A stretch of 64,000 nucleotides of DNA, taken from Pseudomonadota bacterium. GTDB lineage: Bacteria > Pseudomonadota > Gammaproteobacteria > Burkholderiales > Burkholderiaceae_C. Of this stretch, positions 1 to 64,000 are shown piece by piece (within the stretch, counting starts at the first letter, position 1; each line of letters starts with the position of its first letter). A program made the translations under genes and the position numbers. The stretch is taken from the NCBI GenBank assembly GCA_020161145.1, contig JAIUPQ010000002.1:62001-126000 (forward strand), given 5' to 3'. Under the pieces are notes generated by a model. It ran no database searches. It was not told the origin of the DNA and worked only from the letters and a program-made list of their open reading frames with translations.

Positions 1-295
1 TGGCCACGATGCTGGCCACCGTGGCCGCAATCATCAGGGTGAGCACCATGGCCGCGCCTGGCGCGTGGGCCACAGCCAGGCGGCGCACGCGGTGCACGTC
101 GGCACGGTGCATCAGCCGCCACGCCAGCAGCAGATACAGCCACAGCCCCAGGTTCCAGCCCAGCAGCAGCGCCTGCGTCACCGGCAGGTAGGGCAGCAGC
201 AGGGCGCCCACCCCCAGGCCGAGCGCAAAGGCGGCGACCAGGCGGATCCGCGCCTGCACCTGCCGCCACCCCGATTGCAGCCACCGATAATCCAT
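1..295 (-). CDS. DUF1345 family membrane protein (partial, C-terminus outside window)
   Basis: The reading frame starts with ATG at 295 on the minus strand and runs off the left edge of the window, so only about 98 N-terminal residues are seen. It begins MDYRWLQSGWRQ and then shows two hydrophobic segments separated by a basic loop (WRLMHRADVHRVRRLA). The pattern of a short cytoplasmic start, a GWNLGLWLYLLLAW helix and the basic loop matches DUF1345 inner-membrane proteins. Function is not known for the family. The gene is divergent from the methyltransferase gene starting at 298, with only two bases between the start codons, so promoters for each must lie inside the other gene. It could be another small polytopic membrane protein, but the loop motif makes DUF1345 the best call. 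Confidence 0.7.
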   Translation of the reverse strand, partial: MDYRWLQSGWRQVQARIRLVAAFALGLGVGALLLPYLPVTQALLLGWNLGLWLYLLLAWRLMHRADVHRVRRLAVAHAPGAAMVLTLMIAATVASIVA

Positions 296-297
296 GC

Positions 298-1557
298 ATG
301 CATCCTAATGCCCTGCTGGACCTGACCACCGACCTGCTGCGCCAGGTTCTGACTTTTGCCGCGCCGGCCGACGCCACCGTGTCGGCCTTTTTCCGCCAAC
401 ACAAGAATCTGGGCGTACGCGAGCGCCATGCACTGGCCGAGACCACCTATGCCGTGCTGCGCGAGCGGCTGGCGCTGGCCCATCTGGCGCAAAGCGGCAG
501 CGGTGCGCTGGAGCGGCGGCTGGCCGCGCTGGCCTGGCAGGGGCAGCCGCAACTGCTGCGCGGTGCACTGGGGCCGCGCGAACACCAGTGGCTGCAAGAG
601 GTGAAGGCGATTGACCGCGCGGGCCTGCCCGACAAACTGCGCCACAACCTGCCCGATTGGCTGGCCGCCGCGCTGCAGCGCGAGTACGGCGAGGCGTTCT
701 GGCCGCTGGTGACGGCGCTGAACGCACCGGCGCCACTGGACTTGCGCGTCAACGCCCTCAAAACCAAGCGCGAGGCCGCCCGGGCCGAGCTGACGGCGGC
801 CGGGGTGGCGGTGGCCGACACCCCGCATTCGCCCTGGGGGCTGCGGGTGGAGGGCAAACCGGCGCTGCACAAGCTGCCGCTGTTCACGCGCGGCGAGGTG
901 GAGGTGCAAGACGAGGGCAGCCAGTTGCTGGCCGCGCTGGTGGGCGCCAAGCGCGGCGAGATGGTGACCGACTTCTGTGCCGGTGCTGGCGGCAAGACGC
1001 TGGCGCTGGGCGCGGCCATGCGCGGCACCGGCCGCATCTACGCCATGGACGTCTCCGGCCACCGCCTGGCCAAGCTCAAGCCCAGGCTGGCGCGCAGTGG
1101 CCTGCAAAACGTCTACACCGTGCAGATCGCGCATGAGCGCGATGAGCGCATCAAGCGCCTGGCCGGCAAGATGGACAGGGTGCTGGTCGATGCGCCGTGT
1201 TCGGGCCTGGGCACGCTGCGCCGCAATCCCGACCTGAAGTGGCGCCAGTCGCCCAAGGCCGTGGAGGAGTTGGTGGCCAAGCAGGCGGCCATCCTGGCCA
1301 GCGCGGCGCGGCTGGTCAAGCCGGGCGGGCGGCTGGTCTATGCCACGTGCAGCCTGCTGCGGGCCGAGAACCAGGACCAGGCCGAGGCCTTCAGCGCCGC
1401 CCACCCCGAGTTCACGCTGCTGCCGGCGGCCGAGGCCCTGGCCGCCGCCCAGGTGGCGGCGCCCGAGGCGCTGGTGCAGGGCGACCATCTGGTGTTGCTG
1501 CCGTATGCCCATGGAAGCGACGGCTTTTTCGCCGCTGTGTGGCAGCGCAACACCTAA
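298..1557 (+). CDS. rsmB: RsmB/NOP-family rRNA cytosine-5 methyltransferase
   Basis: This 419-residue protein should transfer a methyl group from S-adenosylmethionine to C5 of a cytosine in RNA, most likely 16S rRNA. The SAM-binding motif DFCAGAGGKTL lies near residue 224, the DAPCSG motif near residue 298 and the ATCSLL motif near residue 349. In this family the two cysteines in the last two motifs act in product release and nucleophilic attack, and both are present. The protein lacks the long N-terminal NusB-like domain of E. coli RsmB in recognisable form, so it may be an RsmB-like paralogue with another cytosine target. The ATG at 298 is almost back to back with the divergent membrane protein gene. 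The desaturase gene follows 32 bases downstream on the same strand. Confidence 0.88.
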   Translation: MHPNALLDLTTDLLRQVLTFAAPADATVSAFFRQHKNLGVRERHALAETTYAVLRERLALAHLAQSGSGALERRLAALAWQGQPQLLRGALGPREHQWLQEVKAIDRAGLPDKLRHNLPDWLAAALQREYGEAFWPLVTALNAPAPLDLRVNALKTKREAARAELTAAGVAVADTPHSPWGLRVEGKPALHKLPLFTRGEVEVQDEGSQLLAALVGAKRGEMVTDFCAGAGGKTLALGAAMRGTGRIYAMDVSGHRLAKLKPRLARSGLQNVYTVQIAHERDERIKRLAGKMDRVLVDAPCSGLGTLRRNPDLKWRQSPKAVEELVAKQAAILASAARLVKPGGRLVYATCSLLRAENQDQAEAFSAAHPEFTLLPAAEALAAAQVAAPEALVQGDHLVLLPYAHGSDGFFAAVWQRNT

Positions 1558-1589
1558 AATTGCAGGCTCTTGCTGAATTGAGGCCCGAC

Positions 1590-2780
1590 GTGGACGCATT
1601 GCTGGATTTCGCCGCCAACGGGCTGTTGGGCGCCACCTGGTGGCAGGTGCTGTTGGTCACGTTGGCGTTGACCCACGTGACCATCGTCAGCGTCACGCTC
1701 TACCTGCATCGCGCCCAGGCGCACCGCGCGCTGGATTTGCACCCGTTGGTGGCGCATTTCTTCCGTTTCTGGCTGTGGCTGACCACTGGCATGGTCACCC
1801 ACGAGTGGGTGGCCATTCACCGCAAGCACCACGCCAAATGTGAAACGGCCGACGACCCGCACAGCCCCGTCACCCGGGGTTTGTCGACCGTGCTGGCGCG
1901 TGGCGCCGAGTTGTACCGCAGCGAGGCCGCCAATGCCGAGACGCTGCGCCGCTACAGCCATGGCACGCCCGACGACGCGTTGGAGCGCCGCCTCTACAGC
2001 CGCTACCCCGTTCTGGGCGTGTCGTTGATGATGGTCATCGACCTGGCGCTGTTTGGTGCGCTGGGCCTGACCGTCTGGGCGGTGCAGATGGCGTGGATTC
2101 CCATCTGGGCGGCCGGCGTCATCAATGGCCTGGGCCATGCCTGGGGTTACCGCAATTTCGAGGCGCCCGACGCCTCCACCAACATCTCGCCCTGGGGGCT
2201 GCTGATCGGTGGCGAAGAGTTGCACAACAACCACCACACCTACCCGACGTCGGCCAAGTTCTCGGTCAAGCGCTTTGAGTTTGATCTGGGCTGGGCCTAT
2301 ATCCGCGTGCTGGCCGCCCTGCGGCTGGCGGCACCGCGCAAGACGCCGCCGCGCCTGGTGATGGGCGATGCCAAGACCCAGGCCGATGAGTCGCTGCTGC
2401 AGGCGGTCATCGCCCACCGCTATGAGTTGATGGCGCGCTATGCGCGCGACCTGCGCGCCGCCTGCGCGCAGGAGATGGTTCACTTCAGGCACCGGGCCAC
2501 GGCCACCGATTGGCGCCTGGCGCAGCGCTGGCTGCACCGCGACGCCGAGCAGGTGCCCAGCCACCTGCGCGCCCGGCTCGACGCCTTCGTCAGCGCCCAC
2601 CCCGGCCTGCGCCAGTGGGTGGAGATGCGCGAAGAGTTGCGGCGCCTGTGGACCAGCACCAACGTCTCGGCCGAGCAACTGGTGCACGATTTGCAAGACT
2701 GGTGCCACCGTGCCGAGGCCAGTGGCACGCCGCGCCTGTCGGCTTTTGCGCAGCAGCTTCGGATGGCGCGCGCGGCTTAA
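1590..2780 (+). CDS. Delta-9 type fatty acid / acyl-CoA desaturase
   Basis: This 396-residue membrane di-iron enzyme should introduce a double bond into an acyl chain. The three histidine clusters of the family are all visible: HRAQAH near residue 43, HRKHH near residue 80 and HNNHH near residue 215. Hydrophobic segments lie before the first box and between boxes two and three, as expected for the DesC/OLE1-like membrane desaturases. After about residue 260 there is a hydrophilic, arginine-rich C-terminal extension with several helices that is not part of the catalytic core. The proposed start is GTG at 1590, just before the first hydrophobic segment. No ATG exists in frame near this point, and upstream in-frame sequence is inside the methyltransferase gene. 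Electron donors are not encoded nearby. Confidence 0.85.
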   Translation: MDALLDFAANGLLGATWWQVLLVTLALTHVTIVSVTLYLHRAQAHRALDLHPLVAHFFRFWLWLTTGMVTHEWVAIHRKHHAKCETADDPHSPVTRGLSTVLARGAELYRSEAANAETLRRYSHGTPDDALERRLYSRYPVLGVSLMMVIDLALFGALGLTVWAVQMAWIPIWAAGVINGLGHAWGYRNFEAPDASTNISPWGLLIGGEELHNNHHTYPTSAKFSVKRFEFDLGWAYIRVLAALRLAAPRKTPPRLVMGDAKTQADESLLQAVIAHRYELMARYARDLRAACAQEMVHFRHRATATDWRLAQRWLHRDAEQVPSHLRARLDAFVSAHPGLRQWVEMREELRRLWTSTNVSAEQLVHDLQDWCHRAEASGTPRLSAFAQQLRMARAA

Positions 2781-2788
2781 CGAGTGGT

Positions 2789-3670
2789 TTAAGGCTGCGG
2801 CAGCGTCCGCAAAAACCCCAGCACCGCCTGCGCCACGGCGCCTGGCTGCTCCGGCAGCAGCGCGTGACCGGCCTCAGGGATGACCACCAGCCGCGCCCGT
2901 GGCCCCAACTCGGCCACCAACTGGGTGCCTTGGCTGACGGGTGCTACCACGTCGGCAGCCGGTTGCACCACCAGCACCGGTGCGTGGCCGGCGTCGCGAA
3001 TGAGGGCCGTGGGCGTGGCCCGCACCGCGCGTGATTGCGCCAGTGCTGCCCAGGCGCTCCAGCCCCGCTGCCAGTCGGCGCTGACGGCATGCCCGGGCGC
3101 GAAGAAGGTGCGCCGCACCGCGTCCTCGCGCAGCGCCCAGGGCAGAGGGGACAGCGCGGCGCGCTTGAGCCCCTGCTCAATTTCGGGCGGCAGGTGCGGC
3201 TTGTCGCCCGCCGCCAGCAACACCACGCCGGCCGTGCGGGCTGGATGCTGCACGGCAAACGCCCGCGCCACGCGGTTGCCGTAGGCGTGGCCGACCACCA
3301 CCACGCGCGCATGGGCGGGCAGCCGGCTGTGGGTCAGCGCACTGGCCACATCGTCGGCATAGCCGGCGAGCGTGGCCGGCCCGAAGAAGCCCGCACCAGC
3401 CCAGGTGCCCATGCCGCGCGACTCCACGGCCAGGGTGCGCCAGCCGGCGGCCACCAGCGACTGCGCCAGGGCGTTGAAGTCGCTGACGGGCCGCCCCAGG
3501 CTGGCCAGCAGCACCACCGTGCCGTGGGCCGTACCGGCCGGCTCCTGCCGGTAGTAGCCAGGCTCGGCCGTACCCACGGCCGGCAGCGCGTCGCGGCCAT
3601 TGCCGGTATAGGCCAGCCAGGCCAGCAGGGCGGTCAACAGCGCCAGAGCGATCCAGAGCAGGGTTTTCAT
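2789..3670 (-). CDS. Alpha/beta hydrolase with N-terminal signal anchor
   Basis: A 293-residue protein starting MKTLLWIALALLTALLAWLA, a signal anchor or uncleaved signal peptide, followed by an alpha/beta hydrolase fold. The region VVVVGHAYGNRVARA holds the nucleophile-elbow position, but the canonical serine of G-x-S-x-G is replaced (G-H-A-Y-G). This suggests either a changed catalytic residue or a non-catalytic member. A likely acid residue lies in QPAADVVAP and a late histidine in PEAGHALLPEQP. The start codon overlaps the stop of the upstream EamA gene by four bases (ATGA), so the two are translationally coupled. Substrate is unknown. Confidence 0.75.
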   Translation of the reverse strand: MKTLLWIALALLTALLAWLAYTGNGRDALPAVGTAEPGYYRQEPAGTAHGTVVLLASLGRPVSDFNALAQSLVAAGWRTLAVESRGMGTWAGAGFFGPATLAGYADDVASALTHSRLPAHARVVVVGHAYGNRVARAFAVQHPARTAGVVLLAAGDKPHLPPEIEQGLKRAALSPLPWALREDAVRRTFFAPGHAVSADWQRGWSAWAALAQSRAVRATPTALIRDAGHAPVLVVQPAADVVAPVSQGTQLVAELGPRARLVVIPEAGHALLPEQPGAVAQAVLGFLRTLPQP

Positions 3671-4584
3671 GATCGGGTGGACCAGACGATGCCGGCCGCA
3701 ATCAGGATGAACGCCACGATGTGGTACCAGGTTGGTGGCAGCCCCAGCCAGACGGCGGCCATCACGGCGGTGAAGACAGGGGTCAGGTTGCCGAACAGCG
3801 CTGCGACGGCCGGCCCCACCGTGGCCACGCCCAGGCCCCAGCAGCGGTAGGCGATGATGGACGGACCGATGGCAATATAGAGCACGGTGGCCGCCAGCGC
3901 CGGACTCCAGTGCCATTGGGCGCCGGTGAGCGCGTACTCCACGCCGCTGGCCACCGTGCACCAGGCCACGCCAAACAGGCATTGCGCGAAGAGGAAGGCC
4001 GCCCAATCCCAATCAGGCCGCTGGGGCGTGCGCATGGAAGCGGGCGGGCGCACCAGCAGCCAGGAGTAAAACGCCCAGCAGACCACGGCGGCCAGCATCA
4101 GCAGGTCGCCGGTCACGAAGCGCAACTCGGCCAGCCGCTGCCATTGCCCGCCCGAGATCACCAGCGCCACGCCGACCAGCGAGGCCAGCGCGCCCACCAC
4201 GTGATTGGCGTGGGGCCGCACGCCATAGACCAAGGCGCCGACGGCCAGCATCCAGGCCGGCATGGAGGCGGCAATCAGCGTCACGTTCAGCGGGGTGGAG
4301 GTGTGCAGTGCGCCGTATTGCAGCGCGTTGTAGCTGCCCATGCCCAGCAGACCCAGCACCGAGAGGTAGCGCCAGCGGGTCCGCAAGGCGCCCCAATCGC
4401 GCCAGACCCCGCGCGCCAGCGGCGCGAGGATGAGCAGCGCCAGCAGCCAGCGCGCCGCATTCAGCGCCACCGGCGGTGCCGCTCCCACCGCCAGCCTGCC
4501 AACCACCGCGTTGCCCGCCCACAGCAGCGGTGGCAGGGTCAGCAGCAGGGCCAGGCGTGGGGTCAGGGCGTGAGGGGCAGGCAT
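3667..4584 (-). CDS. EamA/DMT-family inner membrane transporter
   Basis: This 305-residue protein has about ten hydrophobic segments arranged as two EamA repeats, the layout of drug/metabolite exporters such as RhaT-like or YdcZ-like permeases. The N-terminal repeat starts around LLLTLPPLLWAGNAVVGRLA and the second around the LMLAAVVCWAFYSWLLV segment. The chosen start is ATG at 4584 (MPAPHALTPRLAL). A start 27 bases further upstream would only add a short polar tail. It overlaps the hydrolase gene by four bases and forms a two-gene operon with it. The exported or imported compound cannot be read from sequence. Confidence 0.85.
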   Translation of the reverse strand: MPAPHALTPRLALLLTLPPLLWAGNAVVGRLAVGAAPPVALNAARWLLALLILAPLARGVWRDWGALRTRWRYLSVLGLLGMGSYNALQYGALHTSTPLNVTLIAASMPAWMLAVGALVYGVRPHANHVVGALASLVGVALVISGGQWQRLAELRFVTGDLLMLAAVVCWAFYSWLLVRPPASMRTPQRPDWDWAAFLFAQCLFGVAWCTVASGVEYALTGAQWHWSPALAATVLYIAIGPSIIAYRCWGLGVATVGPAVAALFGNLTPVFTAVMAAVWLGLPPTWYHIVAFILIAAGIVWSTRS

Positions 4585-4623
4585 GGGCCAACGATAGCCG
4601 ACGCCCTGCACCGCCTGCCGCAG

Positions 4624-5070
4624 TCAGACGCTGAAGCTGGCGGGGTCGGGATGGTCTTGGCCGGTGGCCAGCCGGGCCCGCTCGGCATAGCGGTTGAAGC
4701 GCCAGGCCGTGCCGTCCTGGGTGATGCGCCGCCAGACGGCGCGTTTGGCGGCGGGGCTGAGTTGCGGCCAGCCTTGCACCTCATCCTCGCTGCGGCCACA
4801 GCCTTTGCAGATGGCATCACCCTGGGCGGTGGAGCAGATGGCGATGCAGGGGGCGTCAGGCGTCTGCGCATACCAGGCCAGCCAGGCCGCCTTGGCCTTG
4901 GCGGGCATGGTGCGCTCGTCGGCCTCGCTCTCGTGGTAGTAAACCAGCAGCGCGTAGATGCTGGCCAGCGCCCGCACTTCGGGGCAGGCGGTGACACCGT
5001 CCGGCGAGGGGGAGCGCTCGCGCCACCAGTTGATGGCGGCCTCGATATCGGTGATGTGGATGCCGGTCAG
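4624..5070 (-). CDS. DUF3717-DUF1289 protein without an ATG start
   Basis: The frame encodes an N-terminal DUF3717 domain (HITDIEAAINWWRERSPSPD, residues about 5 to 45) joined to a DUF1289 domain with a four-cysteine pattern (PCIAIC near residue 78, then CKGCG). Homologues of the N-terminal domain normally start with methionine just before HITDIE. Here that position is ATC, and there is no ATG, GTG or TTG in frame between the domain and the preceding gene. CTG at 5068-5070 is given as the most likely start, and ATC at 5059-5061 is the alternative. The first downstream ATG would remove the DUF3717 domain. The stop of the upstream OmpA-like gene is only about 15 bases away, so coupled reinitiation is possible. 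Function unknown; the cysteines suggest a metal site. Confidence 0.65.
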   Translation of the reverse strand: MTGIHITDIEAAINWWRERSPSPDGVTACPEVRALASIYALLVYYHESEADERTMPAKAKAAWLAWYAQTPDAPCIAICSTAQGDAICKGCGRSEDEVQGWPQLSPAAKRAVWRRITQDGTAWRFNRYAERARLATGQDHPDPASFSV

Positions 5071-5084
5071 AGTCGGTCCGTCCG

Positions 5085-5573
5085 TCAGTCTACGAGCCAG
5101 ATTTCGACCCGACGGGCTTCGGCATCGTTGCCGTCGCCCACGGTGGTCTCGGGCTTGCGCAGCGCCAGCCGGGCCGGGTCATGACCCTGGCCGCGCAGCC
5201 AGTCGCGCACCATCAGGGCGCGGGCCTTGGCCAACTCGGCGTTCAGCGCGGCACCGCCGCTGGCGTCATGGAAACCCGAGATCAGCACGCGGCGGTTGCC
5301 GGCCGCCAGAACGGCGACGGCGCCTTGCAGCGTGGCCTGCGCCTGCCCGTCCAGTTGCGATTCGCCGACGCCAAAGTAGATGACGGCAACCCGCTCGCCC
5401 ACCAGGGCGCCGTCGATGAACAGCGCCTCGTCGGCCACCACGGCAGCGGCCGGGGCCGGTTTGTGCATTTGGCGCAGCGCCAGGCCGCCAATCAGGCCGA
5501 ACAGCAAAAAGGCGATCAGACCGACCGCCACCCAGACACCTACGCGGGCGCCGTCATCCGAATCGTCAAGCAT
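5085..5573 (-). CDS. OmpA C-terminal domain protein with N-terminal membrane helix
   Basis: A 162-residue protein with a single membrane helix at residues about 11 to 33 (GVWVAVGLIAFLLFGLIGGL) followed by an OmpA-type peptidoglycan-binding domain in the periplasm. Recognisable parts of that domain are the ViYFgvGeSqLdg strand, the LISGFHDASG loop and the ALMVRDWLRGQGHDPAR helix. The domain binds diaminopimelate in peptidoglycan in related proteins. The short length and anchor resemble the small inner-membrane-tethered OmpA-like proteins of Burkholderiales. It ends with EIWLVD, and the DUF3717-DUF1289 gene follows closely on the same strand. Start is ATG at 5573. Confidence 0.82.
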   Translation of the reverse strand: MLDDSDDGARVGVWVAVGLIAFLLFGLIGGLALRQMHKPAPAAAVVADEALFIDGALVGERVAVIYFGVGESQLDGQAQATLQGAVAVLAAGNRRVLISGFHDASGGAALNAELAKARALMVRDWLRGQGHDPARLALRKPETTVGDGNDAEARRVEIWLVD

Positions 5574-5594
5574 GTGAGCTTCCTGTTGTTGTGA

Positions 5595-6794
5595 TCAAAC
5601 CGCTGATTTTCGCATCTGCTCGCGGTACCAGTGGTGGAAGTGCCGCATGCCATCTTCCATGGGGCTCTGATAGGGGCCGCACTCGTCGTCGCCGCGCTCG
5701 GCCAGCGCCTTGCGGCCGGCGTCCATGCGCTCGCCGATCTCGTCGTCCTCGATGCAGGTCTCCATGTAGGCGGCGCGCTGCGCCTCGACGAATTCGCGCT
5801 CGAAGGCGGCGATTTCTTCGGGGTAGTAAAACTCCACCACGTTGAGCGTCTCGGTGGGGCTCTTGGGGTAGAGCGTGGAGACGGTGAGCACGTGGGGGTA
5901 CCACTCGATCATCAGGCCGGGGTAGTAGGTCAGCCAGATGGCGCCTTGGCGCGGCGGCTTGCCTTCGCGGTAGCGCAGCAGCGCCTCGTGCCAGCGCGCG
6001 TAGACGGGCGAGCCGGCGCGCGCCAGGGCGCCATTGACGCCCACGGTCTGCACCGAGTGGTGGGTGCCGAACTCCCAGCGCAGGTCGTCGCAGGTGACAA
6101 ACTGGCCCAATCCGGGGTGGAAGGGGCCGACGTGGTAGTCCTCCAGATACACCTCAATAAAGGTTTTCCAGTTGTAGTTGCAGGTATGCATCTCGACGTG
6201 GTCGAGTACGTAGCCGGAAAAATTCAGATCGGCTTGGCAACCCAGCGCCGCCAGATCGGTTGCCACGCGGCGGGGCGAGTCCTCAAACAACAGGCCATTC
6301 CAGCTTTGCACGCCATAGCGGCGCAGATGCAGGCAGGGGTTCTCGTCGAAATGCGGTGCGCCCACCAGCTGGCCCCGGCTGTTGTAGGTCCAGCGGTGCA
6401 GCGGGCAGGTGATGTGGCCTTGTGTGTGGCCTCGTCCGCGCAGCATCACCGCCTGGCGGTGGCGGCAGACGTTGGACAGCAGTTCGATGCCATCCGGCGT
6501 GCGCACCAGCACCCGGCCCTCGCCCTCATGGGCCAGGGCGTGGTAAGCGCCAACTTCCGGCAGCGACGCCTCGTGCGCCAGGTAGCGCGGGCTGTGGTCG
6601 AAGATGAGTTCCCGTTCGCGTTCGAACAGCCCCTCATCAAAATAGGTGTGAACAGAGAGCTGCGGATGCCCCCGAGACGGGATGGCATCCCGCCCGTCCC
6701 CCGGATGGGGTTGGGAGGCCGGGAACGTCCCGGTGGTTCCTAGCGGGCGCGCTCGGCGCTCCAGAGCTTCTAGCGTGGTGCTCAGGTCAGACAT
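5595..6794 (-). CDS. Rieske-type aromatic ring-hydroxylating oxygenase, alpha subunit-like
   Basis: A 399-residue Rieske non-heme iron oxygenase. The Rieske 2Fe-2S ligands are seen as CRH near residue 111 and CPLH about 20 residues later. The catalytic iron motif is in YLEDYHVGPFHPG, providing the two histidines, with the bridging aspartate in EDYH. ATG at 6794 (MSDLSTTLEALERR) is chosen because an upstream in-frame start would include intergenic sequence. No ferredoxin or reductase gene is adjacent, so electrons must come from elsewhere. Residues about 27 to 46 (PHPGDGRDAIPSRGHPQ) look like an insertion in the N-terminal linker. The DNA there contains a small GC inverted repeat (around 6675-6705). 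The substrate could be aromatic or a quaternary amine. Confidence 0.85.
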   Translation of the reverse strand: MSDLSTTLEALERRARPLGTTGTFPASQPHPGDGRDAIPSRGHPQLSVHTYFDEGLFERERELIFDHSPRYLAHEASLPEVGAYHALAHEGEGRVLVRTPDGIELLSNVCRHRQAVMLRGRGHTQGHITCPLHRWTYNSRGQLVGAPHFDENPCLHLRRYGVQSWNGLLFEDSPRRVATDLAALGCQADLNFSGYVLDHVEMHTCNYNWKTFIEVYLEDYHVGPFHPGLGQFVTCDDLRWEFGTHHSVQTVGVNGALARAGSPVYARWHEALLRYREGKPPRQGAIWLTYYPGLMIEWYPHVLTVSTLYPKSPTETLNVVEFYYPEEIAAFEREFVEAQRAAYMETCIEDDEIGERMDAGRKALAERGDDECGPYQSPMEDGMRHFHHWYREQMRKSAV

Positions 6795-6951
6795 GGGTGA
6801 TCCAAACCTCCCCACCCGGTGGCCCCGCGGGTGGGATTGATGACGATGACGGTAATCCCTGGGCTTCAGGGGGGAGGCATTGTAGTCCGGGGTGGTGAAA
6901 CCCACGTTGAGTACAATCAAAAGCTATTTCGCTGCAACCGCAAAAACACGA

Positions 6952-7206
6952 ATGACATCGCGTCGCGCCGCGTCAAATCCCTCTGCCATTCCCGCTTCCT
7001 ATGAGGCTGCCACCACCGAACTCGACGCCTTGCTGGCAGCGATGGAGGGGGGGCAGTTGCCGCTGGACCAGCTGCTGGCGCGCTACCAGCGCGCCGCCGA
7101 ATTGTTGACGTTCTGCCGCAGCCGGCTGGACGCCGTCGAGCAGCAGGTCAAGGTGCTGGAAGATGGGCAACTGGTGGGTTTGGTCGGCACGCAGGAGGAC
7201 GCCTGA
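6952..7206 (+). CDS. xseB: Exodeoxyribonuclease VII small subunit
   Basis: An 84-residue, mostly helical protein with the XseB pattern: [30 protein letters not shown] followed by a second helix with [18 protein letters not shown]. XseB partners with XseA to degrade single-stranded DNA. ATG at 6952 fits the usual length of 70 to 85 residues; a longer frame starting at 6892 would add about 20 unrelated residues. The stop codon overlaps the ispA start by one base (TGATG), the same xseB-ispA-dxs order seen widely in proteobacteria. Confidence 0.92.
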
Positions 7207-8117
7207 TGAATGCCACCTTCATGAATGCCCCCATTGAGACACCCAGCGCCTGGGCTGACGCCCAGCGCATGCGCGTGGAAGACGCGTTGTCGCGCTGGGT
7301 GCCGCGCGAGGCGCCGGCCGGCCTGGGCGAGGTCATGCGCTACGCGGTGCTGGATGGCGGCAAGCGGCTGCGGCCGCTGCTGGTGCTGGCCGCAGCCGAG
7401 GCGGTGGGCGCCGGCCAGGATGAGGCGGCGCTGCGCGCGGCGGCGGCGGTGGAGTTGATTCACGCCTACTCGCTGGTGCACGACGACATGCCGTGCATGG
7501 ACGACGACGCCCTGCGTCGCGGCAAACCCACCGTTCACGTGCAATACGGCGAGGCGGCGGCCATGCTGGGCGGTGATGCCATGCAGGCACTGGCGTTTGA
7601 GGTGCTGGTGCCGGATGCCGGTGTGGCGCCGGCACTGCAAGCCCATCTGGTGCGCCTGCTGACGCGGGCCTCCGGCAGTGATGGCATGGCTGGCGGCCAG
7701 GCCATCGATCTGGCCAGCGTGGGGGTGGCGCTGACCGAGCCGGCGCTGCGCGACATGCACCGACGCAAGACGGGCGCCTTGTTGCAGGCCAGCGTGATGA
7801 TGGGGGCCGCTTGCGGCAAGACCGGGCCTGCTTCCCTGGCTGCGTTGAGCCGCTACGGTGCTGCGCTGGGGCTGGCCTTCCAGATCGTCGACGACATCCT
7901 TGATGTGACCCAGGCCTCCGAGGCGCTGGGCAAGACGGCGGGTAAAGACCTGGATCAGAACAAGCCAACTTATGTGACCGTGCTGGGCCTGCAAGAGGCC
8001 GCCCGGCAGGCTCGCGCCTTGCGCGACGAGGCGCTGGCGGCGCTGGCGGCCTCCGGCCTGTCCGATACCCATTTGCTGGACTGGCTGGCCCATCTGGTGG
8101 TCGACCGCGAGTATTGA
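7206..8117 (+). CDS. ispA: Farnesyl diphosphate synthase (short-chain polyprenyl synthetase)
   Basis: A 303-residue enzyme that condenses isopentenyl diphosphate with dimethylallyl and geranyl diphosphate. The first aspartate-rich motif is DDMPCMDDD near residue 98 and the second is DDILD near residue 229. The [18 protein letters not shown] segment binds the diphosphate. Length and motif spacing match bacterial IspA. It lies between xseB and dxs, with overlapping or near-touching ends, so the three are likely co-transcribed. It draws on isoprenoid precursors made from the DXP product of the next gene. Confidence 0.95.
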
Positions 8118-8122
8118 CTACC

Positions 8123-10024
8123 ATGGACCAAGCCTTGCCCGTGCCCATGAGCCATACCTCCGATCCGCTGCTGCCTGCCATTGACGCGCCGGCTGTCTTG
8201 CGCCAACTCACGCGACCGCAGTTGCACCAGGTGGCGCACGAGTTGCGCGAGTTTTTGCTGCACAGCGTCAGCCGCACCGGCGGCCACCTGTCGTCCAACC
8301 TGGGCACGGTGGAGTTGACGGTGGCGCTGCACCATGTCTTCAACACCCCGCACGACCGCCTGGTCTGGGACGTGGGCCATCAGGCTTACCCACACAAAAT
8401 CCTCACCGGCCGGCGCGAGGCCATGGCCACACTGAAGAAGCTGGGCGGCATCAGCGGGTTTCCGCGTCGATGCGAGAGCGCCTACGACACCTTTGGCGTG
8501 GGCCACTCGTCTACCTCCATCTCGGCCGCGCTGGGCATGGCGCACGCGGCCCGGCTCAAGGGCGAGCAGCGCCGGGTGGTGGCCGTCATCGGCGACGGTG
8601 CGCTGACCGGTGGCATGGCGTTCGAGGCGCTGAACCATGGCGGCTATGCCGGCGGCGCTGGCGTGCCGGACATGCTGGTCATCCTCAACGACAACGACAT
8701 GTCGATCTCGCCCCCGGTGGGCGCACTCAACGGCTATCTGGCACGGCTGCTGAGCGGCAAGTTCTATGCCGCCGCACGGGCTGGCGCCAAAAGCGTGCTC
8801 AAGCACACGCCGCTGTACGAGTTTGCCAAGCGCGTCGAGGAGCAGACCAAGGGCATGGTGGTGCCCAGCACCATCTTCGAAGCCTTTGGCTTCAACTACG
8901 TGGGCCCCATCGACGGCCACGACCTGGACGCCCTGATTCCCACGCTGGAGAACCTGCGCGACGCCAAAGGCCCGCAGTTCCTGCACGTGGTGACCAAGAA
9001 AGGCTATGGCTACCACCGTGCCGAGGTTGACCCCATCGGCTACCACGGCCCCGGCACGTTTGACCCGGCGATCGGGCTCAAGCCGGCCGGCGCGCCGGGC
9101 AAGCAAACCTTCACCCAGGTCTTTGGCCAATGGCTGTGCGACATGGCCGAGGTCGATCCGCGGCTGGTGGGCATCACCCCCGCCATGCGCGAGGGCTCGG
9201 GGATGGTCGAATTTGCCTTGCGCTTTCCCACCCGCTATCACGACGTGGGCATTGCCGAGCAGCATGCCGTCACCTTTGCCGCCGGCCTGGCCTGCGAGGG
9301 GCTCAAGCCCGTGGTGGCCATCTATTCCACCTTCCTGCAGCGTGGCTACGACCAACTCATCCACGACGTGGCCATCCAGAACCTGCCGGTGGTCTTTGCG
9401 CTGGATCGCGCCGGCCTCGTGGGGGCGGATGGTGCCACGCACGCGGGTGCGTTCGACATCGCCTACCTGCGCTGCATTCCGAACATCAGTGTGCTGACGC
9501 CGGCCGACGAAAACGAATGCCGGATGGCGTTGACCGCCGCCTTTGCGCAAGATCACCCGGTGGCCGTGCGTTACCCGCGCGGTGCCGGGGTCGGGGTGGC
9601 GGTCGAGCCGGGCCTCAAAGCCCTGCCCTGGGGGCAGGGTGAGGTGCGGCGGCGCGGCCAGCGGCTGGCCATCCTCGCCTTCGGCACCTTGCTCTACCCG
9701 GCACTCAAGGCGGCCGAGGCACTGGATGCCACCGTGGCCAATATGCGCTTTGCCAAACCCCTGGACGAGGCGCTGGTGCTGGAGCTGGCACGCACCCACG
9801 CGGGGCTGGTTACCATCGAGGAAGGCAGCGTCCAGGGTGGCGCCGGCAGTGCCGTGATGGAGGTGCTGGCGCGCGAGGGCATCGCCGTTCCGGTGTTGCA
9901 GCTGGGGCTGCCCGACACCTTCATCGAGCATGGCGATGTGGCCCAATTGCATGCACAGTGTGGGTTGGACGCGGGTGGCATCGAGGCCGCCGTCAGGCAG
10001 CGCTTCCTGGTTGAAGCGGCCTGA
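8123..10024 (+). CDS. dxs: 1-deoxy-D-xylulose-5-phosphate synthase
   Basis: A 633-residue thiamine-diphosphate enzyme that joins pyruvate and glyceraldehyde-3-phosphate, the entry step of the non-mevalonate isoprenoid pathway. Visible hallmarks are [17 protein letters not shown] near the N-terminus, the TPP-binding [15 protein letters not shown] near residue 157, and the transketolase-like [15 protein letters not shown] near residue 378. The ATG at 8123 is preferred over an in-frame TTG at 8114 that overlaps the ispA stop. The start lies just five bases after the ispA stop, consistent with one operon. Confidence 0.96.
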
Positions 10025-10096
10025 GGCCGTCTTTGGCCACTTGCTTCCGTCCGGAACACCCCCATCTGCGCCTAGCCCTCGTTGACGACTGCCCGC

Positions 10097-10906
10097 ATGC
10101 TGACCAAGACCCTGCCCGCCGACATCCCTGACACCCAAAGCGCACGCGACGAACGCCACCTCGCCATCCAGCGCGTGGGCATCAAAGACGTGCGCTATCC
10201 GCTGACGCTGCAAGTGGCCGGCCAGCCGCAAACCATGGCCGCCACCTGGAGTCTGGACGTGGCGCTGCCGGCCGAGCAGAAGGGTACGCACATGTCGCGC
10301 TTCGTCGCCTGGCTGGACGCGCAGCGCGAACCCATGACGGCGGCCCGCCTGGCGCATCAGCTGGACGCCATGCTGGCACTGCTGCACGCGGACGAAGGCC
10401 GCATCGAAGCGCGTTTCTCGTTCTTTCTGCGCAAGCGCGCACCCGTCTCGGGGGTGCAAAGCCTGCTCGACTACGCCGGCGCCTGGGTGGCCGAGCGTCG
10501 CCATGGCCGCCTGGGCATCTGGGCCGAGGTCGGCGTGCCGGTCAAGAGCCTGTGTCCCTGCTCCAAGGAAATCTCCGACTATGGCGCCCACAACCAGCGC
10601 TCGCTGGTCACGCTGAGGGTCGATTTGTCCGGCAACCTGTTGGACGATAGCCCGCCCGCCTGGGAAGAGTTGGTGCGCTTTGCCGAAGAATCGGCATCCA
10701 GCGAGATCTGGCCCATGCTCAAGCGCGCCGATGAGAAATGGATCACCGAGCGGGCCTACGACAACCCCAAGTTTGTCGAAGACCTGGTGCGCGACGTGGC
10801 GCTGCGGCTCAATGCCGACGCGCGCATCGGCCGCTACGTGGTCGAGGTCGAGAACTTCGAGTCCATCCACAACCATTCGGCTTACGCCAGGATAGAGCGA
10901 GACTGA
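10097..10906 (+). CDS. folE2: GTP cyclohydrolase I, type IB
   Basis: A 269-residue GCYH-IB enzyme converting GTP to 7,8-dihydroneopterin triphosphate for folate and queuosine synthesis. The conserved metal-ligand cysteine region is [19 protein letters not shown] near residue 152, and the C-terminal histidine motif is [15 protein letters not shown] at 10097 is chosen; a TTG fifteen bases upstream is also in frame. This isoform can use metals other than zinc and is often kept or induced under zinc limitation, but no Zur box was identified here. AroQ follows four bases after the stop. Confidence 0.94.
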
Positions 10907-10910
10907 CGCC

Positions 10911-11348
10911 ATGGCCGTACTGCTGCTCAACGGACCCAACCTCAACCTGCTGGGCCTGCGTGAGCCCGAGCTGTACGGCCATGACACGCTGGCCGACGTC
11001 GAGAACCGCTTCGTCGCCGAGGCCGCTGCGCTGGGCCATCCGGCGCAGTGCTTTCAGAGCAACCACGAAGGGGCACTGATCGATCGCATCCATGCGGCGC
11101 GCATCGACGGCACCCAGGGCATTGTCATCAACCCCGGCGGCCTGACCCATACCAGTGTGGCCTTGCGCGACGCACTGCTGGGCGTGGCCCTGCCCTTCGT
11201 CGAAATCCACATCAGCGACGTCCACGCCCGCGAGCCGTTTCGTCACCACTCCTACCTCAGCGATGTGGCCACGGCGGTGGTCGTCGGCCAGGGCGTGGCC
11301 GGCTACCGAAGCGCCCTGCATCTGCTGTGCGCCCGGCTGGCGTCGTGA
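10911..11348 (+). CDS. aroQ: Type II 3-dehydroquinate dehydratase
   Basis: A 145-residue enzyme of the shikimate pathway, converting 3-dehydroquinate to 3-dehydroshikimate. All family motifs are visible: [11 protein letters not shown] at the N-terminus, the catalytic tyrosine in [25 protein letters not shown], and [14 protein letters not shown] with the catalytic histidine. The length is typical for dodecameric AroQ. The stop codon overlaps the GTG start of the next gene by four bases. Confidence 0.96.
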
Positions 11349-13864
11349 ACGCCTGGCAACTGGCCTGGCGGCAGGCGCGCGTGGACGCGCGCGCGGGTGA
11401 GTTGCGGCTGCTGTTTGCCGCCGTGGTGCTGGCCGTGGCCGCGCTGACGGCGGTGGCCTTCTTTGCCGCCCGCGTGCAAGGCGGGCTGGAGCGGGACGCG
11501 GCGCAACTGCTTGGCGGCGATGCCGTGGTCAGCAGCGACCAGCCCACGCCACCCGCCGTGCTGGCGCGCGCCCAGGCCCTGGGCCTGGCCACGGCGGCGT
11601 CCGTCGGCTTTCCCAGCATGGCGCGCGCACCAGACGAGGCGGGCGGCGCCAGCCGCCTGGTGGCGCTCAAGGCCGTGGACGCGGCCTACCCGCTGCGTGG
11701 CCAGTTGCGCATTGCGCCCGGCGGCAACGTGGCCCATGGCCCGCCGGCCGGCAGCGTCTGGGTGGACGCGGCGCTGCTGACGGCGCTCGACCTGCAACCT
11801 GGCCAGGCGCTGTGGCTGGGCGATGCCCGCCTCACCATCGCCGCCGTGCTGGAGGCCGAGCCCGATCGCGGCGGCGGCTTCATCAACTTTGCACCGCGCG
11901 TCATGCTGGCGCTGGCCGACCTGCCAGCCACCGGCCTCGTGCAGCCGGCCAGCCGCATCACCTACCGGCTGGCCGTCATCGACCCCACGGCGCGCGGCGC
12001 CCGCCCCGCCCAGGTGCGCGCGTTCACACAGTGGGTGACCGAACAGGCCGAGCAGCAGGATTGGCGCGGCCTGCGGGTCGAGTCGCTCGAAGGTGGCCGG
12101 CCCGAAATGCGCCAGACGCTGACCCGGGCCCAGACCTTTCTCAATCTGGTTGCCCTGTTGGCCGCCCTGTTGGCGGCGGTGGCCATTGCCCTGGCGGCGC
12201 AAGACTATGCGCGCCGGCATCTGGACGACTGCGCCATGCTGCGCGTGCTGGGGGTGCGCCAGCGCACCATGGCGCTGGCGTTTGCGCTGCTGTTTGGCGG
12301 CCTGGCCCTGGCCGCCGGGGCTGTGGGCGCGCTGGCGGGCTGGGCGCTGCACCATGCGTTTGCGGCGTTGCTCGCACTGTGGCTGCCGGTGGCGCTGGCG
12401 CCGGCACCGCTGACGCCGCTGGCGCTGGGCCTTGGGGTGGCGCTGATGCTGGTGCTGGGCTTTGGCTTGCCGGCGGTGCTGCAACTGGCGCGCGTGCCGC
12501 CGCTGCGCGTGGTGCGACGCGACCTCGGCACGCTGCAGCCGGCCTCGCTGGCGGCTGCCCTGACGGGCCTGACCGCGTTCGGTGCGCTGTTGCTGGTGGT
12601 GGCCGGTGACCTGAAGCTGGGCGGCATTGCCGTGGGCGGCTTTGCCGTGGCGCTGCTGGCGTTTGCGCTGCTGGCCTGGCTGCTGCTGCGGGCCTTGCGC
12701 CCGCTGGCGGCCAGGGCGCCACGCGCCACACCGGCCGTGATGGCGCTTCGCCAACTCACCGCACGCCCAGGCGCAGCGGTGCTGCAGACGGCCTCACTGG
12801 CCGTGGGGCTGATGGCGCTGGCATTGCTGGTGCTGGTGCGCACCGACTTGATGCAAAGCTGGCGTGCCGCCGTGCCGGCCGACGCACCCAACCGCTTCGT
12901 CATCAGCATCCAGCCCGACCAGGCGAGCGATTTCCGGGCCATGCTGGACGGTGCGGGCGTGGTGGGCTACGACTGGTTCCCCATGATCCGTGGCCGCCTC
13001 ATCGCCATCAACGATCAACCGGTGGCCACGCGTTACGCGAGCGACGAGCGCGCTCGCCGCACCGTGGAGCGCGAGTTCAACCTCAGCCACGCCGCCCAGA
13101 TGCCCGATCACAACCGCCTCGTGGGCGGTGCCTGGGGTGCCGGGGATGCACAAGGCCTGTCGATCGAGGAGGGGGTGGCCGAGACGCTGGGCGTGCAGCT
13201 CGGCGACGCGCTGACCTTCGAGTTTGCCGGCAGCCCGCACACCACCCGCATCACCAGCGTGCGCCGGGTCGACTGGACGTCGCTGCGTGCCAACTTCTTC
13301 GTCATGTACCCGCTGGCCGAGATGCCGGATGCGCCGGTCACCTACATGACCGCCTTTCATGCGCCGGCCGATGCACGGTTCGACGTGCAACTGACGCGGC
13401 GCTTTCCCAACGTCACGGCGGTGGACGTGTCGGCCTCGCTGGCGCAAATGCAGACGGTGGTGACGCAGATCAGCCAGGCGGTGGAGTTGCTGTTCACCTT
13501 CACGGTGGCCGCTGGCGTGCTGGTGCTGCTGGCGGCGGTGGGGGCCACCCGCGAGGCACGTGCGCACGAGTACGCCGTCATGCGTGCACTGGGCGCACCG
13601 CGCCTGCTGCTGGCGCGGATGCAACGCGCCGAACTGCTGGGCCTGGGCGCGCTGGCCGGCGGGCTGGCCACGCTGGCGGCGCTGGCGGTGGGCTGGTTGC
13701 TGGCGCGCGAGGTGTTCGGTTTTGCCTGGCGCGGCGTGCCCTGGGCGCCGCTGGTGGGGGCGGTGGCGGGTGCGCTGCTGGCCTGGGCGGCCGGCTCCTG
13801 GAGCTTGCGCGGCCTGACGCGGCGGCCGGTGGCGCAGACGCTGCGCCGCTCGACGGCCGAATAG
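11345..13864 (+). CDS. FtsX-like ABC transporter permease (YbbP-type)
   Basis: An 839-residue inner-membrane protein starting with GTG at 11345, overlapping the aroQ stop (GTGA). It has an N-terminal helix, a periplasmic MacB-type domain (about residues 45 to 250), a block of seven to eight helices, a second periplasmic domain (about 520 to 705) and three C-terminal helices with the FtsX signature around [18 protein letters not shown]. This is the layout of YbbP-like permeases, which work with a LolD-like ATPase (YbbA). No ATPase gene is adjacent, which is unusual for this pair. Substrate is unknown; lipoprotein or envelope lipid transport is typical for the wider family. Confidence 0.85.
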
Positions 13865-13871
13865 CGCGGGG

Positions 13872-14711
13872 TCAGCCCAACGTAAAGAAGAAGGTCGCGC
13901 CCTGGCCCACCTCGGCCTCGGCCCAGATGTCGCCGCCATGGCGGCGGACGATGCGCCGCACCGAGGCCAGGCCCACGCCCGTACCCTGGAAATCGGTGGC
14001 GCTGTGCAGGCGCTGGAATACACCAAACAATCGGTCGGCAAACCGCATGTCGAAACCAGCACCGTTGTCGGCCACGGCATACACACGCCGCCCTTCCTGC
14101 TCGGTGCAAAAAAACCGGATGCGGGCGTCGGTGTTCTTGGCGCTGTATTTCCAGGCATTGCCCAGCAGATTCTCCAGCGTCACGCGCAGCAGCGTGGGGT
14201 CACCCTGAACGTGCAGGCCGGGCGCAATCTCCACGGCCACCTTGCGCGCGGGTTCGGCGCGGCGCAAATCCTCCATGATGTAAGCGGCCAATTGCGACAA
14301 GTCCACCGGTTTGGTCACCAGGGGCTGCATTTGCAGGCGCGACAGCGCCAGCAGCGCGTCGATCATGCTGTTCATGCGGGCGCTGGCGGCCAGCAGCCGG
14401 TCAATATGGTCGTTGGCGATGCGATCCAGTTGCGGGCCGTAATCCTCCTTGAGGATGCGGGCAAAGCCCTCGGCCACGCGGATGGGGGCCCGCAGGTCGT
14501 GGGAGATGGAGTAGATGAACGAATCCCGTTCGTCGTCTGAGCTGGCCGCCGCAGATGGCGCCAGGAGGGGCGGCTGCGGCCGGGCGGGCGGCGCGGCCTG
14601 TTGCAGCCGCCGCAGCGCCTCCCGGACGTGGCGTTGCTGCCAATACGACCACCACGCACCCGCCGCGACGCACGCCACGCCAAACGACAGCCAGGCCCAA
14701 AGCGCAGGCAT
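13872..14711 (-). CDS. Sensor histidine kinase with short membrane anchor
   Basis: A 279-residue kinase starting with ATG at 14711 (MPALWAWLSFGVACVAAGAW); an upstream TTG would add ten residues. One membrane helix is followed by a short linker, a HisKA domain with SISHDLRAPIRVAEGFARIL, and a HATPase domain with NLLGNAWKYSAKN, DNGAGFD and GTGVGLASVRRIV. There is no extracytoplasmic sensor domain, so the signal is likely cytoplasmic or comes from a partner. It resembles the phytochrome-like cell-division kinases that lack a separate input. It is divergent from the Hpt and GGDEF-EAL genes, which may receive its phosphate. Confidence 0.88.
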   Translation of the reverse strand: MPALWAWLSFGVACVAAGAWWSYWQQRHVREALRRLQQAAPPARPQPPLLAPSAAASSDDERDSFIYSISHDLRAPIRVAEGFARILKEDYGPQLDRIANDHIDRLLAASARMNSMIDALLALSRLQMQPLVTKPVDLSQLAAYIMEDLRRAEPARKVAVEIAPGLHVQGDPTLLRVTLENLLGNAWKYSAKNTDARIRFFCTEQEGRRVYAVADNGAGFDMRFADRLFGVFQRLHSATDFQGTGVGLASVRRIVRRHGGDIWAEAEVGQGATFFFTLG

Positions 14712-14897
14712 CAGGGCAGCGCCGCATGGCGGCCGGAGCAAAAGCAGAGGGTGACGGTCATGCGCGGGGGCTGGCGATCATCAAGTTCTTTTCATTGTAG
14801 GTAAGCGTGCAAACAGTGGGGGTATGTCCACCGCCATTCTGGGTATTGACGATGGGCGCTGAGGTGTATATTGCTTTAGTCACCTTCCAGGATCGCT

Positions 14898-15281
14898 ATG
14901 ACCCCCTCCCTCCATGAGGCCACCACCAACGACGCGTTGGATCCTCGCAGCCTGGATCAATTGCGCGCACTGGACCCCACACGGAGCACCGGTTTCCTGC
15001 AGCGGGTATTGCAAACCTATTTGCAGGCGCTCGAGCGGCAAACCGGTCAGATGACCGAGGCCGCGCAACGGCAGGATGCTGGCGGCGTCGGCGCGGCAGC
15101 CCATTCGCTGAAATCGGCATCGGCCAGCATCGGCGCCAAGTCCATGGCCGCTGAATGTGCGGCGCTGGAGCGCCTCGCGCAAGCGGGGTGGAGCCCGGCG
15201 CTGGCGCTGGCCTTGCCCGACATCGGTCGGGCGGCAGCACAGGCGCGCACCGCCGTGCAACGCGAACTGGCCTCGGTGTGA
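14898..15281 (+). CDS. Hpt (histidine phosphotransfer) domain protein
   Basis: A 127-residue single-domain phosphotransfer protein. The phosphorylated histidine lies in AAHSLKSASASIGA near residue 69, matching the H-x-L-K-x-x-S-x-x-x-G Hpt signature. The rest is a four-helix bundle. It should relay phosphate between a kinase and the REC domain of the next protein. Its stop overlaps the GTG start of the response regulator by four bases, which strongly suggests they work together. The 186-base region before it holds no other gene and should carry its promoter. Confidence 0.9.
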   Translation: MTPSLHEATTNDALDPRSLDQLRALDPTRSTGFLQRVLQTYLQALERQTGQMTEAAQRQDAGGVGAAAHSLKSASASIGAKSMAAECAALERLAQAGWSPALALALPDIGRAAAQARTAVQRELASV

Positions 15282-17554
15282 GCAGCGTGCTCAGCCCCGC
15301 CAGGCCGCCGGCTGGCCAGAGTGCGCCGCGTGTGCTGTTGGTGGACGATGACGACGTCAACCTGATGCTGGTGTCGGCCGCGCTGACGCAGCACGGCTTT
15401 GCCGTCAGCCAGGCCAGTGGTGGCCGGCAGGCGCTGGAGATGCTGGCCAGCTGGATTCCCGATCTGGTGGTGCTGGACGCCCGCATGCCCGACCTCGACG
15501 GCTTTCAGACCTGCGAGGCGCTGCGCCGCATGTACGGCTTCGACAACGTGCCGGTGCTGATGCTCACCGGCCTGGACGACGACGCCTCCATCAACCGCGC
15601 CTACCAGGCCGGCGCCACCGATTTCTTCGTCAAGTCCAACCAGTGGAGTTTGCTGGCGGGGCGGCTGCGCTACATGCTGCGCGCCGCGCGCACGCACCAG
15701 GAGCTGGTGCGCAGCAAGATCAAGCTGGCGCGCGCGCAAGACCTGGCGCGCATGGGCAGTTTCGACGCGCCGTACTCCCCAGGCCAACCGTTTGGCGTGC
15801 AGTTGCGGCTGTCGGACGAGGGCTTGCGCGTGTTCGGCGTGCCGCCCGGGATGCAGCTGACCATGCGCGCCGTGCTGCACATGATTCCCTCAGGCGACCG
15901 CCATGTGCTGATCCGCCAGTTGCGGCTGCTGCTGGAGCAGGTGGCGGTCATCAACGTCGACGTGCCCATGCACCTGCCCGACGGGCGCTTTCGCATCATC
16001 CACATCGAGGGCGAGGCCGAGTTTGGCGAGTTGGGGCACTGCGTCGGCTACACCGGCATCGTGCAGGACGTGACCGACCGCCGCCAGGCCGAGGACAGCA
16101 TCCGCCGCCTGGCCAACAACGACTCCCTCACCAGCCTGCCCAACCGCCGGCAACTGGTCTGGCGCACCGAGCGGGCGCTGGAGTATGCGCGCCGCATGGG
16201 ACACCAGGTGGCGCTGTTGATGATCGACCTGGATCGCTTCAAGAACATCAACGACACATTGGGCCACGTGGCCGGCGACGAGCTTTTGGTCGAGGTGGCC
16301 AACCGCCTGCGCGGCTGCGTGCGCCACAGCGAGCAGATCTTTGACGGCGTCATCGAATCCGCCGGCGCCCGCACCCACCGCGCGCTGGAAGCCGTCGGCC
16401 GGCTGGGCGGCGATGAGTTCGTTGCCCTGCTGCCCGAGGTCACCGAAGAGGGCGACGCCGAACGCGTGGCCATGCGGGTGCTGGACGCTTTGCGCGAGCC
16501 CATCTACGTGGCCGGCCAGGAGTGCTTTGCCACCGCCAGCGTGGGCATCGCGCTGTACCCGCGCGACGGCCTGAACGTGCACGACTTGATGCGCAATGCC
16601 GACGTGGCCATGTATGCCGCCAAGTCCGGCGGGCGCAACGCCAGCCTGATCTACTCGGCCCAGTTGGCGGGCCGGGGCCGCGAGCGGCTGGAGTTGGAGA
16701 CCGCGCTGCACAAGGCCATCGAGCGCGATGAGCTGGTGCTGTACTACCAGCCCAAGGTGGATGTGACCCAGGGCCGCATGGTCGGCACCGAGGCCTTGAT
16801 GCGCTGGCACCGGGGCGACCGCCTGGTGCCGCCCAATGAGTTCATTCCCCTGGCCGAGGAAACCGGTCTCATCGTGCCGCTGACCGAATGGGCGCTGCGC
16901 GAGGCGGCCCGCCAGGCGGCCGCCTGGCGCGACGAGTTCGGTTTCGCCGGCTCGGTGGCGGTCAACATGAGCAACCGCATGTTCCTGCGCAGCGACCTGG
17001 TCGAGCAAATCATGCAGGCGCTGGAGCCGCACGGGTTGCCGCCGCAGATGCTGCTGCTGGAAATCACCGAAGACAGCCTGATGAAGGATCTGCACCAGAT
17101 CCTGCCCATGCTGCAACAGCTCAACGACCGAGGCGTGCAGGTCTCGGTCGATGACTTCGGCACCGGCTACTCGTCGCTGTCGCGCCTCACCGCGCTGCCC
17201 ATTGCCGAGGTCAAGATCGACCGCTCCTTCGTCAACGACCTGGTTGTCACGCGCAAAGGCACGGCCGTCATCCGCACCATCGTCGCGTTGGCGCGGGCGC
17301 TGGGCTTGCGTGTCATTGCCGAGGGCGTGGAGACCGTCAGCCAGCAAGAGGCCTTGTACCGCCAGGGCTGCGGCATGATGCAGGGCTTTCTGTTCAGCCG
17401 GCCCATGCCGGGCGCCGAACTGGCGACCTGGGTGCGCAACTTCTCGCTGACACCGCAAGGGCCTTACCTCACCGGCGTAGGCCCCAGGGGCGAGGCGTTG
17501 AGCGAGCCGTCGGCGCTGTCCCCCGCTGGAGTCCATCATGGCGGAGGGATTTGA
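15278..17554 (+). CDS. REC-PAS-GGDEF-EAL response regulator for cyclic di-GMP
   Basis: A 758-residue multidomain protein starting with GTG at 15278. The REC domain (about residues 20 to 135) has VLLVDDDDVN and the phospho-accepting aspartate in LVVLDARMPD. A PAS-like domain follows (about 165 to 275), then a GGDEF domain with an intact GGDEF motif near residue 384, then an EAL domain with TEALMRW and DDFGTGYSSLSRL. Both catalytic motifs appear intact, so it could make or break cyclic di-GMP, or use GTP to regulate the EAL half. The GGDEF domain carries an extra segment just before the motif (VRHSEQIFDGVIESAGARTH). It is coupled to the Hpt gene upstream and overlaps the next diguanylate cyclase gene by 17 bases. 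Confidence 0.9.
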   Translation: MSSVLSPARPPAGQSAPRVLLVDDDDVNLMLVSAALTQHGFAVSQASGGRQALEMLASWIPDLVVLDARMPDLDGFQTCEALRRMYGFDNVPVLMLTGLDDDASINRAYQAGATDFFVKSNQWSLLAGRLRYMLRAARTHQELVRSKIKLARAQDLARMGSFDAPYSPGQPFGVQLRLSDEGLRVFGVPPGMQLTMRAVLHMIPSGDRHVLIRQLRLLLEQVAVINVDVPMHLPDGRFRIIHIEGEAEFGELGHCVGYTGIVQDVTDRRQAEDSIRRLANNDSLTSLPNRRQLVWRTERALEYARRMGHQVALLMIDLDRFKNINDTLGHVAGDELLVEVANRLRGCVRHSEQIFDGVIESAGARTHRALEAVGRLGGDEFVALLPEVTEEGDAERVAMRVLDALREPIYVAGQECFATASVGIALYPRDGLNVHDLMRNADVAMYAAKSGGRNASLIYSAQLAGRGRERLELETALHKAIERDELVLYYQPKVDVTQGRMVGTEALMRWHRGDRLVPPNEFIPLAEETGLIVPLTEWALREAARQAAAWRDEFGFAGSVAVNMSNRMFLRSDLVEQIMQALEPHGLPPQMLLLEITEDSLMKDLHQILPMLQQLNDRGVQVSVDDFGTGYSSLSRLTALPIAEVKIDRSFVNDLVVTRKGTAVIRTIVALARALGLRVIAEGVETVSQQEALYRQGCGMMQGFLFSRPMPGAELATWVRNFSLTPQGPYLTGVGPRGEALSEPSALSPAGVHHGGGI

Positions 17555-19244
17555 CGCCGCCGCCGTCGCCAAGGCCACGCTGCGCCGGCTAGCCCAGGCC
17601 CGACTGGAGCCCACCCCCGAGAACTACGCCCGTGCCTGGGCCGAGGAAAGCGGCGGCCCTGCGCCCAGCACGCTGCCGGCCCGTGCCCGGCCGGTGCTGG
17701 TGCGCCTGGTCGCGCGCGCCACCGACGGTGCCGACACCCGCGACGCCTTGCTGCGCCCCCTGCTGGCCGGTCAATGGGACGAAGCCAGCCGGTTGCTGAC
17801 CGACCTGGGCGAGTCTGGTGTCCAGCAGGCCCGGCAATGGGCGCAACTCATCGAGCGCCTGTTGCGCGGCCTCGAGCGCGGCGGCCGGCAGTGGACGCTG
17901 GCGCGCCGCAAAGACAGTGTGTTGCGGGTGCTGGAGGCCAGCGGCACCGATCAACGCCGCCTGGCCCAGCGGCTGACGCAACTGCTGGCCGCCTGGGAGG
18001 GCGATGGCAACGCCGCGCCCAGCGAGGCGGACACCGCCCCGGTGGCCGATGCCGATGGCGCGGGCGGCAGCGGGGCCGAGTTCGTGGACCCATTGCACAC
18101 CACCGTGTTGGCCGCGCTGCCGGCCAGCCACGAGCTGGCCGAGGCGCTGGCCGGCTGGCGCCAGCGCTGGCAGGCCGAAGGCCCCAGCAGCGAGCGCGCC
18201 CATGAACTGGCCGCGCTGTGCGAGCGCGCCCGCACGCTGCTGGGCCAGCGTGACCACTTGTTGGACCAGGTGCACCAACTGGCCACCGACCTGGCCGCCA
18301 GCCTGCACGACGTGGCCGAAGACCAGAGCTGGGTTCAGGGCCAGATGGCCGGCCTCGCCGCCGAGCTGGCGCAGCCGCCCAGCAGCCGCAGCGTGCGCGA
18401 CGCCGCCCAGTTGCTGGCCGACGCCCGCGTCCGCCACGGCGAGTTGCGCACCCAGCGTGCCCAGGCCCGCGACGCCCTCAAGCAGGTGTTTGCCCAGGTG
18501 CTGCAGGAGCTGGGTGAGCTCGACTCCCACACGGGCCGCTTCAGCGACGGCCTGACGCGCTACGTAGACCGGCTGGGCGAGGCCGTCACCTTGCAGGATG
18601 CATCCTCCGCCCTGCAAGAGATGCTGACCGAAGGCCAGCGCGTGCAGACGGCCGTGCGCCACACCCGCACCCGCCTGCAGGACGAACACACGCGGGCCCA
18701 GCAGTTGGAGCAGCAGGTGCAGACGCTGGAAGGCGAGTTGCGCCGCCTCTCCGACGAAGTGGCCACCGACGCCCTGACCCGCGTGGCCAATCGCCGCGGC
18801 CTGGAAACCGCATTCGTGCAGGAGTCCGCGCAGGCCCAGCGCGATGCCGCGCCGCTGGCCGTGGGCCTGCTGGACATCGACAACTTCAAGCGCCTCAACG
18901 ACAGCCTGGGCCACACCGCCGGCGACGCCGCGCTGGTGGCGCTGGCGCGCCACGTGCAAGGCCAGTTGCGGCCGGTGGACAAGGTGGCCCGCTATGGCGG
19001 CGAGGAGTTCGCCGTGCTGCTGCCCGCCACGCAGGTGGACCAGGCCCAGACCACGCTGACGCGCCTGCAGCGGGCGTTGTCGGCAGGGCTGTTCATGCAC
19101 GAGGGCAAAGACGTCTTCGTCACCTTCTCGGCCGGCGTCACCGCCTGGCGGCCCGGCGAATCGCTGGCCACCGCGCTGGCGCGCGCCGATGAGGCGCTGT
19201 ACGAAGCCAAGCGCTCCGGCAAGAACCGAACCTGCGCGGCCTGA
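17538..19244 (+). CDS. Diguanylate cyclase (GGDEF) with long coiled-coil N-terminus
   Basis: A 568-residue soluble protein whose C-terminal GGDEF domain has ALTRVANRRGLE, DIDNFKRLNDSLGH and an intact RYGGEEFAVLLP motif near residue 488. The first 400 residues are helical and rich in alanine, glutamine and arginine, with coiled-coil stretches before the catalytic domain. They resemble the DUF484-free sensor-less N-termini of the YdaM/T-type cyclases in betaproteobacteria. There are no membrane segments. The gene overlaps the REC-GGDEF-EAL gene by 17 bases and is probably in the same operon, giving a kinase, Hpt, cyclase/phosphodiesterase and cyclase set. Confidence 0.88.
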   Translation: MAEGFDAAAVAKATLRRLAQARLEPTPENYARAWAEESGGPAPSTLPARARPVLVRLVARATDGADTRDALLRPLLAGQWDEASRLLTDLGESGVQQARQWAQLIERLLRGLERGGRQWTLARRKDSVLRVLEASGTDQRRLAQRLTQLLAAWEGDGNAAPSEADTAPVADADGAGGSGAEFVDPLHTTVLAALPASHELAEALAGWRQRWQAEGPSSERAHELAALCERARTLLGQRDHLLDQVHQLATDLAASLHDVAEDQSWVQGQMAGLAAELAQPPSSRSVRDAAQLLADARVRHGELRTQRAQARDALKQVFAQVLQELGELDSHTGRFSDGLTRYVDRLGEAVTLQDASSALQEMLTEGQRVQTAVRHTRTRLQDEHTRAQQLEQQVQTLEGELRRLSDEVATDALTRVANRRGLETAFVQESAQAQRDAAPLAVGLLDIDNFKRLNDSLGHTAGDAALVALARHVQGQLRPVDKVARYGGEEFAVLLPATQVDQAQTTLTRLQRALSAGLFMHEGKDVFVTFSAGVTAWRPGESLATALARADEALYEAKRSGKNRTCAA

Positions 19245-19284
19245 GCCCCCGGTCGCAGCGTGCGCTGCTGCCATACTCGGGGCC

Positions 19285-19833
19285 ATGTTTGAACCCAACC
19301 GCCACCGCTACACCTTGCCCGCCATTGCGCTGCATTGGTTGCTGGCCCTGGGCCTGATCGGCACCTTTGCCATGGGCCTGTACATGAGTGACCTGCCGCT
19401 GTCACCGCAGCGCCTGCGTTTGTACAACTGGCACAAATGGGCCGGCATCTGCATCCTGCTGCTGACGCTGCTGCGACTGGGTTGGCGCCTCAAGAGTCCG
19501 CCGCCACCGCTGCCCCAGGCGGTGATGCTGGCCATGCCCGACTGGCAGCGCATCGTCATGCACGCCACCCACCACCTGTTGTACCTGATGTGCCTGGTCG
19601 TGCCGCTGGTGGGCTGGGCCTACAGCTCGGCGGCGGGCTTTCCGGTGGTGCTGTTCGGCCTGTGGCAGTTACCCGACTTCGTGCCTGTGGGCAAGGCGCT
19701 GGCCGAGCTCATCAAGCCCTGGCACGAGGCCACGGCCTGGTTGCTGGTGGCCCTGGTGCTGTTGCATGTGGCCGGCGTGGTCAAACATGTGGTCTTTGAG
19801 CGTGATGGCTTGTTCAGGAGGATGTGGCCATGA
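19285..19833 (+). CDS. Cytochrome b561-family membrane protein
   Basis: A 182-residue four-helix membrane protein of the bacterial cytochrome b561 (CybB) family. The haem-ligand histidines are in the helices containing LHWLLAL, WHKWAGI, HATHHLLYL and LLHVAGVVKH. It should oxidise quinol and move electrons across the inner membrane. ATG at 19285 fits the usual N-terminus (HRYTLPAIALHW). The stop overlaps the start of the YceI gene by four bases (ATGA). Cytochrome b561 next to YceI is a frequent pairing, and YceI proteins bind polyprenyl quinone-like lipids. Confidence 0.92.
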   Translation: MFEPNRHRYTLPAIALHWLLALGLIGTFAMGLYMSDLPLSPQRLRLYNWHKWAGICILLLTLLRLGWRLKSPPPPLPQAVMLAMPDWQRIVMHATHHLLYLMCLVVPLVGWAYSSAAGFPVVLFGLWQLPDFVPVGKALAELIKPWHEATAWLLVALVLLHVAGVVKHVVFERDGLFRRMWP

Positions 19834-20360
19834 AGAACTTGTTTGCGGCCTTGTGTCTGGCGCTCCCCGCCCTGGTGGTCCAGGCCCAGGGGGTGGCGCT
19901 GGCCGAGAGCCGGATTGAATTCACCTCGCGCCAGATGGGCGTGCCCGTTCAGGGCCGCTTTGCCCGCTTCACGGCCGACGTGACCTTCGACACCGCCAAA
20001 CCCGAGGCCAGCCGTGCCAGGCTCGACGTGGACATGGCCAGCGCCACCATGGGCGTGGCCGACATCGACGCCGAGCTGCGCAAGCCCGAGTGGTTCGACA
20101 GCGCCCGCCATCCGCGCGCCACCTTCATGGCCAGCCGCATCAGCGGCAGTGGTGGTGCGCTGCGAGCCGAAGGCACGCTGACCATCAAGGGCGTGGCACG
20201 GCCCGTGACCGTGCCCGTCACCGTCAAAGACGGCGTGGCCAGCGGCCAGTTCGCCATTCCCCGGCTGGCCTACAAGATCGGCGGCGGCGACTGGGGGGAC
20301 ACCTCCGTCGTGGCCGACGAAGTCCAAGTGCGTTTCACCCTCAAACTGACTCCCCGATGA
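19830..20360 (+). CDS. YceI-family periplasmic lipid-binding protein, first copy
   Basis: A 176-residue protein with a signal peptide (MKNLFAALCLALPALVVQAQ) and a lipocalin-like YceI fold. Conserved elements are RIEFTSRQMGVPVQGRFARF, the VDMASATMGVADIDAELR helix region, WFDSARHPRATFMASRI and the TLTIKGVARPVTVPV strand. It is coupled to the upstream cytochrome b561 by an ATGA overlap. The family binds long isoprenoid or polyprenyl ligands in the periplasm. A second YceI gene follows. Confidence 0.9.
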   Translation: MKNLFAALCLALPALVVQAQGVALAESRIEFTSRQMGVPVQGRFARFTADVTFDTAKPEASRARLDVDMASATMGVADIDAELRKPEWFDSARHPRATFMASRISGSGGALRAEGTLTIKGVARPVTVPVTVKDGVASGQFAIPRLAYKIGGGDWGDTSVVADEVQVRFTLKLTPR

Positions 20361-20374
20361 AAGGACTTTTCTTC

Positions 20375-20944
20375 ATGCGTCTACTGCCTCTTGCACTGCT
20401 GGCTGTTGCCGGCGCCGCCGCCGCCGAACCGGTCACTTACAAGATCGACCCCATGCACACCTTCACGCACTTCGCCGTGCGCCACTTCGATGCCGCCACC
20501 ATCCGGGGCCGCTTCGACAAGAAGGACGGTGAGGTCACCATCGACCGCGCGGCCGGCACGGGCAGCGCACGCATCAGCGTGGACGTGAACTCCCTCAGCA
20601 CCGGCGTGCCGCAGTTCGACAAACACCTGCTGAGCAACGACTTCTTCGACGCCCGCCAATACCCCACCATGACCTTCGAGGGCAACCAGTTCACCTTCGA
20701 CGGCGACAAGGTGGCCAGCGTCGCCGGCCAGCTCACCATGCATGGCCAGACCCAACCGCTGACGCTCAAGGCCACGCACTTCGGCTGCTACCAGAACCCC
20801 ATGCTCAAGCGTGAGGTTTGCGGCGGCGACTTCGAGGCCACCATCGACCGCACCCAGTGGGGCATGGCCTACGGCGTGCTGCTGGGCCAGCCCAAGCAGG
20901 TTCAGTTGCACATCCAGATCGAAGCCGTCAGACAGCAACCCTAA
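20375..20944 (+). CDS. YceI-family periplasmic lipid-binding protein, second copy
   Basis: A 189-residue protein with signal peptide MRLLPLALLAVAGAAAA and the full YceI pattern: YKIDPMHTFTHFAVRHF, VDVNSLSTGVPQFDKHL, FFDARQYPTMTFEGNQF and GQLTMHGQTQPLTLKA. ATG at 20375 is chosen because AAAGGA sits about ten bases upstream. An in-frame ATG at 20357 overlaps the previous stop and would add six residues (MKGLFF). Two cysteines near residues 143 and 152 (HFGCYQNPMLKREVCGG) may form a disulfide. It is probably co-transcribed with cytochrome b561 and the first YceI gene. Confidence 0.9.
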   Translation: MRLLPLALLAVAGAAAAEPVTYKIDPMHTFTHFAVRHFDAATIRGRFDKKDGEVTIDRAAGTGSARISVDVNSLSTGVPQFDKHLLSNDFFDARQYPTMTFEGNQFTFDGDKVASVAGQLTMHGQTQPLTLKATHFGCYQNPMLKREVCGGDFEATIDRTQWGMAYGVLLGQPKQVQLHIQIEAVRQQP

Positions 20945-20947
20945 ACC

Positions 20948-21856
20948 ATGGACACCCGCGCCCCGGTCGATGCCCGCGCCGGGGCGCTGATGGTGGGGCT
21001 GTGCTTCATCTGGGCGCTGCAGCAGATTGCCATCAAGGCGGCCGCGCCCGACGCGCCGGCCGTGCTGCAAATCGGGCTGCGCTCGGCCTTGTCGGCCCTG
21101 TTGGTGGCGCTGGTCATGTGGCGCACCGGCCAGCGGCCCGACTGGCGCGGCCATGGCCGCGCCGGCGCGCTGGTGGGCCTGCTCTTTGGCGCCGAGTTCT
21201 GGCTGCTGGGTGAGGCGCTGCACCTGACCACGGCCTCGCATGCCGTGGTCTTTCTCTACACCGCACCCATTTTTGCCGCCATGGGCCTGCACCGCTGGGT
21301 GCCTGGTGAGCGGTTGCACGGTGTGCAGTGGCTGGGCATTGCGCTGGCGTTTGGCGGCATTGCCGTGGCCTTCGCCCGCACGCCGGCCACGGGCGGCGCC
21401 ACCTCGCTGGCCGGTGATGCGCTGGCGCTGGCCGCCGGTGCCGCCTGGGGCGCCACCACGGTGGCGGTGCGGGCCACCGGCCTGTCCAACGCGCCGGCCA
21501 CCGAAACCCTGCTTTACCAACTGCTGGGCGCCACCGTGCTGCTGCTGGCCGTGGCGGTGCTCACCGGCCAGGCGCAGTTGCGGCCCACGCCGCTGGCGCT
21601 GTCCAGCATTGCCTTCCAGGCCGTGGTGGTCTCGTTTGCCAGCTACCTCGCGTGGTTCCGGTTGCTGCGCCGCTACCAGGCGGCCACGCTGGGCGTGTTC
21701 TCGTTTTTGACGCCGCCGCTGGGCGTGGCGCTGGGCGCGCTGCTGCTGGGCGAGCCGCTGGAGCGCGCCTTCATCCAGGGCGCCGTGCTGGTGCTGGCCG
21801 GTGTGGTGGTGGTCAGCGGCTACCCGCTGTGGGCAAGGCGCCGCCGCCCTCGCTGA
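20948..21856 (+). CDS. EamA/DMT-family transporter
   Basis: A 302-residue membrane protein with about ten hydrophobic helices in two EamA repeats, for example ALMVGLCFIWALQQIAIKAA at the start and the later AFQAVVVSFASYLAWFRLLR helix. It begins three bases after the stop of the second YceI gene and so is likely the last gene of that operon. The substrate is not predictable. It is not a close paralogue of the EamA gene at 3667-4584; the N-terminal sequences differ. Confidence 0.85.
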   Translation: MDTRAPVDARAGALMVGLCFIWALQQIAIKAAAPDAPAVLQIGLRSALSALLVALVMWRTGQRPDWRGHGRAGALVGLLFGAEFWLLGEALHLTTASHAVVFLYTAPIFAAMGLHRWVPGERLHGVQWLGIALAFGGIAVAFARTPATGGATSLAGDALALAAGAAWGATTVAVRATGLSNAPATETLLYQLLGATVLLLAVAVLTGQAQLRPTPLALSSIAFQAVVVSFASYLAWFRLLRRYQAATLGVFSFLTPPLGVALGALLLGEPLERAFIQGAVLVLAGVVVVSGYPLWARRRRPR

Positions 21857-21887
21857 AAGACAGCAAGGGGGCGGCGCGCGGCCCCGG

Positions 21888-22664
21888 TCAGAGCGCCTCG
21901 GTGGCAGCCGTCTCGGCCAGCCGCTCGGCGTCCCGGCGGCCAAAGAGCCAGAACATCGTGGGCGTCAGAAAGGTGTCGAGCAGCGTGGCACTGACCAGGC
22001 CGGCAAAGATCACCACCGCCACGGGGTGCAGCACCTCGGTGCCGGGCCGCTCGGCCTCGAACAGCAGCGGCGCCAGCGCGAAAGCGGTCACCAGCGCCGT
22101 CATCAGCACCGGTGCCAATCGCTCCAGCGAACCGCGCACGATCAGCGGCAGGCCGAACGCTTCACCCTCGAAGCGCATCAGGTTGATGTCGTGGCTGACC
22201 TTGAGGATGCCGTTGCGCACCGAGATGCCGGCCAGGGTCATGAAGCCCACCCGCGCCGCCACCGACAGCCGCACCGACTGACAGCGGCTGTAGAGCACCA
22301 CGAACATCAACACCAGCGAGACGATGGACAGCAGGCCCACCAGCCGTGACGCCTCCTCCTGGGCCTGGAACTGGCCGCCCAGCGTGATGAAGTAACCCTC
22401 GGGCAACGTGCTCTGGGCCACCACCGCGCGGATGTCGGTCACCACATCGGACAGCGCGCGGCCCGAGGCGTTGGCCGACAGCACGACGCGCCGCTTGCCG
22501 TCGTCTCGGCTGATCTGGTTGGGCCCGTCACCGTCCTCGAAGGTGGCGATCCGGGCCAGCGGCACGCGGCCCGCGGGCGTCTCGATCTGCAGGTCGGCAA
22601 TGGTCACCTCGGGCATCTGCTTGATCAGCACCTCGGCCTGGCGTGCCAGCGCCGTGGTCACCAC
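21888..22664 (-). pseudogene. czcA: czcA remnant (C-terminal part of a heavy-metal RND pump)
   Basis: This frame gives about 258 residues matching the C-terminal quarter of CzcA/CusA-type proton-driven efflux pumps, normally about 1040 residues. Recognisable parts are GDGPNQISRDDGKRRVVLSA, LPEGYFITLGGQFQAQEEAS, GISVRNGILKVSHDINLMRF and SLERLAPVLMTALVTAFALA. A segment of roughly 30 residues, covering a membrane helix, is missing between LMFVVLYSR and VGFMTLAGISVRN. The first three quarters of the gene are absent, and the remainder is joined in frame to the end of a czcB remnant. It cannot form a working pump. Confidence 0.85.
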
Positions 22665-23148
22665 GCGTGGCTCGACTCACTCGGGCTCGGCCTTGACCCA
22701 GATGATGGTCTGGTTGGCCGGGCTTTTTTCATCAGCGCCGCCAGCGGCACGGCCATGCCTTGCTGCGTGCGGCGCGTCTGCACGTAGACGCGCACCGGCT
22801 GGCCCACGGCCAGCGTGGCATCAAAAGCCAGCGCCTCGATGCGCAGCCGTGCCGGATTCACCACCTCAAACACCGTCTCGCGCGCATCCACCACCTGCCC
22901 GGCCACGGCACGTGCGGCCGAGACCACGCCTGTCACTGGCGCCACCAGCGCCTCGCCGGCCGGGCTCGATCCGGCCCGCATTCAGCGGTTGCGCCAGGCC
23001 GCCGGCGTTCGGACCCATCATCACCATGGCGTTGAGCTCCACCGTGCGCGGCAACGCGGAGGCGGTGGTGGCCAGGGTGCGCACGCCCAGGCGGCGCTGG
23101 GGCGGCCCTCAGGCTGAGGGCGAGGGTCATCACTTGCAGCGTCTTCAT
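22658..23148 (-). pseudogene. czcB: czcB remnant (RND periplasmic adaptor)
   Basis: An ATG at 23148 with a good ribosome site (AAGGAG) opens a signal-peptide-like start (MKTLQVMTLALSL). The adaptor sequence then continues only by changing frames: TLATTASALPRTVELNAMVM and GPNAGG in one frame, then GEALVAPVTGVVSAARAVAG and VVDARETVFEVVNPARL in another, then SPANQTIIWVKAEPE in a third, ending in TGA near 22677. These pieces follow the order of a CzcB-type membrane fusion protein but with deletions and at least two frameshifts. The gene is therefore broken. Downstream sequence passes directly into the czcA remnant. Confidence 0.8.
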
Positions 23149-23186
23149 GCCACGGCTCCTTGGCGGCCGGCGCGCAGCCGGCGCGA

Positions 23187-23441
23187 TCAGGGGGCGGCAG
23201 CCCAGGCCGTGTACGCCCACCCGGCGGGGCCGTGGGTGGCCTCGCCGGCCTGGGGTGCGGCGGCCAGCTTGCCGGCTTCGGCCTTGGATGTGTCCGCCGG
23301 GCTGCCGGCATGCTGGTGGCTGTGGTGGCCCACATGCTCGGCCGCCGGGCTGGCCTCGTGCGCGCAGTAAGGCGCCACTGCTGCCCAGCCAAACTGCAGG
23401 GGCAGCAGGGTGAGCAGGAGCATGACCAGCCAGCGGCGCAT
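23187..23441 (-). CDS. czcI: CzcI-like small periplasmic metal-responsive protein
   Basis: An 84-residue protein with signal peptide MRRWLVMLLLTLLPLQFGWA and a histidine-rich stretch (HVGHHSHQHAG), as in CzcI proteins that precede czcCBA operons. The ATG at 23441 overlaps the stop of the P-type ATPase gene by one base (TGATG). Typical CzcI proteins end in a cysteine-containing segment (DADC...CH). Here the C-terminus instead reads GPAGWAYTAWAAAP, which suggests a frameshift or truncation at the end. Because the following czcB and czcA genes are broken and czcC is missing, this gene may be a leftover of the same decay. Confidence 0.7.
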   Translation of the reverse strand: MRRWLVMLLLTLLPLQFGWAAVAPYCAHEASPAAEHVGHHSHQHAGSPADTSKAEAGKLAAAPQAGEATHGPAGWAYTAWAAAP

Positions 23442-25717
23442 CAGGGCGCTGTAGCAGTGGCCGGCGGGGCGTCGGCCCCACGCAGCAGCCGCAGCCCGTT
23501 GAAGACCACCAGCAGGCTGGCGCCCATGTCGGCAAACACAGCCATCCACATGGTGGCGTTGCCGGCCACGGCCAGCACCAGGAAGACGGCCTTGATGGCC
23601 AGCGCCAGCACGATGTTCTGCCACAGCACGGCATGCGTGCGGCGCGACAGGCGCACCGTCTCGGGCACGCGACGCAGGTCGTCGTTCATGATGACCACGT
23701 CGGCCGCCTCGCTGGCGGTGTGGGTGCCGGCCTGGCCCATGGCAAAGCCCACGTGGGCGGCGGCCAGCGCGGGGGCATCGTTGATGCCATCGCCCACCAT
23801 GCCCACGGTGTGGCCGCCGGCAGCCAGCGCGTGCACGGCGTCCAGCTTCTGTTGCGGCAGCAGGCCGGCCTGCACCTCACTCACCCCGGCCTGGGCCGCA
23901 ATGGCCTGGGCGGTGGCGGGGTTGTCGCCGGTCATCATCACCGGGGTGATGCCCAGGGCCAGCAGCTCGCGCACGGCGGCCTGGGAGGTGGGCTTGATGG
24001 CGTCGGCCACGGCAAAGAGGGCCAGCACGCCGTCGGCGTCGGCCAGCAGCGTGACCGTGCGGCCTTGCTGCTCATGCCCCTGCATCCGGGCCTCCAGGGC
24101 GGGGGTGCATTGGCCGCGCTCTTCGATCCAGCGGTGGTTGGCCAGCGCGAGCGCCCGCCCGTCCACGTGGCCTTGCGTGCCCCGGCCGGGTTCGGCCGCA
24201 AAGTCCGCCACCTCCAGCGGCGTGGCGTCCAGCCCCTGGGCGATGGCCTTGGACACCGGGTGGTCGGAGCGCGCCGCCAGGCTGGCGGCCAGCGCCCGCA
24301 CCTGGCCTTCGTCGGCGCCCGCGCGCAGCACCTCATGCGCCACCAGGCGCGGGCGGCCCTCGGTCAGGGTGCCGGTCTTGTCCAGCGCCATGCGGGTCAG
24401 CTTGCGGGCGTCTTCCAGGTAGACGCCACCCTTGATGAGGATGCCGCGCCGCGCCGCCGCCGCCAGGCCGCTGACCACGGTGACCGGCGTGGCGATGACC
24501 AGCGCGCAGGGGCAGGCGATGACCAGCAGCACCAACGCCTTGTACAGCGCCACCGTCCAGGTCCAGCCGGCCAGCCACGGCCCCAGCAGCGCCACCGCCA
24601 GCGCAATGGCGAACACGGCCGGCGTGTAGATGGCGGCAAAGCGATCGACCATGCGCTGGGTGGGCGCCCGCGCGCCCTGGGCCTGCTCCACCGCATGGAT
24701 GATGCGTGCCAGCACGGTGTCGCTGGCCGGGGCCGTCACCTCGTAGTCCAGCGCCCCATGCTGGTTGATGGTGCCGGCAAAGACGTCGTCGCCCGGGCCT
24801 TTATCTACCGGCACGCTCTCGCCGGTGACGGGGGCCTGGTCGATGGCGCTGTGGCCAGCCACCACGCGGCCGTCCAGCGCCAGCCGCTCGCCGGGCTTGA
24901 CGCGCACCACGGCGCCCACGGCGATGCCGGTGGCCAGTTCGCTGCGCCAACTGCCATCGGCCTGGCGCACCTCGGCTTGCGCAGGGGCCAGATCGAGCAG
25001 GCTTTTGATGGCGTTGCGGGCACGGTCCACGGCGCGGGCTTCGATCAGCTCGGCCAGTGCATAGAGCGCCATCACCATGGCCGCCTCGGCCCATTGGCCG
25101 ATCAGGAAGGCGCCTGTGACGGCCACCGTCATCAGCGCGGTGATGCCCAGTTGCCCGCGCAGCAGCGCCGCCAGCCCTTTGCGGTAGACGCCCAGGCCGG
25201 CCAGCGCAATGGCCGCGCCGGCCACGGCCATGCTGACCACCTGCCAGGTGCGCGTTTCGGGGGTGAAGAAGTGGATCAGCTCGGCCGCCAGGGCCAGGGC
25301 CAGCGCCAGCCCCAGCTTGGTCAGCTCGCGGCGCTGCTGGCGCTGGGTGTCGGCGGCGCTGACCGGCTGGGCCAGGCGCTCGGTCTTCAGGCCCGTGGCG
25401 GCAATGGCCTGCTCCACGGCCGGCCAGGCGGCCTCGGGTGCCTGCACGCCCACGGTGCGCGCGGCCAGGTCAAAGCGCAGCGCGGTGACCGCCGCCATGC
25501 CTTCCAGCGCGCGGCGCACCTGGCTTTCTTCGGCCGCGCAGTCCATGTCGGCGATGCGCAGCAGCAGCGCGCCGGGCAGGGGCGGGGTGGCCGGCGTGGC
25601 CGACACGGGCGCTGCGGGGGCGCACGCGCCGTGGCTGCAGCAGCCGCTGTCGGCCGGTGGGTGAGCGTGGGGGTGATCGTGGTCGCCGTGCGCAGGCGAC
25701 GAAGACAAGGCGTTCAT
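23441..25717 (-). CDS. cadA: Heavy-metal translocating P-type ATPase (Zn/Cd/Pb type)
   Basis: A 758-residue P1B-type ATPase that exports divalent soft metals from the cytoplasm. The N-terminus is rich in histidine and cysteine (HGDHDHPHAHPPADSGCC), followed by a heavy-metal-associated domain with DMDCAAEE. Further motifs are CPCALVIATP in the membrane metal site, DKTGTLTEG with the phosphorylated aspartate, SDHPVSKA and GDGINDAPAL. The DMDC variant and CPC motif fit the ZntA/CadA group. The gene starts at ATG 25717 and is preceded by a MerR-type promoter (25743-25773). CadR at 26718 is the likely regulator. The czcI-like gene is coupled to its stop. Confidence 0.93.
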   Translation of the reverse strand: MNALSSSPAHGDHDHPHAHPPADSGCCSHGACAPAAPVSATPATPPLPGALLLRIADMDCAAEESQVRRALEGMAAVTALRFDLAARTVGVQAPEAAWPAVEQAIAATGLKTERLAQPVSAADTQRQQRRELTKLGLALALALAAELIHFFTPETRTWQVVSMAVAGAAIALAGLGVYRKGLAALLRGQLGITALMTVAVTGAFLIGQWAEAAMVMALYALAELIEARAVDRARNAIKSLLDLAPAQAEVRQADGSWRSELATGIAVGAVVRVKPGERLALDGRVVAGHSAIDQAPVTGESVPVDKGPGDDVFAGTINQHGALDYEVTAPASDTVLARIIHAVEQAQGARAPTQRMVDRFAAIYTPAVFAIALAVALLGPWLAGWTWTVALYKALVLLVIACPCALVIATPVTVVSGLAAAARRGILIKGGVYLEDARKLTRMALDKTGTLTEGRPRLVAHEVLRAGADEGQVRALAASLAARSDHPVSKAIAQGLDATPLEVADFAAEPGRGTQGHVDGRALALANHRWIEERGQCTPALEARMQGHEQQGRTVTLLADADGVLALFAVADAIKPTSQAAVRELLALGITPVMMTGDNPATAQAIAAQAGVSEVQAGLLPQQKLDAVHALAAGGHTVGMVGDGINDAPALAAAHVGFAMGQAGTHTASEAADVVIMNDDLRRVPETVRLSRRTHAVLWQNIVLALAIKAVFLVLAVAGNATMWMAVFADMGASLLVVFNGLRLLRGADAPPATATAP

Positions 25718-25742
25718 GACGGGATTCCAGAGTTCGAGATGG

Positions 25743-25773
25743 ATTGGAATCCCTGGAGTCAGTCCAGAGTCAA
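25743..25773 (-). promoter_or_regulatory. MerR/CadR-type promoter and operator of the P-type ATPase
   Basis: On the minus strand a TTGACT -35 box (25768-25773) and a TCCAAT -10 box (25743-25748) are separated by 19 bases, the long spacer typical of MerR-family promoters. The spacer contains a perfect inverted repeat, CTGGA-CTGAC-TCCAG (25753-25767), like ZntR and CadR operators. It lies 26 bases before the ATPase start and its -35 box includes the stop codon of the upstream phosphatase gene. Confidence 0.8.
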
Positions 25774-26510
25774 GCCGGTGGGCTGACAGGCGCTGCAGCA
25801 GGGGCTGCGACCGCTCGGCGCACCACCGCGTGGTAGCTGATGGCGCTCAAGGCCCAACACAGCCAGGCCGTCCACAACGTGTGGCTGGGGTAGTGGGCGC
25901 CTCGCACCATCTGCACCACGCCCACCATGGTGCCCGCGATGACGACGCCGGCCAGCCACCACGCCGCGGCCCGGGGCGCGCGGTTGCGCAGGGCGAACCA
26001 GCCCGGCAGGAAGGCAAACGCGGTGGACGCCGCGCCCGACGGGAAGCAATGCCCGGGGCCGCCATCCAGAACCCCTCTGGCCCAATGCGACACGTAATGC
26101 GCCGTGCCGCCGAACTCGGCCAGTGACCAGGGGCAACTGGTGGCGCTGATGCGCTTGAGCGCCAGGATCAGCACCGAACACAGCAGCGTGGTGCCCACCC
26201 ACCAAATCCGCTCGCGGTGGGTGAGCCGTCGCAAGACACCATATGGCTGCCAGATGCCCACCGCCAGGGCCGCCACGACCAGCCAGCCGACCACGCGACT
26301 GCCGCCATGCAGCACGTTGCTGGTCAACCAGTGGTCACGCCAGGCAAAACCGGCGGCCGTACCCCAGGCGCGCACCGCCACCAGATCCAGGCCGCTGCGA
26401 TCCCAGGCCAGCAGCAGCAAAAAGCCGGCCAGCAGCAGGGCGGCGTCCTGTGCGGCCGCAGGTGGGTGAGGCTCCGGGGATGTCGGGTTAGGGGTATGGT
26501 TGGCGGGCAT
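25770..26510 (-). CDS. PAP2-family membrane phosphatase
   Basis: A 246-residue membrane protein with the three PAP2 phosphatase motifs: KRISATSCPW, HCFPSGAAS with the proton-donor histidine region, and RGAHYPSHTLW with the nucleophilic histidine. Five to six hydrophobic helices surround them. It should remove phosphate from a lipid such as phosphatidate, undecaprenyl diphosphate or lipid A. The stop codon lies inside the -35 box of the ATPase promoter. The gene sits between the cadA promoter and cadR, although its function is not obviously linked to metals; similar PAP2 genes are found in Burkholderiales czc loci. The 207-base gap upstream holds no further gene. Confidence 0.85.
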   Translation of the reverse strand: MPANHTPNPTSPEPHPPAAAQDAALLLAGFLLLLAWDRSGLDLVAVRAWGTAAGFAWRDHWLTSNVLHGGSRVVGWLVVAALAVGIWQPYGVLRRLTHRERIWWVGTTLLCSVLILALKRISATSCPWSLAEFGGTAHYVSHWARGVLDGGPGHCFPSGAASTAFAFLPGWFALRNRAPRAAAWWLAGVVIAGTMVGVVQMVRGAHYPSHTLWTAWLCWALSAISYHAVVRRAVAAPAAAPVSPPA

Positions 26511-26717
26511 GGGACTGGCGGAGTGCGCGATAGTAGGTTTGTCGACATGCCGAAACCTTTATCTATCCTTAAGCCCGGCAGCGAACCGCCTGCTGCCGCT
26601 GGAGCCGCCAATGCCTGCTTTGAATTGCGCCCGTGACCTGCTTCACCGTTTGGGCGGCCGCGCGACGCGCCCGATCTCGCTGCCCTCGGGCGCGTCCGGC
26701 TGCCGGATGTAGGCGCC

Positions 26718-27182
26718 ATGCAGATCGGCGAACTGGCCCACGCCGCAGGCACGCCTGTGGACACCATCCGCTATTACGAGCGCCAGGGGCTGCTGCCTGC
26801 GCCTGCGCGCACGGCGAGCAACTACCGCGTGTATGAAGCGGCGCATCTGGAGCGGCTGCTGTTCATCCGCCACTGCCGCAACCTCGACCTCTCGCTGGAC
26901 GAGGTGCGCGCGCTGCTGGCCGTGCGCGACGCACCCGGCAGCGACTGCCACGCCGCCGACCGCGTGCTCGATGCCCACATCGGCCACGTCAGCCAGCGCA
27001 TCCGCGAGTTGCAGCAACTGGCGCGCGAGCTGAAGGCGCTGCGCGCCCAGTGCGCCAGCAGCCAGCAAGCCGAGGCCTGCGGCGTGCTCAGCGGGTTGTC
27101 GGTGGCGGCCAGTCAGGGCGGCGGCCGCGTGGGGGCCAAGGCCAGCCACGTGGGCGCGGTGCACAAGGAAGTGGCGCGCTGA
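26718..27182 (+). CDS. cadR: CadR/PbrR-type MerR-family regulator
   Basis: A 154-residue regulator with an N-terminal winged-helix MerR domain (MQIGELAHAAGTPVDTIRYY) and a coiled dimerisation helix. Metal-ligand cysteines of the CadR/PbrR group are visible at RHCRNLD near residue 53, GSDCHAADR near residue 76, and AQCASSQQAEACG near residues 113 to 121. It should sense Cd, Pb or Zn and switch on the promoter at 25743-25773. The histidine-rich C-terminal tail of some CadR proteins is reduced here to HVGAVHKEVAR. It is separated from its presumed target by the phosphatase gene on the other strand. Confidence 0.88.
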   Translation: MQIGELAHAAGTPVDTIRYYERQGLLPAPARTASNYRVYEAAHLERLLFIRHCRNLDLSLDEVRALLAVRDAPGSDCHAADRVLDAHIGHVSQRIRELQQLARELKALRAQCASSQQAEACGVLSGLSVAASQGGGRVGAKASHVGAVHKEVAR

Positions 27183-27185
27183 GGC

Positions 27186-27818
27186 TCAGCGTCCGCCGAC
27201 CAGTTGCGCCAGTGCAGCCGGCGTGTCCACGTCCAACAGGCAGCCGGGGTCGTCGACCGCGATGCGCACCATGGCCGCGCCGTGGGTGCGCAGCAGGTGA
27301 CGCGCGCCTTCGTCACCGCTGAGCGCGGCCAGCTCGGCGCGCCAGCAGGCGGCCAGGCCCACCGGGTGGCCGCGCTGCCCCGCGTGATAGGGCGCGGCCA
27401 GAGTGGCGCCGGCGCGCAGGGCGGCGGTGACGCGGGCCAGCGTGTCCGGCGCAATGCAGGGCATGTCGCCCAAGGCCACCACCCAACCTGCGGCCTGGGG
27501 CGTGGCGCGGATGCCGGTGGCCAGCGTGGTGCCCATGCCGTCCGCCTCGGGCGGGGTCTCGACGACCTCCACGGTCAGGCCGGCCAGCGCGCGCCGCAGC
27601 GCCGGCTGCTGCGGGCGGATCAGCACCAGGGTGCGGTCGGTGGCAGCGGCCAGCCGCCGCGCGCTGGCCACCACCATGGGTTCGCCGCCGGGCAGCGGCT
27701 GCAGCAGCTTGTCGCTGCCGAAGCGGCGGCTGTGGCCGGCGGCCAGCAGCAGGCCGACTACGGGGGCGGTTGCTCGGATGGAGGCAACATCGCATCGAAT
27801 GGGAGGTGGCTTGTCCAT
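27186..27818 (-). CDS. MobA/MocA-like nucleotidyltransferase
   Basis: A 210-residue protein with the NTP-transferase signature LLAAGHSRRFGSDK near residue 24, a metal-binding aspartate in VVALGDMPCIAP and a second in DDPGCLLDVDTP. This is the pattern of MocA-type enzymes that attach CMP to the molybdenum cofactor, and of related cofactor transferases. The selected start is ATG at 27818. No molybdenum enzyme gene is near, so the physiological partner is unknown. It converges on cadR with only three bases between the stop codons. Confidence 0.82.
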   Translation of the reverse strand: MDKPPPIRCDVASIRATAPVVGLLLAAGHSRRFGSDKLLQPLPGGEPMVVASARRLAAATDRTLVLIRPQQPALRRALAGLTVEVVETPPEADGMGTTLATGIRATPQAAGWVVALGDMPCIAPDTLARVTAALRAGATLAAPYHAGQRGHPVGLAACWRAELAALSGDEGARHLLRTHGAAMVRIAVDDPGCLLDVDTPAALAQLVGGR

Positions 27819-27834
27819 GGAATTCCAGGGGGCG

Positions 27835-28698
27835 TCAGTGCCCGGGTGAGCGCCAGGGCAGGCTCTCATAGAACGCCTGCACGCGGCCGTAGGCGTCTTC
27901 GAACGCCGGTGGCTCTGCAGCAATGAGCGCCACCACCTGCTGATACTCGCGCTGAGATAGCGCACGCAGTTGGTCGCTGCGCATCGCCATCGGGTCCGTG
28001 GGCACCTGGCGTTCTTCGGAGGCAGCCATCAATTTGCTCAGCACGAGAGCTTTGTCTTCGTCATGGAAGTCCGTGCAGTCCAGGAGCAGGCAGAGGTCAT
28101 AGATGTCTTGAAATCGCGCACGGTTGCGGATGGGCTGCTGGAGGACGGCGCGCAGCTTCTCGGCGATGAGGTCGTGATAGGCGTACATCGCCAGCACGCC
28201 TCCGTCGATCTCGCCCTCTTCGATGTCCGACGCCCATTCATTGAAGCTGTAGTCCATCTGGACGGTCTTGGCCGACTGACCGGCGTTGAGCCTCCTGACC
28301 TCGTTTGCCATGGCGCGGCTGGCGTAGCCGATCTTCATCTGCAGGGTTGCGAAGAGGCCATCCTGCTTTTTGGGATTCAGGGCATGCGATTGCAGTGCGA
28401 TGGCCAGGCCGTAGTCGTTGTCGATACTGACCAGATCAAGCGCCTGTTGTACATGCGCGATGAAGGCTGGAAGGTCGACATCCTTGAGCTTTTGCTGCGT
28501 GGAGAAGTCCACGTCCCGGGTGAACCGGGAACTCTGATAGCGGATGGCCAGAAGAATGCCGCCCTTCATGACCATGATGGGCGCGAGCCGATCCGAGTGG
28601 GCAATGGCTCGAAGGATCAGATGAACAGCCTGTCGAAACGCGCGACGGGTCGGCTCCGTTTCAGCGTCCACCCATGCGTGCAGGTCAAGCTTGTTCAT
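27835..28698 (-). CDS. AbiEii/AbiGii-family nucleotidyltransferase toxin
   Basis: A 287-residue protein of the AbiEii toxin family. The nucleotidyltransferase core is VMKGGILLAIRY followed by RFTRDVDFS, and a later conserved helix is YHDLIAEKLRAVLQQP with RFQDIYDLCLLL. In AbiE systems this protein blocks growth, probably by adding nucleotides to tRNA, and can abort phage infection. The start overlaps the stop of the antitoxin gene by four bases (28695-28698). Base composition of the pair is visibly lower in GC than the neighbours, a sign of acquisition. Confidence 0.88.
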   Translation of the reverse strand: MNKLDLHAWVDAETEPTRRAFRQAVHLILRAIAHSDRLAPIMVMKGGILLAIRYQSSRFTRDVDFSTQQKLKDVDLPAFIAHVQQALDLVSIDNDYGLAIALQSHALNPKKQDGLFATLQMKIGYASRAMANEVRRLNAGQSAKTVQMDYSFNEWASDIEEGEIDGGVLAMYAYHDLIAEKLRAVLQQPIRNRARFQDIYDLCLLLDCTDFHDEDKALVLSKLMAASEERQVPTDPMAMRSDQLRALSQREYQQVVALIAAEPPAFEDAYGRVQAFYESLPWRSPGH

Positions 28699-29624
28699 TC
28701 GATGACAACGGGCACGTTGATGGACAAGGCCCAGCGCTCTGAGAACTCCGGGCTGTACTCGGCCGATGCATCAAGCTTGCGTGACCCACCGCGTTGGGCA
28801 AATACCGTCCAGGCGTCGATTCTTGGGTCATGAATGTGGCAGACGGATTCCAGAATCCATCCAGCGCGGACCTTGTCGATGGGCTTGCCATGTTGATCGA
28901 CTTCGTCAAGGATAAGGCGCAGCGATTGCGGTGCGTGTTCCTTGTAGACCTGCAACACGTGGCTGAGTCCGCCGCATAGCTGAGGGTCGCGCAGCATGTC
29001 CAAAAACGTGCGTCCGCGTGTCGCCACCCGGATGTGTTGATCTTTGACGTTGCGATAGGCACCCAGGTGCAGGCTGGTGAACTGGTGCACGGGCCGGCCC
29101 AGGAGCTTTTCGGGTTTGGCTCGCTGGAGCTGCGGCAGTTTGGCCGCGATGTAGTCTGGAAACCCGTCTCCCAGGTCTTTGCGCATTTGCTCCTGGGCGA
29201 ACTGCCTCCAGGGGCTGCTGGCGGGGGCGGAGATGTATAACTGCTCGGGCATCCGGTCTGTCAGCCCCTGGAACTCCATCGCACTGAGATGGGAGATGTA
29301 GCAAAAGGGGTCGGCAGCGCAGGCGAGCACCTTGGCGTCGCCGACGTTGGCGCCCAGCAGCACATAGACGGGGGCACCCACGATGCCTGGGATGGGGCGC
29401 AGCACGCCGTTGCGCAGCATTTGCTGCTGGACGCGCCGAAACGAGGCCAAGTCCAATTGGGCCTTGTACGGCCGCAGAGGCACCCCACGAAGCTCGCTGC
29501 GCTTGCACAAGTCCCAGGCGGCGAGCGCAAGTTCATAGGACGAAGCGGTTGGGCGCCCGCGCTCGCTCAGAACCTGTCCCAAGGCAGCGGGGAGGGTGAG
29601 GCGGCTTTGCTTTTCTATGCTCAT
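28695..29624 (-). CDS. AbiEi-family antitoxin
   Basis: A 309-residue partner of the AbiEii toxin. The N-terminal region contains a winged-helix-like segment (LPAALGQVLSERGRPT) and the rest matches AbiEi proteins that both neutralise the toxin and repress the operon. Later conserved stretches include YISHLSAMEFQGLTDRMPEQ. The gene precedes the toxin gene with a four-base overlap, the standard type IV toxin-antitoxin order. A large palindrome at 29705-29745, about 80 bases upstream of the start, is a candidate operator for self-repression. Confidence 0.85.
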   Translation of the reverse strand: MSIEKQSRLTLPAALGQVLSERGRPTASSYELALAAWDLCKRSELRGVPLRPYKAQLDLASFRRVQQQMLRNGVLRPIPGIVGAPVYVLLGANVGDAKVLACAADPFCYISHLSAMEFQGLTDRMPEQLYISAPASSPWRQFAQEQMRKDLGDGFPDYIAAKLPQLQRAKPEKLLGRPVHQFTSLHLGAYRNVKDQHIRVATRGRTFLDMLRDPQLCGGLSHVLQVYKEHAPQSLRLILDEVDQHGKPIDKVRAGWILESVCHIHDPRIDAWTVFAQRGGSRKLDASAEYSPEFSERWALSINVPVVIE

Positions 29625-29704
29625 GATCGAACGTCAACAATCGCCAGCAAGAAAGGTTGTTTGACGGATGCGAGCCAAACTGTAGTTGGTCACCGTATTG
29701 TTCG

Positions 29705-29745
29705 CATGCTTTACAATGCGTCCTTAGGACGCATTGTAAAGCATG
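29705..29745. repeat. Perfect 41-bp palindrome upstream of the AbiE operon
   Basis: Two 20-base arms (29705-29724 and 29726-29745) are exact reverse complements around a single T. The centre reads GCGTCCTTAGGACGC. It lies between the AbiEi start (29624) and tRNA-Ser(TGA). AbiEi proteins in studied systems bind inverted repeats in their own promoter, so this is a likely operator. On the plus strand it could also fold as a hairpin, but no U-run follows it directly. Confidence 0.75.
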
Positions 29746-29786
29746 TCAAAAATTTAAAGAAGACGAGGGTGCTTGTTGCCTTTGGT

Positions 29787-29874
29787 TGGCGGAAGCGGTG
29801 AGATTCGAACTCACGGACGGTTGCCCGTCGCCGGTTTTCAAGACCGGTGCAATCGACCACTCTGCCACGCTTCC
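29787..29874 (-). tRNA. tRNA-Ser(TGA)
   Basis: The minus strand folds as a class II tRNA with acceptor stem GGAAGCG/CGCTTCC, anticodon loop CTTGAAA giving anticodon TGA, a long variable arm and T-loop GTTCGAATC. The CCA end is encoded (29787-29789). Confidence 0.96.
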
Positions 29875-29926
29875 AGTGCCGAGTTGTTGAAGGGCTGGCC
29901 GCAGCCCCGACTCGACAAGGCGCGCA

Positions 29927-30748
29927 TTATGGCCGCTGCGCCTGCGCGCACGGCACCTGCACCACCTCGCGGCGGCCGCCGTCCACGCGCACTGCCGTGA
30001 GCGGGCCGCCCCAGACGCAACCGGTGTCCAGCGCCAGCAGGTCGGCTCGGTTGATGAGGCCCAGCGTGGACCAGTGGCCGAAGGCCATGGGCTGGCTGGC
30101 GGTGGCGCGGTGGGGCTGGTCGAACCAGGGCTTGAAGCCGGGCGGGGCGGCATCGGCGCCTTCTTTGGTGACGAGGTCCAGCGTGTCGTCGGCCGCGCAA
30201 AAGCGGATGCGCGTCAGCACGTTGACGATGGCCCGAAAGCGCGCGGCGCCGGTGAGGGAGGGTTGCCAGCGCTCGGGGGCGTCGCCGTACATCTGGGCCA
30301 GCAGGGGGACGTAGTCGGGGCCTCGCAGCGCCGCCTCGATCTCGCCCGCGTAGGCCAGGGTGTCGCGGGTGTTCCAGCTGGGCACCACGCCAGCGTGCAC
30401 GGCCAGCCAGCCCTGCTGCAGGTCGGCCAGCCGGCCCTGGTGGCGCAGCCAGTCCACCCAGGCATCCCGCTGCGGGCTGTGCAGCAACTCGGTCAGGGTG
30501 TCGCGCTTGCCGGGCTTGCGCAGGCCGGCGGCCACGGCCAGAAAGTTCAGGTCGTGGTTGCCCAGCAGGAAGGTGGCGGCCCCGCCCAGCGCCTGCAGGC
30601 GCTCCAGGGTGGCCAGCGAGGCCGGACCCCGGTTGATGAGGTCGCCCAACACCAGCAGGTGGTCGCGCGAAGGGGAGAAGTCCAGCGCCTTCAGCAGCCG
30701 CTCCAAGCCCTCGCAGCAGCCCTGCAGATCGCCCACGAAATAATGCAT
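29927..30748 (-). CDS. apaH: Symmetrical bis(5'-nucleosyl)-tetraphosphatase
   Basis: A 273-residue calcineurin-like phosphatase that splits Ap4A into two ADP and removes Np4 caps from RNA. Metal-binding motifs are HYFVGDLQGC at the N-terminus, VLGDLINRGP near residue 34 and FLLGNHDLNFLA near residue 62, with a histidine in VHAGVVPSW. Length and motif order match ApaH. It is divergent from the CorC-type gene, with 56 bases between the start codons. Confidence 0.95.
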   Translation of the reverse strand: MHYFVGDLQGCCEGLERLLKALDFSPSRDHLLVLGDLINRGPASLATLERLQALGGAATFLLGNHDLNFLAVAAGLRKPGKRDTLTELLHSPQRDAWVDWLRHQGRLADLQQGWLAVHAGVVPSWNTRDTLAYAGEIEAALRGPDYVPLLAQMYGDAPERWQPSLTGAARFRAIVNVLTRIRFCAADDTLDLVTKEGADAAPPGFKPWFDQPHRATASQPMAFGHWSTLGLINRADLLALDTGCVWGGPLTAVRVDGGRREVVQVPCAQAQRP

Positions 30749-30804
30749 GGTGGCGATTCTGCTACGCTCCCTCGCTTCAACGTGATGGCCGCTGCGCCCG
30801 CCGC

Positions 30805-32103
30805 ATGGAAGTTGCGCTTCTCTTTTCCCTGATTCTGCTCAACGGCCTGTTTGCCATGTCGGAGATGGCGCTGGCGGTCAGCCGCAAGGCGCGTCTGCAG
30901 GTGATGGTGGAGGCCGGCGAGCATGGCGCCCAGGCGGCGCTGGCGCTGCAGCACGAGCCCACGCGGTTTCTCTCCACGGTGCAGATCGGCATCACCTCCA
31001 TCGGCGTGCTCAACGGCATCGTGGGCGAGGCGGCGTTCTCGGGGCCGGTCTCGGCGGCGCTGCAGCAGCATCTGCACGTGGCGCCGCGCGCGGCCGACCT
31101 GATGGCCACCGGTCTGGTGGTGCTGTGCATCACCGTGCTGTCCATCATTTTTGGCGAATTGGTGCCCAAGCGCCTGGGGCAGATGTACCCCGAGGCCATT
31201 GCGCGGCGGGTGGCGCCGCTGATGCAGGGCCTGTCGGTGGCCACGCGGCCACTGGTGGCGGTGCTGGGGGCCAGCACCGATGCGGTGGTGCGGCTGCTGG
31301 GCATCAAGAACGCGCCCTCGCGCAGCGTGACCGAGGAGGAGATCGCCGCCAGCCTGGAAGAAGGGCTGGGCGCGGGCGTCATCGAGGCGCAGGAACACCA
31401 GATGGTGCGCAACGTGTTCCGGCTCGATGAGCGCCAGATCGGCTCCATCATGCTGCCGCGCGGCGAGATCGACTGGCTGGACGTGGAGGCCAACGTCGAG
31501 CAGGTGCTGGCGCTGGTGGAGTCGGATGCCCATTCGCGCTACCCCGTCTGCCGGGGCGGCCTGGACGACGTGGTGGGCGTGGTTTCGGCCTACCGGCTGC
31601 TGGCGCCGCTGGCGCTGGGGCAGACGGTGCAACTCACCGACCACATGACCCAGCCCGTCTTCGTGCCCGAGACGCTCAACGGCATGGAGTTGCTGGAGCA
31701 CTTTCGCACCGCCAGCTCGCCGCTGGTGTTCGTCGTGGACGAATACGGCGCCGTGCAGGGCATGATCACCGAGCGCGACTTTCTCGAAGCCATCACGGGC
31801 GAGTTCAGTGCCCCCACCGACGAAGACGCGTGGGCCGTGCAGCGGCCCGATGGCACCTGGCTGGTCGATGGCCTGATTCCGGTGCCCGAGCTCAAAGACC
31901 GCCTGGGTCTGAAAGAATTGCCAGACGAATCGCGCGGCCGCTACAACACGCTGGCCGGCATGGTCATGCTGCTGCTGGGCCGCCTGCCCCGCACCACCGA
32001 CGTGGTGGAGTGGGGCGGCTGGCGCTTTGAAGTGGTGGACCTGGACGGCAAGCGTGTCGACAAGGTGATGGCCGCCCGCCTCAACTCCCTGGAACCCTCG
32101 TAA
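30805..32103 (+). CDS. CorC/HlyC (CNNM) family membrane protein with CBS domains
   Basis: A 432-residue protein with an N-terminal DUF21/CNNM membrane domain (about residues 1 to 190, three to four helices; LFSLILLNGLFAMSEMALA at the start). This is followed by two CBS domains (about 200 to 335, for example MLPRGEIDWLD and VFVVDEYGAVQGMITERD) and a CorC_HlyC transporter-associated domain (about 350 to 430). The family functions in magnesium or sodium handling in the inner membrane. The gene lies between apaH and sapC; the sapC start is 12 bases past its stop. Confidence 0.9.
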   Translation: MEVALLFSLILLNGLFAMSEMALAVSRKARLQVMVEAGEHGAQAALALQHEPTRFLSTVQIGITSIGVLNGIVGEAAFSGPVSAALQQHLHVAPRAADLMATGLVVLCITVLSIIFGELVPKRLGQMYPEAIARRVAPLMQGLSVATRPLVAVLGASTDAVVRLLGIKNAPSRSVTEEEIAASLEEGLGAGVIEAQEHQMVRNVFRLDERQIGSIMLPRGEIDWLDVEANVEQVLALVESDAHSRYPVCRGGLDDVVGVVSAYRLLAPLALGQTVQLTDHMTQPVFVPETLNGMELLEHFRTASSPLVFVVDEYGAVQGMITERDFLEAITGEFSAPTDEDAWAVQRPDGTWLVDGLIPVPELKDRLGLKELPDESRGRYNTLAGMVMLLLGRLPRTTDVVEWGGWRFEVVDLDGKRVDKVMAARLNSLEPS

Positions 32104-32115
32104 ATCCATAGAACC

Positions 32116-32871
32116 ATGATCCATCCCGAACTGCACAAACAACCCGAAGCGCTCGACCGCCAGCAGCACAAGGCGCTCAAGCTGGGCCCCGTCAACCCGG
32201 TGGCGGCGCTGGAGGGCCTGAACGCCTTCTTCATCACCACGGTGGAGTTTGGCGACGTGGCCAAGGAATACCCCATCCTCTTCCTGCCCGCCGGCACCGA
32301 CGACAAAGGCCAGCCGCAGATCGCGCCGGTGGCCGTCTTCGGCATGGCGCGCAACGAGAACCTGTTCCTCGACACCAGCGGCGAGCAACCGCGCTGGACG
32401 GGCCGCTACGTGCCCGCCGTGGTGCGCGCCTGGCCGTTCGGCATGGGCCGGCTGGATGCCGAGAACTACGCGCTGTGCATCGACCGCGCCGCGCCCGCCT
32501 TCAGCGAGACCGAGGGCCAGCCCCTGTTCACCGAGGCGGGCGAACCCACCGACGTGCTCAAGGAATACCACGCCTTCACCGAGCGGGTGGAGCAAGAGGT
32601 TGAGCGCACCCGCATGGCGGGCCGCAAGCTGATGGAGATGAAGCTGCTGCAACCCAAGCGCTTCGATGCCACCATGCCCGACGGCGAGAAGCTGACCATG
32701 GACGGCTTTCTGGGCCTGGACGAAGACCGCTGGCGCGCCCTGACCGATGCCGAGATTCTGGATCTGCACAAAAGCGGCCTGACCATGCTGGTGCAGCTGC
32801 ACCAGCTCTCGCTGTCCAACATGGGGCTGCTGATCGAGCGCCGCCACGGCGTGGTGGCTGTGAGGACATGA
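32116..32871 (+). CDS. SapC-family protein
   Basis: A 251-residue protein matching the SapC family, first linked to the surface-layer locus of Campylobacter. Visible family elements are VEFGDVAKEYPILFLP, a conserved FGMARNENLFLD segment, YVPAVVRAWPFGMG and the C-terminal LHQLSLSNMGLLIERRH. There is no signal peptide or membrane segment. The biochemical role is not established. It follows the CorC-type gene by 12 bases and may be co-transcribed. Confidence 0.82.
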   Translation: MIHPELHKQPEALDRQQHKALKLGPVNPVAALEGLNAFFITTVEFGDVAKEYPILFLPAGTDDKGQPQIAPVAVFGMARNENLFLDTSGEQPRWTGRYVPAVVRAWPFGMGRLDAENYALCIDRAAPAFSETEGQPLFTEAGEPTDVLKEYHAFTERVEQEVERTRMAGRKLMEMKLLQPKRFDATMPDGEKLTMDGFLGLDEDRWRALTDAEILDLHKSGLTMLVQLHQLSLSNMGLLIERRHGVVAVRT

Positions 32872-32932
32872 GCGCGCCGGGCCGCTCCCAAGCGCGAATC
32901 CCGCAGCACGTAGTGCGCAGGGGCGTCCAGTG

Positions 32933-33628
32933 ATGCTGGCCCTGGGCGCTGTCGTGCTCGCCTACCTGGTGGGTTCGCTGTCGTTCGCCGTCATCGTCAG
33001 CCGCCTGATGGGCATGGCCGACCCGCGCAGCTACGGCTCGGGCAACCCGGGGGCCACCAACGTGCTGCGCTCGGGCCGCAAGGGCGCGGCGCTGGCCACG
33101 CTGGTGCTGGACGCGCTCAAGGGCTGGCTGCCCACGGCGCTGGCCGTGGCCTTCGCGTCGCAACTGGGCTGGAGCGAATGGGTGCCCGCGCTGGTGGCGC
33201 TGGCCGCGGTCTGCGGCCACCTGTGGCCGCTGTGGTTCGGCTTCAAGGGCGGCAAAGGCGTGGCCACCATCGCCGGCGCCCTCGTGGGCCTCAATCCCTG
33301 GCTGGGCCTGATCGCCCTGGCCGCCTGGCTGGCGGTGGCCGTGGTCACGCGCTACTCGTCGCTGGCCGCGCTGGTGGCCGCCGTGGTGGCGCCGCTGGGC
33401 CAGTTGCTGATCTGGGGCGGCTCGCCCACGGCCGTGGCGGTGGGCGTGATGAGCCTGTTGCTCATCTGGCGCCACATGGGCAACATCGGCAAGCTGATGG
33501 CCGGCACCGAAAGCCGCATCGGCGGCGGCAAGGCGGCGCCAGCGGCCGACCCGCATCACCCCCAGGCATCGCATCCCAAGCCCCACTCACACGGCAAGGA
33601 CAAGCATGGCCACCATCACCCGCATTGA
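32933..33628 (+). CDS. plsY: Glycerol-3-phosphate acyltransferase PlsY with His-rich tail
   Basis: A 231-residue membrane enzyme transferring acyl groups from acyl-phosphate to glycerol-3-phosphate in phospholipid synthesis. Motifs are YGSGNPGATNVLRSGRKGAA near residue 36 (motif 1), HLWPLWFGFKGGKGVAT near residue 97 (motif 2) and IWRHMGNIGKLMAGTE (motif 3). The catalytic core ends near residue 195. An added tail rich in histidine (DPHHPQASHPKPHS and KHGHHHPH) follows; such a tail is not part of the core family. ATG at 32933 is chosen over an adjacent GTG at 32930. It overlaps ridA by 23 bases. Confidence 0.93.
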   Translation: MLALGAVVLAYLVGSLSFAVIVSRLMGMADPRSYGSGNPGATNVLRSGRKGAALATLVLDALKGWLPTALAVAFASQLGWSEWVPALVALAAVCGHLWPLWFGFKGGKGVATIAGALVGLNPWLGLIALAAWLAVAVVTRYSSLAALVAAVVAPLGQLLIWGGSPTAVAVGVMSLLLIWRHMGNIGKLMAGTESRIGGGKAAPAADPHHPQASHPKPHSHGKDKHGHHHPH

Positions 33629-33959
33629 CGTCGGCCCCCGCCTCAGCGAGGCCGCCATCCACGCCGGCGTGGTCTACCTCGCCGGCCAGGTGCCCGACCA
33701 CCCCGAGACCGATATTCAGCACCAGACCGCCCAGGTGCTGACCGCCATCGACGCGCTGCTGGCCCGCGCCGGCACCGACAAGACCCGGCTGCTGTTCGTG
33801 CAGGTCTTTCTGGCCGACCTGGCCGACTACACCGGCATGAACACCGCCTGGGACGCCTGGGTGCCCGCCGGCCACACCCCGCCGCGCGCCACCGTGCAGG
33901 CCGCGCTGGCCGATCCGCGCTGGAAGGTGGAGATCGTCTGCCAGGCGGCGGTGGGGTGA
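33606..33959 (+). CDS. RidA family (YjgF) protein
   Basis: A 117-residue protein of the RidA/YjgF family of enamine/imine deaminases. Conserved features are AAIHAGVVYLAGQVPDHP near the N-terminus, the helix VLTAIDALLARAGTDKTRLL, and the active-site region HTPPRATVQAALADPRWKVE, whose arginine is the substrate-binding residue in catalytic members. The final residues EIVCQAAVG keep the conserved E-I/C position. It overlaps the end of plsY in another frame. Confidence 0.9.
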   Translation: MATITRIDVGPRLSEAAIHAGVVYLAGQVPDHPETDIQHQTAQVLTAIDALLARAGTDKTRLLFVQVFLADLADYTGMNTAWDAWVPAGHTPPRATVQAALADPRWKVEIVCQAAVG

Positions 33960-33989
33960 CGGGCGGGCCGTGGTCTTTAGGGAGCTGGT

Positions 33990-34280
33990 ATGAAACCCTC
34001 TGCTGCACTGAACGCGCACCGCGCTGCCATCCGGCAGGTGGTGGCGTCGCACCGAGCAGGCAATGCGCGGGTGTTTGGTTCGGTGCTGCGAGGCCAGGAT
34101 ACCGAGGGCAGCGACCTGGACATCCTGATCGACCCTACACCGCAGACGTCATTGATGGACGTGGCGGCCATTCAGGTCGAGCTGGAGCACCTGCTTGGCG
34201 TGCCGGTGGATGTGCTGACCCCAAGAGCGCTGCCCGCGAAGTTTCATGATCAGGTGCTGGCCGAGGCCCAGCCGGTATGA
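33990..34280 (+). CDS. mntA: MntA-type minimal nucleotidyltransferase antitoxin
   Basis: A 96-residue minimal nucleotidyltransferase with the motif FGSVLRGQDTEGSDLDILID near residue 29, containing the glycine-serine pair and two metal-binding aspartates, and a third acidic residue in GVPVDVLTP. In studied MntA-HepT pairs this protein AMPylates a tyrosine on the HEPN toxin and so silences it. A ribosome site (AGGGAG) lies just upstream. Its stop overlaps the HEPN start by four bases (34277-34280). Confidence 0.85.
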   Translation: MKPSAALNAHRAAIRQVVASHRAGNARVFGSVLRGQDTEGSDLDILIDPTPQTSLMDVAAIQVELEHLLGVPVDVLTPRALPAKFHDQVLAEAQPV

Positions 34281-34639
34281 ACAAGGCATTGCGCATACCG
34301 GATTACCTTGGGCACGTGCTGGGTGCGATCGAGCGCATTGACCGCTACACCACCGGCATGGACGAAGCGGCTTTCCTGATCAGCGATCTGGTGCAGGACG
34401 CCGTGATTCGCAACATCGAGATCATTGGCGAAGCGTCCAATCACATCCAGCGCGTGGATCCGGCGTTTGCGGCCCGGCACGCTGACATCCCGTGGCAGGT
34501 GATGTACGCCATGCGCAACCGTGTTTCTCATGCCTATGACCGAGTTGATCTGGTCGTCATCTGGCAGACGGTCCAACGCGACTTGCCGGACTTGCGTACC
34601 AAAGTGGCTGTGGCACTGACCGCTTTGCAAGGCAATTGA
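34277..34639 (+). CDS. hepT: HepT-type HEPN toxin
   Basis: A 120-residue HEPN-domain protein with the ribonuclease motif R-x4-H in MRNRVSHAYD near residue 79. The tyrosine two residues after the histidine is the site that MntA-type partners modify in studied systems, and it is conserved here. The preceding helix DAVIRNIEIIGEASNHI is typical for HepT. It overlaps the mntA-like gene by four bases. The pair is placed directly upstream of the glycogen operon with no sign of functional connection. Confidence 0.85.
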   Translation: MNKALRIPDYLGHVLGAIERIDRYTTGMDEAAFLISDLVQDAVIRNIEIIGEASNHIQRVDPAFAARHADIPWQVMYAMRNRVSHAYDRVDLVVIWQTVQRDLPDLRTKVAVALTALQGN

Positions 34640-34702
34640 CGCTGCGTCCTCTGGGCTGCCTCTATGCCTTGGGGGCATGGCGCCTGCGCTAGCATCCCCC
34701 GC

Positions 34703-36844
34703 ATGACCCCCACCCTCTGGCCCGATGACGCCCAGCTGCATGCGCTGGCGCAGGGTCGGCATGGCGATGCGTTTGCCATCCTGGGGCCGCACCGCATGAC
34801 CGATGGGCGCTGGCTGCGCCGCGCCTGGTTGCCGGGTGCGCAGGCGGTGGCCGGCATGGTGCGCCACCCGTCGGGGTCGCCGCTGTTTGGCGGCCTGTTC
34901 GGCGCGGACCACGACCCGGCCGCACCGCTGGTCATCACCTGGGGCGACGGCCACGAGCAGGCCTTGCATGACGCCTACCGCTTTGACTCGCAACTGCGCG
35001 AGGCCGACCGCTGGCTGCTGGCCGAGGGCGCCCATCTGCGGCCTTATGAGGCGCTGGGCGCCCACCCGCTGGACGTGGGCGGCGTGGGCGGCGTGCGCTT
35101 CGCCGTCTGGGCGCCCAATGCGCAAGCGGTCAGCGTGGTGGGCGACTTCAACGGCTGGGACGCCACCCGCCACCCCCTGCGCCGCCACCCCGGCGCGGGC
35201 GTGTGGGAGCTGTTCGTGCCGCATGCGGGCGAGGGCGACCGCTACCAGTACGCCGTGCTGGGCGCCGACGGCGTGCGCCGCCTCAAGGCCGACCCCTACG
35301 CGTTCGCCGCCGAGCTGCGGCCCGGCCAGGCCTCGGTGGTGGCGCGGCTGCCGTCCGGCGAACCGCTGGACGCCGCCCGCGCCCGGCGCAGCGCGCCGGA
35401 CGCGCCCATCAGCATCTACGAGGTGCACGCCGGCTCCTGGCGCCGCCGCGCCGATGGCGGCTGGATGGACTGGGACGAGCTAGCCGCCACGCTGCTGCCC
35501 TATGTGGCCGACCAGGGCTTCACCCACCTGGAGCTGCTGCCGCTGCACGAGCACCCGCTGGACGCCTCCTGGGGCTACCAGCCCACGGGCCTGTATGCGC
35601 CCACCGCGCGCTACGGCTCGCCCGCGCAGTTCAAAGCCTTCGTGGCGGCGGCGCATGCGTTAGGCCTCGCGGTCATCCTCGACTGGGTGCCGGCCCACTT
35701 TCCGGCCGACGCCTTTGGCCTGGCGCAGTTCGATGGCACCCACCTGTACGAACACGCCGACCCGCGCCAGGGCTTCCATCCCGACTGGCAGACGCTGATC
35801 TACAACCTGGGCCGCGCCGAGGTGGCCAACTTCTTGCTGGGCAATGCGCTGTACTGGATCGAGCGCTTCGGGGTGGATGGCCTGCGCGTGGACGCCGTGG
35901 CCTCCATGCTTTACCTGGACTACAGCCGCGACCAGGGCCAGTGGGTGCCCAACCCCCAGGGCGGGCGCGAGAACCTGGAAGCCATCGCCTTCCTGCAGCG
36001 GCTCAACGCCACGCTGGGCCACGAGCGGCCCGGTGCCGTGGTCATCGCCGAAGAGTCCACCGCCTTCCCCGGCGTCACCCACCCGGGCGGGCTGGGCTTT
36101 GCCTACAAGTGGAATATGGGCTGGATGAACGACGTGCTGCGCCACCTGGCGCGCGAGTCGGCCCACAGGCTCTGGCACCACGACGAGCTGCGCTTCTCGC
36201 TGATGTATGCCTGGAGCGAGCGCTTCGTGCTGCCGCTCTCGCACGACGAGGTGGTGCACGGCAAGGGCACGCTGCTGACCAAGCTGCCCGGCGATGCCTG
36301 GCAGCGCCGCGCCACGCTGCGCGCGCTGCTGGGCTATATGTGGGCCCATCCGGGCAAGAAGCTGCTGTTCATGGGCGGCGAGTGGGGCGCCACGCACGAA
36401 TGGAGCGAGGCGCGGCAACTGGATTGGGACGAGGCCGCCGCACCCCCCCACGCCGCCATCGCGCGGCTGGTGCGCGACCTCAACCGCGTGCTCACCCACC
36501 ACCCCGCGCTGCACGTGCAGGACACTTCGCCCGAAGGCTTTGCCTGGCTGCGCCACGACGACGCCGAGGCCTCGTTGCTGGCCTTTGCCCGCCAGGCACC
36601 GGGTGAGGCCACGGTGCTGGCCTTGTGCCACTTCACCCCCGTGGTGCGCGCTGGCTACCGGCTGGGCGTGCCGCACGCCGGGCCGTGGCGGCTGCTGCTC
36701 AACTCCGACGACGCCGTCTACGGCGGCAGCGGCGTCCACCCTGGCGCGCTGCCGGTCGAGCCCGTGCCGGCCGACGGCTTTGCCCACTCCCTCGTGCTCA
36801 CCGTGCCGCCGCTGGCCACGGTCTACCTGACCCATGATGCTTGA
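34703..36844 (+). CDS. glgB: 1,4-alpha-glucan (glycogen) branching enzyme
   Basis: A 713-residue GH13 enzyme that forms alpha-1,6 branches. It has two N-terminal beta domains (the second containing VRFAVWAPNAQAVSVVGDFN) and the catalytic barrel with VILDWVPAHFP, DGLRVDAVASML with the nucleophile aspartate, VIAEEST with the acid glutamate, and LSHDEVVHG. The ATG at 34703 follows a short 63-base gap after hepT that must hold the operon promoter. It overlaps glgX by 11 bases. Confidence 0.95.
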   Translation: MTPTLWPDDAQLHALAQGRHGDAFAILGPHRMTDGRWLRRAWLPGAQAVAGMVRHPSGSPLFGGLFGADHDPAAPLVITWGDGHEQALHDAYRFDSQLREADRWLLAEGAHLRPYEALGAHPLDVGGVGGVRFAVWAPNAQAVSVVGDFNGWDATRHPLRRHPGAGVWELFVPHAGEGDRYQYAVLGADGVRRLKADPYAFAAELRPGQASVVARLPSGEPLDAARARRSAPDAPISIYEVHAGSWRRRADGGWMDWDELAATLLPYVADQGFTHLELLPLHEHPLDASWGYQPTGLYAPTARYGSPAQFKAFVAAAHALGLAVILDWVPAHFPADAFGLAQFDGTHLYEHADPRQGFHPDWQTLIYNLGRAEVANFLLGNALYWIERFGVDGLRVDAVASMLYLDYSRDQGQWVPNPQGGRENLEAIAFLQRLNATLGHERPGAVVIAEESTAFPGVTHPGGLGFAYKWNMGWMNDVLRHLARESAHRLWHHDELRFSLMYAWSERFVLPLSHDEVVHGKGTLLTKLPGDAWQRRATLRALLGYMWAHPGKKLLFMGGEWGATHEWSEARQLDWDEAAAPPHAAIARLVRDLNRVLTHHPALHVQDTSPEGFAWLRHDDAEASLLAFARQAPGEATVLALCHFTPVVRAGYRLGVPHAGPWRLLLNSDDAVYGGSGVHPGALPVEPVPADGFAHSLVLTVPPLATVYLTHDA

Positions 36845-38798
36845 GCCTGGCGACCCCCATGCCCTGGGCGCGCAGCGCGCCCCAGGCGGCGTGCGCGTGG
36901 CCGTCTGGGCGCCCGATGCGGCGGCCGTGCACCTGGTGGTGTTCGATGCCACCGGCCAGGCCGAGCAGGCCCGCCATGCGCTCAACCCGGGGCCCGGCGG
37001 CGTCTGGCATGGCGTTCTGCCCTGGCCTGCGGATGCGCCGCTGGTCTACGGCCTGGACGCCGGCGCCGGCCCGATGCTGGACCCCTATGCCCGCCGCGTG
37101 CTGGCCGGCAAGGCCTTGTTGGCGGCCACCGCAGACGCGGTGCTGCCGCCACTGCCGCCGCTGCATCCCGAGCGGCTGGCCGGCCGGCGTGTGATTGCTG
37201 AAGTGCATGCCCGCACCGCCACGTGCCTGCATCCCGGCATCCCCGAGGCGCTGCGCGGCCGCTACGCCGCGCTGGCTCACCCCGTCATGATCGACCACTG
37301 GCGGCGCCTGGGCGTCACCACGCTGGAGCTGCTGCCGCTGGCTCAGCGCCACGACGAGCCGCGCCTGACCGCGCTGGGCCTGACCAACCACTGGGGCTAC
37401 AGCCCGCTGGCCTTCCTGGCCGCCGAGCCGCGCTACGCCCTGGGGCCGGATGCCGACGCCGAGCTGCGCGCCGCCCTGCACGCGCTGCGTCAGGCTGGCT
37501 TCGAGGTGGTGCTGGACGTGGTCTTCAACCACACCGCCGAGCTCGACGCCGCCGGCCCGCTGCTGGCCTGGCGTGGGCTGGCCGCGCGGCGCTACTACCG
37601 CCATGACGCCCAGGGCGCGCTGGCCGACTGGAGCGGCTGCGGCAACAGCCTCAACCTGGCCGAGCCCATGGTGCTGCGGCTGGTGCTGGATGCGCTGCGG
37701 CACTGGATGACGCACTTTGGCGTCAGCGGCTTTCGCTTCGACCTGGCCACCACCTTGGGGCGCGGGCGGGACGGCGACTTCGACGCCCACCACGCCTTCT
37801 TCACGGCGCTGCGCACCGACCCGCTGCTGACCCGTGCGCTGCTGATTGCCGAGCCCTGGGACCTGGGGCCCCAGGGGCACCGCGCCGGCCAGTTTCCGCC
37901 CGGCTGGCTGGAGTGGAACGACGCCGCGCGCGACGCCATCCGCGCCTACTGGCTGGCGCCGCAAGACCGCCGCGCCACCCGCGCCGAGCTGGCGCAGCGG
38001 CTGGCCGGCTCCCACGAGCGCTTTGGCCGCCAAGGCCGCGCCCCCACCGAGGGCGTCAACTACGTCACCGCCCACGACGGCTTCACGCTGCGCGACCTGG
38101 TCAGCTTCGATCGGCGTCACAACGCCGCCAACGGCGAGAGCGGCCGCGACGGCCACGCCGACAACCTGAGCTGGAATGCCGGCATCGAGGGCGAGACCGC
38201 CGACGCCGCCGTGCGCGCCCGCCGCGCACGGCTGCAGCGGGCGCTGCTGGCCACGCTGGTGCTGGCGCGCGGCACGCCCATGCTGCTGGCCGGCGACGAG
38301 ATCGGCCACAGCCAGCGCGGCAACAACAACGCCTATTGCCAGGACAACGCCACCACCTGGCTGGCCTGGCCGCAGGCCGACGCGGCGCTGCTGGCCTTCC
38401 TCCAGCGGGCGCTGCGGCTGCGCGCGGCCACCCCGTTGCTGCGCGGCGCCACCTGGCTGACCGGCCGCGCCAACGCCAGCGGCCTGCCCGACGTGGTCTG
38501 GGCCCTGCCCGATGGCAAGGCCCCCGCCGTGGCCGACTGGCATGCCCACCAGGCGCGCGCGCTGCGCGTCACCTGGGCCGGCGACGACGGCCTGCAGCTG
38601 ATGCTGCTGACCAACCCGCACGACCACGCCGTGGCCTTTGCCTGGCCGGCGGGCGACTGGACGCTGTGGCTGGACGGGCGCGCGCCGGCCGATTCGCCCA
38701 CCGAGGCCACCGCCCTGGACGGGTTGCGCTGGCTGCCCGCGCACACCTTGCAACTCTGGGGCAGTCGCGCCCCGCCGCTGGAGGAGACCCCATCATGA
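36834..38798 (+). CDS. glgX: Glycogen debranching enzyme
   Basis: A 654-residue GH13_11-type debranching enzyme that cleaves alpha-1,6 links in glycogen chains shortened by GlgP. It has an N-terminal CBM48 domain ([20 protein letters not shown]) and a catalytic barrel with [26 protein letters not shown] with the nucleophile, LIAEPWDLG with the acid and [17 protein letters not shown] codons at 36834 and 36837 are both possible starts. The stop overlaps the glgC start by four bases. Confidence 0.93.
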
Positions 38799-40057
38799 CG
38801 TCCGCCATCGACAGCCGCGCCCTGGCGCGGCGCACCTACACGCTGGTGCTGGCCGGTGGCCGGGGCTCGCGGCTGGAGGCGCTGACCGACGAGCGCGCCA
38901 AACCGGCCGTCTACTTCGGCGGCAAGTTCCGCATCATCGACTTCGCCCTCTCCAACTGCCTGAACTCGGGGCTGCGGCGCATCGGCGTGGTGACGCAGTA
39001 CAAGTCGCACTCGCTGCTGCGCCACCTCCAGCGCGGCTGGAGTTTTCTGCGCAACGAGATGAACGAGTTCATCGACCTGCTGCCGGCCCAGCAGCGCGTG
39101 AGCGAGACCGACTGGTACCGCGGCACGGCCGACGCCATCTGGCAGAACCTGGACATCATTCGCGGCGCCGCGCCCACCGACTATGTGGTGGTGCTGGCCG
39201 GCGACCACATCTACAAGATGGACTACGCGCTGATGCTGGCCGACCACGCCCGCAGCGGCCTGGGCGTGACCGTGGGCTGCATCGAGGTGCCGCGCGAGGA
39301 GGCGCGGGGCTTCGGCGTCATGGCCGTGGACGCGGCGCGGCGCATCAGCGCCTTCGTCGAGAAGCCGGCCGACCCGCCCGCCATGCCGGGCCGGCCTGAC
39401 CGGGCGCTCGCCAGCATGGGCATCTACGTCTTCAGCGCGCCCTATCTGTACCGGCTGCTGGACGAGGACGCGGCCAATGCCGACTCCAGCCACGACTTCG
39501 GCAAAGACCTGATCCCGCGCGCCGTGGCCGAGGGCCAGGCGCAGGCCCATCCGTTCGGCCTCTCGGCCATCGCCAACCCGCCGTACTCGGAGCCCTATTG
39601 GCGCGACGTGGGCACGGTGGACGCCTACTGGGCGGCCAACCTCGACCTGGCCTCGACCACGCCCGAGCTCAACATGTACGACCGCGACTGGCCGATCTGG
39701 ACCTACCAGGAGCAGCTGCCGCCCGCCAAGTTCGTGCACGACGAAGACGGCCGGCGCGGCATGGCCATCGAGAGCCTGGTCTCGGGCGGCTGCATCATCT
39801 CGGGCGCGCAAGTGGTGCACTCGGTGCTGTTCTCCAGCGTGCTGGTGCGCTCGTACAGCCAGGTGGCGCACAGCGTGGTGCTGCCGGGCGTGCAGATCCA
39901 GCGCCGCTGCCGCGTGCGCAACGCCGTCATCGACCGCGGCTGCCTCATTCCCGAGGGCCTGGTCATCGGCGAGGATGCCGAGGCCGACGCGGCGCGCTTT
40001 CACCGCAGCGCGGGCGGCGTGGTGCTGGTCACCCGCGCCATGCTGGAGCGCCTGTGA
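38795..40057 (+). CDS. glgC: Glucose-1-phosphate adenylyltransferase
   Basis: A 420-residue enzyme making ADP-glucose from glucose-1-phosphate and ATP, the committed step of glycogen synthesis. The nucleotide-binding motif is [20 protein letters not shown] near residue 20. The substrate site contains GDHIYKMDY near residue 135 and FVEKPADPP near residue 189, and the C-terminus is a left-handed beta helix. An allosteric-type arginine is in RGSR. It overlaps glgX and glgA by four bases each, so the middle of the operon is translationally coupled. Confidence 0.95.
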
Positions 40058-41505
40058 AGGTGCTGCAAGTCTGCGCGGAAATCTTTCCGCTGCTCAAGAC
40101 CGGTGGCCTGGCCGACGTGGCCGGCGCGCTGCCCGCCGCGCTGACGGCGGCCGGTGCCGAGCCGCGTGTGCTGCTGCCGGGCTTTGCGCCCATCCTGGAC
40201 GGGCTCAAGAACGCCGACCACGTGGCCGACCTGGCGCCGCACGGTGCCGTGCCCGGCGCGCGGCTGCTGTATGGCGAGCTGCCGGCGGCCCAGGCCTGGG
40301 CCTACGTCATCGACGCTCCGGCGCTCTACCTGCGCGACGGCGGCCCCTATGCTGACGCCCACCAGCAACCCTACGCCGACAACCACCTGCGCTTTGCCCG
40401 CCTGGGCTGGGCAGCGGCCGAGCTGGCGGCGGGGGCCGACGCCTACTGGCGCCCGGCGGTGGTGCACGCCCACGACTGGCACGCCGGCCTCGCGCCCGCC
40501 TGTCTGCGGGCCGGGCCGGCGGCGGCGGTGCCCAGCCTCTACACCGTGCACAACCTGGCCTACCAAGGCCAGTTCGACGCCCGCCACTTCGCCGAGCTGG
40601 GCCTGCCGCCGGGGTTTTTCAACGTGCACGGGCTGGAGGCCTACGGCCAGCTCAACTTCATGAAGGCCGGGCTCTACTTTGCCGACCGGCTCTCCACCGT
40701 CAGCCCCAGCTATGCGCACGAGATTCAGCAGCCCGAGCAGGGCATGGGGCTGGACGGCCTGCTGGCTGCGCGGGCCGGGGTGTTGCACGGCATCTTGAAC
40801 GGCGTGGATGACACCGTCTGGAACCCGGCCACCGACGCCCACATCGCTGCCCCCTTCAGCGCCGACAAGCCGGCCGGCAAGGCGCGCTGCAAGGCCGACC
40901 TGCAGGCGCGGCTGGGGCTGGCGGCCGATGCGCGCGCGCTGCTGTTCATCGTCGTCAGCCGCCTGACCGAGCAAAAAGGCTTGCCGCTGGTGCTGGGCGT
41001 GGTGGACGAGATCGTGGCGCGCGGTGGCCAGTTCGCGCTGCTGGGCGAGGGCGATGCGGTGCTGCAGGCCGCATTCACCGCGCTGGCCGCGCGCCACCCC
41101 GGCCGCGTGGCCGTGCAATTGGGTTATGACGAGGCCCAGGCGCACCGGCTGATTGCCGGGGCCGACGTCATCATGGTGCCCTCGCGCTTCGAGCCCTGCG
41201 GCCTGACCCAGCTCTACGGCCTGGCCTATGGCACGCTGCCGCTGGTGCGCCGCGTGGGCGGGCTGGCCGACACCGTGACCGACGCCGCGCTGGAAAACCT
41301 GGCCGACGGCAGTGCCACGGGCTTCGTCTTTGAGACCTTTGACACGGCCGGGCTGCGCGCGGGCATACGGCGCGCCTTCGCCCTGGCCGATATGCGAGGC
41401 CAGTGGCGCCGCGTGCAGCGCCAGGCCATGCGCCAGCATCACGACTGGGCGCAGGCCGCGCACGCCTACCTGGACCTGTACCGACTGATGACCCACGAGC
41501 GCTGA
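40054..41505 (+). CDS. glgA: Glycogen synthase (ADP-glucose)
   Basis: A 483-residue GT5 glycosyltransferase starting with GTG at 40054 ([20 protein letters not shown]). The K-T-G-G-L motif binds ADP-glucose, [13 protein letters not shown] is the conserved DWH region, and the C-terminal half has [12 protein letters not shown] and the E-x7-E motif around [20 protein letters not shown]. It overlaps the glgC stop by four bases and its own stop abuts the glgP start. Confidence 0.95.
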
Positions 41506-43944
<2,439 letters not shown>

Positions 43945-43967
43945 CGCATGCCAGAATCTTCGCCTTC

Positions 43968-44006
43968 GCCGCCGTAGTTCAATGGATAGAACGGGGACCT
44001 CCTAAG
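43968..44006 (+). pseudogene. 5' half of chromosomal tRNA-Arg(CCT), split by the integrated element
   Basis: The sequence GCCGCCGTAGTTCAATGG and onward gives an acceptor 5' strand, D-arm, anticodon 5' stem (GGGAC) and loop CTCCTAA with anticodon CCT at 44001-44003. After CCTCCTAAG the tRNA stops: the following bases (CGATTCCAGAGGG) do not pair with the anticodon stem and there is no T-arm. The matching 3' half is found at 55303-55347. The original tRNA can be rebuilt only by joining these two pieces at the 9-bp core, so the gene is inactive in this state. Confidence 0.9.
43998..44006 (+). repeat. attL core (CCTCCTAAG)
   Basis: Nine-base identity with 55303-55311, located at the anticodon loop of tRNA-Arg(CCT). 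Host tRNA sequence lies to the left and element sequence to the right. Strand exchange most likely takes place within these bases. Confidence 0.88.
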
Positions 44007-44028
44007 CGATTCCAGAGGGCGAAACGCA

Positions 44029-44038
44029 ACACCTAAGT
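44029..44038 (+). repeat. Arm-type repeat at left end (ACACCTAAGT)
   Basis: The ten bases ACACCTAAGT recur in the same orientation at 55255-55264 near the right end. Together with the TGGAACAAATTTG pair they are candidates for integrase or excisionase arm sites. The evidence is repetition and position only. Confidence 0.5.
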
Positions 44039-44103
44039 TGTTGATTTTTAATGGATTGGATGCTCTGCAATCCTCTGAAATCCACCTTGTTCCAACCCAC
44101 TCG

Positions 44104-44116
44104 TGGAACAAATTTG
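44104..44116 (+). repeat. Arm-type repeat at left end (TGGAACAAATTTG)
   Basis: Thirteen bases identical to 55212-55224, in the same orientation, 98 bases inside the left core. Tyrosine integrases of this type bind short repeated arm sites on both sides of the core, so this is a candidate integrase arm site. Confidence 0.55.
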
Positions 44117-44153
44117 ACACTGGAAACAGAGGAAGACGGAGCTCAGAAACGAC

Positions 44154-44181
44154 AACAGGTAGCCACTGGCTACCTGTTTTT
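44154..44181 (+). terminator. Rho-independent terminator between attL and element tRNA
   Basis: An 11-bp perfect stem (AACAGGTAGCC with GGCTACCTGTT) with loop ACT is followed by a run of T on the plus strand. It would stop transcription entering from the interrupted tRNA-Arg promoter before it reaches the element genes. Confidence 0.85.
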
Positions 44182-44199
44182 GCTTGTGCTGTCAAATTG

Positions 44200-44274
44200 T
44201 GGCGTCCCCACCAGGAATCGAACCTGGATCTGATTCTTAGGAGGAACCTGTTCTATCCATTGAACTACAGGGAC
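44200..44274 (-). tRNA. Complete tRNA-Arg(CCT) carried by the element
   Basis: The minus strand folds as a full tRNA: acceptor GTCCCTG/TGGGGAC (with G-T pairs), D-arm GTTCAATGGATAGAAC, anticodon stem GGTTC/GAATC around loop CTCCTAA (anticodon CCT at 44239-44241), T-arm with GGTTCGATTCC, and an encoded CCA. It differs from the split host gene in both acceptor strands, the anticodon stem and the T-stem, so it is not a simple duplicate of that gene. It shares the CCTCCTAAG loop sequence. It probably replaces the function lost by integration. Confidence 0.92.
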
Positions 44275-44286
44275 ACGCAGCCCGCT

Positions 44287-44316
44287 ACTATAGCAGCAGC
44301 ATAGGGTCTTAGACAA
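44287..44316 (-). promoter_or_regulatory. Promoter of the element tRNA-Arg(CCT)
   Basis: On the minus strand a TTGTCT -35 box (44311-44316) and a TATAGT -10 box (44287-44292) are 18 bases apart, 12 bases before the first tRNA base. The spacing and position fit a sigma-70 tRNA promoter. Confidence 0.7.
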
Positions 44317-44331
44317 GAAAACGGATAAGAG

Positions 44332-44787
44332 ATGGTAGATCAGCAACTGATTGATTATTTGAAGGAAAGAACCAAAGGCAAGTTGCTCATGTCGCCTGAA
44401 CAACTGGCTGAAGAAATTGGCATACCTTCAAAACAGCAATCCAAGCTCAGGAAGGAAGGCAGGTTTCCTATACCCTTCAAGAACATAGGCAGGCTGGTCT
44501 ACTACTCTATCTATGACGTGGCTAACTTCCTGCTCAATGGCGAGACTGCACCAGCCAAAGAGCCTCCAGAAGAAGCACCAGCAGCAGCCCCACCTAAGAA
44601 GAAGACGGTCAAGAACACTGCACCAGTGCAGGACTTGTCCCATATCTTCATGCTCAGAGCCTTTGCACAGTCTTTAGAAGACCGTGCTACTGCTATGCTT
44701 TCTTTGGCGGAGAACTTGAAAGACTATGCCAACAAGAAGGAAATGATGGAAAGCTTTGCTGAGAAGTTTCCAGCAAAAGGATATTAA
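44332..44787 (+). CDS. Excisionase-like HTH protein
   Basis: A 151-residue protein. Residues about 20 to 65 (MSPEQLAEEIGIPSKQQSKL then PIPFKNIGRLVYYSIYDVAN) look like an AlpA/excisionase-type winged helix. A proline- and alanine-rich linker follows at about 68 to 92, then a helical C-terminal region. The gene is the first protein gene inside the left end, diverging from the element tRNA, a common position for a recombination directionality factor. It could instead be a replication or transcription regulator. No close family is recognised. Confidence 0.6.
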   Translation: MVDQQLIDYLKERTKGKLLMSPEQLAEEIGIPSKQQSKLRKEGRFPIPFKNIGRLVYYSIYDVANFLLNGETAPAKEPPEEAPAAAPPKKKTVKNTAPVQDLSHIFMLRAFAQSLEDRATAMLSLAENLKDYANKKEMMESFAEKFPAKGY

Positions 44788-44893
44788 GAAGTTGATTTCA
44801 CATGAAATCGGCACAATAAGCACCATTCTATCCGCTGTACAATTTTGACGCATTTTGGTACACTTTGGGCCCCTTGTTGCACCAGAGAAAGTT

Positions 44894-45643
44894 ATGCGGA
44901 GAGATTGCGAAGAGTTTATTGCTAACGAATTCCGCTCTTGTGTTCAAAACACAATCATGCGATTAGCTGCTGAAGACACCTATCGCCCTTTCCATAGTGC
45001 CCTACTGTCAGAGCAAGCCTTGTTCTGGAGTAGATTTGAGCGATCTTTCAGCACTTCTTTCGGGCAACGAGTCATTGAGAAGATATCTCAAGCTGCTGCG
45101 ATAGCTGGTGGAGCCGACGAAGCTATAAATCAAATGGCTACTATAGTCAGCCTTCCAGCTTCCCAGCTAAATGCTATTGAAGATCATGTTTCAGGTTTAC
45201 GCACAGGGACAAGATTAGCCAATTGGCATTCTGATATAGCAGATCTTTCATCCGTCATTCCTCAAGGAGAACAATATCAAATCAGAGTTATATCTGACTT
45301 GTATTGGAGGAAGAACGGCATCAACAACTACATGAGCATCAAAACGGTCAAACCAAACATTGACCAAACAGCCGAAGCTAAACGCGACTTATTGAAGCTC
45401 AAGCTTGCTGACCCCACAGCCAATGTCTATTATGGACTTTACTACAACCCGTATGGCGAGAGCAAGCTTGATTATGCATGGAGCCCACCAAAGAACATCT
45501 TCAATTTCAACACTGATCCATGCATCCTGATCGGCAGAGAATATTGGGATACTTTGGGAGGAGCCGGATTTTACGAAGAAGTTCTTGCAATAGCTGCCAG
45601 AGTTGGAGAAGACACAAGATTGTCTTTACAAAATTTGCGATAA
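44894..45643 (+). CDS. TdeIII-family type II restriction endonuclease
   Basis: A 249-residue enzyme with the order of conserved segments seen in TdeIII-type endonucleases: PFHSALLSEQALFWSRFERS, the catalytic region RVISDLYWRKNG then SIKTVKPNIDQT, YYGLYYNPYGESKLDYAWS and ILIGREYWDTLGGAGFYEE. TdeIII itself cuts GGNCC, so the same or a related site is likely but not shown. In the catalytic region the D...E-x-K pattern appears as D...S-x-K, so the exact metal ligands need care. ATG at 44894 is preferred to an in-frame TTG at 44855. The gene converges on its methyltransferase partner, with a shared terminator between. Confidence 0.88.
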   Translation: MRRDCEEFIANEFRSCVQNTIMRLAAEDTYRPFHSALLSEQALFWSRFERSFSTSFGQRVIEKISQAAAIAGGADEAINQMATIVSLPASQLNAIEDHVSGLRTGTRLANWHSDIADLSSVIPQGEQYQIRVISDLYWRKNGINNYMSIKTVKPNIDQTAEAKRDLLKLKLADPTANVYYGLYYNPYGESKLDYAWSPPKNIFNFNTDPCILIGREYWDTLGGAGFYEEVLAIAARVGEDTRLSLQNLR

Positions 45644-45644
45644 G

Positions 45645-45668
45645 AAATGGCCCCATTGGGGCCATTTT
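45645..45668. terminator. Bidirectional terminator between restriction and methylation genes
   Basis: A perfect 10-bp stem (AAATGGCCCC with GGGGCCATTT, loop ATT) lies between the convergent stop codons, with A-rich and T-rich sides allowing use in both directions. Each arm contains GGCCC or GGGCC, which match GGNCC, the site of TdeIII. Confidence 0.85.
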
Positions 45669-45671
45669 AAT

Positions 45672-47129
45672 TTAAGCGAAGTCAAATAATTCCATATTAT
45701 TCTTATTCAACTTACCAGCCTTTTTCTTTGACTTTTTTTCTACTGCACCAATAGCTGAATGCTTGGCGAGCCAAGTTCTATGATCCGTTTCCTTATATCT
45801 TGAGTAAGAAAACCCTTCATAAACTTTGATTGGTTTTCCATTCATATGATTCAAAATCAATTTACCAATGGCTTCACCCAAACCAGCAGGAACAGCATTG
45901 CCAACCTGTTTGTATTGATCAACCAAAGAGCCACAGATAACCCACTCATCAGGAAATTGTTGAACCCTTTTGTATTCCTGAATGCTTAATGGACGGTTTT
46001 CTACTGGATGTGCCAAGTCAGTTGCTGGCATTGCAGGGTGCGTGACCAATGTTGGAGAAGGCTTGTCCCAAGCTAGCCTTCTTAAAAAACCAGTCTTACC
46101 ACCACCAGCATAAAACGATTTTCCAAGGGCTTCTTTTTGAAGCTCAAGAGGAAGGTTCTTCCAGTATTCACCAGGGCCAAGCAATCTGTAATAGCGAAGC
46201 CTGCCTTCTGGAAAGGTCAAATGCTCGTGCTTAATGCTTTCAAGACCTTCAACAGCACTCCTAAAAGTGTTCCACTGTGGAAGATTGAATTCTAACTTAT
46301 CGCTATGAGTTGGCTCCAAATAGGGAAGCTCTTCACCACCACGATGACAAATCAAAACCACTCGCTCCCTTACTTGAGGTGAACCATAGTTGGCAGAATT
46401 GTAGAGATTGAAAGACACACCATAGCCAGCTTGCTTCAATCGCTGAACAATAAGCAAAAGAGCTCCGCCAGCCTGTTCTTCTTCTGTCAAAGGATTTTTC
46501 TCATCCCTATCAGCATGGGGACGATGAGATAATGGAGCAGATAACAACCCACGCACGTTCTCAAGAACAGCATATTTTGGTTTTAGTTGCTCAATCAACT
46601 CTAGATAACGGATAAGAGCACCGCCACGTTGATCATTGAACCCCCGGCGAGATCCAGCCGTGCTAAATGCTTGGCAAGGTGGGCCGCCAACAATTAAATC
46701 TATATCATCATCGAGGGACAAGCCAGCAGCTTCCCTAATTTGTTCGGCAGAATAATTCCAAACATCGCCAAGAAGAGCAATATCTGGATTATTTGCAGCA
46801 ATAGTTTTCCTACATGCCTTATCAAACTCACAAGCAAGCATCACTTCAATGCCTGCTTTCTTGAGCCCCAAATCAAGACCCATAGCACCAGAAAAAAAAC
46901 TCAAAGCAACAATGTCGGGCTTTGACTTGGAATTTCTTTTCTTATCTGGTGGATTTACATGATTTTGAGGAATAGCTAGGAATTGCTCCAAATTCTGACG
47001 ATCAACAAGCCATTGCTTTCCAAGCTGCTGCCCAGCAATCTTACCTTGCTTCAAAAGTGTGCGAACTCGCTGCTCAGTCAATTGCATCAGTTCCGCAGCT
47101 TCTTTGGTGGAGATGACGTCTGGAATCAT
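45672..47129 (-). CDS. DNA cytosine-5 methyltransferase with N-terminal HTH domain
   Basis: A 485-residue protein. Residues about 5 to 50 form an excisionase-like HTH_17 domain ([20 protein letters not shown] then [19 protein letters not shown]). The methyltransferase part starts near residue 75 with [17 protein letters not shown] (SAM binding), then GGPPCQAFS with the catalytic cysteine, [13 protein letters not shown] and, near the end, [13 protein letters not shown]. It should protect the site cut by the converging TdeIII-like enzyme. The start is ATG 47129 because an upstream in-frame TTG (47162) overlaps the -10 box. The HTH may let the protein repress its own gene, as N-terminal domains do in M.SsoII-like enzymes. 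Confidence 0.9.
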
Positions 47130-47161
47130 GCTGTTTCGCTGTCGAAAATTTTCATAGTCCA

Positions 47162-47190
47162 ATTATAACGCAAGGCAGCAGCACTAGCAA
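47162..47190 (-). promoter_or_regulatory. Promoter of the methyltransferase gene
   Basis: A perfect TATAAT -10 box (47162-47167) and TTGCTA -35 box (47185-47190) are 17 bases apart on the minus strand. The predicted transcript begins about 25 bases before ATG 47129, which decides the start codon. Confidence 0.8.
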
Positions 47191-47201
47191 CACACCAAAA
47201 G

Positions 47202-47237
47202 AAAAGGCTAGTCTTGCGACTAGCCTTTTTTCTTTTT
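47202..47237. terminator. Terminator upstream of the structured RNA locus
   Basis: An 8-bp stem (GGCTAGTC with GACTAGCC, loop TTGC) is followed by TTTTTTCTTTTT on the plus strand and by TTTTCTTTT on the minus strand. It can insulate the methyltransferase promoter from the RNA locus to its right in both directions. Confidence 0.8.
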
Positions 47238-47311
47238 GTTAGATTCGGCACCACCCGGTTTCTAACAGAACACCTTGCAACCTTATCGGCTCAATCCTCG
47301 ATCAGTTGCTA

Positions 47312-47339
47312 TTGACAATTCAAAAGAATCATTTATAGA
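47312..47339 (+). promoter_or_regulatory. Strong promoter reading into the structured RNA
   Basis: A perfect TTGACA -35 box (47312-47317) is followed after 16 bases by TATAGA (47334-47339). The start of transcription would fall near 47345, at the 5' strand of the first long helix of the predicted RNA. Confidence 0.7.
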
Positions 47340-47341
47340 TG

Positions 47342-48140
47342 TTCTACCAACTAAGCAATTCAATCATACGAAATTTATTTGCATTGTCAATAACCGAATT
47401 CTGATGAATTGCTCTTGGTGGAAGATCAAGGGCAATTTTTTCATCGGCTCAATGTCCTCGGAAAGAATTGCAGCGAAGTCTTAATAACTTGCACAGTATG
47501 AATAGAAGTCGGAGACATTAGAAACATCGTAACTTCTAGCTGCAAAAGGCGATACCTAAGAAAGTAGCGGCTCAATTGGATGCTATAGGCCCCTTGGCTT
47601 GGCGATTGAGTAAATAAGAGAGAGTAACAGAGTGGGAATATCAACCTGTAGGTTCCCAAGTTTCTAGCAATAGGAATTTGGATCAGTCCGACGCAGTGCC
47701 CACCCTTCAATTAGGTGAAGGAAAATCGAGCGGAATAGCACAAGCAGCTAATTTGAACTTGTGCCCGGTGCTATGTGGTCAGCAGTGAAGTAATTCACTG
47801 GGGATGGAAAGAAGGCAATAAAGGATGAACGGTCATGCCGTTCTACTCGGAATAAATAGCACTCACCCCTGGCAGGTGAGGGACTGGCAGAGTCTAACGG
47901 TCATGACTCTGATACTGAAAACACAACAAGAATTCTCTTGTCCCTGGGTTTAAGGGGGTTCTTTCCCGGAACCGTGTGATAGCACGGGGGAGGGAAAGAA
48001 GATACTAACTCTCTAAAGAGAGAGAATTAATCATCATCTACGCATAGATGATGATGACCCAGTCCAGCACAGAATAATCTCGTAGAGGTTCTATGAAATA
48101 GAACAAAATTGGCAGAACGGAAAATTTGACAAAACCAATT
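47342..48140 (+). ncRNA. Large structured noncoding RNA candidate, about 800 nt
   Basis: No convincing gene fills 47240-48175. Instead there is a chain of perfect or near-perfect helices. The opening one pairs 47342-47350 with 47415-47423 and 47354-47362 with 47405-47413. Others pair 47432-47442 with 47461-47471; 47503-47509 with 47532-47538; 47703-47709 with 47716-47721; 47738-47744 with 47758-47764; 47783-47789 with 47794-47800 (GUAA loop); 47827-47832 with 47838-47843; 47862-47867 with 47875-47880; 47888-47894 with 47905-47911; 47926-47931 with 47936-47941; 47959-47967 with 47992-48000 enclosing 47972-47987; 48030-48040 with 48045-48055; and 48088-48094 with 48098-48104. Size, promoter and phage-like context resemble the large ornate RNAs such as GOLLD or ROOL, but no class could be assigned by eye. 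The 3' end is uncertain. Confidence 0.72.
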
Positions 48141-48175
48141 CCCTTGTTATTTTCATAAATAAACAAGGAGAAATC

Positions 48176-48649
48176 ATGGCGGAGCAACAAGAGAAAAAGA
48201 AGACATCATGGGGCACAAAAATTTTAGGCTTTATTTTTATAGCTGGAGTATTTCAAGCTATCTCTGGGATCATAGCGGATACAAATAAGAACAACGGAGG
48301 ACCAGCTTCAGCATCACCTTCTGCTGCCGCAGCACCTCAACTCAGCCCAAAGGAAGAAGCCCTAAGAGATTTGAAACTAGATTTTGAATGGGGAACAGGT
48401 GGCTTTGGTTCAGTAATGCTTGTTGACTTCACATTCAACAACAAAGGCAAATATGCAGTAAAAGATATTGAAGTCGTATGCAGATCAAGTGCCAACTCAG
48501 GAACTTTGATTGATAAAAACAAGAAAACTGTATATGAATTAGTGAAGGCAGGAGAAACCAAGAAGATTCAGCGATTCAATATGGGCTTCTTGAACTCTCA
48601 GGCAACCTCTACATCGTGTGTAGTTGATGATTTAAAAATTGACCAGTAA
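48176..48649 (+). CDS. Small membrane-anchored protein of unknown function
   Basis: A 157-residue protein with a charged start (MAEQQEKKKTSWGTK), one membrane helix at residues about 16 to 35 (ILGFIFIAGVFQAISGIIAD), a low-complexity alanine/serine linker and a soluble domain with a beta-sandwich look (FGSVMLVDFTFNNKGKYAVK and EVVCRSSANSG, ending CVVDDLKID). The domain resembles FxLYD-type domains, though this is only a resemblance. Two cysteines may form a disulfide outside the membrane. It has a good ribosome site (AAGGAG) and its own terminator, and follows the structured RNA directly. No known family is recognised. Confidence 0.75.
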   Translation: MAEQQEKKKTSWGTKILGFIFIAGVFQAISGIIADTNKNNGGPASASPSAAAAPQLSPKEEALRDLKLDFEWGTGGFGSVMLVDFTFNNKGKYAVKDIEVVCRSSANSGTLIDKNKKTVYELVKAGETKKIQRFNMGFLNSQATSTSCVVDDLKIDQ

Positions 48650-48693
48650 GTAAAAATCAAAAGAGCACCCTGACAGATAGGGTGCAAAAAAGT

Positions 48694-48716
48694 GGCTCCT
48701 TCGTGGAGCCTTTTTT
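48694..48716 (+). terminator. Rho-independent terminator
   Basis: Stem GGCTCC/GGAGCC with loop TTCGT followed by six T. A second hairpin (GCACCC/GGGTGC, 48664-48685) lies just before it. Together they end the gene at 48176-48649. Confidence 0.85.
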
Positions 48717-48850
48717 ACGACTTCACGTTTGACGTTAGGTGCTCACGTGGTGCTGGATGTACCTTTTTTCTTCACAAGCGTAAAATTCGTTTTATTGATT
48801 GGCGACACTAAGCTTTTCAATAAATACAGCGACATCCCACTTCATACCTG

Positions 48851-48897
48851 CCAGTGAAATGGTTCACTTGGAAAGGAGGGTTTTAACTATGACTTAA
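48851..48897 (+). promoter_or_regulatory. Leader with hairpin and two-codon upstream ORF
   Basis: A hairpin (CCAGTGAA / TTCACTTGG, loop ATGG, 48851-48869) is followed by a very strong ribosome site (AAAGGAGG, 48872-48879) and a minimal reading frame ATG ACT TAA (48889-48897). The next gene starts 16 bases later with its own ribosome site. The hairpin resembles the CAGTGAA/TTCACTG hairpin at 47783-47800 in the structured RNA. Confidence 0.5.
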
Positions 48898-48913
48898 ATT
48901 AAAGGAAATAATC

Positions 48914-49249
48914 ATGAATCAACTTAATCTTATTGCAGTTCCTAACGGTGTTTTTACTCTTGAAGAAGCTCTTGAAGACACCTTGATTAAAAAAGCTATT
49001 CAACAGCTTCAATCTGCTGAAGCCACAGAGACAGACAAGATCAAAGTTTTTCTCACTCTCTATCAAATGATTGACACCTTGGCTCAATTGCACTTGAAAG
49101 GCTTTGATATGAAGCAGGTGAATCAATCTGCTTTGGAAAAGAATATGAAATATGCCATTGATGTGGGCTACGATTCAATCATGAAGACCTTCACCAATCA
49201 CCAAAGGAAGCAGATTCGCCAGTTGGTGATGAAGTCTCCAGCACACTAA
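48914..49249 (+). CDS. Small helical protein of unknown function
   Basis: A 111-residue soluble protein, mostly alpha-helical (FTLEEALEDTLIKKAIQQLQ, then IKVFLTLYQMIDTLAQLHL). It ends with a basic stretch (NHQRKQIRQLVMKSPAH). It has an AAAGGAA ribosome site 13 bases upstream and a terminator after it. No family is recognised. The position between the RNA locus and the XRE repressor suggests an accessory or regulatory role in the element, but nothing in the sequence proves it. Confidence 0.7.
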   Translation: MNQLNLIAVPNGVFTLEEALEDTLIKKAIQQLQSAEATETDKIKVFLTLYQMIDTLAQLHLKGFDMKQVNQSALEKNMKYAIDVGYDSIMKTFTNHQRKQIRQLVMKSPAH

Positions 49250-49269
49250 GCTTCAACAGCAGCAAGAAC

Positions 49270-49294
49270 AAAGGCACCCATGAGGTGCCTTTTT
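49270..49294 (+). terminator. Rho-independent terminator
   Basis: A 9-bp stem (AAAGGCACC with GGTGCCTTT) with a short loop, followed by TTTT. It ends the gene at 48914-49249 before the repressor promoter. Confidence 0.85.
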
Positions 49295-49312
49295 GTTGAT
49301 CTCTGCCCTTGT

Positions 49313-49339
49313 GTCAGTCAAAATCATATGAATTTAACT
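49313..49339 (+). promoter_or_regulatory. Operator copy 1, upstream of the XRE repressor
   Basis: A palindrome centred on CATATG at 49325-49330, with the flanking pattern GTCAGTCAAAATCATATG and AATTTAACT. Closely similar sites occur at 52588-52614 and 53979-54009. Its place just before the XRE gene suggests self-regulation. Confidence 0.65.
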
Positions 49340-49353
49340 ATCAAAGCACCCAC

Positions 49354-49719
49354 ATGGCAAAGTCAGCCAAAGACCTGCAACGATTGAAGGTAATCGGTAA
49401 GAGCTTGCAGAAGCAAAGATTGAAGACTGGCTACTCTCAAGAAGAGGTTGCAGACCGTCTAGGCATCACACCCAAGTCGTATGGAGACTACGAACGGGGG
49501 GATGCTACCCCTGACATTTTGAGATTGATTCGGATTGCTGAAATCTTTGAATGCCAGATTGAAGAGCTTCTAACTGGTATTAGTTCAAAGCCTGATGACC
49601 AGGCAAAGCAGATAGCCATCCTTCTGCAAGGAGTCAAAAGGATAGACAGACTCCACATCATCAAAATAGTAGAGAAGATATGCCTGATTTCAAAAGGCAA
49701 GGCAAAAATAGACTCTTGA
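49354..49719 (+). CDS. XRE-family HTH transcriptional regulator
   Basis: A 121-residue regulator with a Cro/CI-type HTH: LQKQRLKTGYSQEEVADRLG followed by ITPKSYGDYERGDATPDILR at residues about 15 to 60. A helical C-terminal part probably mediates dimer formation. ATG at 49354 is chosen over an upstream TTG that lies before the operator. It is the most likely protein to bind the three CATATG-centred palindromes in the element, which include one in its own promoter. It would control the element in a repressor-like manner. Confidence 0.82.
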   Translation: MAKSAKDLQRLKVIGKSLQKQRLKTGYSQEEVADRLGITPKSYGDYERGDATPDILRLIRIAEIFECQIEELLTGISSKPDDQAKQIAILLQGVKRIDRLHIIKIVEKICLISKGKAKIDS

Positions 49720-49920
49720 TTAGAATCTTCATAAGGGCAGCTTGGTTGCAGTTGTTAAGGCCCAATCACCCAAAAATGCTGTTCAGTTCATCGCTGTAGA
49801 TAGCAACCAGCCATATATTAATTCTAGCAAGTTAAAAACGATCATCAATAGCAAGTGGGGCACGTGAGTGAAAAATGGGCCAACTCGTTTGGGTCCTATC
49901 GGTGGAATCCAGCAGGTTGA

Positions 49921-50118
49921 TCACTCCACACCTAAAGAGCCAGAAGGCAGCTTGTTCTTTCTCATGACTGATTCAAGGATCAATTGAAGCTCTTGAAGCC
50001 TTTGGCCTTCATTTGGAATTGAGAAGGCTTGAACCACATCCCTCAAGTCTGCCACTGACACCAGCAATTCATCCTGAGTGGTCAGCTTGTTCTTATCGTA
50101 GAAAAACTTAACTTCCAT
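49921..50118 (-). CDS. Small protein of unknown function, downstream of RHH-like gene
   Basis: A 65-residue protein starting at ATG 50118 (MEVKFFYDKNKLTTQDELLV). It overlaps the upstream gene by 11 bases, so they form a two-gene unit reading away from the mob genes. The sequence is helical and acidic (ADLRDVVQAFSIPNEGQRLQ) with no recognised domain. The 200 bases to its left (49720-49920) hold nothing identifiable. A partner protein for the gene upstream is possible. Confidence 0.6.
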   Translation of the reverse strand: MEVKFFYDKNKLTTQDELLVSVADLRDVVQAFSIPNEGQRLQELQLILESVMRKNKLPSGSLGVE

Positions 50119-50422
50119 TTGAACCACCACCATTCAACTTGGAAACATACTTTGATTTTTGAATCAGTGCTTCCTTGATCACTTGCTCCAAATCAGTTCC
50201 ATTTTTAATGGCATATGCTTCAAGAGCCTTGCAATTTTCTTCACCAATGAACTTGAAGTAGGCAGCAGCACGAGCCTGTTTTTTCTTCTGCACATACTCA
50301 CTCACAGCATTTCTAACCACCATTCCGAAATTATCAGACTGCCCTGCATTGATCAAAAAATCGTCAATCCATTGAACATCTTCTTGTCGTAAGAAAGCAG
50401 TTTTCTTCACACATCCTTTCAT
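50108..50422 (-). CDS. Small DNA-binding-like (ribbon-helix-helix type) protein
   Basis: A 104-residue protein with a very good ribosome site (AGGAGG) before ATG 50422. The N-terminal part, KTAFLRQEDVQWIDDFLINA then FGMVVRNAVSEYVQKKK, has the strand-helix-helix rhythm of CopG/Arc-type proteins. A second similar segment (EENCKALEAYAIKNGTDLEQ) may form another helix pair. Diverging from mobC across a 257-base gap, it could regulate mobilization or bind the transfer origin. Family assignment is tentative. Confidence 0.62.
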   Translation of the reverse strand: MKGCVKKTAFLRQEDVQWIDDFLINAGQSDNFGMVVRNAVSEYVQKKKQARAAAYFKFIGEENCKALEAYAIKNGTDLEQVIKEALIQKSKYVSKLNGGGSNGS

Positions 50423-50489
50423 AAAGATCCTCCTGTTTTCTCCAATCCTACAAATCTGGATTGATAAAACAAGGCCCATTCCGAAAGTA

Positions 50490-50660
50490 TCAGCTATCGA
50501 GTTACAGCCCTGATCGTGGACATCTAATTTTGCTTTGCTAAAATTAAAAATATAAACAGCAAGACAAATAAACCATACGGGCTAAATCCTACGGATTTCC
50601 CCTTTTATGGGTTTATCTCTTGTTAGGGCGCTGCCCTAAGACCCTAGTAAAAATAAAAAA
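50490..50660. other. Candidate transfer origin (oriT) region
   Basis: The gap upstream of mobC contains two hairpins: AAATCC/GGATTT around TAC (50584-50598) and TTAGGGC/GCCCTAA around GCT (50623-50639). Transfer origins of mobilizable plasmids usually lie next to the mobC-mobA genes and carry inverted repeats beside a nick site. No ColE1-type nick sequence was recognised, so the exact site is unknown. Confidence 0.4.
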
Positions 50661-50679
50661 ACAAGAAGGAGAAGATCCC

Positions 50680-51108
50680 ATGAGCAACATAAAAAACAAT
50701 CTGGCTGTATTGAAAATCAGCCCAGGTAGAAGTGATGATCACCTCTACAAACGCACCTACTCTTTAGACACCAAGCTCTCTCCAGTTGAGCTAGATGCTC
50801 TCAGAACCGCATGGAAAGAATCAGACTTCAATTCAATGGCGGCTTATGTAAGACATCAGATTTATGGTGGAAATGAGAAGAAAATTGACTTCTACTTTGA
50901 AGAGAAGCAGCAGGATCGCATCCTTGCAGCCAAGTATCTTGCAGAGCTAAACAAGCAAGGTAAAAATCTAAATCAGATCGCCAAGCAGTTAAGCTCAAAA
51001 ACTGATTTCACCAAACAAGAAACCAAGTTACTTGTAGATGATCTCAAAAATACATTGCTTGCCATTCAAGAAATCAAAGACAAATTTTCTCCACAGAAGA
51101 AAATTTAA
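50680..51108 (+). CDS. mobC: MobC-like relaxosome accessory protein
   Basis: A 142-residue protein. The segment YLAELNKQGKNLNQIAKQLS near residue 87 is the hallmark of MobC proteins (IGxNLNQIA). The N-terminal half has a strand-helix-helix look (TYSLDTKLSPVELDALRTAW). MobC helps the relaxase open the transfer origin. ATG at 50680 has an AAGGAG ribosome site. It is followed 11 bases later by the relaxase gene. Confidence 0.85.
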   Translation: MSNIKNNLAVLKISPGRSDDHLYKRTYSLDTKLSPVELDALRTAWKESDFNSMAAYVRHQIYGGNEKKIDFYFEEKQQDRILAAKYLAELNKQGKNLNQIAKQLSSKTDFTKQETKLLVDDLKNTLLAIQEIKDKFSPQKKI

Positions 51109-51119
51109 GGTGCGGTTTT

Positions 51120-52502
51120 GTGATCAATGTTGTTCAAGGTCATCGCACGAATTCAGTTCAAGAAGCGATCAATTATCTTAAAGGCGACCACGATCACAAA
51201 GGCGTGGAGAGAAAACCTAAGCCTAGATTTCTCACTGGAAGTGAGACAGATTGTCTTGTGGCTTGTGAATCCATAGACAGAAAACATAAGTATGTTTCTG
51301 GCACTTTGGCATTTGAACCCAATGAACATCCAACCGATCAACAACTGATGGCGGTTGTTAAATCATTCCGTGAAACCTTCATGGCAGGTCTTGAGCACGG
51401 TGTGAATTTCACAGACTTCTGGAACATTCATACCGACAAAGGTCGTGTTGAACTGAACTACATCATTCCATTAACTGAGTTAACTACTGGCAAGCAGTTG
51501 AACCCTTTTCCAGTAGGAAAGGTAAAAGAAGACTTCAAGGATGCCTTTGATGCTGTCACTAATCACAATCTTGGCTATGACCAGGTTGTGAGAAATCCAC
51601 TGAAAGCATCGTCTTCAAAATTTGAAACGAAGGTTCTCCCTCATTCAGATTCAGAATTGGCTAAACAAGTCAGAGCCACAAAATCAGACAAGGATAGCAT
51701 TAGTGTCAATGTTGGCTATCAGATCTTGCAAGGCAACATCACCAACAGACAACAGCTATGTGATTACTTGGAGAATTTTGGAGAAATCACCAGAGTCAAT
51801 GATAATTTCATATCATTGAAAGTTCATGGATCACAGAAGGCTTTTCGTTTGAAAGGTCCTGTCTATGAATATGGTGCAGACTTCAAGAAGCTGAAAAATG
51901 AATTTCTGACTAAAGGTGCTGACTACAGAAAGCAACTCAATGATGCAGACTTCAAAAAAGTCAGCGATACCCTGAATAGATTGACTGCTTCAAGAAGGCA
52001 GTTCAATAAGAAGCTGATCAGTCAGCCAATGGTCGGCAGAAGCAACAAGAACCGCTTATATGGCGAGAAAGCCACTGTCAAGGGAACACCGAAGCAGGTG
52101 GCCCCTACCAATGAGCTTAAACAGCCTCAGAAGGTCAAGGAAGCACCTGGCCAGGTGCAACCTACAGCACAGCAGCAACAGCCTTCCAAACCTGTTGCAG
52201 AGCCTTCTAGCAGCACCAAGCAGCAGCAACCATCTACGAACCAGCCACAGGCCAACGACAGCCCTTCTATGCCGTCTGGTGGCAGCAGTTCAGATGGCTC
52301 TATTGGTGGTCTTCGTTCTCAACTGGCTGATCTCATGAGCCAGATTGCCAATGCAAAGAATCCAGCCAAAGCAGCCGCATTGAAAGCCAGAGCCACACAG
52401 CTAGAAAATCAGATTGGTGCAGCAGTAGCAGCCGAAAGAATCAGGAAGCTCAAAGAAGCTGAACGATTCAATGGTATGAGTGGCAAGAAGTTGAAGCTCT
52501 GA
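51120..52502 (+). CDS. mobA: HEN-type (ColE1 MbeA-like) relaxase
   Basis: A 460-residue relaxase starting with GTG at 51120. The motif in NIHTDKGRVELNYIIP near residue 103 places H, E and N with the spacing of ColE1 MbeA (H, plus 7 E, plus 2 N), the signature of the MOB-HEN group, instead of the usual three histidines. The N-terminal domain (about 1 to 160) would nick the transfer origin. The C-terminal part has a glutamine/proline-rich linker (about 345 to 390) and a final coiled region (LADLMSQIANAKNPAKAAAL). Transfer needs a helper conjugation system, since none is encoded here. Confidence 0.82.
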   Translation: MINVVQGHRTNSVQEAINYLKGDHDHKGVERKPKPRFLTGSETDCLVACESIDRKHKYVSGTLAFEPNEHPTDQQLMAVVKSFRETFMAGLEHGVNFTDFWNIHTDKGRVELNYIIPLTELTTGKQLNPFPVGKVKEDFKDAFDAVTNHNLGYDQVVRNPLKASSSKFETKVLPHSDSELAKQVRATKSDKDSISVNVGYQILQGNITNRQQLCDYLENFGEITRVNDNFISLKVHGSQKAFRLKGPVYEYGADFKKLKNEFLTKGADYRKQLNDADFKKVSDTLNRLTASRRQFNKKLISQPMVGRSNKNRLYGEKATVKGTPKQVAPTNELKQPQKVKEAPGQVQPTAQQQQPSKPVAEPSSSTKQQQPSTNQPQANDSPSMPSGGSSSDGSIGGLRSQLADLMSQIANAKNPAKAAALKARATQLENQIGAAVAAERIRKLKEAERFNGMSGKKLKL

Positions 52503-52587
52503 TCCCTCCTACTTCATTTTCGTGAATGGATCATTCACAAAAATAAAGCAGGCCCATGATAAAAGCACCCGAAGGTGCTTGTGCCAC

Positions 52588-52614
52588 GTCAGTTAAATTC
52601 ATATGAATTTGACT
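52588..52614 (+). promoter_or_regulatory. Operator copy 2
   Basis: A near-perfect palindrome, GTTAAATTCATATGAATTTGAC, with the flank GTCAG as in the other copies, centred on CATATG at 52600-52605. It is followed by TTGACA, a probable -35 box of the gene at 52662. Binding here would block that promoter. Confidence 0.7.
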
Positions 52615-52661
52615 TGACAAAAGAAATTCTCCTGCTAGATGTATAGCAATAGGAGGATTTA

Positions 52662-53357
52662 ATGATCAAGAAGAAAAATAACACCTACAGGCTAATCAAA
52701 AAAAATATCGCCAAGTTATCCCTCATCCATCAGACCACAGGAGTTTCACCCAATCGCTTGGTGTCACTCTTTCTGAAAAACTTATCCTTGGATGATGTTG
52801 CTCTTCACAAGAAAACCAAAGATGGATATTGGAATTGGGCACTTGCTGATAAAACCGCCTACAAATATTTCAAGAGAGAACTTGCCATCTATTTGAAGAA
52901 AAATATTGCTAGTTCCAGCTTCAATACTATGCAGGAGCATTTCAAAGCCAATTATCTCACCAAAGAATATTTTGGTGAGAACTATGCGTCCCTGTCTAAC
53001 AATTACTTTGCACAGGAAGAGCCATTGAAGAATTTTGTGCGAGAAGGATTCATCGCCATTTATCCAATCACTCCAGAGATGTCTCAAAAAGAGATAGCCA
53101 TAAGAAACCAGAAGCTTGGCAAGATTTCTGTGAAGCACTGGATTGGCGACATCATAAATTACGACTACTTCAATCAAGCACCTGGCTTCATGATGAAGAA
53201 TGTTCAGCAGGCTCTTCAATGCATTGACCTTTACATTCTCAACATTCTGAATGAAAAGCAGCTTGATCATGAAATCATGAAGCTATCAACCAATCAGAAG
53301 CTTGAAGCTAAGTTCGATGCAACAGAGGCGCCAAAGATAAAAATTCACAAAATATAA
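52662..53357 (+). CDS. Unknown protein under the palindrome operator
   Basis: A 231-residue, lysine- and asparagine-rich protein with a perfect ribosome site (AGGAGG, five bases before ATG). The N-terminal part (KKNIAKLSLIHQTTGVSPNR and LVSLFLKNLSLDDV) has a helix-turn-helix-like rhythm. The remainder is helical with aromatic clusters (YWNWALADKTAYKYFKREL). There are no membrane segments. No family is recognised. Its promoter carries operator copy 2, so it is probably silent while the XRE repressor is active. It may be a gene of the excised or mobilizing state. Confidence 0.68.
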   Translation: MIKKKNNTYRLIKKNIAKLSLIHQTTGVSPNRLVSLFLKNLSLDDVALHKKTKDGYWNWALADKTAYKYFKRELAIYLKKNIASSSFNTMQEHFKANYLTKEYFGENYASLSNNYFAQEEPLKNFVREGFIAIYPITPEMSQKEIAIRNQKLGKISVKHWIGDIINYDYFNQAPGFMMKNVQQALQCIDLYILNILNEKQLDHEIMKLSTNQKLEAKFDATEAPKIKIHKI

Positions 53358-53371
53358 ATAGGACATAAAAC

Positions 53372-53659
53372 ATGGAGACACAAAAAGAACTAGCAGATGA
53401 TTTTTCAGGTGTTGTGCAAGAACAGATTATTTGCACCACAGTCGCTGACAATTCCACAAGGGCCATATCCTCCACAACTAGGCACTACCGAAAAGGATTA
53501 CTACACCGTGAGGATGGACCTGCTGTTGAGAGATCTGACGGCTCTAATGAGTGGTGGATAGGCGGAAAGTCAATTCTTGAAGATGAACTTCCCCGTGCCA
53601 TCAAGAGACTCTTAAATAAGCAGGCTAAAGCTGGCACCCGCCCCAAGGAGATAATTTGA
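53372..53659 (+). CDS. Phage-type short repeat protein (HREDGPA motif)
   Basis: A 95-residue protein containing GLLHREDGPAVERSDGSNEW then WIGGKSI, a short beta-repeat motif frequent in phage and plasmid proteins of unknown function, seen here once. It begins 15 bases after the stop of the 52662 gene and shares its operon and terminator. Start is ATG at 53372. The role is unknown. Confidence 0.65.
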   Translation: METQKELADDFSGVVQEQIICTTVADNSTRAISSTTRHYRKGLLHREDGPAVERSDGSNEWWIGGKSILEDELPRAIKRLLNKQAKAGTRPKEII

Positions 53660-53670
53660 ACAGTCATAAA

Positions 53671-53699
53671 AAAGCACCCAACAGGGTGCTTTATTTTTT
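53671..53699. terminator. Bidirectional terminator
   Basis: A 9-bp stem (AAAGCACCC with GGGTGCTTT, loop AACA) followed by a T-run. It lies between two convergent genes and includes the stop codon of the minus-strand gene. Confidence 0.82.
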
Positions 53700-53996
53700 C
53701 TGTTGAATTTCCTGTTGGACTTGATCAATCAACTTGTCAAGAAACTGTTTGCTTTCCCTAGAATGAAGAAGCTCACCCCAAAGCTTCTGATGTGCCAAAT
53801 TCAAACGGTTCAAGCTATTGACTTTCACACCAGTAGTGTTCACCAATTCAGCAGCCCATGTGAGATTTTCAACTGTGAGAGGGATCTTCTCATTGCTTTC
53901 ATCACTGAAGACTACAGCAATGACCTCAAGACCTGATTCATTCTCATGCAGTCCAAAGACGAACCGCTTAATTGGCTTGTCAGCAGTTAAATTCAT
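53691..53996 (-). CDS. Small protein of unknown function downstream of integrase
   Basis: A 101-residue protein (MNLTADKPIKRFVFGLHENE) whose start codon lies inside operator copy 3. It begins 15 bases after the integrase stop on the same strand, so it may be in the integrase operon or have a promoter controlled at the operator. It contains a beta-rich N-terminal half (LEVIAVVFSDESNEKIPLTV) and a helical C-terminus. No ribosome site of normal strength is seen. No family is recognised. Confidence 0.6.
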   Translation of the reverse strand: MNLTADKPIKRFVFGLHENESGLEVIAVVFSDESNEKIPLTVENLTWAAELVNTTGVKVNSLNRLNLAHQKLWGELLHSRESKQFLDKLIDQVQQEIQQKK

Positions 53997-54009
53997 ATGA
54001 TTTTTACTG
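53979..54009 (-). promoter_or_regulatory. Operator copy 3
   Basis: The CATATG-centred palindrome at 53994-53999. Read on the minus strand, CAGTAAAAATCATATG and AATTTAACT match copy 1 with one change. It covers the start codon of the 53996 gene and abuts the integrase stop. Confidence 0.62.
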
Positions 54010-54011
54010 TA

Positions 54012-55169
54012 TCAAGCCGCATTAGCCCAAAGCTTTGTTCCAATGTCGCTATGCCTCAAGGTTGCATATCGCTTCAAGGTGGACAGTTCAATGTGCCCTG
54101 AAATCTTGCTGATCTCAATATCTGTCAGACTGGTGTTCACAAAATACCAGCTAACAGCACAATGACGAAGGTCATGAATCTTGAAATTCTCCACCTTGGC
54201 ATTTTTGCAGATGACCTTGAACCGAGCAGCAAGAACAGAACTGTTCTGCCAATAATCACCAAAGACCAATGATTGATTGTCCTTTTTCAGCTTCATCAAC
54301 CTGTCTTTGATGAAGTGAAAGAACTCTGGCCGAAGTGGAACTTTACGATCCTCAGCATTCTTCTTGTCTGCAATCTTGGTGTTTTCTTTCGGCACAAAGA
54401 TGTAAGACAAATGAGGCTGTTCTTCATTCAGATGAATTTCATCCCATTTGAGAAGAAGACTTTCACCAGCACGCATGCAAGAATAGTATTGCCACAAAAT
54501 GAGGCACTTCCATTCTTCCCGCTTTACATACATCTTGTCAGTAGCTTCAAGCAGCCGTTCAAGCTCACCAGCTTCAAGAATGCGATCCCTTGGAATCCAA
54601 GCTTTTGGAGGTGCATTGTCGTCAAAGGGCTTACGGTCAAAACTATAGTCATGGTGCTTTGCATGCCACTGCAAAGAAGTCTTGATCGCATAGTAAAGCT
54701 TACGAATGGTGCTTTCACTATAAGTCTTCTTCACCATTTCACCAGTTTTCACATCCAGCACTTTATGACCAGCATAAAGAGGATGGGCTTTTTTCTTTTT
54801 GGGTTGATCAGGAACTTGTTGCTCCAACTTGGTCTTCAAGTAAAGGGCAAAAGTGCCAGCCTTGAAGTTGGAAAGAGGAACCTTGCCAATCTCAGTCTTG
54901 AGCCTTTCAAGGTCATACCTCTTACCGTCAGCCACAGTGTTGTGCTTGAGATATTCATCAAAAATCTGAGATAAAGTCAGTTTCTTGATTTTGGTGATGT
55001 CCACCGACTCACCACGGTCAATCTTGGTCTTGACCTCACGAATGAACTTCTCAGCATCCTTCTTGGTCTTGAAGGTCTTGCTGGCTTTCACACCAGCCTC
55101 ACGAATGCGAACGAGGTATGAGATGTCACCATTCACACCCACACGTTCAGTGATCAACTTGCCAGCCAT
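54012..55169 (-). CDS. int: Tyrosine recombinase (integrase)
   Basis: A 385-residue integrase. The N-terminal arm-binding region (YLVRIREAGVKASKTFKTKK) is followed by a core-binding domain (LSQIFDEYLKHNTV) and the catalytic domain. The active-site residues are R in SCMRAGESLLLKWDE, K in the beta hairpin before DRKVPLRPEFF, H-x-x-R in KIHDLRHCAVSWYF, H in ISGHIELSTLKRY and the nucleophilic Y in the same segment. ATG 55169 has GGAGAGG before it; an upstream in-frame TTG is less likely. It sits beside the right core, the usual place for the enzyme acting on it. Confidence 0.94.
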   Translation of the reverse strand: MAGKLITERVGVNGDISYLVRIREAGVKASKTFKTKKDAEKFIREVKTKIDRGESVDITKIKKLTLSQIFDEYLKHNTVADGKRYDLERLKTEIGKVPLSNFKAGTFALYLKTKLEQQVPDQPKKKKAHPLYAGHKVLDVKTGEMVKKTYSESTIRKLYYAIKTSLQWHAKHHDYSFDRKPFDDNAPPKAWIPRDRILEAGELERLLEATDKMYVKREEWKCLILWQYYSCMRAGESLLLKWDEIHLNEEQPHLSYIFVPKENTKIADKKNAEDRKVPLRPEFFHFIKDRLMKLKKDNQSLVFGDYWQNSSVLAARFKVICKNAKVENFKIHDLRHCAVSWYFVNTSLTDIEISKISGHIELSTLKRYATLRHSDIGTKLWANAA

Positions 55170-55211
55170 CGCCTCTCCTATGTAGTCTGTTCCAGTCGCC
55201 AAGTTGGAACT

Positions 55212-55224
55212 TGGAACAAATTTG
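55212..55224 (+). repeat. Arm-type repeat at right end (TGGAACAAATTTG)
   Basis: Identical to 44104-44116 in the same orientation, between the integrase start and the right core. Additional partial copies (TTGGAAC, TTTGGAAC) cluster around it at 55203-55229, as expected for integrase arm sites. Confidence 0.55.
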
Positions 55225-55254
55225 GAACATTTCTGCTAGGATAGCGTAGACTTC

Positions 55255-55264
55255 ACACCTAAGT
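55255..55264 (+). repeat. Arm-type repeat at right end (ACACCTAAGT)
   Basis: Identical to 44029-44038 in the same orientation and 39 bases inside the right core. It is a candidate binding site for the integrase or the excisionase-like protein. Confidence 0.5.
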
Positions 55265-55302
55265 GCAAGCTGCACAAAGGATTTTTTAAATTGATATGGT
55301 TC

Positions 55303-55347
55303 CCTCCTAAGTCTCAGATACAGGTTCGATTCCTGTCGGTGGTACCA
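55303..55347 (+). pseudogene. 3' half of chromosomal tRNA-Arg(CCT) and attR core
   Basis: The core CCTCCTAAG (55303-55311) is followed by TCTCAGATACAGGTTCGATT, completing the anticodon stem, T-arm and acceptor 3' strand CGGTGGT with ACCA at 55344-55347. The bases before it (TTGATATGGTTC) are element sequence and do not form a D-arm, so no tRNA can be made from this piece alone. Confidence 0.9.
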
Positions 55348-55375
55348 CCGTCACCACCCACGTCAGGAGCACCTC

Positions 55376-55828
55376 ATGCGCCACGCCCTCATTGCCGCTG
55401 CGGCCCTCGCCGCCCTGTTGGGAGTCGCCCAGGCCGCCGAGCCGGCCGCCGCCGCGCCCATGCCCGTCGAGCAGGCCGTGGCCCAGGCCAATGCCGCCAC
55501 CAAGGTGGCGCTGGAGTGGCTGGGCCAGGTCGATGCCGGCCAGATCGCGGCCAGCCGCGAGGCCGCCGCCGCCGCCTTCAAGGCCGCCGTCACCGAGGCC
55601 CAGTGGCAGCAAGCCGTGACCAGCGTGCGCGGCCCGCTGGGCAAGCTGAACTCGCGGGCACCGCTGTCGGCCAAACCCATGCACGCCACGCCCCCCGGCA
55701 TGCCCGAAGGCGACTACATGACCTTGCAGTTCAAGGGCATGTACCAGAACAAGCCCGAAGTCACCGAGCAGGTCACGCTGGTGCAGGAGGGCGGCGCCTG
55801 GCGGGTGATTGGCTACTTCGTCAAGTGA
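55376..55828 (+). CDS. DUF4019 family secreted protein
   Basis: A 150-residue protein with signal peptide (MRHALIAAAALAALLGVAQA) and the DUF4019 pattern: ALEWLGQVDAGQIAASREAA, FKAAVTEAQWQQAVTSVRGP with PLGKLNSR, TPPGMPEGDYMTLQFKGMYQ and WRVIGYFVK. The function of the family is unknown; members are periplasmic. It has a good ribosome site (AGGAG). Its end overlaps the convergent permease gene by 16 bases. Confidence 0.88.
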   Translation: MRHALIAAAALAALLGVAQAAEPAAAAPMPVEQAVAQANAATKVALEWLGQVDAGQIAASREAAAAAFKAAVTEAQWQQAVTSVRGPLGKLNSRAPLSAKPMHATPPGMPEGDYMTLQFKGMYQNKPEVTEQVTLVQEGGAWRVIGYFVK

Positions 55829-57414
55829 CGCAGCAGCACCACCGGCACCAGCCCCACGGCCACGATGGCCAGTGAGGGCAGGGCGGCCTCGGCCAGCCGC
55901 TCGTCGCGAGCGAACTGGTAGGCCACCACGGCCAGCGTGTCGCTGCCAAACGGGCGCAGCACCAGCGTGGCCGGCAGCTCTTTCATCGTGTCCACGAACA
56001 CCAGCAGCGCCGCCGCGCCCGCGCTGCGGGTCAGCAGCGGGGCGTGCAGCCGGCTGAACAGGCGCCAGGGCCCGGCGCCCAGCAGCCGGGCCGATTCGTC
56101 CAGCGCCGCCGGCACCCGCGCATAGCCGGCCTGCACCGACTGCAAGGCCACGGCCGCAAAGCGCGTGAGGTAGGCCAGCAGCAACCCGGCCGCCGTGCCG
56201 GTGACCAGCGCCGGCAGGCCCAGTTGCGGCGCCCAGTGCTGGCCCGCCCCCAGCCACAGCAAGATGCCCACCGCCACCACGGCACCCGGCACCGCATAGC
56301 CCAGCCCCACCACGCGGGCCAGCAGCGGCGCACCGCCCACGCCGCGCCGGTGCGCAAAGGCCAGCGCCAGCGCCAGCGTGGTGGCCAGCACGGCGGCCAG
56401 CGCCGCCAGCCACAGGCTTTGCCAGGCCCACTGGGCAAAGCGCGCCAGGTAGATGGGGTTGAACACCGGATCGTCCCCCCAGCGCCCGGCCTGCCACAGC
56501 AGCAGCAGCAGCCAGCCCACCGGCAGCACGAAACCCAGCAGCACCGGCACGCCGCAGACCAGCCAGGCCAGCGCCGTGCCGCCGCGCCCCAGCCGCTCGG
56601 GCGTGGCCGCGCCACCGCCGCTGCGCGTGGCGGCAAAGCGCAGCCGGCGCTGCTGCTGCTGCTCCAGCCACAGCAGCACCGCCACCACGGCCAGCAGTAC
56701 GCTGGCCAATTGGGCGGCGGCGGCCGGGCTGTCCAGCACCAGCCAGGCGTGGTAGATGCCGGTGGTGAAGGTGGTCAGGCCAAAGTAGCTGCCCACGCCG
56801 TAGTCGGCCAGCGTCTCCATCAGCGCCAGCGCCACGCCCGCAGCCAGGGCCGGACGGGCCAGCGGCAAGGCCACCTGCCGCACGCGGCGCGCCAGCGGCG
56901 CGCCCAGCATGCGCGCGGCCTCCAGCAGCGGCGCGGCGCGCTCGGCCAGCGCGGTGCGGGTCAGCACGTAAACGTAGGGGTAGAGGCAGAAGGTGAACAG
57001 CAGCGCCGCACCCCAGAGACTGCGCACCTCGGGCCACAGCGCGCCGGTGAGGCCCAGCGCCTCGCGCAGCCCGCGCTGGATGGGGCCGCTGAACTGCAAG
57101 GCGTCGGTGTAGGCATAGGCCAGCACATAGGCCGGCATGGCCAGCGGCAGCAGCAGCGCCCACTCCAGCAGGCGGCGGCCGGCAAAGTCAAACAGCGTCA
57201 CCGCCGCCGCCGTGGCGCCGCCCACCAGCGCCACGCCCAGCGCCACCGCCAGCGTCAGCGCGAGCGACTGCCCGGCATAGGCCGGCAGCACCGTCTGCGC
57301 CTGATGCACCAGCGTGGCCCAGCTGCTGGCGTCCAGCGCCAGCCACGAGCCGGCCACGCCCAGCACGGGCAGGGCCAGCAACGCGCACGCGGCCCACAAC
57401 AAGGCTTTCCACAT
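55813..57414 (-). CDS. Iron-type ABC transporter permease (two fused BPD domains)
   Basis: A 533-residue inner-membrane permease with about twelve helices in two repeats, as in FbpB/SfuB ferric iron permeases. Each repeat carries an EAA loop, for example EAARMLGAPLARRVRQVALP near residue 190 and ESARLLGAGPWRLFSRLHAP near residue 450. It should work with the ATPase encoded divergently at 57461. A periplasmic binding protein gene is not in the window. A Fur-box-like site lies between the two genes, supporting iron as substrate. Thiamine or phosphonate transport are weaker alternatives. Confidence 0.85.
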   Translation of the reverse strand: MWKALLWAACALLALPVLGVAGSWLALDASSWATLVHQAQTVLPAYAGQSLALTLAVALGVALVGGATAAAVTLFDFAGRRLLEWALLLPLAMPAYVLAYAYTDALQFSGPIQRGLREALGLTGALWPEVRSLWGAALLFTFCLYPYVYVLTRTALAERAAPLLEAARMLGAPLARRVRQVALPLARPALAAGVALALMETLADYGVGSYFGLTTFTTGIYHAWLVLDSPAAAAQLASVLLAVVAVLLWLEQQQQRRLRFAATRSGGGAATPERLGRGGTALAWLVCGVPVLLGFVLPVGWLLLLLWQAGRWGDDPVFNPIYLARFAQWAWQSLWLAALAAVLATTLALALAFAHRRGVGGAPLLARVVGLGYAVPGAVVAVGILLWLGAGQHWAPQLGLPALVTGTAAGLLLAYLTRFAAVALQSVQAGYARVPAALDESARLLGAGPWRLFSRLHAPLLTRSAGAAALLVFVDTMKELPATLVLRPFGSDTLAVVAYQFARDERLAEAALPSLAIVAVGLVPVVLLRHLTK

Positions 57415-57428
57415 CGGCCGGCATCATA

Positions 57429-57447
57429 GATGAGAACGATACGCATC
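57429..57447. promoter_or_regulatory. Fur-box-like operator between divergent transporter genes
   Basis: GATGAGAACGATACGCATC is a 19-base imperfect palindrome resembling Fur boxes of betaproteobacteria (GAT/ATG arms with a central ATCGTTCTC read on the other strand). It lies 14 bases from both start codons, so iron-loaded Fur could repress both genes. Confidence 0.65.
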
Positions 57448-57460
57448 TAGAATCGAAGCC

Positions 57461-58528
57461 ATGGGACTCCAACTCGATCAAGTCCGCGTGACCTATGCGG
57501 GCGCCAGCCGGCCGGCCGTGGATGGCGTGAGCCTGGGGCTGGCGGCGGGCCAGATCGGCGTGTTGATCGGGCCTTCGGGCTGCGGCAAGACCTCGCTGCT
57601 GCGGGCGGTGGCCGGGCTGCTGCCGCTGGCTGGCGGCGTGGTGCGGCTGGCCGGCGAGGTGCTGGGCGATGCCGCCCGCGGCATCCACGTGCCGCCCGAG
57701 CACCGGGGCATCGGCATGGTGGCGCAGGACTTCGCGCTGTTCCCCCACCTCTCGGTGGCGCGCAACGTGGGCTTTGGCCTGGCCCACCTGCCTCGCCCGG
57801 AGGGCGCCGCGCGGGTGCAGGCCATGCTGGAGCTGGTGGGCCTGGCGGGCGAGGGCGCGCGGTTGCCGCACGAGTTGTCGGGCGGCCAGCAGCAGCGCGT
57901 GGCACTGGCGCGGGCGCTGGCACGCCAGCCGCGCCTGCTGCTGCTGGACGAGCCCTTCTCCAGCCTGGACGTGGATTTGCGCGAGCGCCTGGCGCAAGAC
58001 GTGCGCACCATCCTCAAGGCCGCCCAGACCACCGCGCTGGTGGTCACCCACGACCAGATGGAGGCGTTTGCGCTGGGCGATTTGATCGGCGTGATGGAGG
58101 GCGGCCACCTGCACCAGTGGGACGACGCCTACGCCCTCTACCACCGGCCGGCCACGCGCTTCGTGGCGCGTTTCATCGGCCACGGCGTCTTCGTGCCGGG
58201 CGAGTTGGTGCCCGGGCGCGGTGTGCGCACGGCGCTGGGTGAGTTGGTGGACGAGGGCGCCTGCGCGGTGCAACCGGCAGCCAACGATGGCGCCTGCGAG
58301 GTGCTGCTGCGCGCCGACGACATCGTCCACGACGACGCTGCCACCGTGCGCGCGCAGATCGTGCGCAAGGCGTTTCGCGGCAGTGACTTTCTCTATACGC
58401 TGCGGCTGGTCAGTGGCGAGCAGTTGCAGGCGCAAGTGCCCTCGCACCACGACCACGAACTGGGCGAGTGGATCGGCATCCGGCCCGAGGTGGATCACGT
58501 GGTGACCTTCCCTCGGGAAACCGCTTAA
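57461..58528 (+). CDS. Iron-type ABC transporter ATP-binding protein
   Basis: A 355-residue ATPase. Motifs are GPSGCGKTSLLRAV (Walker A) near residue 39, LSGGQQQRVALARALA (signature) near residue 137, LLLLDEPFSSLD (Walker B) and VVTHDQMEAFAL (H-loop). A C-terminal TOBE-like domain starts near residue 240. The layout matches FbpC-type ATPases. It pairs with the divergent two-domain permease at 55813-57414 and shares a Fur-box-like site with it. Confidence 0.88.
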   Translation: MGLQLDQVRVTYAGASRPAVDGVSLGLAAGQIGVLIGPSGCGKTSLLRAVAGLLPLAGGVVRLAGEVLGDAARGIHVPPEHRGIGMVAQDFALFPHLSVARNVGFGLAHLPRPEGAARVQAMLELVGLAGEGARLPHELSGGQQQRVALARALARQPRLLLLDEPFSSLDVDLRERLAQDVRTILKAAQTTALVVTHDQMEAFALGDLIGVMEGGHLHQWDDAYALYHRPATRFVARFIGHGVFVPGELVPGRGVRTALGELVDEGACAVQPAANDGACEVLLRADDIVHDDAATVRAQIVRKAFRGSDFLYTLRLVSGEQLQAQVPSHHDHELGEWIGIRPEVDHVVTFPRETA

Positions 58529-58580
58529 ACTGACGCGCCCCGCGCGTGGTCGGGGTGCTTAGCGAGGGCGTTGCAGCTTC

Positions 58581-60032
58581 ATGGGTTCCAGAATGAAAGT
58601 GGCCGGTTTCCTGGCCGTGGGTGCGCTGGCTGGCGCCCTCACCACGTTGCAGTTGCAGGCCTACGCCCGCACTGGGGGTATGGCGGCGCTGCCGCTGGAG
58701 GAGATGCAGCAGCTGGCGGCGGTGTTCGGCATCGTCAAGGCCGAGTACGTCGAACCGGTGGACGAGAAGAAGCTGATCTCCGACGCCATCGGCGGCATGG
58801 TCTCGGGGCTGGATCCGCACTCGGTCTATCTGGACAAGAAGACCTACAAGGAATTCCGCGAAGGCACCAGCGGCAAGTTCGTCGGCGTGGGCATCGAGAT
58901 CGGCATGGAAGATGGCGTGGTCAAGGTGGTCTCGCCCATCGAGGGCTCGCCCGCGTTCAAGGGCGGCATCAAGGCCGGTGACCTGATCACCCGCATCGAT
59001 GAAGCGCCGGTGCGGGGCATGACGCTGGACCAGGCCATCAAGCGCATGCGCGGCGAGGCCGGCACCAAGGTGGTGTTGACGCTGTTCCGCAAGAGCGAGA
59101 GCCGCACGCTGGAGGTGCCCATCACCCGCGCCGAGATCCACGTGCAGAGCGTGCGCAGCAAGCTCATCGAGCCTGGCTACGCCTGGCTGCGCGTGGCGCA
59201 GTTTCAGGACCGCACGGTGGAAGACTTTGCGGCCCGGCTGCGCGACATCGCCCGCGCCGAGCCCCACCTCAAAGGCCTGGTGCTCGACCTGCGCAACGAC
59301 CCCGGCGGCCTGCTGGAGGGTGCGGTGGCGGTGTCGTCGGCCTTTTTGCGCCCCGGCGTGGTGGTGGTCTCCACCAAAGGCCAGGTCGAGGGCGCCAACA
59401 TGACCTTCCACGCGACGCCTGAGGCCTATGCCCGGCGCGGCGACGATCCGCTGAAGAACCTGCCCGCCATCTTCAAGACGGTGCCCATGGTGGTGCTGGT
59501 CAACGAGGGCTCGGCCTCGGCCAGCGAAATCGTGGCCGGCGCGCTGCAAGACCACAAGCGCGCCACCGTGATGGGCTTGCAGACCTTTGGCAAGGGCTCG
59601 GTGCAGACGGTGCGGCCGCTGACGGCCGACACGGCGGTCAAGCTGACCACGGCGCGCTACTACACGCCCAGCGACCGCTCCATCCAGGCCCAGGGCATCG
59701 TGCCCGAGGTGTGGCTGGACGAGACGGCCGAGGGCAATGTCTATGCCGCCTTGCGCACCCGCGAGGCCGACCTGCAACAGCATCTGCACGGCGCGGCCGA
59801 AAGCGATGCCGATGCCGCCGCCCGCGAGAAGGCCCGCGACGAGGCCCGCCAGCGGCTGGAAGCCCAGTACGCCAAGGACAAGGACAGCATCAAGCCGCTG
59901 CCCGAGTTCGGCAGCGCCGAGGACTTCCCGCTGGCCCAGGCGCTGAACCAGCTCAAAGGCCAGCCGGTGCAGGCCAGCAAGACGGCCACCGAGCGCAAGC
60001 CGGGCGAGGCGGCCGCCACCGACGGCGAGTGA
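58581..60032 (+). CDS. S41-family C-terminal processing peptidase
   Basis: A 483-residue periplasmic serine protease (CtpA/Prc-like). An N-terminal signal or anchor (MKVAGFLAVGALAGALTTLQ) is followed by a PDZ domain (about residues 95 to 170, FVGVGIEIGMEDGVVKVVSP) and the protease domain. The catalytic serine is in NEGSASASEIVAGALQDH and the catalytic lysine in GLQTFGKGSVQT. The C-terminal 60 residues are charged and helical. It probably trims envelope proteins or peptidoglycan hydrolases. The stop overlaps the next start by four bases. Confidence 0.92.
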   Translation: MGSRMKVAGFLAVGALAGALTTLQLQAYARTGGMAALPLEEMQQLAAVFGIVKAEYVEPVDEKKLISDAIGGMVSGLDPHSVYLDKKTYKEFREGTSGKFVGVGIEIGMEDGVVKVVSPIEGSPAFKGGIKAGDLITRIDEAPVRGMTLDQAIKRMRGEAGTKVVLTLFRKSESRTLEVPITRAEIHVQSVRSKLIEPGYAWLRVAQFQDRTVEDFAARLRDIARAEPHLKGLVLDLRNDPGGLLEGAVAVSSAFLRPGVVVVSTKGQVEGANMTFHATPEAYARRGDDPLKNLPAIFKTVPMVVLVNEGSASASEIVAGALQDHKRATVMGLQTFGKGSVQTVRPLTADTAVKLTTARYYTPSDRSIQAQGIVPEVWLDETAEGNVYAALRTREADLQQHLHGAAESDADAAAREKARDEARQRLEAQYAKDKDSIKPLPEFGSAEDFPLAQALNQLKGQPVQASKTATERKPGEAAATDGE

Positions 60033-60790
60033 CGCTGACCGACGACGACCTGCTGCGCTACGCGCGGCACATCCTGCTGGATGAGGTCGGCATCGAGGGC
60101 CAGAGCCGGCTGGCCAGCGCCCACGCACTGATCGTGGGGGCTGGCGGTCTGGGCTCTCCGGTGGCGCTGTACCTGGCCAGTGCCGGCGTGGGCCGCATCA
60201 GCCTGGTGGACGACGACGCCGTCGATCTGACCAACCTGCAGCGTCAGATCGCCCATACCCAGGGCCGCATTGGCCAGGCCAAGGTGGCCTCGGCGCGCGA
60301 GGCCATGCTGGCCATCAACCCCACTATCGCCGTGACGGCGCATGCCCGCCGGGCCGACGCGGCCTGGCTGGACGCCATGCTGCCGGGCTGCGACGTGGTG
60401 CTGGATTGCAGCGACAACTTTGCCACCCGCCAGGCGGTCAACGCCGCCTGCGTGCGCCACGGCCGCCCGCTGGTCTGGGGCGCGGCCATCGGCATGGACG
60501 CCCAACTGGGCGCCTACGACCCGCACGCCGGCAGCGCCTGCTACGCCTGCGCCTTTGCGCCAGACGCGCCGCCCCCCGAGGCGCGCTGCGCCACCATGGG
60601 CGTGCTCGCGCCGCTGGTGGGCATCGTGGGCACGCTGCAAGCCACCGACGCGCTGCGCGTGCTCACCGGCCGCCCGCCCGCATTGGCCGGGCGCCTGCTG
60701 CTGGTGGACGCGCGCAGCCTGCGCTTTACCGACCTGGCGCTGGCGCGCCAACCCGATTGCCCGATATGTCGAAACAACACCCCAACCTGA
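60029..60790 (+). CDS. MoeB/ThiF-family adenylyltransferase
   Basis: A 253-residue E1-like enzyme starting with GTG at 60029. The ATP site GAGGLGSPVALYLASAG lies near residue 34, DDDAVDLTNLQRQ near residue 58 and the zinc cysteines in CYAC and CPIC. A conserved cysteine lies in ARCATMGVLAP. MoeB and ThiF activate the C-terminus of MoaD or ThiS by adenylation for sulfur transfer; which of the two is served is not certain. Its start overlaps the protease gene by four bases and its end overlaps the LOG gene by 25. Confidence 0.88.
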   Translation: MTLTDDDLLRYARHILLDEVGIEGQSRLASAHALIVGAGGLGSPVALYLASAGVGRISLVDDDAVDLTNLQRQIAHTQGRIGQAKVASAREAMLAINPTIAVTAHARRADAAWLDAMLPGCDVVLDCSDNFATRQAVNAACVRHGRPLVWGAAIGMDAQLGAYDPHAGSACYACAFAPDAPPPEARCATMGVLAPLVGIVGTLQATDALRVLTGRPPALAGRLLLVDARSLRFTDLALARQPDCPICRNNTPT

Positions 60791-61632
60791 CCGCCCGCAA
60801 CTTTCCCTCGGCCCAGGAGGAGGCGGGCACGCCCAGCCTGGCCTTCATGGACACCGAGTTTTTGCTGCGCGACGAGTTGCGCCCCATCCGGCTGCAGCTG
60901 GAGCTGCTGCGGCCCGAGCTGATGCAGCGCGAGCAAGGCATTGCCAGCACGGTGGTGCTGTTTGGCAGTGCCCGCATCCCGGCGCCCGAGGCGGCGCAGC
61001 AGCAACTGGAGGCGGCCCGCGCCAGCGGCGACGCGGCCCGCCAGCGCGCGGCCCAGGCCTGCGTGGCGCTGTCGCGCTACTACGAGGAGGCGCGCCGCTT
61101 TGCCCACATGGTCACCACCCGCACCCGTGACACGGCCAATCCGCTGGTCATCTGCACCGGCGGCGGCCCCGGCATCATGGAGGCCGGCAACCGCGGCGCG
61201 TTCGAGGCCGGCGGCCCCAGCATCGGCATGAACATCGCGCTGCCGCACGAGCAGGCGCCCAACCCCTACATCACGCCCGAGCTGAGCTTCCAGTTCCACT
61301 ACTTCGCCATCCGCAAAATGCACCTGTTGATGCGGGCGGTGGCGCTGGTGTGTTTTCCGGGCGGCTTCGGCACGCTCGACGAGTTGTTCGAGGTGCTGAC
61401 GCTGGTGCAGACCGGCAAGTCGCGTCGGCGCCCCATCCTGCTGTTCGGGCGCGAGTTCTGGAGCCGGCTGATCAACTTCGAGCTGCTGGCCGACATGGGC
61501 TTGATCAATCCCGAGGACACCCAGTTGTTCCACTACGTGGAGACGGCCGAGCAGGCCTGGGCCATCCTGGCCGCCTCTTATGGGCTGGAGGCCGGCGACC
61601 CGGCCGACAAACCCGCCGCCGAAGACTTCTGA
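60766..61632 (+). CDS. LOG-family protein (nucleotide 5'-monophosphate phosphoribohydrolase-like)
   Basis: A 288-residue protein of the LOG/TIGR00730 family, with ICTGGGPGIMEAGNRGAFEA near residue 128 and the signature FPGGFGTLDELFEVLTLVQT near residue 196. LOG enzymes split ribose-5-phosphate from cytokinin-like or purine nucleotides. This longer form (about 290 residues) is common in proteobacteria and its exact substrate is not known. ATG at 60766 lies within the end of the upstream MoeB/ThiF gene. Arginase follows 20 bases after the stop. Confidence 0.88.
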   Translation: MSKQHPNLTARNFPSAQEEAGTPSLAFMDTEFLLRDELRPIRLQLELLRPELMQREQGIASTVVLFGSARIPAPEAAQQQLEAARASGDAARQRAAQACVALSRYYEEARRFAHMVTTRTRDTANPLVICTGGGPGIMEAGNRGAFEAGGPSIGMNIALPHEQAPNPYITPELSFQFHYFAIRKMHLLMRAVALVCFPGGFGTLDELFEVLTLVQTGKSRRRPILLFGREFWSRLINFELLADMGLINPEDTQLFHYVETAEQAWAILAASYGLEAGDPADKPAAEDF

Positions 61633-61652
61633 ACTGACGCCACAATCCCCGG

Positions 61653-62567
61653 ATGAACAAACACGTCTCACTCATTGGCGCGCCCACCGACGTGGGCGCC
61701 GGGGCGCGCGGCGCCAGCATGGGCCCCGAGGCCTTGCGCGTGGCGGGCATCGCCGAGGCCTTGCGCACCCACGGCGTGGAGGTATTGGACCGTGGCAACC
61801 TCAGCGGCCCGGCCAACCCCTGGCTGCCGCCAGACCATGGCTACCGCCACCTGCCCGAGGTGGCGGCCTGGAACCGGCTGGTGCACGACGCCGTGCACGC
61901 CGAGTTGCAGGGCGGGCGCCTGCCCATCCTGCTGGGCGGCGACCATTGCCTGGGCCTGGGCTCCATCAGCGCGGTGGCGCGCCACTGCCGCGAGGCGGGC
62001 AAGAAGCTGCGCATCCTGTGGCTGGATGCCCACGCCGACTTCAACACCAGCGAGTTGACGCCCAGCGGCAACATCCACGGCATGCCGGTGGCCTGCCTGT
62101 GCGGCTACGGCCCCAAGGAGCTGATCGAGATCGGTGGGCACGTGCCGGCCATCAACCCCAAGTGGATCCGCCAGATCGGTATCCGCAGTGTGGACGTGGG
62201 CGAGAAAAAATTTGTACACGAAGTCGGCCTGGATGTGTTCGACATGCGTTACATCGACGAAATGGGCATGCGCCATGCCATGGAGCTGGCGCTGGCCACC
62301 CTGGATGCCAACACCCACCTGCACGTCAGCTTCGATGTGGACTTCCTTGACCCCGAGCTGGCGCCCGGCGTGGGCACCACCATCCCCGGCGGCCCCACCT
62401 ACCGCGAGGCGCAGCTGTGCATGGAAATGATTGCCGACACCGGCCGCATGGCCAGCCTGGACGTCATGGAGCTCAACCCGGCGCTGGACGTGCGCAACAA
62501 GACGGCGCTGGTGGCGGTCGATCTGATCGAGAGCCTGTTCGGCAAGTCCACGTTGATGCGCAAATAA
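61653..62567 (+). CDS. rocF: Arginase
   Basis: A 304-residue manganese enzyme that cleaves arginine to ornithine and urea. Metal-ligand motifs are GGDHCLGLGSIS near residue 92, WLDAHADFNT near residue 126 and SFDVDFLDPELAPGVGTT near residue 226, followed by the conserved glutamate region LDVMELNPALD. The length is typical of bacterial arginase (agmatinases have a different pattern around the third motif). There is no urease or ornithine pathway gene nearby in the window. Confidence 0.95.
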   Translation: MNKHVSLIGAPTDVGAGARGASMGPEALRVAGIAEALRTHGVEVLDRGNLSGPANPWLPPDHGYRHLPEVAAWNRLVHDAVHAELQGGRLPILLGGDHCLGLGSISAVARHCREAGKKLRILWLDAHADFNTSELTPSGNIHGMPVACLCGYGPKELIEIGGHVPAINPKWIRQIGIRSVDVGEKKFVHEVGLDVFDMRYIDEMGMRHAMELALATLDANTHLHVSFDVDFLDPELAPGVGTTIPGGPTYREAQLCMEMIADTGRMASLDVMELNPALDVRNKTALVAVDLIESLFGKSTLMRK

Positions 62568-62575
62568 GGCCCACC

Positions 62576-63271
62576 ATGAAACTGCACACGATCGCCGCTG
62601 CCCTGACCACCGCCCTTCTGCTGGCCGCCTGTGGTGGTGGCGGCAGCGACAACGCGGTCGTCGACCCGGTGGCTGCGGCCACGGCCTGGCAAAACCTCTA
62701 CAGCGGCAACCGCCAGTGGGCGTTGACCGGCACGGGCAGCGACAACCTGGCCTACACCTTGAATCTGGCGCTGGTGTCGGGCGGCGCCCAGACCTTCCCG
62801 CTGACGGGCGCGGCCACCACCGTGCGCTACTGGGACAGCACGCTGACCGCCACCGGCCAGCTCCCGGCGACCGGTCGCACGGCCTATTACCTGGATCCGG
62901 CCTCGCTGGTACTGGCAGGCACGCAGAACGTGACTTCCGGCGCCTGCGCGCAAGTCACCAACAGCGTGCTGCCGCCGGCCTCCACCGCGGTGGGCACCAG
63001 TGGTGTGCAGGCGCAGCTTACCGGCTACGTCGGCTGCACGCCCAACCCGCTGTCGGGCGTGACCGGGGTGATGCGCTGGGCCGTGGCCCAGGAGCTGGGC
63101 GTGAGCTACCTGTGCTCCAGCGTGCTGCAGTCGGACACCATCGGCGGCAGTGTGTACGAGGAAGACTGCTTCGAAACCACCCCGCAGGGCCAGATCGGCA
63201 GCCGGGCGCGGGTTTACATCCAGATCAAGACGACCACCACCGTCTGGTCGCTGCAACTGCGCACGCCCTGA
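62576..63271 (+). CDS. Secreted lipoprotein of unknown function
   Basis: A 231-residue protein with a lipoprotein signal peptide ending in the lipobox LLAAC followed by GGGGSDN. The mature part is rich in threonine, serine and glycine, with beta-strand character (GSDNLAYTLNLALVSGGAQT) and at least four later cysteines that could pair outside the cytoplasm. No domain is recognised. The gene lies between arginase and a lipoprotein esterase on the same strand, with gaps of 8 and 15 bases. Confidence 0.75.
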   Translation: MKLHTIAAALTTALLLAACGGGGSDNAVVDPVAAATAWQNLYSGNRQWALTGTGSDNLAYTLNLALVSGGAQTFPLTGAATTVRYWDSTLTATGQLPATGRTAYYLDPASLVLAGTQNVTSGACAQVTNSVLPPASTAVGTSGVQAQLTGYVGCTPNPLSGVTGVMRWAVAQELGVSYLCSSVLQSDTIGGSVYEEDCFETTPQGQIGSRARVYIQIKTTTTVWSLQLRTP

Positions 63272-63286
63272 GGCCTAGGACCATCC

Positions 63287-64000
63287 ATGCTTTGCATCCG
63301 CTACCCCGTGTTGGCCACCGTGCTGGTGGCCGCCCTGCTGACCGCCTGCGGTGGCGGTCAGGAGTCGTCCCGCGTTCCGGCCGACGTGATCTATCAAGGC
63401 CCACAGTACGCACAGGGTCAGCTCACGACCTATACCAACGTCAGCTATTCGCAGCGGCCCAACCCTGATCGCATCAACTACACCGACATCAGCACCAAGG
63501 CCAGCGAAAAGCGTGACGCCGTGCTGACGCTGAAGATGGACATCTGGGTGCCGCCCAATGCCACGCAAACCCGGCCGCAGCCACTGATCATCACCATCCA
63601 TGGTGGCGGCTTCACGGCCGGCAGCAAGACCGACGACGCGGCCGCGTTTCCCATCTCGTATGCCCGCTCGGGCTACGTGGCGGCGGCCATCAACTACCGG
63701 CTGACGGAAGAGCCCGACCTCACGCCCGAGCGGCGCCTGGCCGCGCAGCGCATGGCGCTGGAAGACCTGCAAAACGCCATCCGCTTCCTGCGCGTCTACG
63801 CCGGCACCTACCACATCGACCCCACGCGCATCGCCACCGTGGGCTCGTCGGCGGGCGGCGCGCTGTCGCTGATGAATGCAGCGGATGCCAACGACGTGGC
63901 CAACGTCGGCACCGGCAGCGACTACCAGGGCGTCAGCGCCCAGGTGGCGGCGGCGGTCTCCACCGGCGCCACGCTGATCGACCCGCTGGTGCCGGGCAGC
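63287..64000 (+). CDS. Lipoprotein alpha/beta hydrolase or esterase (partial, C-terminus outside window)
   Basis: The first 238 residues of a hydrolase that continues beyond the window. It begins with a lipoprotein signal peptide (MLCIRYPVLATVLVAALLTA, then CGGG). The oxyanion-hole motif is ITIHGGGFTAG near residue 104 and the nucleophile elbow is TVGSSAGGALSL near residue 184, as in hormone-sensitive-lipase or carboxylesterase type enzymes (BD-FAE/alpha-beta hydrolase 3). The acid and histidine residues would lie in the missing part. Confidence 0.85.
   Translation, partial: MLCIRYPVLATVLVAALLTACGGGQESSRVPADVIYQGPQYAQGQLTTYTNVSYSQRPNPDRINYTDISTKASEKRDAVLTLKMDIWVPPNATQTRPQPLIITIHGGGFTAGSKTDDAAAFPISYARSGYVAAAINYRLTEEPDLTPERRLAAQRMALEDLQNAIRFLRVYAGTYHIDPTRIATVGSSAGGALSLMNAADANDVANVGTGSDYQGVSAQVAAAVSTGATLIDPLVPGS

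Follow-up and report, generated by a model that had tools for sequence, protein, structure and literature searches.

What happens to a bacterial host when a mobile element breaks one of its tRNA genes and the gene is not rebuilt? The window (the whole 64,000-nucleotide stretch of a Burkholderiaceae_C genome analyzed here) contains an 11.3-kb low-GC element (positions 44007–55302) that splits a host tRNA-Arg(CCT) gene at a 9-bp core in the anticodon loop (table 1). GC content in 1-kb windows is 38–46% in the element versus 67–76% in its flanks. Both halves of the host gene contain the core, CCTCCTAAG, and when joined by script they form one 75-nt tRNA-Arg(CCT) (ARAGORN). ARAGORN reads no tRNA at the left or the right junction. 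A complete tRNA-Arg(CCT), hereafter the replacement, is located inside the left end of the element, 193 nt from the core. A preliminary description of this locus had claimed a cut in the anticodon loop, junctions that restore no tRNA, and a complete tRNA-Arg(CCT) with a promoter near the left end; the shared core, the ARAGORN reads, and a promoter-like sequence preceding the replacement bear out all three.

The replacement and the joined host gene are equal at 60 of 75 positions, and none of the 15 differences changes the anticodon loop. Two other genomes, G461 and G688, have apparently native tRNAs that match the replacement at 75/75 positions. Its characterization as diverged thus stands relative to the local host but not relative to these tRNAs. 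The replacement was probably captured from another bacterial lineage. In the 651-base region, two promoter-like sites are found versus 0.5 expected from shuffles, and seven close relatives have a similar promoter motif upstream of the tRNA. The terminator-like hairpin between the broken host gene and the replacement is also present in relatives (alignment by eye); in one related element, G337, the hairpin at this place is no more stable than shuffled sequences (z −0.84).

The remaining tRNA genes of the host are consistent with replacement. We searched the rest of the genome for another tRNA-Arg(CCT); of the 41 tRNAs found in the window's assembly, each read by ARAGORN, none but the replacement is CCT. 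Neither BLAST nor the tRNA census revealed a second host CCT tRNA in the assembly, and the group I intron motif that would mark an intron-bearing second copy has no match in this genome. Genes for tRNA-Ile(GAT), tRNA-Ala(TGC), and tRNA-Leu(TAA) are likewise absent from the 41, indicating gaps in either the assembly or the search, in which a further CCT gene may have been missed.

Gene content suggests the type of element. Thirteen ORFs of the element were scanned, each with one or more of Pfam, PHROGs, and NCBIfam. By these matches, the element resembles an integrative mobilizable element, with an integrase, a relaxase, a MobC-like protein, and a restriction-modification pair. Its own type IV secretion system was not recognized among the 13 ORFs scanned. 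We rejected a temperate phage because no virion gene was recognized among the same ORFs in Pfam, PHROGs, or NCBIfam, and the genes identified are those of an integrase, an excisionase-like protein, a relaxase, and restriction-modification.

Table 1. Features of the split tRNA-Arg(CCT) locus and the integrated element (positions in the window).
Feature	Position	Strand	Basis
Host tRNA-Arg(CCT) 5' half, ending in core	43968..44006	+	
9-bp core CCTCCTAAG, left copy, anticodon loop	43998..44006	+	
Terminator-like hairpin and T-run, between broken host gene and replacement tRNA	44154..44178	+	−17.1 kcal/mol, z −5.1
Complete replacement tRNA-Arg(CCT)	44200..44274	-	ARAGORN; RF00005, 58.7 bits
Sigma-70-like promoter of replacement tRNA (TTGTCT, 18 nt, TATAGT)	44287..44316	-	Sequence motif
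Small HTH protein, excisionase/regulator-like	44332..44787	+	phrog_66, E 1.6e-8
TdeIII-type type II restriction endonuclease, cargo	44855..45643	+	
C5-cytosine DNA methyltransferase with N-terminal HTH, cargo	45672..47162	-	
ORF matching a PHROG of unknown function	48176..48649		phrog_14275, E 9.7e-21
Cro/C1-type HTH regulator	49309..49719	+	
NikA/MobC-like mobilization accessory protein	50620..51108	+	Weak: E 4.1e-5, below Pfam cut-off
MbeA-like relaxase	51120..52502	+	NCBIfam E 1e-25, under curated cut-off; Pfam Relaxase only E 0.011
Tyrosine integrase	54012..55202	-	Phage_integrase, E 2.8e-16
9-bp core CCTCCTAAG, right copy	55303..55311	+	
Host tRNA-Arg(CCT) 3' half with CCA	55303..55347	+	

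Related elements share this organization. Ten relatives were found in betaproteobacterial genomes, and of the eleven elements, ten are inside tRNA genes and one (G337) is at another site. All ten tRNA-inserted elements, that of the window included, have a tRNA of the isoacceptor that they break (nine CCT and one, in G256, TCT). The complete tRNA is 144–268 nt from the core, and classical restoration is ruled out, as none of the ten has a tRNA at either junction. The integrases of the other nine are 30–91% identical to that of the window. The survey of related integrases recovered the same break-and-replace arrangement in 10 of 10 elements that lie in a tRNA gene. Together with the lack of another CCT tRNA in the window's assembly, this supports the replacement strategy that the preliminary description had claimed. 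In six elements, including that of the window, the replacement is 74–75/75 identical; relative to the window, 34–39 of 50–53 aligned positions match in the 57 nt upstream of it, and 71–79% match in the 150 nt downstream. G338 and G339 have a different tRNA (58/75) in the same slot, preceded by a similar promoter motif. Two different replacement tRNAs therefore occur in one and the same slot within the integrase family.

The count of ten includes G029, despite its two ends being on different contigs. G337, tallied apart, is at a secondary site and its genome has an intact CCT gene elsewhere. Also outside the count are G027 (a 3' half alone, at a contig start), G374 (a sequence like a 5' half followed by ordinary genes, in a genome with an intact tRNA-Arg(CCT) at another place), and two with distant integrases, G109 (30% over residues 154–382) and viral contig L097 (32% over residues 205–392), for which no tRNA was found in the ∼12 kb examined of each, a stretch that may not span the whole element. 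G268 and Diaphorobacter caeni have the same integrase contig coordinates and were taken as one genome, counted once. Integrase searches matched 6 named genomes, 5 of 299 family genomes (window protein, E 1e-20), 4 of 399 order genomes and 1 of 369 class genomes, the latter being the window's own (alignment, E 1e-40), and 1 viral contig. Five phage and 2,207 plasmid collection records also matched, all at <60% identity and, among the matches listed, at 22–34%.

We also compared relatives that lack the element. ARAGORN reads an intact tRNA-Arg(CCT) in 18 of 18 loci checked, out of 30 found. The transporter gene downstream of the element in the window is beside the intact tRNA in two of the 18, one in the same genus, and its upstream host neighbor is at none of them (1.5 kb examined on each side). 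Second CCT genes in other element-bearing hosts were sought by a pattern search of seven genomes (G335, G336, G338, G339, G340, G544, and G546). The search returned the halves, replacements, tRNA-Arg(TCT) (one read in each), and a few further candidate places; this pattern does not recover the replacements of G338, G339, and G256 and would miss similar genes.

We suggest, with a probability of about 0.88, that an integrative mobilizable element breaks tRNA-Arg(CCT) and compensates with its own, separately promoted tRNA-Arg(CCT). The tyrosine integrase would recombine a short attP core with the core in the anticodon loop of the host gene. Because attP is predicted to lack the 3' part of the tRNA, integration would destroy the host gene, and the complete tRNA, maintained near the element end distal to the integrase, would compensate. 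Transcription from the host promoter, now orphaned, may be halted by the terminator that separates the broken gene from the inverted replacement. The integrated element would be the cell's only source of a CCU-anticodon tRNA, and cells losing that tRNA alone would be disadvantaged. The split gene, its lack of reconstruction, the same-isoacceptor replacement, and the recurrence in the family can all be read from sequence; we infer that the replacement is expressed and charged, that the host depends on it, that the element is thereby stabilized, and that the terminator functions.

Dependence may be weaker than this. The window's assembly has a tRNA-Arg(TCT), which may read AGG by wobble, and losing CCT therefore need not be lethal. 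A change in AGG decoding, also raised in the preliminary description, would be a further conceivable effect. With AGG rare in host-like ORFs, it is possible, though doubtful, that the break is nearly harmless and the replacement trims a small fitness cost with no real dependence. A replacement in 10 of 10 elements argues against this, as does G256, in which TCT itself is broken; we know of no other Arg anticodon that would be expected to cover AGA. Codon usage also bears on an improbable explanation, in which the tRNA is a passenger aiding translation of the AT-rich element's own genes and its match to the broken gene is secondary. Per 1,000 codons, AGG occurs 9.7 times in the 13 element ORFs versus 2.5 times in 23 mechanically picked host-like ORFs, and AGA 13.9 versus 0.2 times. 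But the isoacceptor tracks the target (the element that breaks TCT carries TCT), the tRNA gene adjoins an element end in each case, and AGA is the commoner codon in the window element (40 versus 28 for AGG), which nevertheless carries CCT rather than TCT. A tRNA that counters a host anticodon nuclease, as has been proposed for phage tRNAs faced with tRNA-cleaving defense (PMC10865867), or that is a decoy attachment site, for which the window's replacement does have an intact core, is very improbable because the unchanged anticodon loop would probably remain recognizable to an anticodon nuclease and the G256 replacement lacks the core.

The compensating tRNA sets the element apart from some known systems and aligns it with others. 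Classical tRNA-targeted islands were reportedly described by Williams in 2002. Such islands and integrative mobilizable elements (PMC8371274) share with the window an integrase near an end, an anticodon-loop site, and mobilization genes of the MbeA/MobC kind, but they carry the missing part of the tRNA and rebuild the gene, whereas the window has a 9-bp shared core and nothing is rebuilt. Closer is tRNA-dependent lysogeny, shown experimentally for actinobacteriophages Fionnbharth, LeBron, and Gaia by Guerrero-Bustamante and Hatfull (2024; PMC10865867). There, as here, a tyrosine integrase targets an attB inside a tRNA gene, the core is short (8–17 bp versus 9 bp), no gene is reconstructed, the element bears a tRNA of the disrupted isotype, and secondary sites in other genes are used (by a tRNA-defective mutant in the phages). 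Those elements are temperate phages of Actinobacteria at Lys-TTT, Ile2-CAT, or Leu-CAA, whereas the window element, from betaproteobacteria, bears a relaxase, lacks recognized phage genes, and occupies Arg-CCT; one relative is at Arg-TCT. By analogy, the window element may work like tRNA-dependent lysogeny, although it is known here from its genes and not as a lysogeny system. In Sinorhizobium, also a proteobacterium, integration of prophages is said to inactivate host tRNA-Leu(UAG), which a foreign tRNA gene replaces; these are prophages at a different tRNA. The strategy is thus already published; what is new, within the literature searched, is that non-phage elements use it and that tRNA-Arg is a target.

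These comparisons suggest that phages are not alone in disrupting a tRNA gene and providing a foreign one in its stead. If a mobilizable element made itself the only supplier of a host tRNA, it would possess a built-in, toxin-free means of maintenance, and such elements would carry tRNA genes between bacterial lineages. With two isoacceptor-matched targets (CCT and TCT) in one integrase family, dependence is directly testable.

More tentatively, break-and-replace could be a lifestyle that non-viral mobilizable elements follow generally and repeatedly, gradually rewriting the tRNA repertoires of their hosts. Replacement tRNAs would outlive their elements, with integrase-less relic islands keeping them as the cell's CCT gene, and some would have a group I intron exactly inside the core (CCTCCT|intron|AAG). 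If so, the intron would mask the replacement's DNA from the same integrase, and splicing would give a normal anticodon loop in the RNA. With one mismatch allowed, the group I intron motif occurs at 27 places in 26 of 399 family genomes, and eight are tRNA-Arg(CCT) as judged by the 5' exon. A broken 5' half adjoins the intron-bearing gene in two of the eight (G007 and G114); of the remaining six, one (G147) is preceded by no more than 177 nt of DNA. The intron is therefore unsupported as a general mark of such elements. Outside the list of motif matches, G011 is a third case of an intron together with a broken half.

Break-and-replace of tRNA-Arg(CCT) by the window element is real and well supported. 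When joined by script, the two host halves, each with the 9-bp core CCTCCTAAG, yield a single 75-nt tRNA-Arg(CCT), and ARAGORN reads no tRNA at either the left or the right junction, as expected from the preliminary description of a gene that is broken and not rebuilt. The 11.3 kb of element DNA between the halves has a GC content of 38–46% versus 67–76% in the flanks (1-kb windows). The complete tRNA-Arg(CCT) with promoter that had been described inside the left end is likewise present, preceded by a promoter-like pair (TTGTCT-18-TATAGT) and separated from the broken host gene by a strong terminator-like hairpin on the plus strand.

Coordinates and positions of features in the window element and in related loci
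Feature	Location	Strand	Remark
Host tRNA-Arg(CCT) 5' half	43968-44006	+	With core CCTCCTAAG
Replacement tRNA-Arg(CCT), complete	44200-44274	-	tRNA prediction
Excisionase-like HTH protein			Next after replacement tRNA
TdeIII-type restriction enzyme and C5-cytosine methyltransferase			Between excisionase-like HTH protein and integrase
Cro-type HTH protein			Between the same two genes
NikA/MobC-like protein			Between the same two genes; match below curated cut-off
MbeA-like relaxase			Between the same two genes; match below curated cut-off
Tyrosine integrase	54012-55202	-	Adjoins right end of element
Host tRNA-Arg(CCT) 3' half	55303-55347	+	With core CCTCCTAAG
Island of G007	L044:10685-13067		Between split tRNA-Arg(CCT) halves; intron-bearing replacement
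Island of G011	L045:5240-10330		Between split tRNA-Arg(CCT) halves; intron-bearing replacement
G114 5' half and intron-bearing tRNA-Arg(CCT)	L166, about 1136 and 1362

Relatives without the element have the intact gene. Matches to the joined tRNA gene, whole or partial, occur in 50 of 60 genomes searched (window's genome included), and ARAGORN found an intact tRNA-Arg(CCT) in all 18 loci checked (L014–L031, from 30 fetched). The downstream ABC-transporter-like gene of the window lies beside the intact tRNA in two of these loci, with 72% identity in L016 (window's genus) and 57% in L023 (another genus); within the 1.5 kb examined on each side, the upstream host gene and the small gene beside the 3' half are in none.

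Searching the window's genome for another tRNA-Arg(CCT) returned nothing. BLAST of the whole assembly found no other full-length relative of the tRNA, and among 41 tRNAs found with RF00005, with all anticodons read by ARAGORN (some within the locus of a neighboring tRNA), the arginine anticodons are CCG, TCT, and ACG, with CCT only within the element. A search of this genome with the group I intron motif gave no match. The 41 tRNAs also lack Ile(GAT), Ala(TGC), and Leu(TAA), and therefore the assembly or the search is incomplete. Host dependence on the element tRNA is the main step that is still a proposal; the tRNA-Arg(TCT) of this genome could in principle read AGG.

Relatives of the integrase occur in Diaphorobacter caeni, a Burkholderiales MAG, Pseudoduganella danionis, Zoogloea sp. 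LCSB751, Acidovorax sp. SUPP3334, and Duganella qianjiadongensis (G335–G340), and in genomes G546, G544, G256, and G029; the NCBI taxonomy places D. caeni and Zoogloea in the Betaproteobacteria. Across the window and these ten relatives, ten elements are in a tRNA gene, and this survey extended the arrangement to all ten: joined halves give a tRNA, no tRNA is found at the junctions, and a complete tRNA of the broken isoacceptor lies 144–268 nt in from the end away from the integrase (the two ends of the G029 element are on different contigs). The isoacceptor is CCT in nine. The exception is G256 (integrase 38% identical to that of the window): here a tRNA-Arg(TCT) is broken, and its replacement, also a tRNA-Arg(TCT), does not contain the attachment core. 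Because CCT is both broken and carried in nine elements and TCT is both broken and carried in this single case, the isoacceptor of the replacement appears to follow the target; a tRNA that was simply a passenger would not have to match. Orientation varies among the ten: the seven close elements have an inverted replacement, and in G029, G544, and G256 it lies on the same strand. No tRNA was found in the 12 kb fetched for each of two more distant integrases (G109 and L097). Genome G374 has a sequence like the tRNA-Arg(CCT) 5' half near a contig end (L086, about 10842–10880), followed by ordinary genes; no replacement tRNA was seen at this site, and an intact CCT gene is elsewhere in the genome (L151).

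The P. danionis element (G337) is inserted at CCTCTTAAG, within what its motifs suggest is an insertion-sequence transposase gene. An intact tRNA-Arg(CCT) is elsewhere in this genome (L072), and the element keeps its own tRNA although it is outside a tRNA gene. The tRNA gene is therefore not required for integration.

The strategy as such is already published, and the window element is a new form of it. PMC10865867 demonstrates the mechanism in actinobacteriophages, with a short core, no tRNA reconstruction, and lysogeny that depends on a phage tRNA of the same isotype. Integration at secondary sites was observed there for a mutant with a defective tRNA, whereas the P. danionis element carries a tRNA, a different situation. 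The same paper regards Lj965 of Lactobacillus johnsonii as a likely earlier case, and the isotypes it gives for phages are Lys-TTT, Ile2-CAT, and Leu-CAA. For Sinorhizobium prophages, PMC11476347 describes replacement of a tRNA-Leu(UAG). Among the open-licence papers listed in our searches, none describes a nonphage mobilizable element using the strategy or its use at tRNA-Arg, which does not prove absence.

On its gene set, the window element is a predicted integrative mobilizable element, with relaxase and MobC matches below curated cut-offs. No virion or secretion-system genes were recognized among the 13 element ORFs scanned, and one has a hit to an uncharacterized phage protein family. 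Per 1000 codons, these ORFs (44332–55202) have 13.9 AGA and 9.7 AGG, versus 0.2 and 2.5 in 23 host-like ORFs. Cargo of the family is exchangeable, as G546 has a different methyltransferase and restriction enzyme pair (L083:8626-10559) in the slot of the window's pair.

The replacement tRNA is 74–75/75 identical in six elements, window included, and flanking noncoding DNA is less alike. Elements of G338 and G339 (integrase about 80%) have another tRNA, 58/75 alike, in the same slot with a similar promoter motif. Visual comparison shows the −35-like TTGTCT in seven of the eight close elements, with TTGTTC in its place in G337; in seven of the eight, the hairpin between the broken gene and the replacement is also alike. 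G337 has a different hairpin with a T-run, whose predicted fold is no more stable than those of shuffled sequences (z −0.84; folding covered the window's and G337's hairpins). The window replacement is identical over 75/75 nt to seemingly native tRNAs in G461 and G688, members of other families of the order, and so looks captured from a host. Three Streptococcus suis phages (KC348601, KX077890, and KX077895) contain, close to the record end, a match to 69 nt of the 75-nt tRNA; two of these records label the site tRNA-Arg and putative att site.

In two genomes of the window's genus (G007 and G011), an insert of about 217 nt splits a tRNA-Arg(CCT) that begins 195 nt past the start of a broken 5' half, and the joined exons read as tRNA-Arg(CCT). 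Scores to the Rfam group I intron family are 23.8 bits for G007, 18.9 for G011, and 33.8 for G035, all below the gathering score of 50. BLAST found no second intact CCT gene in G007 or G011, the core is altered in the 3' half of G011, and no integrase was recognized in the two long ORFs scanned per island. Those of G007 encode an SDR enzyme and a TetR-like regulator, and those of G011 an SMC-like ATPase and a Schlafen/AlbA protein. Both appear to be islands that their tRNA has fixed in place, having presumably lost an integrase. The G011 cargo resembles defense genes (Ppl-like ATPase, PADLOC E 4.8e-142, and the Schlafen/AlbA protein).

In tRNA anticodon loops, the intron motif occurs at 27 places, spread over 26 of the 399 family genomes (L152–L178): 13 CAT-anticodon tRNAs, eight Arg(CCT), two Leu(TAA), two Thr(TGT), and two without a tRNA call. 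That the intron shields the core of the replacement from integrase is only an idea, because six of the eight intron-bearing CCT genes have no broken half beside them (one of the six has too little upstream DNA). In G114, an intron-bearing tRNA-Arg(CCT) is preceded, 226 nt upstream, by the 5' half of another tRNA-Arg(CCT), whose core is altered (CCTCCTAAT).
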